A program made the translations under genes and the position numbers. From Caenorhabditis elegans (taxonomy: Eukaryota > Nematoda > Chromadorea > Rhabditida > Rhabditidae), in the NCBI RefSeq assembly GCF_000002985.6, contig NC_003284.9, positions 5,146,001 through 5,210,000 of the forward strand: a stretch of DNA of 64,000 nucleotides, in the 5' to 3' direction. Shown one piece after another: positions 1 through 64,000 of the stretch (the first letter of the stretch is position 1; each line of letters begins with the position of its first letter). The notes beneath the pieces are model-generated. The model made no database searches. It was not told the origin of the DNA and saw nothing but the letters and a program-made list of their open reading frames with translations.

Positions 1-130
1 CAAATGTTTGTCAGTTTGAGATATATTTTTTTTAATCAGTATTTTTCAAAGTAATTCAAAATGAAAGTCAGCAGATAATGCAGACACACTTTACGTAAAT
101 TCAATATCCACCAATTAAGCTGAATTTCAG

Positions 131-286
131 ATTGGATCTGGAGGTCGTGATGCAATTCGCATTGACGAAGAACTTACCCATGGAATTACGGGTCCAAGCT
201 CCACATTCAACAGCCCCCAGCTTTGTGAAGATGGTGCATTTGATATTTATGAACTTGAGGTGTTCCATGTTACTTCCAGCGACTGA
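131..286 (+). CDS. tbc-7: TBC/TLDc-domain protein (TBC1D24 type), last exon only
   Basis: This is the final coding exon of a gene that begins left of the window. A TTTCAG acceptor at 125-130 opens a 51-codon frame ending in TGA at 284-286. The peptide starts IGSGGRDAIRIDEELTHG and ends ELEVFHVTSSD. This is the typical end of a TLDc domain: a glycine-rich strand, an acidic D/E-E-L-x-H-G turn, a phenylalanine/asparagine segment and a closing E-V-x-x-V strand. TLDc proteins take part in oxidative-stress and vesicle biology. The name tbc-7 (a Rab GTPase-activating protein, TBC1D24 homologue) is inferred because that gene sits beside dpy-8 on the X chromosome in memory; the TBC part is not visible here. 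Bases 1-124 are intron. TLDc assignment is fairly sure, the gene name less so. Confidence 0.75.
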   Translation: MGSGGRDAIRIDEELTHGITGPSSTFNSPQLCEDGAFDIYELEVFHVTSSD

Positions 287-745
287 GCATTCACTCTGCC
301 CAAGCTTTTGTTTATTTCCTTCCTCCTGTGACGTTCTCTTCCCCCAAATGTTTACATTCAACCTCTCCCCAGGTTATTGGTTATAGTGGATACTTAGTCA
401 AAATCAGGGGCTTTTTCTGCAATAAGATTTTAGTCCTGTCAATTATTTTTCATTTTTAGTTGTGTTCCTGTTTACCTTTCCAAGTTTTTTAAAAAATAAT
501 TTTTATATTTTTTGGTACATACCTTCCTCATTCTTAAGTATTGCCAATATTAGTAGTTCACTTATTTTCTACATTCCAACTTCTAGTCAATTCCTCGTGT
601 CTGAGAGTTTTAGTGCTACGGCAATTGTTTATTTTTTGCTATTTTATGTTGCACAAAATTGTAATCAGAAGCTCATTCCAACTCCTCGCCTCCAATGTTT
701 GCTTTAATTTGAATAAGGTCAATAAAACTTTTTAATTTAAAATTA
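287..745 (+). other. 3' untranslated region of the TLDc gene
   Basis: T-rich sequence follows the stop codon with no supported coding exon. A canonical AATAAA lies at 721-726, close to where an A+T-rich stretch begins, and is the best poly(A) signal. An earlier variant, AATAAG near 421, could give a shorter end. Confidence 0.5.
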
Positions 746-812
746 AAATGTACTATTGTTGGGTCATGCCGATTTTTGTAGTATTGGATTATTTATTGAT
801 GAAAAAATTATG

Positions 813-863
813 GAAAAAGCGTTTGAACAAGAAAAAGCGTTTGAACAAGAAAAAACGTTTGAG
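813..863 (+). repeat. 18-base tandem repeat, about 2.8 copies
   Basis: The unit GAAAAAGCGTTTGAACAA occurs twice exactly (813-830, 831-848) and is followed by a partial third copy with one change (849-863). The unit is six codons long, so it repeats a six-residue peptide in an open frame that starts at an ATG near 808 and ends at a TAA near 914. Whether that frame is translated is unknown. Confidence 0.8.
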
Positions 864-1305
864 ATGAGCGTTAGCGACCGAATTATATCTGAAAACCCAA
901 ATTTAAACATGTAAAAACTACTTTAGTTTGAAATTTTTCCAATTATGTTTAAATCGAAAAACAGTATTAAAAAAAGTTAATAATCGTTTCAAACAATGCT
1001 TTACATTAACCACTGTTTTTCTTGCAGCCTGAAAACAATAATGAAAGTAATAAAATACAAACAATACATAAATAATCAGTAGTGCAAATTAGTGCAAGTA
1101 GTCATATTATTAACCTTTCCCATTTTGTGTTTGGGTTACAGTCGTTTCAAACAGGAAGACCACCAAAAAGAACTCGCGAGATGTTGGCCACTATATTTCT
1201 AGTCACCATTGCATGAGGACATTTTTTACGCACATGCATATAAACAACACTGCGGAACATTATTGTAATTAAACGTTTTTTTTTAAATTTTGTAGTGTTA
1301 GAGTT

Positions 1306-1612
1306 ATGGCTCTTTGTGAAACTTGTAAAGTCTCCAAAAACACAATGTTGGATAGAATTACATACTTCGTTCATTCAATTTGCAACAGTAGGTTTCGTAT
1401 TTACAATTAGTTTTTTTTTCAAAAATTCTGATCTGGAAAATTCTGATAGGAAACATGATACCAAACTTAACGTTAAAGCTGAGGCAATTTTCAGTCGTTC
1501 AAGACTTTTCCAGTTATCTGAAGTCGTTCTTAAACCAATTTCAAGAGTATGTTCAAAATTCCCAATACCATTGATAATTGAGATGGTCATTCGTCTTTCC
1601 GCAATCATCTAG
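1306..1612 (+). CDS. candidate small two-exon gene, 67 residues
   Basis: Exons 1306-1391 and 1495-1612 are inferred. A TTTTGTAG acceptor sits just upstream of the ATG at 1306, as expected if the mRNA is trans-spliced. The donor AG|GTTTCG and the acceptor TTTTCAG join the exons in phase (86 and 118 bases, 68 codons with the stop). The product begins MALCETCKVSKNTML and ends in a hydrophobic stretch, PIPLIIEMVIRLSAII. No family is recognised. An overlapping 77-codon frame on the opposite strand shows that chance open frames occur here, so this remains a candidate. Bases 1613-2536 hold no supported gene. Confidence 0.3.
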
Positions 1613-2536
1613 AAATGATAATCCCGCAGATACTGATTCACTTTCTCTCTTTTCACTGTATGACTTTTATCATGTTTGATTTTAACGATTTCGATGGGAA
1701 TGAACTTTCTTACAAATTTTCGAATTGTTAGCACTTTGAAAACTGTTTACGAAAAACTGAAAATTGAATGAAGAAAATAATTAAAACTGTGCTTCCAGAA
1801 AAACTTCGAGATTTTATAATACTTTAATCACTTTTAAACTTGTTAGAAAACATTGGCTCTGTTCGCGGAACTTGAAGGACTTACCGAAAGAATTTTGAAC
1901 TGATGTATCTACAACCAATATAGGCAAAACCAATAAATAACAAAATACTATTACTGTTTTAATTTCCTTATTGCACCCCATGCAATATTTTCATCCCGAT
2001 AGCCTCATGGAATTCAAGATTTGTACTTTCACCGCAACCAACAATTTTGATTTGCCGCGAGACAGTTTCTCAACAATCAATCTATATTTTTTTCATAATT
2101 TCCGTTCTTCCTTCCCACACTTGCTTCTTCTTTCTTTTCTGTCAAAACCATCGTTTTCTTTCTCTACAACCTACCAATTTCGTACTACTTTTAAACCGTA
2201 ATTGACTATTTTTGGTAGGAAAACAATATGGTTGAACAATGGCAATAACTAAAACTTCAAGTTTTTATCAATTGTAACTTTGGAAGCCGAACAAAACAGT
2301 TTCTACAAGTTTTTTATCTTAATAGTAATGTTTTAATATATTAGTATTTTGATTTTTGAAAGCAAATGAAAGCATACAATAATAATAAAAATTTCTCAAA
2401 ATTGTTTGTTCTGAATAAAGATTTTTTGTATGCTTTAACAGAAATCTCAATGACACCACTCCAATCAGTTCTCTAAAGATCATTACAATCTTTCCGGAAA
2501 AACCAAATAAAATGTTTCAGAGGTGTAAATAACTCC

Positions 2537-2806
2537 ATGGACAGCAGAAATAACGAACGTTTATCAAAAAGAGGTTGTCACTTGTTCACTAAAACTTTTA
2601 ATTAAATCTTGATATTTTCAGTTTATGCAGAAGGCGAGCCAGCATCCAAGCGACATTGCTCACAACTTTCCGAGAAATCATCGAGATATTCCAAACCATT
2701 TAACGGTCAGCTAGAGGAGAAGAACAAAGTACAACCAGCGAAACGAAATGCTCCACAAGACAACTTGTCTGCTCAAATATACGTGAGAAAGCTCGCAGTG
2801 TTTTGA
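2537..2806 (+). CDS. small two-exon gene, 73 residues, function unknown
   Basis: Exons 2537-2573 and 2622-2806 flank a 48-base intron, the most common C. elegans intron size, with GTTGTC donor and TATTTTCAG acceptor. The joined length is 222 bases (73 codons plus stop). A TTTCAG acceptor lies 16 bases before the ATG, so the message could be trans-spliced. An in-frame TAA between that acceptor and the ATG fixes the start. The protein is hydrophilic and basic, starting MDSRNNERLSKRVYAEGEP and ending QIYVRKLAVF, with many Lys, Ser and Gln residues; there is no signal peptide or membrane segment. AATAAA at 2875 would serve as the poly(A) signal. It ends 107 bases from the convergent dpy-8 stop. 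No homologue is recognised. Confidence 0.5.
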
Positions 2807-2913
2807 TATTTTGGACTGTGTGACTTTTCAATAATTTTTTTTTTCAACAATGGAACGAAAATGTTCAACTTCATAATAAAATTTGCATTATTTTATAAAA
2901 TCTAATTATCAAC

Positions 2914-4432
2914 CTATTGTCTCTTCATCATTCTGAGTCTTCTTTGAAGCAACTTCTTGCGCCATTTCCTCTCGAAATCTTGGAAATCATGCATTCGGTT
3001 AGCGTAGGCATCGGCGGCAGCAGTATCAGATCCTCTTAAATTTCAAAAACTTAACAGTAAGTACACACATTTTGAATTTTTTCACCATACCTTTCTGGGT
3101 CAACATAGTTTTGAGAAGCTGAATTTGGATGATGATGTGCTCTGTGACTTGGCATGTGGGATGGGGCAGATCCGTCTCCGTATTCTGGAGCATTTACTGA
3201 GCGGCCGGCGTCGGCGACAGCGTTATTTCTGAAAATTTACATTACAAACTTTCTAGAGGTGTTATCATTCAACTCACTGCTCATCTCCATATTGTTGCTG
3301 ATGGGAAGGTCTAAGACGATGGCTTTTGCGATGTTGATGTGGTGCTGGAGCATCTACCTCAGAAGCAGCGGCAGAATCAGAAGCTCCAGAATGTGGAAGG
3401 TGAGCTGGAGCAGATCCGTCAGCGTATTCTGGGTGAGCAAGTGGACGAGATGGAGCAGCTGGTCTTTGCATGTTAGAATATCCGGCAGTTGGGGTGAATG
3501 GTGTTGGGAACATTTCAGTGAGAATCGGTTGAACTCCGCAGTCAGATGGACAGTATGAGGCTGGCATTCCAGGATCTCCTGGTGGACCTGCTGGACCTTC
3601 CATTCCATATCCACCCATCTTTCCTGTCTTTCCAATGCCTCCGATATCTCCTGGCTGACCTGGTTGTCCTGGTTGATTTGATCCTTTTCCTGATGGCCCT
3701 GGTGGTCCTTTCATTCCCTGTGGTCCTGGTGGTCCGAGTGGACCCTTAATTCCGACTCCAGCAACAACGGTGTCTCCTGGTGGACCATATGGTCCAAGTG
3801 GTCCACGTTCTCCCTTTGGTCCAGGTGGTCCGGGCAGGCCTGGTCCTCCATCAACACCTTCCATTCCAATAGTTCCCTGCATTCCAGCCATTCCTGGATT
3901 TCCAGTCATACCACGTTCTCCTTGAGCACCACGTGGTCCCGGTGGTCCAGCCGGACAAATGACGCAAGGAAGTTCTGGCTCCGATTCTGGCTGAATGTCA
4001 AATCCATCATCTCCTGAACGTCCTTGTCTTCCGGCATCTCCTGGCTGACCGTCTGGTCCTGGTGCTCCTGGTGGTCCAGGTGGTCCTTGTGGGCATGATA
4101 GTAAAAAGCATCCTTTACAGAATGCTCCACCCATCCAGTTGCTTCTCGCTTTTCTCGAGAAATATTGAATTCCCGGAACTGCGTCACCCTGTTTAATCTC
4201 CATCAATTCATTCCAAACGAGATCGGATTTAGCCTGCAAATAACAAGTTGATTGAGCATATTCACACGAACAAAAAAAAGTGCGTTACCTTTATTCCGTC
4301 AGAAAACGAAGAAATCTCGAGGAGTACGTTATCCGATTTATGGAAGAGCATTGGCACTGAGAAAACAGCAACCACCAACGTAAACGTCGATAGGACGATC
4401 GACGCAACGGCGACGTCGTAGAAATCCCGCAT
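2914..4432 (-). CDS. dpy-8: cuticle collagen DPY-8
   Basis: This is a nematode cuticle collagen of 452 residues, secreted by the hypodermis and cross-linked into the annular furrows of the cuticle. Exons (- strand order) are 4289-4432, 3278-4233, 3091-3228 and 2914-3034; all phases agree. The N-terminal 48 residues carry the collagen membrane segment. A subtilisin/furin-type cleavage site, RKAR, is at residues 75-78. Cysteine clusters ([19 protein letters not shown]) bracket interrupted Gly-X-Y blocks at roughly residues 97-285. The tail is non-collagenous, rich in His, Pro and Ala, repeats an EYxDGSAP motif, and ends in basic [18 protein letters not shown]. The cleavage site and cysteine spacing fit the DPY-2/3/7/8/9/10 furrow group. 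The name dpy-8 is from its neighbours and family, not from a database hit. The last acceptor, TTTAAG, is weak, but only it keeps the frame. Confidence 0.8.
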
Positions 4433-4625
4433 GATGGGAAAATAAGAAAAGGAAATGTGGAGAAAAAAGTTCTAGTGAAGCTGCATTCCATCCGGATACT
4501 TATAAGCAGCGGATATAGGTCAGTGGGTAAAACTCGATAAGGCGCGATTAGGCTTTTCTTTTTTCGGGGTCATTTCATCATGGAATCATTTCTCCTCTTG
4601 AACACTTTCGGTTTTTCCTTATCGC
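4433..4625 (-). promoter_or_regulatory. dpy-8 promoter with GATA sites and TATA-like box
   Basis: Two GATAAG motifs lie upstream of the collagen start: 4536-4541 in + orientation and 4618-4623 in - orientation. A TATAAG on the - strand lies at about 4500-4505, some 70 bases before the ATG. GATA factors of the ELT-1/ELT-3 type drive hypodermal collagen genes in C. elegans, so this fits the expected control. Function is inferred from motif and position only. Confidence 0.45.
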
Positions 4626-5546
4626 GCGACCGCGAAAAATGAGACACCGACTGCATAACTTTCTAATTTGTCTCATCGTTTGATGATGAAAGCGAATGAG
4701 AATGCGATCATATGGGGTACATTTTGAATCATGAGAACCTTGTTAGAAAATACTTCGTGAGCAAATAACATACAAAAAATTTAGAGAAACATATTTTTCA
4801 TTTGGAGAAGATTAAAAACAAAAATATTTGAAAAAAGGGCCTTTAAATTAGGAGCCTACAAGAATTTTAGCAGCAGAGGAACGCATTCAGCTTGAACAAA
4901 GGATTTGAAATTTTTTTCGCTGATTTTGTTAAACTAGGTTAGAGACTCATAAAATCTCCTGTTATGTGAATTTTTGCAGACTTTTTTTTTATTAAGAATC
5001 AATACCATGTACCATGTATCAATACATGTACCAACTAATCAACTTTTCAGATGATAATTCATTTTCTGTATGTTTATTATTTTTCTGTATGTTCATTATC
5101 GTATGTTTATTATGTTTATTATCACGATTTCAATCGTAATAAATTCAATTCAATTCAATTCAATAGATGCATTCTGTTAGTATCATTATATGTAGTCTTT
5201 TGTAGTCTTCTAGTTTTTAGAGTAAGAGTAACTGATCAAGATGTTCTTGCTATATTATGTTAATGTTGTTTTGCTCTACTTTTGAATGTGGATTTTTTTT
5301 TGTTGACCTAGGTACATTTAAAATTGATAGATAAAAAATATAACTAAAAAGACAGGTTTTATAACCGATGGGAAATTGTATTTGTGAGATTCGGTATATT
5401 CATTCTGGCGGTTTTATTCTAATTAGTTGCTTTAAAGTTTTTAAATCAAAATATTATAAGGTATTCCATGAGAAAAATAGTCGTCATTTAATGAATAGAA
5501 TCACAAAAAGTTAGGGCGACGTTGAACATCCGTCAGCATTCTCAGT
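4626..5546. other. intergenic, A+T-rich, with a pentanucleotide repeat
   Basis: No supported gene is seen. About 4.5 tandem copies of a five-base unit (ATTCA) occur at 5142-5164. The interval separates the dpy-8 promoter from the 3' end of the next - strand gene. Confidence 0.5.
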
Positions 5547-8399
5547 TCAATTCTTTGCTTTTTTGCTCTTGACGTCATTGGAGTTGTTGTCGTCAGATTG
5601 GGAGTATATGAGAGACTGGAAAATAAGACGAATTTCATAATCCGCTGTGAAAAGATTAGTGAAGAAAAAATGTGAAAATTTTCTCAGACGATACTAATAT
5701 ACTAATATTCTATAACATTCTACGTCACAAGTGTTTGCTATTACCTTTCCGAGACCTTCAAAACTGAGGCATAGATCATTGACACCAGTGACATGATCGT
5801 CCCCAATATCTGAATCCATGCTTGGCATCTTGATTATGTTGTCCTCTTGGAACGTGCGTAAAAGTCGTTTATCGTTAGTTTTCAGCTCAACGCATGAACG
5901 AGTTTTTCCAAGATCTCCAAGTTTCATATGTTTCTTCACGTTTGGACGCTCACCGATACTATCGAAAGTAGCTGAAATAGAATTTCCAAGTCTCGGTTGG
6001 CTGCTAACATTGTGTGCGGATCACTTACGATGCTCAGGAATTGAGCTCACTGAGCACTGGCTTTTCGGAGAGCTATCGCTGCTGTCCTTCTTACGGCTCG
6101 CCATGCTGTTGAGTTTCTTGCGAATGTCGAACTCGCTCGAAGACTTTGGCATCACTGAAAATATCACAAATATCACTAGGAATAGTTGAAATGAAGCTCC
6201 TGGTTAGCTAAAAAGTTAATCACTTAAAAACATGGAAAACGAATATAGCGCGGTTCAGACATCTTGATAGTTTTCCTTGCTAATAATCACCAAGTAACAT
6301 GTGAGGGTGGAAAAAAAAAGAAGATTTCCGTTTTGATTTTGAATTGCTTCGTGGTGTTTTAAGAACCGGAAATAAAACAGGAAATTGAATTGAACAAAAA
6401 AATTGAGTCAAAACATCTGACACATTTGTGAGTTTGATACTATCAAATTTAGAGGTTTAACGGTACGGAGCCTTAGAGTACCGAAATCTGAGACTTTAGA
6501 CTTTTAGACCCAAAATCGCCCCTTAATACCTAATTTCGTAAGGAAACATTTCGAAAATCATTTTTTGGTGTAAATTTTGTCGGTTCAAAGTTTTGGAAAA
6601 GGCAGGTTTTCAACTAATCGCTCAATTTTTTTCTAAAACTGTGAACTGCCAAAACTTTTTTAAAAAAATTTCCAGAACGTCTCATTGCCAAACTCGGTAG
6701 TTTTGAGCTAACGTGGAGTTTAAAATAGGCTAAGATTTTGGTATTTCACCTTTAATTCTGAAGAAAAAAGCTAAATAATGAAAAATAAAAGAGAAAACCT
6801 ATGTGATATTCTGTTAGAAGAAACAAACAAGCAGTTGTGAAGGCAGCGAGCTGTCTCTTCCCCTATATTTTCCTATCTTCTCATTGAAACCGTCTAATTA
6901 GCGTGGGAGAATGTACATGGTGATATTTCACGAAAAGTAGGAGACGGAAATTGGAAATAACAAAAAACATAGAAAAAACTATACCTCTGTCGATTTCAGT
7001 CTTATCGAGAAGAGTAACTCGCGCTTTTCTGTTGAAACCACGGTGGGGAGCAATTGGGCTACTGCCCTCCATTTGTATGTCACCTGAAAATGATAAATGA
7101 TCGAATAGGAGTGAAGATATTATGTCATATGTCAGCCTGAATCAGGTGACAACGTCGCATTACACGCGTATTCAAAACACTAATGAGTCAACCAAGAGCA
7201 GCGCCCTTTCGTAAAGTCTACATCGCATATTCAAAAGTCTATTCAATAGTTTATAATAAACTAAAAAATGTCGCCCGTATTTGGAAATCGTCGTGTAAAT
7301 AAGATATAAGAAGCCATTTTTGTCAATTTTTTCTGTTTTCTTGGTTTAGGTTGTTCTTGAAAAACAATTGCACTAATAATACTCAAAATGATGATGATGC
7401 TCAACGAAAATGTTGAGATGTATATTTTCAATCTTGAATTCTCATCCTAAATATCAAATTCGTAAGAACAAAACTAGAAATAGGTAATCATATAGTAAAC
7501 TACATTTTGAAGAGAAAAGATGCTGAGGGCTACGTAATAGTCAGGTTTGCTATGATATTTATACGCTATTCGCTTGTTCGTCACAGCATTCATTTCGAAC
7601 CTCACACGGATTATCTCCTCTTTAACAATAGCTTGTTATCTCCTGAATAAGTGAGAAATGTGCTCAGCGTTCATCGCTCATTGCTCTTGTGAAGAAAACA
7701 CCTCAATTTGGGGTAGACAAGGGATCAATGAATATCAAATGTCAAGTGTATAGCAAATTGAAGAGGCTATTCTAAGATTAGATTTAGCCTCTAAAAATAG
7801 TACCATGTGACTAATATCTAAAAACCTTCAACTTTATTACTAAACTGAACCCTTATACAAGCTTTTGTGGCCAATTCAATTTTAAATGTTACTTAGGCAA
7901 TCACTCGCTGAAAGGCATGTTGCTGTCACTCTTTCAGCACAATCGTGAACGATGATAATACATTTCTGCATTCCAACAATGAAATCCCGTACGCCAACAC
8001 TGCCTGAAAATGGAAAATCACATATTAGTTAGAAACCTGTATTTTTTATCTTCTATTTGCAGTCAAACCTAGGCTTTCTATGCAGGCGACGATATGCCTG
8101 CCGTGCTTCCCTTCCGGCGACCCCCGCAAGCCCAAAAAAAGTCGGGTGCTGCAAAACATATACCCAACGCACGTGAAAACAAAACGTGCAAAAAAATAAA
8201 GAATGGAGGTCAGCAGATTGCAGGCAGGCTCCAAATACAAGTCTGTGTTTCTTATTGTTCCTACACAATTAAACCTTTTTGTTCAAAATCCTATTAAACT
8301 AAAAAATGACATCACCTACTTATTATAATTTAACTTACGATTTCTTTTAGCTGGGAACTTTGGCGGGCGACCTTGTGGGGTCAAACTTCTTCTGCTCAT
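5547..8399 (-). CDS. unrecognised basic, serine-rich protein, 193 residues
   Basis: Five exons in - strand order are 8339-8399, 6985-7083, 6029-6154, 5745-5971 and 5547-5615. Every junction keeps phase, giving 582 bases (193 codons plus stop). The protein starts MSRRSLTPQGRPPKFPAKRN and ends DVKSKKAKN. It is hydrophilic, with basic clusters (IRKKLNSMASRKKD), a serine-rich stretch and an acidic patch (MDSDIGDD). It has no signal peptide, membrane helix or known domain that I recognise, so a nuclear or cytoplasmic role is only a guess. The ATG follows a TTTTCAG acceptor by six bases, which suits trans-splicing to SL1, but an upstream exon cannot be excluded because the short lead (ATTGAT) stays open. 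It is probably the C31H2.3 locus. Confidence 0.65.
6475..6760 (+). repeat. dispersed repeat, copy 1
   Basis: The segment begins GTACCGAAATCTGAGAC and continues with T-rich sequence containing TTTTGGAAAA and short A/T runs. The same 17-base lead recurs at about 55337, inside an intron of the Q/N-rich gene, and the following bases are also similar. This copy lies in an intron of the basic-protein gene. The ends are approximate. Confidence 0.45.
7882..8003 (-). CDS. possible alternative last exon of the basic-protein gene
   Basis: This segment has a TTTTCAG acceptor and joins the first coding exon (8339-8399) in phase, giving a 60-residue protein that shares the first 20 residues and then reads SVGVRDFIVGMQKCIIIVHD before a TAA at 7882-7884. 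The alternative tail is hydrophobic and cysteine-containing, unlike the basic main form. It could be a real short isoform, an exon skipped in the main form, or a chance open frame. Confidence 0.35.
8070..8240. repeat. G+C-rich island with inverted GCCTGC/GCAGGC motifs
   Basis: A short G+C-rich block sits in an otherwise A+T-rich intron. It has GCAGGC and GCCTGC near its left end and GCAGGCAGGC near its right end, as in many nematode inverted-repeat elements. Open frames on both strands here (61-71 codons) overlap one another and look like a by-product of base composition. Confidence 0.35.
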
Positions 8400-9106
8400 A
8401 TCAATCTGAAAATTAACTGTTTCAATTTGCAATGGCCGATTTTGCTAGCAATGCGGCCATTGTGCATCCAGAATGGACGATGCTCAATTCATGAAAACAC
8501 AAAAAGGATATATAAAAAGTTACTAGTTTTGTTGAAGAAAATCTTATAAACAATGTGCCTTTCTGAAAAAAAGCGGTTGCACTGAGCTAAAATTTCCCAC
8601 GGTCAGCAAAATCGATGAGGTACTTGCATTGGTTCTCACGTATTTTTTGTTATAGTTTTTTAGGTAACATTTATAAGATCTCTTAATCGGGTAAAACTTT
8701 CAATATCTTTTAAGTTTTATGTATCGTTTTTTTAAAGATATTTCACTTTATTTACGAATTTTAGCAGCATCTCTTTGGAAACAAAGTAAAAATCAATAAG
8801 GAACTTGAGATTTAAAAGTTCTGGCCTAAAAATGACTACGGTAACTCAGATTATTGTTGCCATCATTTCAACAAAGAACCAATTGCAAGGGCTAATCTGG
8901 TGCAAACACTTGTTTTTTTCTTCAAAATTTCGAAGCTGCTAATCTCTTTTATTGCACACAATCTTAAACACGGACTGGTTGTGGAACATTTAATGAGGAT
9001 AACTGAAAGCTAAAAAATATTGCATTTTTGAATGCGTTCCTTTCGAATTTAGGTCAGTGGAGTGTGAATGTAGATTATTAGGTATGTACTTTACGCATGA
9101 TGAAAT

Positions 9107-9112
9107 TTTATT
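9107..9112 (-). terminator. poly(A) signal of the HPDL gene
   Basis: AATAAA on the - strand lies 52 bases after the stop codon of the dioxygenase-like gene. Confidence 0.6.
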
Positions 9113-9163
9113 TTGGAATCTGATTATAAAGTTTGAACGGCAAAAAATGAGTAGAGAATTGCA

Positions 9164-13661
<4,498 letters not shown>

Positions 13662-16600
13662 CTGCAATATACAAAAATGATGCAAATTGAAAAAAAAACT
13701 GACTACATCATACAGAAAAGGACCAAACTGAGCATGAGAAATCGTGTCGGTATATGGTATTTTATAGACGTTATTTTATGACTAGGGTTTTGATGGTCGT
13801 TTGATATGATGATAAGATATCAGTAGTTGAGATAATGGATGTGTGTAGGTCATTGCGGTGTTGTAATGCCAAGAGCAATGCCAATATTGTGGATGAGACA
13901 TTTGAGATGGAGTTAAAACTAAAATGGTATCACGTATGCAAATAATTATTGAAGATAAAATTTTCAAAGATGCAATTTTTCCAATAATTGATACTACCTG
14001 TTTTGGTAACTTACTGAAACGATTTGTAAATTATTAATTAATGAAATTAACTTTAAGTGCACTGTCACAAATTCAAATAGCTTGAATAAACAAAAATACA
14101 ATTGAGTGAAAAAATGAAACTTTGAAAGAAACTATAAAGACGCGCCAAATTCTTATCAAGTTGTGATGGTCGGGGGTAGAGTCTGTGTATCGATGCAACA
14201 CTATAAAGAACACCCATCCTTTTGTAAAACCTGATTTGGAAAAAGGAAGAAGTGATCTGTTTCTGTGTTTCATTTTTTTATACCGTTAAAGGCACCGAAA
14301 CCGAAACTTGGCCGCCGAGAAAACTAATTTTGTTATACAAATTTCTACAGGCTAGTTTTTGTCCTAGCAGAAAACAGTCGTTATAGTTTCAAAAAACGTT
14401 CGGGTCAGTTTTCTGTAAGGAAAAATGTCTGACAATTCGGGAAACATTATTTTAAATAAATACCACTAAACAAAGAAAATCCAACCAAAATTAGCCAAAA
14501 TATGGAAAAGAATTCAGCCCTGTATAACTTTTGTTACAATAGTGAAAAAATCATAAAAGATGCCTGATAATTTGTGAATATTATTTTGGAATTATACCTC
14601 ACAGTTTTTAGGGTTTGAAAGATTTTAAAGAGTATGTTGTCCCATCTTAAAATAGCAAGAACTTTCCTATTCATATTTTTGATCAGACAACTAGTCCTAT
14701 TTGTTAATTGGTTTTTAAAGAGGATTGGTTTTTCATAATATTGTCAAACTAGAGTTCAAGCAGATAAATTTGATTTTCTGGAAGATTCTATTTTGGTAGT
14801 CGGTGTAAATATAAAGTTTATGCCTGATTCATGGTATGTAACAATTCATATTTCAAACGACCAGTCACACTTTCTTTCAGTTCCGCTATTACGCAAGCAG
14901 CTCAACGTGTGATTAAATCAAAATTGAAAACTTTGCTTCAAAATAAAACTTGAAAAATAGGGTTTCTAATTCAAACGAAGCCGTGCAAATCAGGCCACGT
15001 GTTAGCCGAAATCTCCCACGCTAACACCAAGAACATTCGAATTTAGTAGCCATCGTCATAACAGATATGATATAAATTCAGTCTGCATTTATCAGGTATG
15101 ACAGTTTTCATTTACGTTGGCGTTCCTCGGAAGCGATGTGGGAAAAAATTGTCAAATTTTACTTGAAAAGTCGTCACTAGCGTGTGAGTCCACTTATGTT
15201 TCTGTGTGTTCTGTCTGAGCAGGTAGTTTTAACGTAATGTGTTTTGTCGAAAAAGTGTCGGTTTGAAACGTCACAAAAAAAATGTTTTTGAAGTTTTGGA
15301 TATTCTCAAATGTTGCTTTCACTTCTGTCATTCACCCAAAGCCATCAAATAAATTTGAACTGTTCTTTTCACTCCTATGAATATAAAATCTGAAGTGACA
15401 CCACAGTGAAAAGGTTCAAAAAACTTATTTTTGGTTATAGTCCAGAAAAAGCAGTTCCGATAATGATTTATTTACTTTTTCGAACATCATAGGGATTCAA
15501 ATCTGCAACAATGTTCTAAATCTTTCAAAAAGCACAAGTTGCTCGGAAATTGGGCAATTCGTCAATACTTTGCTTTGACTGAAATATTCTAAAAACATTA
15601 AGGGATTATTTTAGTACACCAGCTAAATAGTCTTTTTGGGCTTCTTGGCGCAAACTTACAAAATACCTACATAGTTTCAACATTTCTGTGTTTTTGGGCA
15701 AAAGTTGAGTTTGCTGTACAATATGCTGTACAATGTGTACAATGTTTGTTAAACTTTAAAGATGTAAAAAAAAGTGTTAAAAAATAATTTTTAAGGTAAA
15801 ATTTGAATATTTCTGCAAAGCTTGTCTTTTCCACGGAAAAAAAAATCTGAAAATATGCCAAGAAATGTTTTGAATCGTCTAACTAAAAAAAATTTAAGGA
15901 AACTAATAAGTTTAGCAGGAACATACGAAGATGTCGTGATTAGGTCAAATAGTTTTTTTATCGGAAAAATAACTAAGTTTAATAAATTAATAAAAACAGT
16001 TTCTTTAACTTTTTAACACTTTTATAAAAAAATCATTGCGGTTAGGCTTCTATCACCAAAAACAAAATCCCACGTAACTTTTCCGAAACTCAAATAATCA
16101 GATCATAGATTAGGCCCTCCTATTTCTAGACTCATTTTACCACCACCACCTTCTTTACTACCCAATTATAATAATTTTAATACGTGTCTCAGCACTTCCT
16201 ATAGCAAATCAAAAGTGTGTGCCCGCGAAGTTTCCTCAAAACTATTTTCACGCCTTTTTGTCTTCTTCCCCCACGCTCCCCACATCATCGTGAAATTATT
16301 TTCCAGCACAGATTTGTGAAATCCAATCATAAACAGGTGAAATGTTCGAAAAAGGTAGTTTCAAATATAGAAATATTGTTGTAGTAATATTCACGTCTCT
16401 TTTGATTCCGTATACCTGCCCGGCCCCGTTTCATGGCTCCACCCCTTGGATATAAATAAAGCTACTGACAAAATGAGATTACATTTGCTTTTTCATTTAA
16501 TATTTTTTAGTTCAATTCCAAAAAAAGAACATACATTATTTTATTCCGTTCTTTTTCACTGCTGAAATAAAATAAAAAGGTTTCGAGCCGTTGTACTTTT

Positions 16601-17054
16601 TTTATTTTTGTACTTTCTCTCAAGCATATCATAGTATTATACGTAATGCTTTCCTTTTCTTAACCGAAAAAAATGAATGAGAATAAATAATATGGTTTTA
16701 GTAATTGGATCCTTTGCTATTTTTGAGTTAGACTATATTAATAATGTGTACCAGTGAATATGGATGTTATTTTCATCATCGGACACCTCGGTTTTGAATT
16801 ATGACGGGCCAGGTTCAAACCCCCATTCAGTTTAATTATTCAATGTTTTGATGTCAAGATTCTTGTCAGAATTTCTACCATAGTCAAAGCTGACATTCAA
16901 AAGACTCCATTTTAGATAATTTGCCAAAATTATAGGTATTTACCGTGATATTTAGTTTACTGACGTCTCATGTGTTTCAAAAACGCTTCCTCAATCTCGT
17001 TCATATTTTTCTTGATCATTTTTCTTTTTTTGTATGTAGGTAAGAAATTTTCAG
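13662..17054. other. intergenic region between HPDL and the peptide gene
   Basis: The two genes diverge from here, so the interval must hold both promoters. Short open frames (up to 66 codons) lack paired splice sites or recognisable products. No RNA gene or mobile element was seen. Confidence 0.5.
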
Positions 17055-17355
17055 ATGTCGCCAAACATGTTCGGACTTGTGTTCTTCCTCATCGTCGCTG
17101 TTGCACAAGCATCCCTGTTCCTTGATGAGAATAGCAGAGTGATGGCTCAGCCAGAGAGTGTTGGATCCTATGTTACTGAGTGAGTTTTTGTAACCCCTAG
17201 ACGTATTATATATACTCGATAATATTTTCAGTCTGGATAAGCTGAAAAGGTCGTTTGGACGCAATTGTATGCTAGCCATCTCCGGATGCTTCACCTCGTC
17301 GCAGGCCGAACGATATAGAAAATACATGGACAATGTGCGATTTATTCCGAAATGA
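17055..17355 (+). CDS. prepropeptide with an allatostatin-C-like cysteine loop
   Basis: Exons 17055-17179 and 17232-17355 join in phase to give 82 residues. The ATG directly follows TTTTCAG. Residues 1-18 (MSPNMFGLVFFLIVAVAQA region) form a signal peptide. A short spacer ends in a dibasic KLKR site, followed by SFGRNCMLAISGCF. The two cysteines are six residues apart and the second is followed by Phe, with an Ile-Ser pair inside the loop. Arthropod allatostatin C (somatostatin-related) peptides have the same C-x6-C-F plan with a hydrophobic-Ser pair. The remaining tail, from TSSQAERYRKYM to RFIPK, has no further clear dibasic site. Likely role: secreted neuropeptide for a G-protein-coupled receptor of the somatostatin/allatostatin C class. 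The loop match is direct, the family call is inference from one motif. Confidence 0.7.
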
Positions 17356-19410
17356 ATATGAAATTCGAATCATTTTTTCTTCCATAAAACATCTGGCTGG
17401 TTTTTTCTCGAATCTTTAATTTATTATTTTTTATACCTCTCCTATATAAAAAGGCTTGTGTATTATGCTAGACCCTAGTTATCTACCGTCCCATTCTTTC
17501 TTTTTCAAACTTTTATTGTCGTCGCTCTCGGACAACAAAATAATGAACCGAACTCTCCTTGTTAATCAAATTGTTGTGATCCAACACGATCAACTAGATT
17601 TAGAAATAAGCTGTCTGGAGTAAATGATCAGCAAAATAGTTTATGGAAACAAAACATAGAAACCAATAACTCCGAGCACATCCTTTAGGTATGCCACTCA
17701 AGCAAACATCTTAGAAGACCGATGTCTGATTTTTGAATTCTCGAAACAACTTCCTCGCCGTTTTAATTATGAAATCGATATGGTGTTTAATCGACTAATG
17801 GATTCGAGGATAAGCAGATGAAAAATGTTGACAAAGGGGGATTTACCTGCAATTTAATTGGTTTTGATTATATCTGCAGATGTTGTAAAATTTTTATCAC
17901 GGAAACTAAAATGTTATATAAAGATATGATTTACATTTGATCCCTTATTCGAGCAGTTAAATTAAATAGAAAACATTAAGAAATTGTTTTTAATTAAAAT
18001 CACAGAAAAAAATCACAATTTTGTCCTTTCTTTTGTTAACACTAATAAAATTTTTCAGATCTTTTGGATTAAGTTGAAAGAGCAAATATATATTTTTGTG
18101 ACGACAGATGCTATTATTGCAAAATAAATTTATTCATAGGTTTCAACATAAAGTTTGTAATTTAATTTGCATAGAGTCTTATTCTGATTAAAGGTGTAAA
18201 GTTCAAAGAAAGTCACCTTTTCAAGGGAAAAAGCCGTTGTAACTAAAAAATAATAGTTGAAAAGTCTGCGGGAAATTCAATTTTGGAGCATTCTCTGGAA
18301 AAGGAGTTGTGAGAAAGTTGTTAGTTCGGAGAATGTAAAAATTAAATAGTTGGAAGATTGAATTTGAAAAAGATATGGTGCGGATATGGAGTGTAATTGT
18401 TAAGAAAAAAAAATCGATTTATTCTCAATTGTCTCACAATATGAACATGCTATGTTCAGAAATTGTGTTTACGGTTTCTAATAAGATACTTTGTTAGAAT
18501 ACAGTTTGATCCAATTAAAACCTGACTTGTTCGACGTTTTCAAAAAATTCCAACATATTTTAGATATCCAAGAAAAATTATCTTATTTTGCACTATTCAA
18601 GCTGTGGATTGTTTATTTATTCACTATTAGTAAGCTCGTAAAACTGCCCTCTGAAAAAGTTTTTCATAATTTAAAAAAATGCGTACTATGGAAAAAATTC
18701 TTAATGTGAAAATATTTCAGTTTGGTAATATTGCATTACTTTAATTGGAAACATAAAGCATAAAACACCTATCCATTTTCAAAAGTTTTAATAGCACAAC
18801 TACGCACTTTTTGTATCGTCCATACACACTAATTTTCCTTGTTGCTTGGCAAATAGTATTATCTACAAATGCACTGTATTTGAACTGAAAATTGTCATTC
18901 TGAAAATTGAAACTAGATATTTTGTCATCACTAATTACATACTTAATGGTTTGGCTTCAATCTTTACTCGTTGCAGAACAATGGAAATAATACTAGTTGC
19001 GCAAATATTTACTTTTTCATTTAAATAACCAACATTTTGGAACTTATTTATTCGAGAAATTGGAAATATAAAATAGCATACTTCCACAACAGAGTATTTT
19101 TATTCCATAGTTTCTCGGTTTTCTCACTGTCACCCTTCCTATGTCATAAATGTGTCGGGGCAAATGCATGCGGCCTCCACGTGGACCTTCCTCTTCTTCT
19201 TTCCTCTCTTCCTCTCCGCTGGTGCCTCATATTGTGCGCAAGACCACGGAAAGTGTGTCAGTGAAGAGCATGACGCGTTTTCGTCCAAATTTTTTATATT
19301 TTTCGCTAGTTTGTTAAAAAATGAATTGTCATTTTGAATTTGATTTTTTTAAAATTCTTTTTCACTTTCTTTGACTAAACAAATTTGAATTCAGGGTTAA
19401 TTGACTAAAC
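17356..19410. other. intergenic region upstream of the mannosidase gene
   Basis: A+T-rich DNA without a supported multi-exon gene. One short frame at 19164-19337 begins with a signal-peptide-like sequence and is listed separately. Confidence 0.45.
19164..19337 (+). CDS. candidate short secreted peptide ORF, 57 codons
   Basis: The frame starts MHAASTWTFLFFFPLFLSAG, a good signal peptide, and continues SYCAQDHGKCVSEEHDAF with two cysteines six residues apart. It ends in a hydrophobic stretch. It sits 74 bases before the mannosidase start, in what should be its promoter, and shows no splice sites. It may be chance, a leader ORF, or an independent gene. Confidence 0.2.
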   Translation: MHAASTWTFLFFFPLFLSAGASYCAQDHGKCVSEEHDAFSSKFFIFFASLLKNELSF

Positions 19411-22400
19411 ATGCGGTTGGTAAGGGATGATCCAGGATTACCGCTTTACAACACAACATCTCCGAAAGGTCACACGTTTCGACGGATAAGAGCTCGAGCT
19501 CGGCACGTTAGTTTTACAATGTTTATTCAAAATTTAGGCTTAAATTTTTCAGTGGTTTTCAACAAGGAATACGCCGACGAAAGCTTGTATAATCTTTACA
19601 ATTCTTCTATCAATTTTCGTATTAATAACAATATGTAGTCAAGGTGAAGCAAAAAGAGAACAGCCGATAGTTGAAGTTGGATATTCTAAACGTTTGTTTT
19701 GAAAATAAAAATTTGCATTTCAGAACCCAGAGATCATCATCAACGAACAAGTAATCGCAGGACAAAAAACTAAACATTCCAAAGAAGAATCCGCGGAAAA
19801 TTTGAAACCCGTGCACGATATTGATCGACAAATTGTGGAAGATGAAATGGATGCACCGGAGACTGGCGGAGGCAATGAAAAAATTGTCAAGTTTACAGGC
19901 AAGTTACTTCCATTTTCAATTTTTAAAAACTTGAAAGTTAATTAGTTTCTTTTAGGACCAACAAACGATAGGCAAAAAGCTGTTGTAAAAGCTTTCCAAC
20001 ATGCGTGGATAGGTTACAAAAAGTACGCATGGGGACATGACACTTTGAAGCCGGTTAGCAAAGTAAGTAACTTTGTTGATGCAATTTGAAATAAATGCTA
20101 TAACTCTCAAAGCTCTGAAAATTATAAAAACCTTTTAAACTTGTTTCTACTAAAAGTTTATTTTTTTGAAAATAACTGCGTAAACTTTTGCAACCAAGCT
20201 TCCAAAAGTAAAAAAAAATTACATAATTATTTTTCCCCTAAGACACAAAAAAATACTTCTACTTGTGTGGCATATAATAATAATAATAAAATCTAGAAGA
20301 CGTCTGGAAACAGTGGGAATTCTTTTTTTAATTTTGAATTTCTAATTTACACTGTAAAAAAAATCGAATTGAAAGTATTTTAAGAATTTAAGAAAATACA
20401 TAACAATTTACAGACTTTTTAGATTAGATAAAAACAGAAAAAGTTTCAAATTAATGCAATTGGTCTTGCAACAAAAAAGATGTATGAAAGATCTATAGAT
20501 TCCAATACTAATTTTCAAAATGTGTTTGCAATTGGGTACAATAGAGATAAAAACTAATTCCCATATTTTTCCAAATTTCAGTCATACTCGGATTGGTTCG
20601 ACACTGGACTCACTATTGTTGATGGACTCGATACCGCAATTATTATGGGACTTGAAGATGGTGAGTGATTTTTTTGGTGGATTGTTTTATCAAATTCAAA
20701 ATGATTAAAACCCACCAAATTTTGTAATGAGGCGTCTTGAAAATTCCCAAAAAGGTTATGGCTATTAATAGATGAATGGTCCGAATTTGGCAACTGAATT
20801 ATTTCTTTTTTTTTTTGAGCGCATTTTGATAATTTATTATCATTTGTATTACAGAGGCCACCGAAGCAACAGAATGGATTCAAAATACGTTGACTTTTGA
20901 AAAAGATAGAATGGTCAACTTCTTTGAGTGCACGATTCGAGTGTTAGGAGGAATGATGAGTGCCTTCCATCTCACCGGAAAAAAAATGTTCCTGGAAAAA
21001 TCGGTAGATCTAGGCGATCGCCTCCTTTCTGCATTCAAATCACCATCTCCAATTCCATACAGTGATGTCAACCTGTTGAAAAGGTTTTTATCGTAAGAGT
21101 ATCTAAATTTATAATTTGATGCAACTTCAGAACTGCCACAAATCCACAATGGGGCGCTGATTCTTCACTCTCGGAGGTCACAACTGTCCAATTGGAGTAT
21201 CGAGCTCTTTCCAGAGCCAGTGGAAATTCTACTTATGAGGATTTAACATTTAATGTTTTCAAACACATTCATAAGATTGGGTGTGAAACTCACGAAGGAT
21301 TATGTGGAATGTTCATTAATGCAAATACTGGAAATTTTAAAAGTAGTAGCTGATTTTATCAAATTATACAATCTTTTTATTATAGAAGACTCGACAATTA
21401 CATTTGGAGCAAGATCTGACAGCTTTTATGAATACCTGTTCAAGCAATGGATTCAGACTGGAAAAACAATTGATTGGCTGAAAGAAGATTATGGTAAAGC
21501 AATGAAAGCGATGGAAAAGTATTTGTACAGAAATTCGAAGCCTAATAAAATGTTTTTCATTGGAGAACTTCTGAGTGGTCAAACGTACTCTCCTAAAATG
21601 GTACTTTAAAAAAAAAATTGAAAATCCGCAATTTCATCTAAACTTCTCTAACATTTCAGGATCACCTTGTGTGTTTCATTGCCGGTACTTTATCGCAAGG
21701 TAGTCAACACGGTTTTCCAAGAAAACATTTGGATATGGCTGAAAAAATTGGAGAGACTTGCCACAATATGTATGACAATCCGACTGGCCTGGGACCAGAA
21801 ATTGCACATTTTAACATGATTCCCGGGAAGGAAGATTTATATGTCAAGGTATGTCAAAAAAGGTTATGGTGGTGAAAGTTTTATGGAGTTTCAGCCACTT
21901 GATGCTCACTGTCTACTTCGTCCCGAAGCAATTGAAGCATGGTTTTACTTATACAGGTTCACAGGTGAGAATTATGCACAGTTAATTTGCGATTCATTGT
22001 GTCCACTGAATCATAATGCGCACATCGCAAGCTAACTAGACGCACAAATGCTTTTACGGTAATAGTTTTGCAAATTGTTGAAAAAAAACATCAAATTCTT
22101 ATAATACTGTGTTGTGTTCCAAAACTATTTTCCCAGAAACGTTATTATTTGTTCCTACCTCACTGCATTTGTTCGAACTTAGATAATATCCTACAATAAA
22201 ATTAGTCAAATTCGTTTTTAAACTAAATTTTTCAATAAAAATTAAAATTTTCAGGAGACAAAAAATACCAGGAATGGGGATGGTCTGCATTCCAAGCAAT
22301 TGAAAAATATGCTAGAATACCCACTGGCGGATACTCATCAATTTCAAATGTGAAACAAATTAATGTACGGTTCAGAGACTCAATGGAATCCTTCTTGCTA

Positions 22401-22514
22401 GGAGAGACTTTCAAATATCTATATTTGCTGCTTGGAGATGATCAAACTGTTTTACCTCTTGATAAATGGGTTTTCACTACCGAAGGCCACCCATTGCCAA
22501 TTTATGATCATTAA
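19411..22514 (+). CDS. mans-3: class I alpha-1,2-mannosidase (GH47)
   Basis: This enzyme trims alpha-1,2-linked mannose from N-glycans in the ER/Golgi. Exons: 19411-19506, 19553-19675, 19724-19898, 19956-20062, 20582-20660, 20855-21083, 21131-21342, 21386-21600, 21660-21848, 21895-21964, 22255-22514; 1755 bases, 584 residues. The protein is type II: a short basic cytoplasmic head, a membrane anchor at about 43-62, a stem, then the GH47 domain from about 131. Catalytic acids fit the family: Glu in [11 protein letters not shown] (218), Asp in RSDSFYEYL (352), Glu in LLRPEAIEA (486). The calcium-binding Thr lies in [11 protein letters not shown] near the end. The third intron needs a GC-AG splice (ACAG|GCAAGT) and the ninth is only 46 bases. 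The second donor is ambiguous (19669 or 19675); both keep frame. The family is certain; mans-3 (T03G11.4) is recalled from memory. Confidence 0.87.
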
Positions 22515-22738
22515 ACTAGGTTTCTCTTCCTTTTTTAAAACTTTTTTTCTCATCTAGTCTTGTTCTTTTAAATTGTTTCTGGTGTTAAATTTGTTTTTAA
22601 AAATATGTCGAAATTTAAGTTTGTCTTATATTAAGATACATTTGGGTATTAATTTTTTGTTTCGTTATTTTCTTCTGTTGCTTCCATCAGAAATTCCATT
22701 CACTTCTTCGCAGGTTGTCCAGTCCAGTAACATGTAAT

Positions 22739-25082
22739 TTATTGATAAAACAATTTGTAAATAAACATTTTTGTGACGAAAAAGATGATTAATGAGCAGG
22801 ATTGGAAGACGTGTGGATATGAGTTGACGAGAAGTTGAGATTCTTTCGAGTTTTCCGGCAGTGTAATATTATTAAACGTGGAAGACGTTGCCGTTGTTGT
22901 TGGTCGTGTTGTGGCCAGCGCTGTTGTGGTGCCGGAAACAAGCGCCGTGAAACATTTTTGAGGACAATGCTTCACTTCACATTCACACGGATCCGACGAT
23001 GTTTCGATTTTCGACATTTCAATTTGTCTTGAAAACACGTCAGCAAGAGCAGGAGAAATTGTAATTGCAGTAGAGGTGAATGTGCTCAATGTGCTCATTG
23101 TTGTCGTAGTTATTGGTCGATGATCAATCTCACCACGCTGCTTGTTATAATGATGGCTTCGGTGGTACATGTTACACCTAGAAGTTGGAAAAAATTTTTA
23201 GATTATTATCTTGCACTTTAGTCATATTTGTGAGAATATTAAAGGAAGGTGAGAAAAATTCTAAGAAGTACGTGAAAAGTTGACTGAAAACGCTAAAAGC
23301 CACTTCACTGATCAAGGTGCAAAAACCAAATGTATTGTAAATATTTCGTACAAAAACATGATGCTCTGTAGAGTACAACTTTCAAATAGTTTTTGTCGTT
23401 TTACGAAAAAGTGGTAAATACCGTAAAAGTGAATCCAGTCATAATAGTAGTAAAGAATGTGGGAATTCAATTGAAATTTCCAACAAGTTTCAAGTTATTT
23501 TTTCACGGCTTTTAATATGTTTTTTTTGTTTCAAAAACATTTATCAAGCGTATTTCTCAATTGTTGTGTTTAGAAACAAACCTTTGCGGTAACCTTATTC
23601 GATTTGTGGCAAATTTTAATACTTTTGAAAAACTATTCTGAATTGCATCGTCTATTGCTTTTTTGACTAAGAATGCTTCATCCGAACAACGATGCATGTA
23701 CTTGTCGGAACAATCACGATATTTCTCCAGCGATCTATAATATTTTTTATCAATCACTTGCCATGTATCACTTGTATTAATCACTTGCAAAATACTGTAA
23801 TTGTAAAAGTAGTGAGCATGTACATGTCACAATGCTTGCTCACTTGCTGCTGATGATCCCTTTCGCAGTTCAAGTACTCGTTCGAAGCTGTAAGAACAGA
23901 AATAATACAGCGGGTTGTTTTCGATTTCCAGGAACAAAACACTAGACGGAACGCACCTCTTGTAGGTTTTCGCATCAATGCACAAAATTTCTTCCACTGG
24001 TCCATAGAAGATAGCAGGATGGCTCGTGCATTGTCACGTGAGCACGAACGAACACAAGTCTCCCAGCTTTTCACTCGTCTAAAAATATGATAGTTGGATG
24101 CTATAAAGAGTCAGTAGATGGTTATTACGTGCACAGTGATCGGATTTGTTTATGAGCTGATCGATTATCTTCTGTGGATGCGATTATTTTATGGAATGGC
24201 GCAAGCATGGTTGTTGTTTCAGTAGAACCTTCAAATAACGGATTATTTTGGCTACTTTGACGCTAAGAAAGTTTGCGGTGAAAAATATAAACGAATTAGT
24301 ATGGGAACAGTGAACTAGTTAGTCAAACGTTTAAAGTTTGTTGAATGAAAGTTCTAAACTATTCAAAAAAAAATCCGAATGTCAACTGTGAAAATCAAAG
24401 ATTTATTGCGAAAAAAAAAATTTTCATTCAAAAAAATTGCCAAAATTGCCTAAAAAAACGAAGTTTTAAAATTTCAAAACATTTTGGAGTATTCACATGT
24501 ATTTTGCGGCAAGTTGTTCACTTTTCACATTCAACGAGTTTTTTGAAATTATCAAAAAAAAATTTACGAGAAAAGGCCATTTGGCCGTTTTTGGCAACAA
24601 CTGTCATAATAAATTAATCTTAAAATTTCAATTTTTACGAAATAGTTCAGACAGGTATGGTCAAATCAACGTACCTAATCAAAAAACTAAAATTTTATTG
24701 AGAAGCTCAGCAAATTTGGTTCATACTTTGTTCATTTGGAACTTGTTTCAACAAAAATTAATGGCAAAAATCTTATGGCAATTTAAGAATAATTTTAAAC
24801 GATTTCGAGTCATTTTCGCTTTACAAGATGTGCTTGAAACAACTTAACTATTTCCAAACTGGTTAAAAATTTCAACACTACACTTTTTTATACATTTTTT
24901 GGAAGAAAATTTTTTGAATACCTGTTATGTCAGAAATGGAGCGTTGAAACTTGGTCATACACACTGCCGTGCAGTACTGAGCTGTTGTAGTGTAAACTGA
25001 AATTCCGCCCATATATTTCTTTTCAAAAAAAAACGGCCTAACCTGTCAACAGCAAAATGCTGATGGAGATCGGTAGATTCAT
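22739..25082 (-). CDS. secreted cysteine-rich protein with Thr-rich region
   Basis: Exons in - order: 25043-25082, 24922-24996, about 24129-24228 or 24262, 23957-24078, 23844-23887, 23582-23794, 22739-23177. The N-terminus MNLPISISILLLTVYTTTAQ is a signal peptide. Cysteine-bearing segments follow (AQYCTAVC, SWETCVRSCSRDNAR, YLNCERDHQQQ, KYRDCSDKYMHRCSDEAF), then a Thr/Ser-rich stretch likely to be O-glycosylated, another cysteine cluster (DPCECEVKHCPQKC) and a hydrophobic C-terminus that could be a membrane or GPI-anchor signal. The spacing recalls the chondroitin-proteoglycan/CPG4-like secreted families, but I do not assign it. Two junctions are unresolved: the start of exon 3 (the good acceptor is out of phase) and the 23844/23794 junction (the strongest splice pair gives a stop). 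AATAAA overlaps the TAA stop. Confidence 0.55.
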
Positions 25083-28000
25083 GTGTGAACGAAGATCATG
25101 TCGAGGTGGGAATGGGAATAATTTGTCTCTTGCTTGTTCTTATTCCGTTGTTGTGTTTTTCATGAAGAAGTTTTGCGGCTTTTCTGCAATTTATCTAATA
25201 TTCATTGCGTTTTTAAATTCAGCAACAATTAAAGAGCACAAATTCAAGCGTGACGAAAATGTACGGGTGGTGAGATAAAAGAAACGTCGCCCGACTCGGG
25301 AATGTGCAAATGAGTCTGAGTGGCTTGAAATTGAGAGCATTATCGACTTTTGATCTAGATGAGATGAAAGCTTTCCGAAGAACACTTTGAAGAAAATTAG
25401 ATATTTTTTATTAAAGACTTTGGAAATTTTTTAATACATATTTTCGCGCCAGGTCTGTGTGGCAAAGGTTTTAGATGCAAAAAATATTACAGTAAATTAA
25501 AAATTGCAATATTTTCTCAAAAAAACTCCGAAACGGAATTGACAAAAAACCCGCCAAAGCTTCTTCGGGAACGGGATTGCCAAAAAATTTAGCTTTTTGC
25601 AACTAAGGACAGTTGCCAGAAATTTATGTGAACTGCTCTAATTTGAATCAATATAAAATACAATATCTCATGACGTATCGAATTATTAATAAACAGGAAA
25701 CAAGATGAATATTTATAATTTGATGAGGTGTAGCTTCAGAATAGAAAAAAAATGTGCAATTAATAAAGAGAGAGAAAGAAAGACGAAAGAAACGAAACCC
25801 AAGTTTTCTCATTAAAAATAAGAAAATGCTCACAACTTCTGTTTGAAAATCGATTGAAAACGTCTTCCAAAAAAGCAACAATACATATATTTATGAGTAA
25901 TAGAGAAAAAGACACCGGATCAAAAAAAAGGATGGTGAAGAAATGCGGCCGTGTTAAAATGTTGAATTTTTATTTTAGGTAGAAGCAAGTACCAAGCTAT
26001 GTGTTACGGTTGTCAAGTAAAATTTATATAAAAAACAGATTTGAGAACTTTGAAAGATTTCAAAAATATAATTTCTTTTTAAAAAAATCAATTTTAAATC
26101 CTCCATTATTCCATTATTTAAAATATGTTTTATCAGTTATGGGATTGTATTTTTTGTTTCTTTATTTTGCCATGTTGGAAGGGTATAATTATAATAAAAG
26201 TATCAAAGTTGATTCAAGGTGCAAAAAACCAAGTATTAAAAAAAACCTCGAAAACGCATAAAAGTTACCAACTGCCAAAAAAATTGGACAAATAATTAAA
26301 ATCTATTCTGAAGAATTCCGAAATATTTTCGCTGTACATCTCTGTTCTAACAGTGAAATTTTTGAAAAAAAAATTAAAAAAATTAGAAATAAAAAGAAAA
26401 CCTGAATGCAAGCTTTAACGAATTGGAGCAATAACACCTTCAAGTGAACAATAAAAAATTTCTACCTAAAAATGATAATTTATTTTTCAGAGAGTTCTGG
26501 CTGGAGCAAATTTTCCGATAAGATTTTAAAAGATATTTTTTCCGAGTGTGAGAAAATGTTTGGATCTAACGATTTCAACTACAAAGCGTATGAGACTGCA
26601 TGACATCACTGTGTGCCCTTTCGAACACTTTCGGTCCCGTCAAAAAGTGTAAATCACATTAAAACAACTTTTGACACATTGTAGATAAAGTTTTATGTGA
26701 CAAAAAACACATCACATAGAAACAGACCGGCAGTGTGAAAAGCCTAACTAACCAGCTTGGTTTCTTTTGCCGCTCTCCAGAATTGCGGAATTTTTGCTTC
26801 TGGACTTGTGAAAAAAGCAGTCTACCACACACACAAAACAACAAAAGATATCTCCTCTTTATTCGTTCTTCACTCGCACTCACAATCATGTTACTCATTC
26901 TATTCTCCTTTTCAGCGTGGATAAAATGTCGGAGTAACAAAAAAAAAAGAAAAGAAAAAAGAAGGATCATCTTTGATTATGGGAGTTTTAACTACGTGTA
27001 GAGCATTGGAATTGGAATATTTGTAAAAATGAAAGAGTTGAAAAGCGGAATATAGAACTGGAGAGAAAGAAAAATCAAATTATTTTATAATACATATATG
27101 AAATCTGGTTAGAATAGAAAAAAAAATGAAACCGAGTAAATATGTGCATTCACTTTTTTTCTTAGTAATGAAAAATGAAAAAAGAGCTGAATCTCTCGGA
27201 AGAAGCACCGGAAGTCTGTGTACATCTGCCAGGGCTGAAAAACCAAGTAAACGAACATGGAACATTTTCAGATGATAAGTGCTACTTCATTTTTCTCCTT
27301 CTTATTTGAAAATGAAAAATAAGAAAAAAACGCGAAATCTGAAATATTTTGTCACGAAAAGCACGAATGTCGCCCGGAGAACTAGTTGTTTTTGCTTCTT
27401 GCATTCTGGATAATGAAACTTTTATGAACCATTTCACGTCCAAAAAAAAAAACTTACTGACGCCGCTTTGAATGCCAAACGACAAAATTTGGTGAGTGGT
27501 GGAAACTTGTCGTGCAGAAAATTTGAAATTTTTCTAACCCAACAACTATTGAGAGTGAGAGTGAAGCAAGACCTCCCGGTTATTAGTTCGGAAGAAAATT
27601 GAAGTTGGGATATTTGAGAAAAAATTGAAAGTGCAAGGAGTTTTCATTCGAGAACAATTGTGTCGCAAATTCAGGCACATTTCTTTCAAATTCTAGTTTG
27701 TCAGTGGTTCAGTTGTTCTAATAATCAATGGTTCAAAAACCTGAAATGCTAGAATGCACATTTTTTTAAAGGTTTTTTACTCATATTAAGTTTTTTTTTC
27801 CAATGATTTTGGGAAGATTGAACCTAATGTGAAATTTTTTCAAAAAGGTCCATAAAATATTTACAACTGAATTCAGGTTTTGAGATAAACCACAAATATC
27901 AATTCAAATTACAATTACACATTTGGTAGTCAAAGATTAAATTCTCAAAGTTAGTAAATGTCAAGAAATAAACATATTTTAAAATTAACTCTTTCTACTA

Positions 28001-28568
28001 AAAATGGCTTCATTTTTCAACCGCCGGCAGAGAGAGGGTTTGCGTTATTAGATATCATTTTTTATAATGTTCCATTAAACTGAAATAAAATATTTGCCTT
28101 TCGAGTATCTATTTCAGCTGAATAATCCTTTGAAAATACTTTACATCACCAAATCCGCGCTCATTCATTAATCCGGATACACCACATCTGAAAAAGTGAC
28201 ACTTGTTCGAGCAATTCCTCATTTCCTGTACTTTCTGAAAATGCTCATTTTGAACCAGTCGGCAAAAACCGCTTTATTGTCTACTTTTTCTCATTCTCAT
28301 TCTTCACAACCGCCCTTGACAACAACATCTCAGTAAAACGAGTGTGTGTGCTCCACGAGCACAAGTTCGCATAGCTCTTTCTTCTCTCCAATTTGGCGGT
28401 CCACTTGCGATGTGCATGCTGCTCACGCCGAAACCCGCATAGCAACCATTCTGCTTAGAAACAACGAGAAGCCCGTTTGTGACCACTTTCAAGGGCTACC
28501 ACCGTTATTATTAGTGAGACCTAGAGACCTCACGCGCACGCACACTTATTGTCGTTGTCGTCTGAAAT
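25083..28568. other. intergenic region between divergent genes
   Basis: About 3.5 kb of A+T-rich DNA. It must contain the promoters of the secreted cysteine-rich gene (-) and the ZC2HC1 gene (+). Short frames, including one at 26659-26970 (-) and one at 26735-27001 (+) that overlap each other, show no splice-supported structure. Confidence 0.45.
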
Positions 28569-31431
28569 ATGGGTAGGTTTTTATTGTAATCTTCTTGATG
28601 AACACAATCTCATTTCGGATATTCATCACAATTCTTTTCCTGTTTTCTAGATTCTGCCGACCCGAATGAGCCAACTTTTCCTTGTCCCATTTGTGATCGG
28701 AGATTTATCAAATCTAGTTTGGTTTGTCTTTTTGGATTTATATTTTTAAACCTTTTTTTTTATTTTTCTTACAGGAAAAACACGAATCGGCATGTAGAAA
28801 GCTTGCATCACTCCACCGAAAACCATTTGATTCTGGAAAACAGAGAGCTAGCGGAAGTGATCTGACCTATGCGGATATCAAAAAAGTTCAACATGAGAAA
28901 AATAAGGTATTTCATTCAAATGAAATCTTGTGATCACTGGATTTCAATGTTCAAAGTTCAGAATGGTGGCGTGTTTCCGAGACCACAAACAAACTGGCGT
29001 GAACGTCATGGTAACTTCATAGACGCGGTTTCATCATCGAAACGTGTTGATTATGCGTTGAAAACAGGCGCACCGCTTCCGCCTCCACCAAAAACTGCGG
29101 TTCCCAGTGGTGAGTTTTTTAATGATCACGAGACTTATGAAAAACGCAGGTGGAAAAGAAGATTTCAAAGTATTTAGCTGAATATATAGAATATGTTTAT
29201 GAATTCTCTATCTTTGAAAATGAGTGTGAAATTAAATCGAGGAAGAAAGAGAGAGTTGTTTCAAATGAAGCGTAAGATTTCACCAAGAATAATTATTCAC
29301 ACATAATTAAACTTGAAGTCTTATGGAACATTTTATGATGAGGAAGGCGTGGGACATGCGTCAGTCCTTGAAAACGCATATATATATAAAAACCTAAAAA
29401 TGCTGGCCAAACGCAGTCCGGGCTTTTCTTCTGTCGGTTTCAGTTTAATCAAAGCCCCACCGCTAAAATAAGCTTGCCCTACAACTTTGGAGTTCCGTGT
29501 GTCAATTTAAATCAATTTTAAATACAGTAAATACATAACCGAATCAGATCACTGTCAGACCATTGCACACAGATCTTCATAAACCAACACCGGACGACGA
29601 AAGTCTGGAATTCAAATACCTAACAAGTGTAAATTTGAATTAGCCTTTTTGCAGTCCTAGATACTAATACATTTCCATCTCCAAAATTAACCACAATGCG
29701 ACCTCTTAAAGTAATGCAGTTGGGTGCAAATTTAACAGAGGAAATACAGTGGAAGTTCATTTTCTTGTTATTTGCGTCATAGACGTTGGGAAAACAAGAT
29801 AATTAAAATTACAAGTTGACAATTCTTTGGCTTTATCCTTATTCAAATTTCTAACTATTTTCAGACTATGTGCAATGCGAATACTGCAGTCGAAACTTTA
29901 ATGCTGCAGCAGCAGAAAGACATATTCCATTCTGCAGGTTGGAATTATATACATTCATCAAACTCCCAACTCAATAATATTTATATACAGAGAACAGGCA
30001 ACGCGAAAACAAGGCGGCAATTTGAAATCCTCTGGCGGAAATCGCGCGCTCACCGGCAACTACAGAAGCACGCCTTCGAAAAATGAAGTGCGCGCTCTAG
30101 AATTTATGGCAATTTTCTTTTCCTTTTTTTGGTTTCAGGGAAAAAAACAAGAGTCGTCAAGTAGAAACGGATCTGCAGAGCGGAAACCAACCACAAGAGG
30201 AAGAGATGGAAGTCTTTTAAGGGCTCGTCGAGATGATTCAAACGACATCACTTCAAGAAGGAAGTCAGTGTTTGCGTACAATAATTGAAGAGTATTTGGT
30301 TAATTTAGGTCTCTGGACACTAGAACTTCTTTAACAACTGGTCAAGCTTCCAACCGGCACACGTCACTTTCGGCAGGAATGCGCCCAACACTTCCTCCCA
30401 TGACTCCTTCTAGCAAGTAAGTACATCATGTGATATTATTAAGTTGAACCAGAATTAGTATCTCGCTAGTTTATTAGGGAGTCGCGTGCAGAGAATTATT
30501 TTTAAAAAATTGTATACTTTTCTAAAAAGGGATACAGTATCGAAATATATGAGACCCATATTAATGGTAAAATTTTTTGACATAAAAACTTTTGTATCAC
30601 TAATTCAAACTGATTTGGAAAGGTGTGTAAACAACATTTTTATCATCACCTACTTAAGAAATGACAGTGTATAACGAATGTCTTAGAATCGATTTGACTC
30701 ATATTTTTAAAGTATCGACAACCCTGACTGTAATTCTCTAGACACCATACAGACCTCCCTTTTTAACTTGTTTCTGGAGTTCGTTATTCCGTTTTGATAA
30801 ACCACAAAAGTAGATTGCATTTGTTTTTTTTTCTGGTTTTTAGTCTTCAAGAGTATTCGTAGTAATAAATTTCCTTGAAACAACATCTCAAAACCTCGAA
30901 ACTATGTATGTTAGTTTTCACAAATAGTGTGTTTGAAGAAGAAGTAGCTCTGCAAAACGAGATGCACCACTACAACAGTCTTCTACTCCACAACAACGCC
31001 TAAAAACACCGTGAGTTTTTCTTCACGCCAATTATATTTTGTGTCGTCTGCATTTCGTTTACCCATTTCAGAATCTCCTTGGCTCAACGTATGAGTAAAA
31101 TGAGCATCAACCACTGACTTGATTTATTCATTTTTCTTCACAATTTGGTTTTCATATTTGGTTCAGTTCCCCTCATTATCCCATCCCATTGTTTAATTGC
31201 CTAATTTTTATCTCTCTGCTTGTATATTTTTTCAATGGTTCAAGGTGGTAATATGATCATATTTCCTTTTGAAAAATTAATAGAGTTTACAGAGCGTCGA
31301 CTACAACAACAGCGAGTCGTAGTGGTTCGAGAACATCTTCCAGAGCTTGTCCGCGTGACGATTCCCGCGACTCCCGTCTCTCTCAAGCCAAAAACAACAG
31401 TCGTAATAATTCTCGCTCTCGTATTTTCTGA
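28569..31431 (+). CDS. zinc finger C2HC domain-containing protein 1 homologue, two 3' isoforms
   Basis: Exons 1-9: 28569-28572, 28651-28721, 28775-28906, 28962-29109, 29865-29937, 29991-30087, 30139-30263, 30309-30416, 30945-31010. Form a ends with 31072-31117 (289 residues), form b with 31293-31431 (320 residues); both join exon 9 in the same phase. Exon 1 carries only four coding bases. Two matching C-x2-C-x11-H-x3-C fingers are visible: CPICDRRFIKSSLEKHESAC (from residue 13) and CEYCSRNFNAAAAERHIPFC (from about 123). This is the paired C2HC layout of vertebrate ZC2HC1A/B/C. Between them lie a basic stretch and GAPLPPPPKTAVP. The rest is Ser/Arg-rich and probably disordered. Form b ends in an SR-rich tail (NNSRNNSRSRIF). 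Function in the family is poorly known. This is probably T03G11.3. AATAAA at 31651 and 31681 could end form b. Confidence 0.87.
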
Positions 31432-31650
31432 TTTTCAAATTCTGTATACTTCTGTTTTTTTTTAAACTTTTTTGAATACTTTAACATATAAAAATGCACT
31501 TTTCCTGTAAAGCTGTTTGTCTCAAAAAATTCATTTAAAACTTAAAAATAAAATCATGGGTACCGATATAATGGGTGAGCACGAACTTGCAAAAATACTT
31601 TGGAGAAATGGATTCACGATTTGGAAGCAACGGTATGTTGAAAGAACCGT

Positions 31651-31686
31651 AATAAATGACTGGTGACTGAGTATTTTGTGAATAAA
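31651..31686 (+). terminator. poly(A) signals for the long ZC2HC1 transcript
   Basis: AATAAA occurs at 31651-31656 and again at 31681-31686 on the + strand, 220-255 bases after the stop of form b. The second lies 14 bases from the stop codon of the convergent METTL9 gene, so the two 3' ends probably overlap. Confidence 0.5.
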
Positions 31687-31699
31687 TTATGTTGAAAGT

Positions 31700-33114
31700 C
31701 TAAAGATCGGTATGTGAAGCATGAGATGTAGATTCTTGGGAGACGGAAGTTGTTTCCTGTGTGATTGTGGAAGAAGGCGATTCTGGCTCGATGGGTTTCA
31801 GAAGAAAGATCGCGTCAGGAAGGTAGTAAGCAGACTGAAATATTTTGATGTTTGAAAAAATTTTCAAATCAAACTTCCACCCACATTGTTCATATCTCCT
31901 TCGCAAAGATACGGCAATCTTGTCCATCTGAGCACCTCAAAATTTGCCGGTTTGAAAACATTGACGATCATATGATGAACATGGTCGGCGTAGGTACGAC
32001 CAGCAACGTTCAGGTAGTTGTCAGGTCGGGTGCTTCGTCCATTTGGATTGAATTCCACGTAATGGCTGACTGGAAGCACAAGCGACACGATGACATTACA
32101 GTTTGAGCGGCGAGCGACGTTCCACAAGTCGTTCAACAGCTTTCCTGGCGAGTAATGGCTGAAATTTGCAGCTTTCATTGAATAATCTGAGTTTCTGTTC
32201 ACTTACCGATCGAGGAGGTTGAAAGCGGTGACCAAATCAAATTTAACATCAGTTTCAGCCCACTCGAGTGCACTGAGAACATTGTATCCCTTCCAGCTGA
32301 GCCGGTTTCTCATCTTCTGCAAAAAAACTTTGTTTGTAGTAATCTTGCAGGAGGAGTAACGTTTCCGTTTTTGCAAAAAAATTTAAATTTCATAGTGGGA
32401 ATTTCAAAACAGCCGGCTTGGCGTTTTTCAAATATTTGGATACATTCGTTGTCCTAGGTAATTCAAACTGGGATAACTGCTTGACATTAAGCCAAAAACG
32501 CAGAAAAGAAACGCAGAAAACGTTTTCAAAGCATTATGTCATCATAAAATGTTTTACAGTATTCAAAGCCTTTTTTTTTAATTTCAAGTTCTTACCGATG
32601 ACAACTCTGTAGCATAAACATGCTCAAAGAATGGGCGCATGTGCTCTGTAATGTCTCCGTTGCCAGCTCCAAGATCGAGCACCTGAAATATATAATTGCG
32701 GGTTGGTGAAACAATTTCCCATAAATACCTTTTTGTCGGTAGAATTCCAAGATTCTTTCTCGATTGCGAGAAACTTGGCGAACTGATTTTCACTGAAAAG
32801 GAACATGTTTCCGAATCCGGTCATTCCATTGATATCAGTTTTCGAATAGATTGTCGACAAAATCATGACCCCAAGGTTGCGAACCGTCTGCCAAAAGAAA
32901 TTGCTGGCAATTTTATTGGAGTTGTCAAGAAACTGCTGCGTTTCCCCATCTGGCAACGATGCGGCGAACAAGTTTTGTGCAACATCTGAGAGACTTGTCT
33001 GAAATTATTAATTTTCAAATTTTCAAAAAATTATCTGAATTAAAAAGAACAAACCTCTGGCTGATACCAATGCTGGGCTCTCAAGCCGTACGTCCGCTCC
33101 AGTTGAAATGACAT
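31700..33114 (-). CDS. METTL9-type protein histidine methyltransferase
   Basis: Six exons in - order: 33055-33114, 32729-32998, 32596-32682, 32207-32316, 31885-32158 and 31700-31834; all phases agree, giving 936 bases and 311 residues. The S-adenosylmethionine site is VLDLGAGNGD (residues 111-120), followed by the acidic strand end YATELS. METTL9/DREV hallmarks are visible: FGNMFLFSENQF before the methyltransferase domain, VSLVLPVSHYVEFNP in the middle, and LPYLCEGDMNN near the end. Vertebrate METTL9 puts N1-methyl groups on histidines in alternating His-x-His motifs of other proteins. Applying that activity here is inference. A Ser/Thr-rich tail (about 25 residues) extends past the conserved core. 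The donor after EGDMNN is GTGGGT, chosen because it restores the family sequence. Confidence 0.9.
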
Positions 33115-34173
33115 TTTGGCAGTGAAAATCGATAACAATAAGAGGAAGAGAGGTGGTGTGTGGCGAAGACGGTTTGAATGGGGGAACGCTTTGCACTGTT
33201 GGCCCGGTGTGTGCAAACGCGCTCGATTCACAATAAGGAAAAAGATGGCGGGTTTGCCGCAGCGGGAACAGTGTGTTGAGAAATTAACTTACAGGTCTGA
33301 GTTGATGAGCGAGAAAATTGTTTTCGTCGTATCGAAATGAAGAAAAAAGTAGAATTTAACTAGTTTAAAGCCTGTTTTTAATAGCCACATTGCACTGTCC
33401 AAATGCAAAACATACCGTGCCAATTAATATATTTGAAATAAACACCGAATGGGACCCATCAATATGTGAAAAAGAGCCGTTGAAGGACAGAAAAAAGATG
33501 TATCAATGTTATCGATGACAAGTTTGAGATTTTCCACCACAACATCGTTGTGCCAAAATCGGGAGAAAGCTACTTGGAAACATTTTTAAAAAATCAGAAA
33601 AAAACAATATATTATATTTCCCTCCAAATTGTCTAGTTGTTCCACTATCAGTTTTGAAACCCACACTTTAACTTTTTGAAATCTTTCCAAAAAAAAACCA
33701 TTTGTAATACCTTTCCACTTCTTCGCCACGTATTTGTCAGATGTAAAGCCATAATTTTTCACTGCAAAACTACAAGTGTGCACAAGTCCATGCAGAACTT
33801 GAAATGTATCCCAAATAGTCATTCCCGTAAGCTTCAATCATTTACGTCAAAGAGCCGGTTTTCTCATTTTTCTTCTCATTTGTAATTATGACTCTGAAGC
33901 CAATAATTTAGATATTTTTCCCGCTTCTCTGATTCGTGTTTAAGAGATGTTATTTTCAAAACTAAAATCATTATTATTCCCAACTCCTTATACGTGTTCA
34001 TCAGTTATGCATAGAATATAGAATATCTGAGATCTTATGGGTTGAATCTCCTGAGAATTGAACGATAAAGTCACACCTCTACACTTTTGTTAAAGATTAC
34101 CATTGTTATTGACTTTGAGTTTTCTTCTTTTCTCCTTTCTGATTCACTCCGGCTCAATCAACTTTTGGGAAGA
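33115..34173. other. divergent promoter region between METTL9 and the Sru receptor
   Basis: About 1 kb between two genes transcribed away from each other. A short C-rich stretch on the - strand precedes the METTL9 start. Frames at 33116-33340 (+) and 33586-33837 (-) have no splice support. Confidence 0.4.
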
Positions 34174-35495
34174 ATGCCCACGTTTCCCGAATTGGTTATG
34201 TCTGTTCACAATGACAGTAGATACCTGAACTACGAATTCAAAATGAATACAGTGTCTTGGTGTGTTCTAGGCCTGTCAGCATGCGTATTTCTCGGACTTA
34301 TCTGTTTTATCAGAATGGCAATAATTTATTGTTCCCAACCTTCCATGGCTACCAAAGCTATCCATCCGCACGTATTTAAATCTATGGTTATTATGCAGTT
34401 GTCGGTAAGCTGGTTATATTTTTTCTTTGTTATCTGTTTTTTTTTTCAGCATTATATTTTCTTCATAACTGATAATTTGGCATTCCGCGTGCCTTCTACC
34501 GGATTTGTTACAGCTAGCTGTGCTGCCATGGAGCCTAATCACTACTTAAAAATTATTTACCTGTCACAAATGTGGGGAACCTATTGGTCAATGTTTTCCT
34601 CACTATTGTTTTCTATCATTCGAATGATTGTCTATGTAACTCCAACCAGACATGCAGAGGTAACAATTATCTAATTAGCCACACTGGCTCGTTTTGTAGA
34701 ATTGCCGCGCACCCATGCTTGCACTCCCTTTCGCTCAAAAGCAACCATGATATGAGCCTTTGAAGTAGAGGGATACATGCGCAAATCTAATAGTGAAAAT
34801 ACCGTCAACATTATTAATAACGCCTTATTTTCAGTGGTCGTCTTACGTTTTTTACACATTCATTCCGTTGGCTTTCTTCTCACCATTTGGAATTACGTAC
34901 TTTATGTATCCAGCAAAAGGCTATTGTAGACAATGGGGATCTCCTTTGGGCTTCGGGTCTGTCTTCATCTCCTACACCGAAACCTATGATGAAATACGAC
35001 ACGACATATTCTTCATCCCGTTGACTTTAGCTGTCCCTCTCCTTATTATCATCAACAATTTTGCTCTTATAGTTATGGCAGTTGGCTACTCAAAAACATT
35101 AAAGTAATTGTATTAATTTTCAAACAAAATTCTATTAAATTCATTAATTTATTAATTTAAGGCGCGGTCAAAGTTTGTTCAAGCAATCATCTCAATTATC
35201 CCTTATCTTGACTAGCATAGCAATGACCGTACCATACATCACAAGTGGAATATTGACGGTATCATTTTTTAAATTTTGAATTTTTGTTATATAGTATTGA
35301 ATTCAGGCAGTCGTAATTTCATACCCGGACGTCAACGCCTACGTTCTCTTCATTCGAAGCCCGATTACCGACATTGCTCAATCATCAATCCCAATAATCT
35401 TCTACTTGACTCACCCACTGTTCCGTAAAAAGATACAGAAAGTATACGTGGCGAATGTGATTCCATCTACATATCGGTCAAATCTACATTCATAG
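34174..35495 (+). CDS. serpentine chemoreceptor, Sru family
   Basis: Exons 34174-34404, 34450-34659, 34835-35103, 35162-35258 and 35307-35495 give about 331 residues, a seven-helix G-protein-coupled receptor. The N-terminus (MPTFPELVMSVHNDSRYLNYEF) has a short Asn/Tyr lead typical of Sru. The signature RVPSTGFVTASCAAMEPN is followed by LKIIYLSQMW and helix 4, a second family signature. PLAFFSPFGITYF and IIFYLTHPLFRKK match helices 5 and 7. Such receptors act in cilia of chemosensory neurons; ligand unknown. A second ATG at 34198 is an equally good start. The first intron is 45 bases, in frame and without a stop, so retention would add 15 hydrophobic residues. The spliced form fits the family better. 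Confidence 0.83.
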
Positions 35496-38231
35496 AACTA
35501 CTATTGCACATCTCATTTCCCATTGTTTGTTACTGGAAACTTTAAATTTCTGGATATCCATATAGTTGTAGTTTTATTAACTCAGATATTAAACCAGTAT
35601 TAGAGAACTAATTTACTCCCCGTGCACGTTTCCCTGTAGATCTTGTGTAATTTATGCTCAAAACATCCACCTCAAAGTCAGTTTGTCTATTCCTATTCCG
35701 ATTTTTTTCTATTTTATTATTTTATGATACACCCATTAATAAAAATGTTATATTTAATGATAACAAAAAACAAGCGTTGTTAATTAGTCATTGATCAGAA
35801 CATCATCATACTTAAAAAAAAGGGTAATTAGTATTTGATCAGGTTGTTCTTGCTTATGATTCAATAACTTTTGAACTTACAATCAAAATTTTACAAGAAT
35901 TTGAAATTTTCGTATTTCTGAAATAGTAAACACCTGAGATGACGCAGGTAGTAGCCTTTCTTCAAAGCAAGCCTCAATTATACTGAACTGGAGTTTTTGT
36001 TTTCAAACAATACATAGTAATCATGTCTGGTACTTTTTTCCACGCGTCATGAAGTTAATGCGGAAGAAGAACTATTTTTAGAGAGCAATTACTTATGCAA
36101 TTTTTGTTTTTACATAGGAAACTTGTCGTGTAATTTTTGGGGAGAAAACATGTTTTGTTTAATTTAAAAACTGTCACTTGGGGTGCAACTGAAAAAATAG
36201 GAAAAAAGATACAATAGTTTTCAATTTTATAATGACACAAATAACCAATTTTCTAATCTTTTCATGGAAATTGGAAATTACAATAAAACATAACTAATCT
36301 AGCCAAAAGCTCGAATTGTACCAAAGTAGCAGAAAAGCTAGTAGAATTGCTATTAGAATTATTAAACAGTACTTACGGTTAATGCGAAACGGCGAAGTAC
36401 ACAAAATTGGGAATTTCAGGTACATTTGGCTGTTAACAATTAAATATCAAGCCGCCAATTCAACAGCAACAAAAAAGGTAAGATTTTATTTTATGTACAG
36501 AAAAAAATCAAGTGAAAACTCATCATGATTTGGATGTCAACCGAAAATTTGTTTTCTACAAGTTTTATAGTTTAATTGAGTTTCAGTTGTATTTGAACAT
36601 TTCGAATGTTATAATTTGCATAAATATTATACTATTTGAATAAAACCAGAATATGTATTTTTAATATTACCAATATAAATGAAAGTTCAAGTCTTCAATT
36701 GTGTGCACCCGATACTAGGGGTACCTATCTTTTCTCAGGTTTCCACATTGTGTATATTAATGACCCGACACTTTGTCTCTGGTGGTGTAAAATCTTGTGC
36801 GAATGATCAAGAAACGTCGGTTGAATTATAAAAAGAGAAGGAGAGTCATGACGAGCTATTGTATGTGGGGAGAAGCGTGTGTGTGTGGAAAATGACGCGG
36901 TGGAGGTGGCAATCCATTAGCAATGCAATTCAATTGATTAGTCTTAGGAAATATCTTGAGTCTTGGATCTAAATGTTGTTTTTAGGTGTTTTCGGCGTTC
37001 CTGTCCCTGTTCCACCGCCCACCCACGACCATGGAATCCGAAACCCCATTCCCAACTCTCGAAAACCAAACCCATTCTCGATCTCCGATCAGTCAAAATA
37101 CGTCTTTCGAAACATGTTTTCTTCCTCCGTGAAGAAGTAGGCAGGTTATATATATTGTTGAAAATGCGTTACGTCTCATAATTTTTTAAGACTTTTTTAT
37201 CTTAAATGAAAGGTGCCGAGCATCTATCTCTTTGGAAAATTATCAGTTTATCTGATTTTCCGATCCAATCTTCCAGGTGCTATATTTTAAAATCCTGGTG
37301 TCGGATTTGAAAAATGAGGCAGACTCTCATCGGCACACAGGGAAGACCCGTTTTTTTCTCAGCACTTTCACATCAAAAGTGCAATTATTGGACACACGAA
37401 TTGTCAAATCAAATCATTCCAGACGTTTTGTCTCTCTGCCGGCTCATCATAGAGTGTCACTTTTTTACACCTTTCATCTTTTTTTTATTACAACTGGGAA
37501 GAGACTTGTTGCGTTTGATTTTCTCGTAGTTTGTGTGTTTTCTGTTCTAATTTCGTCTAGCTTTTCGATAAATTATCTCTTGGTCTTTCTTGAAAACACT
37601 CGAAAAGAAACTAGGATTTTATTCCGTGATACTTTGTGAAACTCGGGCTTGAAATGTGATATTGTCGGCAGAGCAACATGATATGATATATGGATTGGAT
37701 TCAGTACGTGCAGACATGTGTTACTACATCTGAATTGTTTCCTCACGATTCACTTTTTGTCTAGAATCCCGGTTTTATCGATGGTTTTTTGGCTTATGTT
37801 AGCCTGCGTTGAGAGCCTGCGAATTTTATGTTCGAAGTGCGTCCCCTCGTTTTCAAATCGTATACTTTGCTTGAAGAGAATATATCCGTTACACCAAGCA
37901 TTGAAGTTTTGAACTTTTCCTACTTCCTGGTAAAATAGTACAAACTTTTGTGGTGAATGTGGGTAGGAGTCCCGTTTTTTTTATTAATCTCTGATTCTTA
38001 ATTTTTTAAACACATATTGTCCTGGAAAAGTTTAAAATATTTTTAGTGAAAATATAGTAAAAAGAAAATAGTTCAAAAATTTTCTTCCTCCTTTTCTCAC
38101 GCGATTTTTTTCACATTTCTGCCCGAAACTGTGAGCTGATCTCAAGTTTCCGAAGGCTCATGCGAAGAAAAACGCGTTTCTTTCTTTTCTTTGATAGATG
38201 ACGACTTTTTGTTATATTTTTTTATTCCAGA
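35496..38231. other. intergenic, with promoter-like DNA near 36.7-37.6 kb
   Basis: The stretch 36710-37700 is richer in G+C and pyrimidine runs than its surroundings and contains a 33-codon frame listed separately. It is probably the regulatory region of the four-helix membrane gene. Confidence 0.4.
37031..37132 (+). CDS. candidate 33-residue leader ORF
   Basis: An ATG in a good context (ACC ATGG) opens 33 codons, starting MESETPFPTLENQTHSRSP and ending CFLPP. It lies in a stretch bounded by a TTTTTAG acceptor near 36986 and a GGCAG|GTTATA donor near 37145, so it could be in a 5' leader exon of the downstream membrane-protein gene. It is also possible that it is unrelated or chance. Confidence 0.25.
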   Translation: MESETPFPTLENQTHSRSPISQNTSFETCFLPP

Positions 38232-38317
38232 GTAGATATTGGACCAGCCAGAACCTCTACGTCATTCCATCCAACCAGCCCAGACGAGTCAAATCTATGG
38301 CGCTGTGATGAAATTTG
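38232..38317 (+). other. 5' untranslated exon portion of the four-helix gene
   Basis: A TTATTCCAG acceptor at 38231 precedes 86 bases leading to the ATG at 38318. The acceptor indicates either trans-splicing or an upstream leader exon. Confidence 0.4.
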
Positions 38318-40623
38318 ATGGAAATTAGCTGTTGCCTCTGTCTTGAAGGTGAGCACAAATGTTTTGGAGTGTACTTGTTAGCTAAAAAAACACCGTCAAT
38401 GCGAAAAAAATTCCAAAAAGTACGAGAAAGTTTGATTCAAATCCGTGGAGAAACCAAGATATAGACGGGGCCTATAATTGATTTTAATTATCGGACTAAA
38501 CAGTGAATACAGTTCTGAGTATTTTTGAAACATGTGAATAGCTGTAATAAAGGGTAAAAAAAATACCCCGTCACAAAAAAAACAATGATAAGAGTTACTC
38601 TTGTATGTAGTATTGCTTGTTTTTTACCTTAAAAAAAGTTAAACTTATATAATTTTTTTATTAACATGACTTAGATGTAAAACTTTAAAAAAATCAGTAG
38701 AACATTATTCGAAGACGATTTTTTGAGCATAAAAAGTTGCGCATTGGATTATTTAATCTACGACGATTATTTGGCTGAAACCTGGTTTATTGATTAAAAG
38801 TTACAAGCAAACATAAATTTACTCAAATTATCAAGTTTTTAAACATTATGATGATACATCTAGAAAATTATACCGTCCCCGCGGATTTCAAACACTTTGA
38901 GCTCATCCAACATTGTAAGAAAAACAAATTAAAGTGTTTCCAAAAAGTTATCCATTTCAGGAACTCGGATAATTCTCGAGGATGAAATTGGGGGTGAGGA
39001 CGACGGAAGCTCTTACAAGTGTTGTAGAGGAGATGTGCACGTTAAAGTAAGTATGTTGTTCAAAGAATACTTGTGTTAACTGAAATATTTTCAGCGTGCT
39101 TGTTTCTACGTGTCGATTTCGGCACTTGTAGTATGTTTATTTTCTACAATATGCATGTTTTTCGGTGTTTACACTGTCAACTTATGGCTAGATATTTTTC
39201 TGATTGTTGCGAATACGGTATGTTTTCGAATTTTTATTTATGAATTTTTAACTTAATTTATGACAATTATATTGCAACCACTATTTTTAAATTGCAATTT
39301 TTTTGAGTGCAATAAATATAAGTTCACCAGTATGTATTTTCTCTTTTCAAACAACAAATTGTTTTCAATATTCGATTTTTGCAGGTTGTGGCCATTCTCA
39401 TGATGTTTGGTCTTTATTATGACAAGGCTTCATTACTTGTACCATTTATAGTTTCTGAAGTGAGTTTTCTCTGCGATTTCTTGACATTTCTGAAGACTAA
39501 TTGCTGTTTTTAAGATAACGCAATGCGTCTGTTTCTTCATTCTTGCCAATTATGTTCTCTACTATACAATTGTGTTTCGAAGGCAGAAATTTTATCAAAA
39601 ATTTGGTATGATTTCAGAATTTTTTTTGGAAATATTGGGAATGAGGATTAACTGAAAAGTCGGATTGTTATTTAAAAATGAAATTCATAGCCCATGTTTC
39701 TAAATAATTTCGAATGACAAGATGAAGTATTGAATTGGAATTTAACGACAGCTTATTTAATAATAACAGTCAAAACAATGAAAAATCAGCATAAAATAGA
39801 TGTTAAAAAAAACCAAAATGAACCCGTTGAAACCGGAAAATAAAAATCAGGTTCCTCCCAGTTATTGATTTTGCATCGAGTTTCTTTTCTTCTCCGGTTT
39901 TTTTTCGTGATTTTTGAAATTTGAAAGGTCGTTCATAGAAATTTGCTTTAAATAGCATAAAACGGGTGGTAATGGTCACTTTAAAAATTTTTTCAATTGA
40001 TTCGATTTTCTCAAGTTAGCAGAGTTATTGTTTCCAGCTTTTTACAAGCTTAACTGATTTATCTACTGTAACGTCTTAAATAAAACGATTCAAAATTAAA
40101 ATAATTTTTTTAATTGTTGTACAGTTTTATAGTTATTAACATTTGTGCAATTTTTATGAGTTTTATTCAAATTGTTTCAGCAAAACATATGAAATGGCTT
40201 ATTAGCCTACGCTACTTTGAGTTTTTCCGTTTTTTTTTTGTTGCGAATTGAACTGGTTTTTTCTCGGTGATTAGTTTTTGTATTATCCTAAATTACATTT
40301 TTTCAAACTGTGAAAGGCCATTTAATTTTGTTGGAAAATGGAGTACTGCATCATTCATCTGAATTTTTGCAAAATTGAAAAAAAAATAATAAAAGAATTG
40401 TTCGGAGTTGTATGTATAACATCGTATCCAACTGAATCTCTTTGCCACATATTCCCGCAATCTCATTTACATTTCAGATCAAATGTTAATGGTGATATCA
40501 ATATATTTGGGAATCGTAATTTGTATAGGCGCCATATGGGCTGCCACCAAATGCTATCACTACCTTCGGCAAAAAGCCGAAGGTATCTATCCGGACAGTG
40601 GTGAAAGATGTATGTGGGAGTGA
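38318..40623 (+). CDS. four-transmembrane protein, 183 residues
   Basis: Six exons, 38318-38348, 38961-39046, 39095-39217, 39385-39459, 39515-39605 and 40478-40623, keep phase for 552 bases. The N-terminus MEISCCLCLEG has four cysteines, followed by an acidic stretch (EDEIGGEDDGSS) and CCRG. Four hydrophobic helices follow: near ISALVVCLFSTICMFF, IFLIVANTVVAILMMF, CVCFFILANYVLYYTIVF and SIYLGIVICIGAIWAA. The tail is short and hydrophilic, ending GERCMWE. The layout resembles nematode four-helix membrane families related to LAPTM-type proteins, but the match is to shape only. Function unknown. Intron 5 is 872 bases, much longer than the rest. Fair confidence that it is a real gene, low for its family. 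Confidence 0.72.
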
Positions 40624-40931
40624 ACACCAACCTCGTCATGATGATACTCGTCTTGTTTTTTGGACCAATGAAATATTTTATTATTTTTTTTCCAACTTTT
40701 ATGTTTGTTGTAGCATAAAATATTCGTACGAGAATATATATTATGCATACAGTCCTGGGAAAAAAATTGCGTTCAACCAAGCACTCGTGAGCTTGTAGGG
40801 AACTTTTGTTACTGGAAACAAAAACATTCATGAGAAATGCCGTATTTGTTCAATATTTCTTTCTATTAGCGTGTTTTTTTTTCATATTGTTGCGTTGAAC
40901 ACGATCAGAAAAATGTTTTTAGCTATAATAA

Positions 40932-40937
40932 TTTATT
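40932..40937 (-). terminator. poly(A) signal of zig-6
   Basis: AATAAA on the - strand, 78 bases after the stop codon of the Ig gene. Confidence 0.55.
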
Positions 40938-41014
40938 GAAAAGAATCAAAGTTATTCCAGTGACTCAAATGTTTGAAATGATAAAATGAGAAAAAAATCA
41001 ATACACTTCAAAAT

Positions 41015-42965
41015 TTAGTTGTTGGTAAATACTTTGTTGTGAACATCAGTGCAAAAACTGTTACACATCTGCTGGCATGCCACGTAGTTTTTCTCTCCTG
41101 TGGTTCCAAGAGTCACAGTTTTTGTGTTTGATGAGCCGCTGCTTACATGGAACACCTATAATAAAGAAACAGTTTTTTTTTAACTTTTCAAAATGTTAAA
41201 TAACATAAAATAAGCTATAATGACGGAATAGAAAACTTAAAAAAATTAACAAAATTTTTTCTTTTTTTTTAAATTTTTAATTACTTTTAAATTTTGCAAT
41301 TAGAATTTTGAAAAGTTCTTTACCTCAAAAAAAAATAAATCAAAAATATTCAACAAACTAGAGTGTTCAAAAAAGTAAATGTTATCATATTAAAATGTTT
41401 ATCTCTTACGTTTGGTAAAATGTTATCCCATTGTGTTTTGAAATCACATTAGAATTGTTTTGTATAAAAATATTTATGTGACAAACAAAATATGTACAAT
41501 ATTTTAATAATAATTGCAATACTTAGCCAGTTTCTGTGACAAGTTTCGAACAAAGACATTGTTAATATTAATGTTTTACAACGTATACGCTGCTTTTATA
41601 CTGGGTAGTTATCAAAGATCATAAATAACCGTAATTTTTTAATAAATTTTTTGAAAAACTCGAAGCACCTCAATAGGCTTCTTTCAATTCCCTTTATATT
41701 CATAGAAAAAATTATTTTCAAAAATTTTGCCCAAATATATTGAACTTGGTTAAGTAGCATTCAAGAAAAAAACCAAACTTCGCCAACTTTATGGCTAGAT
41801 TTATTTTGCCGAAATTAAGCGCCAAATACCGAGATATTTTGTCAAAAATCCCTTCCTTTTTTCTCAAAAAAAAACTATCACTTCTCTTTTGATAAAAGTT
41901 TCACAGTTTACTGATAAGGTTTATCTGTATTTATCTGTCGGTTACCAGCTCTACACACAAAAGAACATTTCCCTACAATTACCATAAAATTAAATAGCAC
42001 CTTTTGTCGACGCAACTCATAAATTTTACCCTTGATGGCTGCCGCCATTGTCTCACTTTTTGATGACTTAGACTACGGTAATTTTATATCTTTTTGCTCA
42101 GTGGCTGTCATTCCTAGATCTAAGCCCATTCTAAGATAATTTACAAGTTTTTATCCTATATTTTTCGTTTACCTCGCATGTATACTGTCCTGCGTCTTGT
42201 TCTGGTTGATAATTTTGAATTTCCAGAATAGACCCTCTACTGTAGAACTTGTGCTTACCACCTGAAAACACCTTGTTTCAACTAACAAATTTCCTCAAGA
42301 CAAACCTTCCAGGATTTGCTTCCCGTGACGAGTCCAGTAAGTTATGACACTGTCTTTCTTGGCGGATACCTCACATGAAATATTAACCGAAGCAGTCGCT
42401 AGAACTTGACCAAAGTGAAGTTGTTTGTCTCGGAAGACAATGTCCTCTGCAAAAAGTGTATTATTTTTTCAAAATCTCGACAAACATTGAGACCTACCAA
42501 AAACGATTACATCCATCTTGTTCATGTATACTTTACTTCCAACCTGAGCTTGACAATAGTACACACCACTGTCCTCCACACTGGAATTTCTGATAATAAG
42601 TCCGAGAGTGTAGTCGTCTAGTTTTTTGACCTCGACGTTTCCAGTTCTAAAACATTAGCTGGGTTATATTTAATAGGAAAATAGGGATCTTGAAATACCG
42701 GTCTAGTCCACCATGTTTCTTCCAGATCATTCCTGGTTTTTCTCCATTACTATCAGTCTTCTTAATAGAGCACACAAGAGAAATCTGGTGACCAATTGGT
42801 TTTTGAACTGGGTTTGCATTTGGGCTAATGGAAATGGTTATTTCTTCTTCTGAAATGTTCATTCTTATGAATAATAACACTTTTTAAATTTCTTTTCAAC
42901 AAACCTGCAAACGAATAAGAGACTAGGAAAACTAGTGGTAAAAGTAAAAGACATAATTTAGTCAT
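41015..42965 (-). CDS. zig-6: secreted two-immunoglobulin-domain protein
   Basis: Six exons in - order: 42905-42965, 42699-42849, 42498-42646, 42306-42446, 42173-42261 and 41015-41155; 732 bases, 243 residues. MTKLCLLLLPLVFLVSYSFA is a signal peptide. Ig domain 1 has cysteines in SLVCSIKK and VYYCQAQ, with MIWKKH as its core tryptophan strand. Ig domain 2 has cysteines in NISCEVS and QYTCEV, with VITYWTRHGK. The tail carries three more cysteines (VACQQMCNSFC). There is no membrane segment, so it is secreted. ZIG proteins in C. elegans hold axons and neurons in place in the ventral cord; that role is family knowledge. The name zig-6 (T03G11.8) comes from memory of the locus. Intron 5 is about 1 kb. 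Confidence 0.83.
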
Positions 42966-45441
42966 CCTGTTTTCAAGGAAGAATTTCAAGGAGACAACCT
43001 AGTCCAAATGATAGTAGCCACCGCTACTAGAGACTGTTGTGAAGGCTTCGTCAGGTGTCAGTAAGATTCATTCTTGTAAAATACTCGAGGCTTGGGTTAC
43101 CACCACTGCCCTCCTCATCTCGCTCGCTATTTTTTCAGATTAAAAGAACGCCGAAGGCTATTAAACAGGCTGGAGTCTTTTGAAAAACGTGATGTAGGTG
43201 ATTGAGGGAGACTATTAACTCTGGATAATTGTTCTGATGTTTTTAATGAGAAAGCTCAGTGATTTGTGCACTTCATGATAGTCTGGAAAAAGGACAATTT
43301 TATTGAAAATAAATCATCAAACATCATGAATTAAATGTGAGAAACTTTTAAATTTGCAGTTATTGCAAGGTACTTATTCCAATACAACTTGATATGATTG
43401 ACAACTGTAAATGAAATACATTTCAGAATATTTACAACAATATATAAAATTTTAATACCGAAGGCAAGAAGTGCGAAAAAGTTAATATTTCTCAATAGTT
43501 TTTAATATTGCGAAAAATAGTTATTTCATAATTTATTTTCGATTATTCAACTTTAAATACGCCTGCCGATTAAACAAACTAATAAAATATAAATATGTTG
43601 AACAATAATTTAAGAAACAGTGACAGTGTGATGTTCTTATTAATTTTTTAACATATACATTATTATTGCATTATATATGTAGGATTAATTCTCATTCAGA
43701 TCAGCACGTGAACCATTATGTCAATACTATTTTAACTAAGATTTAGAAATTATTTTTTTAAGCCTAACAAAATTCAAATACAAAAACAATCACATGTAAT
43801 TTCAAAAAAATTGAAAAACTTTTGGTACAAAAATAATTTGAGCTCTTTTCGTTATTCCCAATTAGATTTTTCGTATTTTCTCTTCAAAAAAATATCTCGG
43901 TTGCGATCAAAAGTTTTTTTCAAGTAGCTAGGTAACATAAAATTGTAAAAAATAGTTTAATTTGCAGTTATTGAAATTTTGATCCATCAGCTGAATGCTA
44001 AAGGCGAAACAAGCGTGCAATGTTGAACACTGAAAAATTCTAGTGCGCAAGCATCATGGAGTAGTAACTTTTTACTGGTTGATACTAAAAAGATTTTGTT
44101 CAATTCCAAATTGTTCAGTTTAAATCGGTTATTGAAGTCTTCTTTTTGACAATTTTTCTCCCAGTTTTAAGACATCAAAAAAAATGTTTTGTATTACATT
44201 TTCAAATTTAAGTTGAGTTGAATTTTTACAAGAATGGAGCCAAAAAGTAAAGTTTCTAGCAGATTTCTTACTACCAGTCTGGAATTTGTTCAAATTGAAA
44301 GCTATTTGAAAGTTTTTTAATACTCACTAATTAAAATGTTATCACAAGAAAAAATAAGCTGAAAAAATCAACTTTAAAACTTATCGTACACTATGTCGTG
44401 AACAAGTGCTGTAAAAATTATTTTAATTGGAGAGATTGTGGACAGTTTAATCTACCATTCTAGCGCGGGCCAGTGCGCCCAAAAAGCGACACTGATTGGC
44501 ACAAAACAGCACTGAGCTGCACAAGTCTAATGCCCAATTGGCCTGATAGCGTATTTATTTTTGATTTTGCCCAAGAAGCCCACTGGGAGCACCATTAGGA
44601 AGTTAACTCCCAAATCCGCAGAGCTTAATGCTTAAAAACGATCATCCTTTTAAACTTTTTTTTAGTCATTGGATCTTCAAAATTTTTATTTCAACGTAAT
44701 CAGTAACAATTAACTTTTTTTACTTTCAGAAACCCTATACAAATGCATATTAGTATATAATTTTCCACACGATAATGCATTTCATATAACGTCATTTTTC
44801 ACATTTTTTCAGGTTCTTAAAAAGCCTTTCAAATTTGATTTTAAAAACGAGCAAACTTTCAAATTACATGTTTTTATATTTGCTGATAAGAATATATAAA
44901 GGTCGAACTTTCTGGAGGAAACAAAAAAATATTTGAAGTTTTGTGGTCCTTTAAATATTTTTCACACTTCCGAGATAGAGCCTCTCTGCAATTATCATTT
45001 TTAGAAATGCATGTCAATTATTTTCAATCATGACAGACTAAAAAATGACTGGAAATGGTGAAACAAATTTTAAAACATTATTATAACGGTCTTTCGGACT
45101 TAAATTAAAAATTATAATCTTAAATTAATTTAAAAAAAACGTAGGCATCAGTTGAAAATCTCAGTCACTTACAATTTATACATATGTTTATGTATCAACT
45201 AAAGTTTTGATAAATACAATCAGAAAAACGGAAGCTACAGTTTCTTATAAGAATTTTGAAGTTACAACTATAATGCTTCAAGCATTTTGTCACTTTTTCT
45301 TTCTTCAATTCATCACTTCTTCAATTTCTTCAAGTTCCCATAAAGCTTTTATGAACTCTTCGTAGATTGGTAGAAATGAGTGGGCTTATAAAGAATGCTC
45401 CGGGAGGTCACACTCCTCCGAACCTGCAATAAATTTTACGG

Positions 45442-45674
45442 TTATCGAGTGTTGTCCCGTCGTGTAGAAAACAATCTTGCAAATGCAGAACGTTTCTCAT
45501 GATGTTTTCCAACTCGTATCTGTTCTTGAACCCAGCGATCCCTGTTCAGAAAATCTGACAAGTTTACAACGAAGTTGTTCTTGTGGTAACGGAAAAAGCA
45601 ATCTTTAGCCACCGACGTTGCATTAGAGCTTTTCACGTAAGCTACCTCTTCTCGACTCTTGTTCTTAACACTGG
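45442..45674 (-). CDS. orphan open exon, 77 codons
   Basis: A CCTTTCAG acceptor opens a frame of 77 codons on the - strand that ends at the TAA 45442-45444. The peptide is basic and His-rich, for example FFRYHKNNFVV and VGKHHEKRSAFARLFSTRR, and its codon choice looks like real C. elegans coding sequence. No upstream exon with a start codon was found, and I recognise no family. It may be a gene fragment, an unannotated last exon or a decayed element. Confidence 0.25.
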
Positions 45675-48600
45675 CTGAAAGGTTTTTTACACACATTCAT
45701 CATGACGGCTAAAGGACGTCCACGAAAGAACAACTGACGACCGTCCGCATTCATTAATAAATGTCGTGCCATCGTCGATGTTTACTACACAAGACTTTCA
45801 TCGAGCCCAAGTTGACACACAAAACGACTCTAAGGTGTCACTTTGGTAATGCCGACACTTCTGGCTTCTTAATTTCTACAATTCCTATGGCACAACTATT
45901 CAAACTAATTTTCAAAATTGTACTCGGTGCAAGTTCGTACACTTTTTCGTCTGCAGTGATGATCAACTAATAGACGATCATCTCATTCGTCAGGTATTTG
46001 AGATGCGAGATAGAGAGATTGGCAAATGAGATTTGATTTCGAATCATTGCAAAAATTCTCTTTCCCTCTCCCTCCCTCTAAATTGTTTTTTGTTACAGCA
46101 GACAGGTATCAAAAGCGTTCATTTTTCTTATCCACCTGTGATTTTGTTAATATTACTTCAATATGCCTAAAGTTGCTAAATTTTATTTGGTTCGTTGATT
46201 TCAACGTTTAATGAGTTTTCTAAATCATAGCTGCACATGCTAAAAAGCAAAAAATCGAATAGAGAGCGGAACACATCTGCTTTTGAGCAGCCTTTTCATT
46301 TCTCTCATTTTTGTTTTGCACTTGCAAATACTACATGCAGGTAGTTCTAAACTTTTAACTGGGTTGTTATGTATGTATGCATTTTTTTTCAAGTCAATCT
46401 GATTTTCATTTTTTGTCAAAAATTCTCTTCAGTATTTTTGTTCATTCGACATCAAAATGTGTAAAAATTTGAACTGTAAGAAAATTTAATTATAATAATG
46501 ATTAAAAAAAAAGAAATTTTAATTATAATAATGATTAAAGTTACAAAATTTGTTTAAAGCAAATTCAGCTGTATTTGTCGTTTTGATACTATCGATTTGA
46601 AAAAGTTAGGTAAATTTAGTAAATGTTTGTCAGTAAACCTGAAAATTATCATTCTTATTTTTATTATGCGCTAAAACAAAAAATTGCATTATTTTATAAA
46701 ATTTTTTGATAATCTGAACATCGTTTAAAATGACATAATTTTTTCTAGAATATTTATTTTCATATTCACTCTCTAACTTTAAAAAAAAGTTTCGTTAGAA
46801 AATTGATTCAAATTAACATGAAATTCAATAACAAAATTTTGAATCTACTGTTGTTCTAACTATAAAGTGGGGTTCGGCCAGCGGGGAAATCATTTTAAAC
46901 TTGTCATATGATGCTTAAATGACCAAATGTCATTCTTAAAATGTTAAAAAAATTTTCGGAAGATTTGTATATTGAGTCCATAAGGGGCGCAAACTGAGTT
47001 TTTGTCGCGTTTCAAAAAATCTAGAACTCATTTTCGAACCCCTACAATGTTAAAATGTGAATATTTCAAACATAAATCTAAAAGAAAACGATTTTTTAAT
47101 CAACAACTTCGAATCAAATTGGGTTTTACTGCTTTTTGCCACAAAATCAGATATGTTCATTTTGGCACTATAGATTTTGCCATTTGTTATTTTTTCACTG
47201 GCTGTACTCCTTTATTGGAATACGTCTTTGTATAATTACCGTCGCGGAATTCTAATATTATGGGTGATCACGTGACAGTTGATATTTTTTTCTTGACAAT
47301 TGATAATGATTTCTGTTTTTTGAACGTTATTCTAGTGGTATAAAAAGATAGCATTTTGAACCACTTCCCGTAAATCTCCGAAAGTTTCTTGGCCTACTCT
47401 TATGTTCTTCCCGCGCCGCTGCTTTATTGGTTTCTTCACCCCGCAGACGCCCACTACCACGCCCGGAATATCAAAATACATGGCAGCATGAAAACAATGA
47501 ATAAGTTTAATTGAGACCACAGATGTTCTTGGATGTTTCTTCCTCCCATTGTCTTCCCCTCTCTCGATCTTTCCCTCCGTGTACATGGATCACAAAAATG
47601 AGGGAGATATAGAGGGAGAGCGGGAGAGAGACCATGGGGGAGGCATATAAAATTCACATTTGCTTCCCGTTTCACAATAAATTTTTAGCGGAAGCATCTG
47701 TACTTGAGTACTACCCCCATCCTCCCACTGGAAACCATGTGATCGGATTTTAAACCACGTTGTTTATTTTTTGTTGCCATCTTACTTGATTGTTGTTTTT
47801 GTTTCTTTTTTTGCCTTTTCAAAATTCGTTATCACCACACAAAAGTGTGGTATCTTTCTGATGCGGCCATCAAAAAAAGGTGAGCTGTTCGGCGGCGCGA
47901 ACTAGCAACCGCGCTTTATTGCTACTAAAAGTGTTCCGTCTGCCAATGTGTACTAGTGTTTTCTCGCGTCCGCCTGCAAAAATGTTTGGGTCCTCTGTTC
48001 AATTTTTATTGGTTCTCATGGATTGCAAAGTGTTTCGACTTTTATCACCTTTTTTCATGACATCGGTGTTTGAGATCTAGGAAAGGTATCTCTACTTTAA
48101 TGCTTCTCAGAAAGTTTCTCACGAATCGAGTTCAGATTTGAAGATATTTTGGTACTTTTTCAAGAATGACTTCAATGTTTTCAATAATTTTTAGGTATAT
48201 AATATATTTTAGTTTAACATTTATCAGGAAGTGGTAACAAAACTATAGATGAATCTAGCTTCTGGAATGTCTTAAACGCGACCTCCCGTTTTTTAGGTAC
48301 AGTTTTGCCAGTTTTTTGGGGCTTTCTTCATTATTGTTTTCAAAATTTCTTCTAAAAAATTTTTCTCAATTGTTATATGTACTATGTATATGCATCATTA
48401 AATTACATCTTGTTTTTTGGAACAAAGTATTTCCAAGCTCTTATCAACAATTTTTAATTATTGAAAAGGTACCCCTAATTTTATGAGATTCTTAAAAATC
48501 AAACAAACAGGTTCCCGAATTTCCTTTCGATTACTGCAACTTAATCAAGTTGTTTAAATTTTTTGAAACTCGAAAAAAATCAGTTTGCTATGTGATCTGT

Positions 48601-49791
48601 TTTGATTCAAAGTCATGAGATACGTGGACCCATGACGAAATTTGATCTATGAATTGACATTTCTAGAAAATACTAGGAAATACCTCCACTTTATTTCTAG
48701 ATTTTTCTTGTTTAACATTCTGAAAATTAACAGTAACTGTCAGCGTTGCGTTTCTCGAAAAATTCTTAGTATTTTCCGGAAAAAAGTGAAAAGAAGATAG
48801 TTACAAAAATAAATACAAACCGGATGAAAAGATCGGCGAAAAAATCGCAATATATTCGTAATAATAGATGATGGCATCTCGGCTCCTGCTCTAGGGCCAG
48901 TCCATGAGTCGCACAGCTAAGTGATTCGAAATTTTTCAAATAATTTCCTTACGGTTTTTTAAAATTCATTCTTTCTTTCTGAGCCATACAAGTTTTATTT
49001 GGAAATATCACTTTGTTAGTTTTTTTTCGATCACATTTTATGCATGTTCTTGGAAATTAATATTTATTTGAAAGTGGCTAACTATCCAAATAAAACTTTT
49101 CTAGTATTTATCAAAGTCGTCAATCCAAAAAAAACTGTTTATTCATGTTCGATTGTCTAATTGCACTTTAAATAATGATACTGAAATTTTGTATGGGTTC
49201 GAGCATTGCTATATGTTCTTACAGTTTTAATGTTTGAGTGCAATTGGCTTAAAGAATCGTAAAAAAATAACTTTTTTTTGGACGACTTCCAAAAATTATA
49301 ATATGTAGGTGCAAACTGAGGTTTCATTACATACTGCCCATTCAAAACTTCAAAACAGTATTCTTAAAAAGTTTACTATGATATTCGTTCGTTTTACAAA
49401 AAAATGTTTTATATAATATTCTCTAGCTTAACAACTCATTTTGCAATCCGTTATGTCTATCCCCGCTTGCTCCTAGCTCGTGTAAATTTATGAGGTGCCC
49501 ATCAATTTCGGGGGACTTCTTCTAACTGATCATCGAACTAATCATGAGAGATAGATTGAATATTCGGCGGCGGGGCCATGCCGGCAACGCGAGAAACCTG
49601 ACAAAACAACTGTGAGGTACGAGCGGTTTTAGTCGAAGACGGAAAGAAGAGATCGGTTGCGGCATCGCGGAGAAGAACTTGAAGCAGGAAGAAGCGTGGA
49701 TTGGCAAGCCGAGCTGCATAGCGGCTGCCGGACGACTGCTATTTCAACTGAGTCGATAAAAAGTGATCGGCTGAAGGAAGAAGATGGCAAA

Positions 49792-49803
49792 GGGGGGGGG
49801 GGG
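49792..49803 (+). repeat. G12 tract
   Basis: Twelve consecutive G residues, uncommon in C. elegans DNA, upstream of the Q/N-rich gene. Long G tracts can form G-quadruplexes and depend on the DOG-1/FANCJ helicase for stable replication. Confidence 0.9.
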
Positions 49804-50130
49804 AGAAGTTGGGGAATGCTACTGATCAAAGATTTTGAGCAAATGCCTGTTTGCCACTATATCTCATGCGTTTTTCACCTTCACCATTGTCATATTTTTG
49901 CAATCGTCGTTTACTCTAACCTCCGCCAATGTTGGCTTCACTTTTCTCAGCTTTTGTTTTCCAATTCTTTTCTCACTATTTCTCTCCTCTGCATGAATCA
50001 TCAATATCCTTAGATCTACGCCGTTCTTAAGCTTTTACAAAGTTTTCACATGTGTAAATCCGCTTTGTTGTTGTTTTTTTGTTATTGACGTACTTTTCCT
50101 CATCATCCAATGTGCACTTTTTCAGAGAGT

Positions 50131-53100
50131 ATGGAGCTTTTAAACCAACCTACATCAACACCTAATCAACATCCGCATCACTCCTCCAATGGTGCAGATA
50201 TGAACTCCATCGGCAGCTACATGAATGTTAGTTTGAAAAAGCCCGTTCACAAAGAAATGTGAACGTCCATATGGCCACTGAACCAATTAAATAGAGGCCC
50301 GCGAGAAAGTGCAAAAATTATTTTTCTCGTAAAACTAAAAACCACCAGCGAAGAATTAGCTGGGTGGGTCGATTTCTTTGTGAACTTGTGAACAACTAAA
50401 AGTTCACGCTTTAAGTGACAGCTTTGAACTTAACATTTTTAGTTTTGTTACTGATACGTTACAGTTACGTTATAGTTAGACTAGAAATTTTGTGATATCA
50501 GTTGCTATAAAAACTTTTTAAAAATTTTTTCAAACCATAAACTTTCTGTAATTTGATAGTTGTGTATTGGATCTCGCTATGTCTATCACTATCACATCTG
50601 TGGCATTCATATCCAATATACAAAAAAGAAAAACAAACTGAAAAAAGATCAATCTTAAGAAAGTTCAGTGCAAAAACTCAAAAAACAGAAAAGAAGTTTA
50701 TAGAGATTTTCTTTTTGCAACAAGTTATTTTTCTGAACATGAGAATTATTTGCGTTTAATTGAATTTGTTTTTGTAGTTTTTCTTTATGTGAAATATTGA
50801 AAAAAAATGCTGAGAGTTGAAAATTCGTTCAGCGATTTTGTTTCTGTGGTGTTTAGTGATTGTACTGAAACCTCTTACCAATATTTTTGTTTGTTTTTTT
50901 GTATACTGCTATCACCATTTGAAATAATTATCCAACGCGATGTGCTTGAAACGAAATTTTTAATGAAACATCTAAATGTTTTTACTAAATGTTATTTTGG
51001 TTCAAAATTTGAACAAAAGGTCTTATTCTAATTTCAGTTTAAATTTTCAACCACTTTTCCGTGACACAGTAGTCGGATGTTAGCTTTTCTTGAGTTATCC
51101 TTTTTTATTGCAAATTTTGGATTATCTATGTATAGACATGGTTATCTATGTATATACTTTAAATTTACCCTCATAAACGAAATACGTAAGATTCACGTGA
51201 GATAAACTACCAATATACGCAATGAAGGATGATACTATTTGAGAGGTAAATTTCATTTTGCTGCGACAAGGAAAAGTTACTAAAATGTGAAATTTTAGCT
51301 ATAAATATGCCGTTTTTTTTTTGAAATTTTGATCTGCCATAAAAAATTTGAAAACTTTTTGAAGTTTCATTACGAGTTTCGTTCATTTGAGCACATTTGT
51401 GGTTTGTACGTTTTAAATACCCATAACCGTTACTCCATTGTAAAGTAACTTCCACGCCTCAAATTTAAAAATATCACATATCAAACATGAAAACATGTAC
51501 CGAATATTTTTGATATATACACATTGTTTGTGCCAACTGGCAAAAGATGCTGTTAGGTGCAGGTTCTTCCTGGAAGAATCTTAGACAGATGGTAAACACG
51601 AAGGAAAACAAAAATTGATACTTGGTCTAATCGTGATAATTCGGCAATTGTCTCGCCACCACTTTTTTTTGCCCCGCTTCTATCCTTCGGTAGTTGTTTG
51701 TTCCAGCATCTACAACAGCCGTCTCAAATGAGTGGTCCCCATCAACGGCCATCAAATGGAAGCAACAATCTTGAGCAACATGCGATGAGGCCGGCAACAA
51801 CAGGAGGCGACCCATCTAATCGTGTTTTCAACGATCAGGTAACCCGACTCGAGGGAGATAGGGAAAACTAAAGGAAACGCCTTGAATGTTTTGAACTATT
51901 GTCTTTTGTTCACCCACTCACTTTTTACTTTTTACTCTTACTTACCAACATGTGATATTTCAGAAATCCTCGATTGATGGCAGTTTGCACCAAGGCAGTA
52001 ATAGTAATCAAATGACACAAGAAAGTATGATGAGCCTTCAGCAAAATCCCATGCAACAACATCACCACCAAAGCAATCAGATGGTTTCCTATAACTTGGT
52101 TTCAGAGGATTCATCAGTTCGACTTCCTCCGTTGACGTTAAATGACAGAAGTTACTCAATATCATCAACTGTTCATTTATCTAACGGGCTCCAATGTCAG
52201 TTGCAACAAAATGAACTGACCGACAATACACATCAATCGTCACAAGTCAACCAGTGCGATTATAATCAGAATATGAGTGAACAGTCTGAGCAACCGATCT
52301 TGCGTCCAAGCAGAATGGAGTCTACAAATCAATCACACCAGAATATAGATTCCATGTACCATATTGACCAACCTCAGCAGGTAGTATTCCAAGCAAATCT
52401 ACAAAATCGATCAAATAGAGTTATGCAACAAACTCCCAACAACTCATCTAATCACCAAAATCACTTATCCTTGAAACAACCTCATCTATCAATGAACTCA
52501 ACTCAACTGCAGTCTGGATTCCAAACTGGAAACCGAATGATGCCCTCATTCCAAGTAAATCCTACTACTCAGGATCAAGTACCTCATCTGAGCCATATGG
52601 ACCAGCCGCCACCCACTCAACATTCCATGAACTCGGTAGGCGTTTCGTTGTTTTTTTTTAGTTCCGTCTGTGAAGGTCAAGAGTATTTCATAAGTTATTT
52701 TTCCAGATTTCCCAATCACAACAACATCCAAGTCAATTGAGCCAATTGAGCTGTAACTCGAATCAAATGAGCGTTCAGAACCATGTTCTGTCGCCTTCAA
52801 GCACTAATTCTAACATGTCTTTGAACATGAGATCAAATTCGATTTCATCTTCCAGTAGCTCCCCAATCAAAAATTCAATTTTACCTTCAACAAGCCCATG
52901 TACCATCCCAATGAACGCCAATTCTACAACTCAACTGTTGATGGCTCTGAACAATAATTCTCCAATCACATCTGAACAACTGCAAGAGATTCAGAACATG
53001 ACTACTATTTCAGCCGATGGCACAGAGGTAAACATTTAATTATTTTTAGATTTTATTACAACCCTTTTCAGATTCTTCTTATGCAAGAGCCTCGACTAAA

Positions 53101-56100
53101 GCAATATCCCAGTATTGCTGAAATGTGCACCACTGACCTCCGCAGTGCGTGCAAGAAAAGATCATTGCCGCACACAGGTTTTGATTATCAATTCTAAATT
53201 CATTTTATTCGAGAATTTTTAGGTCCAAAGCCTCGTCTTTGTGAACGACTCAGAGGTCATGAAAATGAAGTGCTGGAAGAAAGGAACCGTCAAAATATGA
53301 AAGAGTACACCGATAGACATCAAATGTACGAGGCTCAGGCGGCCACCCTGAAAGCGTATCAAGCAAAGAAAGCACTTCTGCAGGTTCAAAGGTACGTCAC
53401 ACACATTTTTGACTCGAAGACAACTGTCATTTGTTTCTGATCATCGGGCGAAGTGATCACAAAATGAAGGTGGCCATTTGACGTCACGCATAGTTGTGAT
53501 CCTCCTCCACCTTCGCAAACAATAAACGAGTATAGAAATAGAGATCGAAAATCGAGTGTTTTTTCCAGCAGTCCTGATATGGGAACTTCAAACGTGTATG
53601 GTGCGCGTTCAAATTCCTCGCAATGTATTTCTTCGAATGAAAATTCCATGTCATCAACTTCAGTGGAGGGCCCACCTGCCAAGAAAAAGAGGATATCCAA
53701 GCCAAAGAAAGCACTACAGTCCAGATTGGAAAAACAGACTACTGTAAGTTATTTCGAAAACCCCCGAATCTCATTAATTTTTAAAGTGTGTAGTTTGTTA
53801 CTCTGTGTTATCACCTCATCTCAATTTCTCAATTGCATCAAAATATATATCCCACAAATTCTTTGGCTTTTGTGTAATTGAGCCGGAATGTTGTCAACAC
53901 TTCCGCCAACGGAGCTGAACCCCATAAATCAAGAGTGGCCTTTGGCCATTGCTGCCGTTTTTTGATCCACCTATCCGTTTCTCAAGAGAATTTTCCATCC
54001 TTCACTTCCTTTTCGAAACAGTTGACTTGTTGTCATTTCATCAATCAACAATGTGTTCTGTAACTATGAGAAGTGGGAGGGAAACGGAACATTTCTGCGC
54101 TTTCTCCGCTTCAACAAAAATTTTCCGGAAAATAACAAGCTCTTGAAAAGCATTGTCGTAGCGTGTCATCTCTCAAATAAAACGCCAGCCGACAGTTGTT
54201 GCTTTAAAACCGTGAACGGGATATGTGTGCAACTATTATCCGTTTTTCGAGTTATAACTTCTACGAGCTGTCAAAATACGTATACGACACAGAAAAAAAA
54301 CATCTGTCGAGTGAAGAAGAGAAGGTGAAAAGTGAAAAACACAGACATGTGTGGGAAAACAGATATAAAAGTAATAGCTGTTTGGCTTTTTTTCCAAATA
54401 GAGTATTACAGATCACAGTTGCACCTCAAAACAGTTTAACCATTCCTGCGGACAGCTGTAACCAAGGTTCGACCACCACCAATGCAATCAGAACCCTCGT
54501 CAATAATACCAATCTTATGGGAGGAAGCAACACGTAATATAATGCACTCAAAACTTCTTTACCATTAGTTTTCAGTCAAAATGGCAATACTATGGTCAAC
54601 GGCCAATCCAGCCAGAACTCTTCTTCGAATTTTTTTGGAGACATGAATCAGACTGGAACTGGATTCTTTATGAAGGATAATAGTTGCTTTTCTCATCTTG
54701 GATCCGGATGCAGGGTTAGAGAAATATTTTTGAATTCAATAAGTTTCAAATTTCAGTTGATTTCCGCCAGCTCCAATGATGACAGTCAAAACACATTTGG
54801 TGGTACCGGCAGAGCATTCCAAGCAGCAGTGCCACCACCACCAGAAAACTCTCAGCTCCAATTTCAAAACTTTGGGATGACTGAGACTATTCCACAACAA
54901 TCAAATGAACATGTATCTCAACAGCAACAGCAAATAGCTCAATCTCGCCCGATGAATTTGAACCAACGTAAGAATGCTATTTCATTGTTAGGTTCTTACT
55001 TTCATTTTCAGAGCAAGTAATTGAAACTCCAGTGAACCAAAGCATCTCAAACATATTTAATATCTCTACGGCAAACACAATGCAGCAGCAACAACAACAG
55101 AATGTTCAACAACAGCCTCAGCAGCAACCGAACTTCATTAACTCATCGATGGCACAGAATGGGTATGCGGGAATGTATCCGTATCCAGGCCCTAACGATT
55201 GTTCTAACTTTTCTTATGGTTTTAATCGCTTTTACCCGTATAACAATGGATGCTAGCCTGAAGTGTTTTAATTATTTTTTGTTTGTTTTAATAATGGTTT
55301 TAACTTGTGTGTAGTGCAATATTAATTTAAATATGGAGTACCGAAATCTGAGACATCGTTTTTTTAGGACCAAAATGACCCATAACTACCAAACTTCGTA
55401 TCAAAAAGTTTTGAACATTCTTCAAATATGTAAACTGTTTAAAATTTTGGAAAAAAATACGTACCTATATGTAATTGAAAATCTTAAATTTTGAGACATT
55501 AGCTGAAAATAAGCCTTTTTCCTAAAACTTTGAACCATTATTACTTTTTTTAGAAATGTTTAAAACGTTACGTTACGGAATTCGGAAGTCTTGGGGCATT
55601 TTGCGTCTGACAAAACAAGGACTCAAAATCCGGTACTCGACCTTTAAGATGGTTTTCGAGTTGTTTTGTTGTCAATTTATAAAGTCTCATTTTTTTTATC
55701 AAGTGTGTGTTTTGCTGTGCGAATTCCATTTTTCACGCCACAGTATTTCATGTTCTACGGTATTCCAGATTGCAAGCAAGTCCATGTGTTGCTGACCAGG
55801 CTGGACCATCCCCAAGTATGCCTGTCAGCGATCCTATTGCAACCACTTCCGGTAGCCCTGTTGTTGTTAGCGCTGTAGCGGAAAGCACAAGCGAGTCTGC
55901 AGAATTGATGGATCTCGAAACAATGCAAAATTTGTGAGTATTGCTCGAACGCCCACCGAACAGTTGTTCAAGTTATTTTTGATCCCTCTTGACATTCCTC
56001 ACTCATTTCCCCAGACACAATTGTTTATCGTCAGTCTGGAATTGCAGGTTGTCACCTGCGACATTACGTGCTCGAGAAGATCTTCTTACTCAACAACAAG

Positions 56101-57792
56101 CCAAGATTAATGAGCTGGTCAAATTGATTCAGAAAAACCATGACACATTGCGTGAACAGCAACAGCAAATTAATTTGGCTAAAAAACAACAGAAACAGAG
56201 ACAGCGACAAAATGTTCCTTCAGCACCGTTGGATAAGCACGTGAATAGTAGATGTATTCAACATGCTATAAAAAGCCGCCAAAACTTTCAGATGATTAAT
56301 GTGAGTGGCCACTAACATCTCATATTTGTGCTCAATATTAAACAAGTTATATTTTACAGGAGCTCACTACTCAACAAGATAGTATTCGTACTGCTGAAAC
56401 ACGTCTCATTGAGCAGTTACACATCAACACCGCTACAGATGATATTGCTCGTTTGATCAAACAGGTTTGCATAGTTTAAGTTTTCCCGAGTTATCTTATC
56501 AATTTCAATTGCAGGATGGCAGAACAGCTCTCGTTATTGTTTCTTTGCTACATGACTATCGTACGACTCGAGAGCAGAACAACCGTGCCAAATCAACGAC
56601 TGGCGAGCAGCCTGTTGTAGCTGATAGCACAGCAGTGGAGGTTACAAAAAAGGTAATATAACGTGACTATCTTTGCTTTTTTTTTAAACTCTGTGCATTT
56701 TTTCAGAAAGCTCCAGCCAGAAAAAGGAATGCCAATGGAACAACAAAAACAGCACCGAGCAAAAAGACTGCGCAGCAGAAACAGGCTGTTGATAACGATG
56801 TGATTCAGATTATCTCTTCAACGAATGAACAAAAAATCCCAGTTGAACAATCTCAGCAACAAAATCAACAGCAAAATTCGCAAAAACAATTCCTCGAGTT
56901 CCACCATCCTCACGTGCCACAAAGAGTTAGCTCGCAATCTGATGTCGACATGGAAGCAATCTTCAAAACTGTCATTGATGCTTCACGCAGTCAACAAAAA
57001 GAAAGTCAGACTAAACAGCAACAGCAGCCTCAACAACAGCAATATGATAATGAAGTGATCTCGCTTCCATCTGAAGTATCTTCTCCAATGCGCACACAAA
57101 GCCAAAACAGCGTACAATCAGTGTTTTCTGATGGCTCTTACAGCAGAAATATGGCATTCCAACAGGAAAACTCGCCACAGGAAATAACATATTCTATGAG
57201 CAATGGTGCTGAATCTAATACTTCTCAGCAAAATGAGTCACCTCTTCAAAACTCCCAACATTCAGAGGTTGTAAGCAAACAGTCCGATATTGTGGAAATT
57301 CTACCACAGTTTGATCAAAATGTGATGAACCATGACGTGAATCAATTCCATAGCAACATGATTTATAATGAAGATTCGAATCAAGAATTTATTGCTCAAA
57401 ACAGTCAAACGCATGATCTTGATTTCGACTTCCCAGACATTGATCAAATGGTCGCTAATATTCGAGATTGTAAGTTACTCCAAAAATGTTTCAGCCTCTC
57501 AACAGTGTATACTTTTTAGCCGATCCTCTGAGCTGCCCACTAGACGATATTGATTTGACTGCAATTTTGAATAGCTGGACCGAGACTTCCGATCCAAAAC
57601 AGCAGCATACATCTGCTGATGTAAGTCATTATTTCAAAAAGGCAACATTAAATATGTATAATTTAGATGAACATGTGTGATGACTTGGTGTATGATGGAT
57701 CACAAATGATCAATCAGGATATGAACTGGAATGACTATGACCCTCAATCAAACATTATTAATCAAGCATTTGAGCAATCCCAAATCAATTGA
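50131..57792 (+). CDS. pqn-68: Q/N-rich SAP-domain protein, myocardin/MRTF-like layout
   Basis: Shared exons: 50131-50226, 51707-51838, 51964-52635, 52707-53027, 53072-53177, 53223-53391, 53569-53743, 54412-54533. Short form: then 54576-54714, 54757-54967, 55012-55256 (795 residues). Long form: from 54533 (or 53391, same phase) to 55769-55933, 56048-56300, 56360-56464, 56515-56652, 56707-57469, 57520-57620, 57667-57792 (about 1147 residues). Order: a Q/N/S-rich N-terminus; a SAP domain at about 420-455 (IAEMCTTDLRSACKKR, LPHTGPKPRLCERLRG); a basic patch (KKKRISKPKK); more Q-rich sequence; in the long form, a Q-rich coiled coil (LTQQQAKINELVKLIQKN) and an acidic tail (DLDFDFPDIDQM, LDDIDLTAILNSW) like a transcription activation domain. 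This order matches myocardin-related co-activators, but no RPEL motif was found. It is probably a nuclear transcription regulator. The pqn-68 name is recalled, not verified. Confidence 0.72.
55337..55600 (+). repeat. dispersed repeat, copy 2
   Basis: Begins GTACCGAAATCTGAGAC, the same lead as the element at about 6475, with similar T-rich sequence after it. It lies between the short-form stop codon (55256) and the first long-form-only exon (55769). Ends approximate. Confidence 0.45.
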
Positions 57793-59823
57793 TTTTCTAA
57801 CCAATTAATTCTTTGTTAATTATTACCTTATTTAAATATTCCAAAGCCAATCATTTTTAATTTTTTTACATTTTAATCCTTGCGTTAGAATTTGATAGCT
57901 CTTTAACTAGTTTTAATAATAATTCCTCCTTGCATTTCCAAACCTGTAAAAACTTTCCAAAAAAGAAAACTTTCCCAAAAAATTTGTTCCAGTCTATAAA
58001 AATATTCCTTCTTCCACGATTCCCAAATTTATTCCGGTTTTTCTTATGTTCCATAGCTCAATAGTGTTCATGCTCTTCTTGCAACTAGATTACTTTCTAC
58101 CGTGCAAAATAGTTTTGTTCAGTATATTCCACATTCCTATCAATTCCATCCCAAAACATTCAATATCTACTACTATTTCTTTCCATTAACTTGAAACCAT
58201 TTTGTCCATCTGGTCGTGAAAAACAAAAATAAACACCTGTCATTTGCATATGAAGTTTTGTGAAGCGGAAATCCATCAAGTGTCGGCGAGAAGTCGAGAT
58301 AATTGAGAGTAAGGGGAAAATGGATGTAAGAGCACGGACGATTAGAAGCGAGTTTATGCTTTTCCTGCACACATTTACTAACATCATTTGGCAGGATGTG
58401 AAGATGTGGTAGTTCAACGCTATAAACAGATAAAAGGTGTAGAGAAAATTTGGATTGTCTTCAGCTTTTCAGAAGTACGCTATAAAAAATGTCCTCAATA
58501 ATTGGTTGGAAACATGGAAAATTGAAAAACGTTTAAAAACAAAATTAAAATAGCGTAAATACCGTCCAAAACGGTCCCAAAATTGAAACTTCATGAAATT
58601 CAGGTATATATTGTGTTCACAAAGTTATGCTTCAACGGCATTATAGGAACCAAATAAGAACAATTGAGCAATCAAATTACAAAATAAAAATTGTTGAATT
58701 TGAACAGGTTTTTCTTAATCCCGGCAATCAGTGAATGAAATTTGTTAGTATTTCTACTTTGATTTCGTTTTTTAAGCTTTTTTGACTATCTTGTTGCACA
58801 ATAACTACACAAAAAATAGGTTCGGGATTTAAAAAATGTTTTCTAAGAGTTGAAATAAAACTGAATCAAGAATGAATCTGCACGTTCTGAATCAAATTTC
58901 GCTTCCAGAGAAAATAAATAAAACAACTTTTCGAAGCGTGTGAAAATTTTTAATCATGATTTAGAACATTTGAAAATTATTTAAACATGTATAATTGCTT
59001 TTTAACATTTTAGAAAAATGAATTTAATTATCATTATAATTTTTTCAAAGAGAAGTCACTCATAATTTATATTTTTCTCGGGGTGGTACACGGACCAATA
59101 TATTTTTGATTTTTTTTACCGACCGAACTGTATACAATATTTAATACGTAAGTTAAAAAACTGGCAATATTTGCAATACTTTTTCAGTTAAAATGCGAAA
59201 AACGTTTAAAAATGGATCCCCCTATCACCTAAAAATATGTTTTTTAAGTTAATTTATGGGACTGAGGTGTATGTCCCGGATAGTAACGATTTGCTCATCA
59301 TTAATTCATGTTTTTTTTTGAATTTATAATGTTTTAGTGCCATTTGTGGAAAAAAATCCTTTTTGAATAGCATACAACAATACTTGCTTTAAAAACTAAT
59401 CGACAAAAAAATAGATTTGCGTTTCAGCGATTTAGTTATTTGATCAAAAAACAAAAAGAAACATCAAAAACTATGAATTATAAATTTCCTTGAAAACAAA
59501 ATTAACAGTGTAAAGATAACTAAACGGAAATTTATTTGCTTTTTAACGATAATGAAAACAAAGTAAAACTTTTCATTCCCTTCTTCTATATTTTTCATTA
59601 ATTTGGTGCATCTCCATCTGCATCTCTATAAAAACACGTAGCCACCAATATTCTGCAAAAGAGTGACGACATATCGCCTCCCCAATCTACAGGCACAGCA
59701 ACATAGCGTGTGTCTGTAAGAGACGGCGAGAGAGCGAGCGGCCGTGGCCTAGCGTTTGCACTCAATTCCGCGGAGTCCGCGAGAGCGCTCATTTCTTATA
59801 CAGTCCTCATTCTGTGTGCAACA
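57793..59823. other. intergenic, including the Q/N-gene 3' region and next promoter
   Basis: About 2 kb of A+T-rich DNA after the stop codon. No further gene is supported. Bases 59690-59823 are G+C-richer and lead into the next start codon. Confidence 0.45.
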
Positions 59824-60725
59824 ATGCAACGTGACAACGTCATCGACTCTGCCGGCAACCCTCCTGTTGAAAACCCGGATATCGATTTGCAAGACGGCGA
59901 AATTGGAGAAGAGAGTTTCGAGGCAACGCAAGCATATTTGCAAGATATGGAAAATTCCGCTGAAGCGATTGCTCTGGAACGTCAGAGAGCTGAAGAAGCA
60001 GTTATGGCAACAATGGATGAGGATGACGATGGGCTCAATGAGTTTGGACGGCCAAGAAATCCGCCAAGAACACCACCAGAGCCAGCTCCAGAAGGCCAAC
60101 CAACTTGTGAGTCTATTGGTTTTGTTAATGAAGAGTTCGACGATGTCTCGGATGATGGCGAGATTCCTGGAAGAAAACGAGTAAGTTATCATGCTTTTAA
60201 AATTTTTTCTTGCAAAAAATTCGTCGGTTTTCCTGCGAATAATATAATTACAAATTAATAAATTTAGTAAATTTTAAAATATTAAAAAAAAATGTCTTCG
60301 CAGATGGGCAAATAGCATTTGCCCAGTGAAAAAAAAATCGATAATTCGGCAATGTGTTGCCGTAGAAATATGGGTTTATACGAATGAAAATGTGCATCCA
60401 ATTCTACTTCGCTTTTGCAAAAAAAGGAAAGCAAAATTATCATTTTCGAAATGGCAAAATTATTAAAAACACATGCCCAAATCATATTTTCCGCACAAAA
60501 TAAGAAAATTGTTTTCCAGATTGGACCAAAAACCCCACCAGAAGAGCCGGAATCTCCAAAACAAATCGAGCAAACTCGCGAGCAAGGAAGCGATGGAGAA
60601 TTGACTGGAGACGATATGGTATGGAATTTATTGTTAAAAATTTTTAACAAGTATCACTCAAATTTACAGGAGCCGATTCCAATTATCGAACCAAAACTGA
60701 ACAAGGAAAGCAAACGTGAAAAACG
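59824..60725 (+). CDS. acidic protein, N-terminal exons, product unknown (partial)
   Basis: Exons 59824-60180, 60520-60618 and 60670-60725 join in phase; the last ends with two bases of an unfinished codon at a GTGAGT donor, so the gene continues past 60725. The visible 170 residues start MQRDNVIDSAGNPPVENPD and are strongly acidic (MDEDDDGLNEFGRP, DDVSDDGEIPG), with a Gln/Glu/Ala-rich stretch that may be helical, Pro-rich segments (PPRTPPEPAP, GPKTPPEEPESP) and a basic end (NKESKREKR). The frame is open upstream of the ATG for at least 38 codons, but a GTG is the earliest start codon there. The acidic/proline mix suggests a nuclear protein. I do not recognise the family. Confidence 0.7.
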
Positions 60726-60788
60726 GTGAGTACTAAGTCCTGTGATACAACTCTGTTCATGAGTCTGGAATTCTGAATGTTCTGTAAT

Positions 60789-61009
60789 ACCGTATGTCCT
60801 CTATTGGTTTTGCACCCCTTCGCTCAACTTTGACAGCTCATATCTCATTTTGTTATGAACATATAAATAATTAACAAACAACATACTATAGAAAAACATC
60901 TAACAAATATTTTATCAGTTGACAACTTTTCTATAAAACAAACGACTACTGAGATATGAGCTGCCAAAGTTGAGCAAAGGGGTGCAAAACTAATAGAGGA
61001 TATACGGCA
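60789..61009. repeat. inverted-repeat element (MITE-like), about 60-base arms
   Basis: The left arm (about 60789-60847) and right arm (about 60950-61009) are near-perfect reverse complements, sharing blocks such as TTTTGCACCCCTT and AGCTCATATCTC. The spacer of about 100 bases is A+T-rich. It is intronic in the acidic-protein gene. This is the form of a small non-autonomous inverted-repeat element; no target-site duplication was checked. Confidence 0.75.
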
Positions 61010-64000
61010 CTTGAAATATATACATTTGTTGATTTAATTAGGAAACATGTTGAAAGCACCTTGTAAACTATACATTACAATGCGCTCTACCGAGCCACCT
61101 TGACTGATATCTTTAGATATAAAGTTTTCTGCAGAACGTTTATGAAAGAGCTACTTTTATTATTTTATAAGGAGTTTTAAGTAGCAGTCACGTTAGCTGA
61201 CGTTTAGAGTCACGTTTAGAACCATAGTGAGTTTTTTTTTCCGTGATTCGTTTTAAAAGAACATTGATGTTTTCTTAGAAAAATATTTCGGCTCAATTTA
61301 CTATTCTTGTTCGGTTAACACTGAACACTAACTATTTTGGTTCCGGCGTGAGCAAAACAAGCCAACTACCACAAGACGGAAAAAATCACAAATTTAACTT
61401 CAAAACATTGTTCACTTTGCATTCTAAGGAAAACTGAAGACAGTTGATTTTGTTAAGCAAAGTTGACAGGTTTAGAACAACTTTACTTTCACTTATCAAG
61501 TTTTACAAACACCATTGTTAAACTGTTGCAATATTCTTGAAAAAATTGAAAAAAAAAATCCCCTGATGTTTACAACATTCTTTCCGTTTAAATTTTGTAA
61601 TTCTCTGCGACTTAACAACGTTTGAACGTAGGGTACATTACTTTTTGAAGCGAACAATACCCATTCAAAAACCCCCATTCCAATAGTCATAACAAGGTCC
61701 AGTTGTTAACTCTGTCATTTTTATCGCATTGCGAATAGTGGCAGGTATAGGCGATACTCATTCTAGTTTGCAATAATGCGAAAAGACTTACAGTTTCGCA
61801 GATTTATAAACATATTTTCAAAGAACATTTTTAATTTGATAGCACGTAGGAAAACGTAGGAAACAACAATACATCGTTTGTAAATGATTTGTGCTTTGAT
61901 TTTTGCTGATTTGATTTTTTCTTCACCGATAAAACAACATACTATCAAAGAATGAATTCGATGTTTCTTCTTATCGGCTTCTTCTTCTTCTTCTTCTGTG
62001 CTAACCTAACTCTGGTTTTTTTTTACCTTTTTGTTTCTTGGTTTCTATCCGTTTGTTCTATTCTCAATTCCCCACAGTGTCAACATGTTTACTCTAGTTA
62101 TCTAGTTATATTTTCCACCTACGATGCGTTGGCTCAGCGGCAGGGAGAGAATATATATTTTTTCCTTCTCTATCTAGCGTCTGGAGAAAACTTCTTCCCC
62201 ACCCTCCGATACATAAATTATAGGCGGGGTGTCGAAGAAGGAGGGTCCACAAATGTGTAGTTTTCTCGATTATTGTCTAACATCCCATGCCACCCGTGGG
62301 TAGAGGGAGGCCTCCTTCCCCACTCTCTCCTTTTGGCAAGTTTTTGCGTTTCGGCCGAAATTTTTGAAGCAATGCGTTACTTTGCATACCCGTGAATATA
62401 TTAGTTGGTTGTTTCTTTTGACAGGCCCCGCCATACTACCTCTCTCGCCAAAACGAAGGGCAATTCAGCAGCTCATCTCGGCACACCTCGGACAGCAGGT
62501 GCGGTTTGGCGGCGGCGGTGGAAGATCGAGTTTCAAGGCGAATGATGGGACCCCACGAGTTCATCCGAAGCCATCATCTTTTGAGTATTTGGTTGCTGCC
62601 TGTTGCGCCTGCTTGCCCTTTAGATGTGTCGGACTCTTGTCACTCGATATTTTGTTATTTAGGACCCTCGGATATATTCGTTTCATTTCTCGTCTTTTTC
62701 TCTTCTTCTTATTCATTTTCTCAACTTCTTATCGCTCGTTTTCTGTGTTGCGGAAACATTTCCAACGTAATTCTTTCGTGACGCAAAACCAAAAGTTCAG
62801 TGACCTCCGCATAGTTTTCACCAGGAATTGTATTTCTGTAGTGCATTGTTCAAATTATTAAAATTCAGTGGGTGATTAGAGGAAAGCATTTGGGCTCACA
62901 TTTCCGAAAATACCCCACTTTTAAGTTTTAACAAAAGTTGAAATCAAACCGAGAACAAACTACCGTGCTACAAGTTTTCTTATCAAGTGAGATGAGTGCA
63001 ATCGGGCAATGTGGACAAGATCGATGGTGACCTTCATCAAGAATAATGTGTTTTCATTACTTTTTGAAACACTAACTTCACTTGATCTCTGTAGTGCCGG
63101 GAATATTTTTTTTTCTCTAAGTGTTGTTTTTCTCATCTACTACAAAAATTTGTCAATTCGTGTTGCTCTTAAAGAAAAAAAAAGAAAAAGCAAAACAAAA
63201 TAGAAAGAGACAAAGAGAATAGCATGGCAAAATAAAGACGCCCAAAAAATGTGGACCCTTTTCTAGTAGCTTGAAATTCTGGCTGGATCGCTTCTGGAAG
63301 AATTCGAAGACATTTACGGAGAAGAAATCAGGAAAAAAAAACTAGAAAAGATGGGCGACTCGCCACTTAACGACCCCCAAAAAATGGATATCTTCTATTT
63401 GTTAATATTCTAGTTTTGATATGTTTTGGCACGCTACAAACACGTAACCGGCGGCTCCAAAACATTTGCCACGCTAGTGACGCATTTTCTGCAGCAAAAT
63501 TAATTATCACACATAGTTCATCTTTTCGTTCTCTATTGATATTGGTCAAACAACCGCGTTTGAAAAAATGAAAAAAAAAAATACTTCTCAAACTGCACGT
63601 CCGCAACCTTTTTTCTCCCAACAGTTTAATGAGCCCCGTTGAGTCGCCCGGGGGCCCTCCGGGGGTAGTGAGTTGGCCGTGCGGCTTCTCATCACTATCC
63701 ATCACTTTTGCTCTCCCGTTTTCTTTTTCTTTTCCACCTGTGGCACAGCTATCTTTAACACCGCGTAAAGCACACTGCACATTGTACTCGCAAGGGCCTC
63801 ACACAGAGGCACTACCTCAGTCGTCGACTCGGCTCCGTCCGACTGCTCTTCCATTCAAACAGTCTCTTTTGTTTCTACACACTAGTAGTGTCAGTTATAG
63901 TCTGGGACATAGTGTAAGCCGCCAAATAGTTTTTGGTAGATATCTCGACGCCATCTGTGTCCAGAGCGCACTTTTCAAGGTCACCCACTCTTTTTTTTTC
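61010..64000. other. large intron or intergenic region, with promoter-like blocks
   Basis: No exon is confirmed. Two pieces are worth noting. First, 62425-62498 is bounded by a TTTTGACAG acceptor and a GGTGCGG donor and is open in all three frames. Second, the frame from the ATG at 63629 stays open to the window end. Both sit in G+C-richer blocks at 62.1-62.6 and 63.6-64.0 kb that look like promoters. The acidic gene must continue beyond 60725, so the real downstream exons may lie outside. Confidence 0.4.
63629..64000 (+). CDS. open frame reaching the window end (candidate, partial)
   Basis: From the ATG at 63629 there is no stop for 124 codons to the end. The frame starts MSPVESPGGPPGVVSW after a CCCAACAG acceptor. 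It is in pyrimidine-rich DNA, and an opposite-strand frame of 137 codons overlaps it, so it may be a product of low stop-codon density. Confidence 0.25.
   Translation, partial: MSPVESPGGPPGVVSWPCGFSSLSITFALPFSFSFPPVAQLSLTPRKAHCTLYSQGPHTEALPQSSTRLRPTALPFKQSLLFLHTSSVSYSLGHSVSRQIVFGRYLDAICVQSALFKVTHSFFF

Follow-up and report, generated by a model that had tools for sequence, protein, structure and literature searches.

A predicted two-exon precursor gene on the X chromosome

The window analyzed here is a stretch of 64,000 nucleotides of the Caenorhabditis elegans X chromosome (contig C6, positions 5146001–5210000). At window positions 17055–17355 on the plus strand, the sequence can be read as a two-exon gene that, once spliced, would encode a precursor of 82 residues, and we consider this gene model credible. 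Exon 1 (17055–17179) holds the start codon, a hydrophobic leader, and the first part of the propeptide; a predicted phase 2 intron of 52 nucleotides (GTGAGT…TTTTCAG, 17180–17231) separates it from exon 2 (17232–17355), which runs through the cleavage site and loop into the tail and closes with a TGA stop codon. A TTTTCAG lying directly 5′ of the ATG (17048–17054, plus strand) resembles a nematode splice acceptor and is a candidate trans-splice or intron acceptor.

The precursor is laid out as MSPNMFGLVFFLIVAVAQASLFLDENSRVMAQPESVGSYVTD-LDKLKR-SFGRNCMLAISGCFTSSQAERYRKYMDNVRFIPK, with an N terminus that is signal-peptide-like as judged by eye (FGLVFFLIVAVAQA|S), a predicted cleavage site, KLKR, at 17239–17250, and the two-cysteine loop RNCMLAISGCF at 17260–17292, the cysteines of which may be joined in a disulfide. 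It has the leader (again by eye), dibasic site, and short secreted peptide that characterize a neuropeptide-like protein (NLP) precursor. The original prediction of a prepropeptide at this position was right in its coordinates and features, including the presence of SFGRNCMLAISGCF after KLKR. That prediction let the peptide stop at Cys-Phe; the precursor does not end there, because 20 further residues, TSSQAERYRKYMDNVRFIPK (17293–17352), precede the stop codon. This tail ends in Pro-Lys and contains an RK pair (17317–17322) that could serve as a second cut site.

Searches with the precursor found no Pfam family at E values up to 10 and only weak matches among PDB sequences (best E value, 0.44). 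A repeat scan of window positions 16500–18000 returned just short, chance-like pairs, and two strings of the peptide were absent from the main texts of the literature searched. Elsewhere in the window, a Pfam scan of 10 open segments assigned a family to two of them, a collagen gene at 3277–4284 on the minus strand (Collagen, E value of 4.1e-19) and an Sru-class chemoreceptor at 34069–34671 on the plus strand (7TM_GPCR_Sru, E value of 6.2e-33). Exons resembling 4-hydroxyphenylpyruvate dioxygenase lie at about 9283–10996 on the minus strand, where two segments match the NCBIfam model 4HPPD (E values of 1.4e-19 and 2.5e-19), both falling short of the cut-off for the whole protein.

To set the motif against chance, the window was read in six frames and compared with 60 first-order Markov random sequences. 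C-x6-C occurs 102 times in the window (random mean, 86), C-x6-C-F 13 times (random mean, 7.5), and RNC-x6-C five times (random mean, 0.22; maximum, 2), while C-x6-C-F no more than five residues after a dibasic pair occurs twice (random mean, 0.37; maximum, 3). Besides the gene described here, the motif listing contains four more RNC-x6-C places and one more dibasic/C-x6-C-F place in the window. The loop motif by itself is weak evidence for a gene; what appears to raise this locus above chance is that a leader and a dibasic site share one short frame with the loop and the predicted splice sites.

AstC-like nlp genes and NLP-99 in the C. elegans genome

Excerpts from PMC8764417 name eleven allatostatin-C (AstC)-like nlp genes for C. 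elegans by our count, seven earlier and four new (nlp-55, nlp-62, nlp-64, nlp-66, nlp-67, nlp-71, nlp-79, and nlp-88 to nlp-91), and give RNCFF(S/T)P(V/A)QC as the motif of nlp-88 to nlp-91. Protein queries recovered seven AstC-like loci from the genome, five of which match this motif exactly: L005 (C4:11.51 Mb), L014 (C4:4.11 Mb), and L015, L016, and L018 (all at C6:8.22 Mb). The other two are near matches, L004 (C6:16.18 Mb) with the loop RNCYFSPIQC and L017 (C2:8.30 Mb) with RNCFFSPVNC. These seven and nlp-64 (L019; loop KPCYYSPIQC), which was placed by a qPCR primer at C6:308926 (primer position), make up an eight-member comparison set. The reported AstC-like genes nlp-62, nlp-71, and nlp-79 were not located in the genome, and the comparison set is therefore incomplete. 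Tails of more than 10 residues follow the loop in six of the eight members, and a dibasic site close before the loop is found in some members and missing from others, L015 being one without it. Three of these genes, L016, L018, and L015, fall within about 6 kb of one another (C6:8218432–8224606); L016 and L018 lie on opposite strands, are 65% identical over 43 residues, and are probably the products of a local duplication.

NLP-99 is described in PMC13082328 as the C. elegans somatostatin/AstC ligand and as a reported ligand of NPR-16. Its peptide maps to C2:2715037–2715090 on the minus strand, and its gene is separate from the window gene. The two share a pair of cysteines six residues apart with a dibasic site before them, but NLP-99 differs in its loop (EFSPLS), its phase 0 intron, its location on another contig, and the presence of basic residues two residues past the loop.

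Loop residues, flanks, and intron phase compared

All nine comparison loops, those of the eight set members and NLP-99, place an aromatic residue at loop position 2 and a Pro at position 4, positions at which the window loop, MLAISG, has Leu and Ile. Seven of the nine were obtained with queries that held the aromatic and the Pro, so that only nlp-64 and NLP-99 are independent in this respect. The window gene does have the (K/R)NC loop start and C-x6-C spacing of the motif given in excerpts from PMC8764417. RNC-x6-C followed by a hydrophobic residue is common to the window gene and seven of the eight set members (nlp-64, with KPC, is the exception), although these seven loci are not independent for RNC because the queries that found them contain it.

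The window gene and all eight set members carry a phase 2 intron ahead of the loop exon, a phase that NLP-99 does not have. The phases were assigned by placing GT/AG sites by eye, from both exons for six loci and from the acceptor alone for L014, nlp-64, and NLP-99; phase 2 is a feature seen in this analysis rather than one published for the set, and agreement in a single phase counts for little as evidence of kinship.

A random-draw test (20,000 draws with both cysteines fixed, scored as the mean against the eight-member set) shows that the mean score of a 14-residue stretch of the window peptide is reached by 2.9% of draws (p = 0.029), whereas the six inner loop residues give p = 0.44; the 14-residue score hence derives from residues flanking the cysteines. 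In the same test NLP-99 gives p = 0.00045. Pairwise, the window peptide scores 3 against nlp-64 and 20 to 29 against the other seven members. None of four family queries of the genome returned the window gene at E values up to 10; it was returned by one chimeric query, which bore the window's own flanks and so matched by construction. Three queries built from the window precursor, whole or in part, found nothing but the window gene in the genome at E values up to 10. These searches are insensitive, as shown by the fact that an nlp-64 query, although nlp-64 is listed as AstC-like, also matched itself alone.

In common with the nematode AstC-like nlp genes, the window gene has a short precursor, a leader exon, a phase 2 intron, a C-x6-C loop, the RNC found in most of them, and a tail of the kind found in some; it differs in the loop itself, where MLAISG stands against the RNCFF(S/T)P(V/A)QC of nlp-88 to nlp-91.

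Interpretation of the window gene

We slightly favor the reading, drawn from sequence comparison, that the window gene encodes a neuropeptide-like precursor and belongs to the nematode AstC-like nlp set as a divergent member, one that would have kept the layout while its ring residues changed. This reading is supported by the gene layout, RNC-x6-C with its hydrophobic residue, the phase 2 intron, the tails in six of eight set members, the 14-residue score reached by 2.9% of draws, and the separate identity of NLP-99. Against it stand the inner loop residues (p = 0.44), the absence of the aromatic and the Pro, the failure of all four family queries, the singleton status of the gene, and the lack of a Pfam family. 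The original prediction had called the peptide allatostatin-C-like, a description that survives for the outline (dibasic site, RNC-x6-C plus a hydrophobic residue, intron phase) and fails for the loop hallmark, given that MLAISG has neither an aromatic at position 2 nor a Pro at position 4. The six inner residues of the loop are no nearer to the set than random residues.

A divergent member of this kind would be processed along familiar lines. The leader would be removed in the endoplasmic reticulum, the two cysteines would close an eight-residue ring by a disulfide, and a proprotein convertase such as EGL-3 would cut after KLKR, as is general for worm neuropeptides, with perhaps a second convertase cut at the RK pair of the tail. 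If the RK pair is cut, SFGRNCMLAISGCFTSSQAERY is the candidate peptide; otherwise it would be the full 34-mer. A carboxypeptidase such as EGL-21 would then trim the basic ends, and the released cyclic peptide would act on a G-protein–coupled receptor. As a divergent member, the gene would not be this worm's AstC/somatostatin ligand, and its peptide would probably act on a receptor other than NPR-16. A more specific proposal, that this is a former AstC-like gene in which all receptor-contact ring residues were replaced, the 20-residue tail was kept, and the cyclic product came to have its own receptor, one not of the somatostatin class, strikes us as rather unlikely. Were the divergent-member reading true, C. 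elegans would possess a cyclic neuropeptide with an AstC-like gene frame but other ring residues, and the gene would offer a test of ligand/receptor drift; its peptide would also be a candidate for pairing with an orphan receptor.

Next in rank, and to be entertained only tentatively, is the possibility that the gene encodes a two-cysteine neuropeptide-like protein that gained the C-x6-C spacing independently and has no AstC-like kin. Loop residues unlike those of the set, a gene missed by every family query, and its status as a singleton at the search sensitivity used all speak for such an origin; it leaves unaccounted for the RN before the first cysteine, the hydrophobic residue after the second, and the intron phase shared with the set, and the insensitivity of the searches blunts the singleton argument, since nlp-64, AstC-like according to excerpts from PMC8764417, likewise finds only itself.

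Arthropod AstC has aromatics and Asn-Pro-Ile-Ser in its ring and ends after the loop. The window gene resembles it in C-x6-C-F but has another ring and a tail, and its Ile-Ser sits at loop positions 4–5 rather than at positions 5–6 as in arthropod AstC, so that the Ser pair put forward as an AstC hallmark does not correspond. Judged by a ring aromatic with Pro and a precursor that ends or is cut right after the loop, the window gene falls outside the AstC/somatostatin type. That it is a true allatostatin-C/somatostatin orthologue, with a disulfide ring and a somatostatin-type receptor, is accordingly a reading to which we give little credence: C-x6-C-F after a dibasic site speaks for it, but the loop is without aromatic and Pro, the precursor runs 20 residues past it, and the window peptide scores 7 against NLP-99, whereas NLP-99 reaches 29 to 42 with members of the AstC-like set. 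The role of nematode ligand for somatostatin/AstC-class receptors, which the original prediction had offered to this gene, is already filled by NLP-99 with NPR-16 (PMC13082328), the product of a gene on another contig. The window gene is thus very probably not the AstC orthologue, and C-x6-C-F alone is insufficient to identify one. Excerpts from two receptor papers (PMC3961327 and PMC8515059) did not settle the question of the window gene.

Still less probable is a calcitonin-type peptide, with an N-terminal disulfide ring, a helical tail, a C-terminal Pro exposed after removal of the last Lys, and a class B1 receptor. The ring near the N terminus and the 20-residue tail ending in Pro-Lys fit this type, and cysteine-bearing calcitonin-type peptides exist in C. 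elegans according to PMC6002491, which gives a cysteine spacing of usually 4–5 residues in deuterostomes and one of 7–9 in protostomes. The window peptide has six residues between its cysteines, lacks the Gly needed to make a Pro-amide, and has a tail of ordinary helical moment (0.18, reached by 40% of 5,000 shuffled tails); the excerpted text of PMC12638048 on calcitonin-type peptides adds nothing on the worm peptide. Least credible of all is that the locus is no gene and that sequence resembling splice sites and the motif came together here by accident. Taken by itself, the loop motif is fairly common across the six frames, but here a leader, worm-consensus splice sites, a dibasic site, and a loop share one frame.

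In so well-annotated a genome, the window gene is probably already annotated. Excerpts from PMC10077061 and the name list of PMC8764417 point to nlp-64, nlp-66, and nlp-67 as the X-linked AstC-like names. The first is ruled out for the window gene: the nlp-64 qPCR primer given in excerpts from PMC12803089 maps to C6:308926, and both primers fall in that locus. nlp-67 is a predicted miR-80 target in PMC11709106. The miR-80 seed has neither a 7-mer nor a 6-mer match in the 700 bases after the stop codon of the window gene, which decides little about nlp-67 because L004 and L015 also lack a 7-mer (L004 has one 6-mer). The window gene may bear another X-linked nlp name of PMC10077061, again as excerpted, or be nameless; it is also possible that it is nlp-66, which excerpts from PMC9524666 report in OLL and URY neurons.
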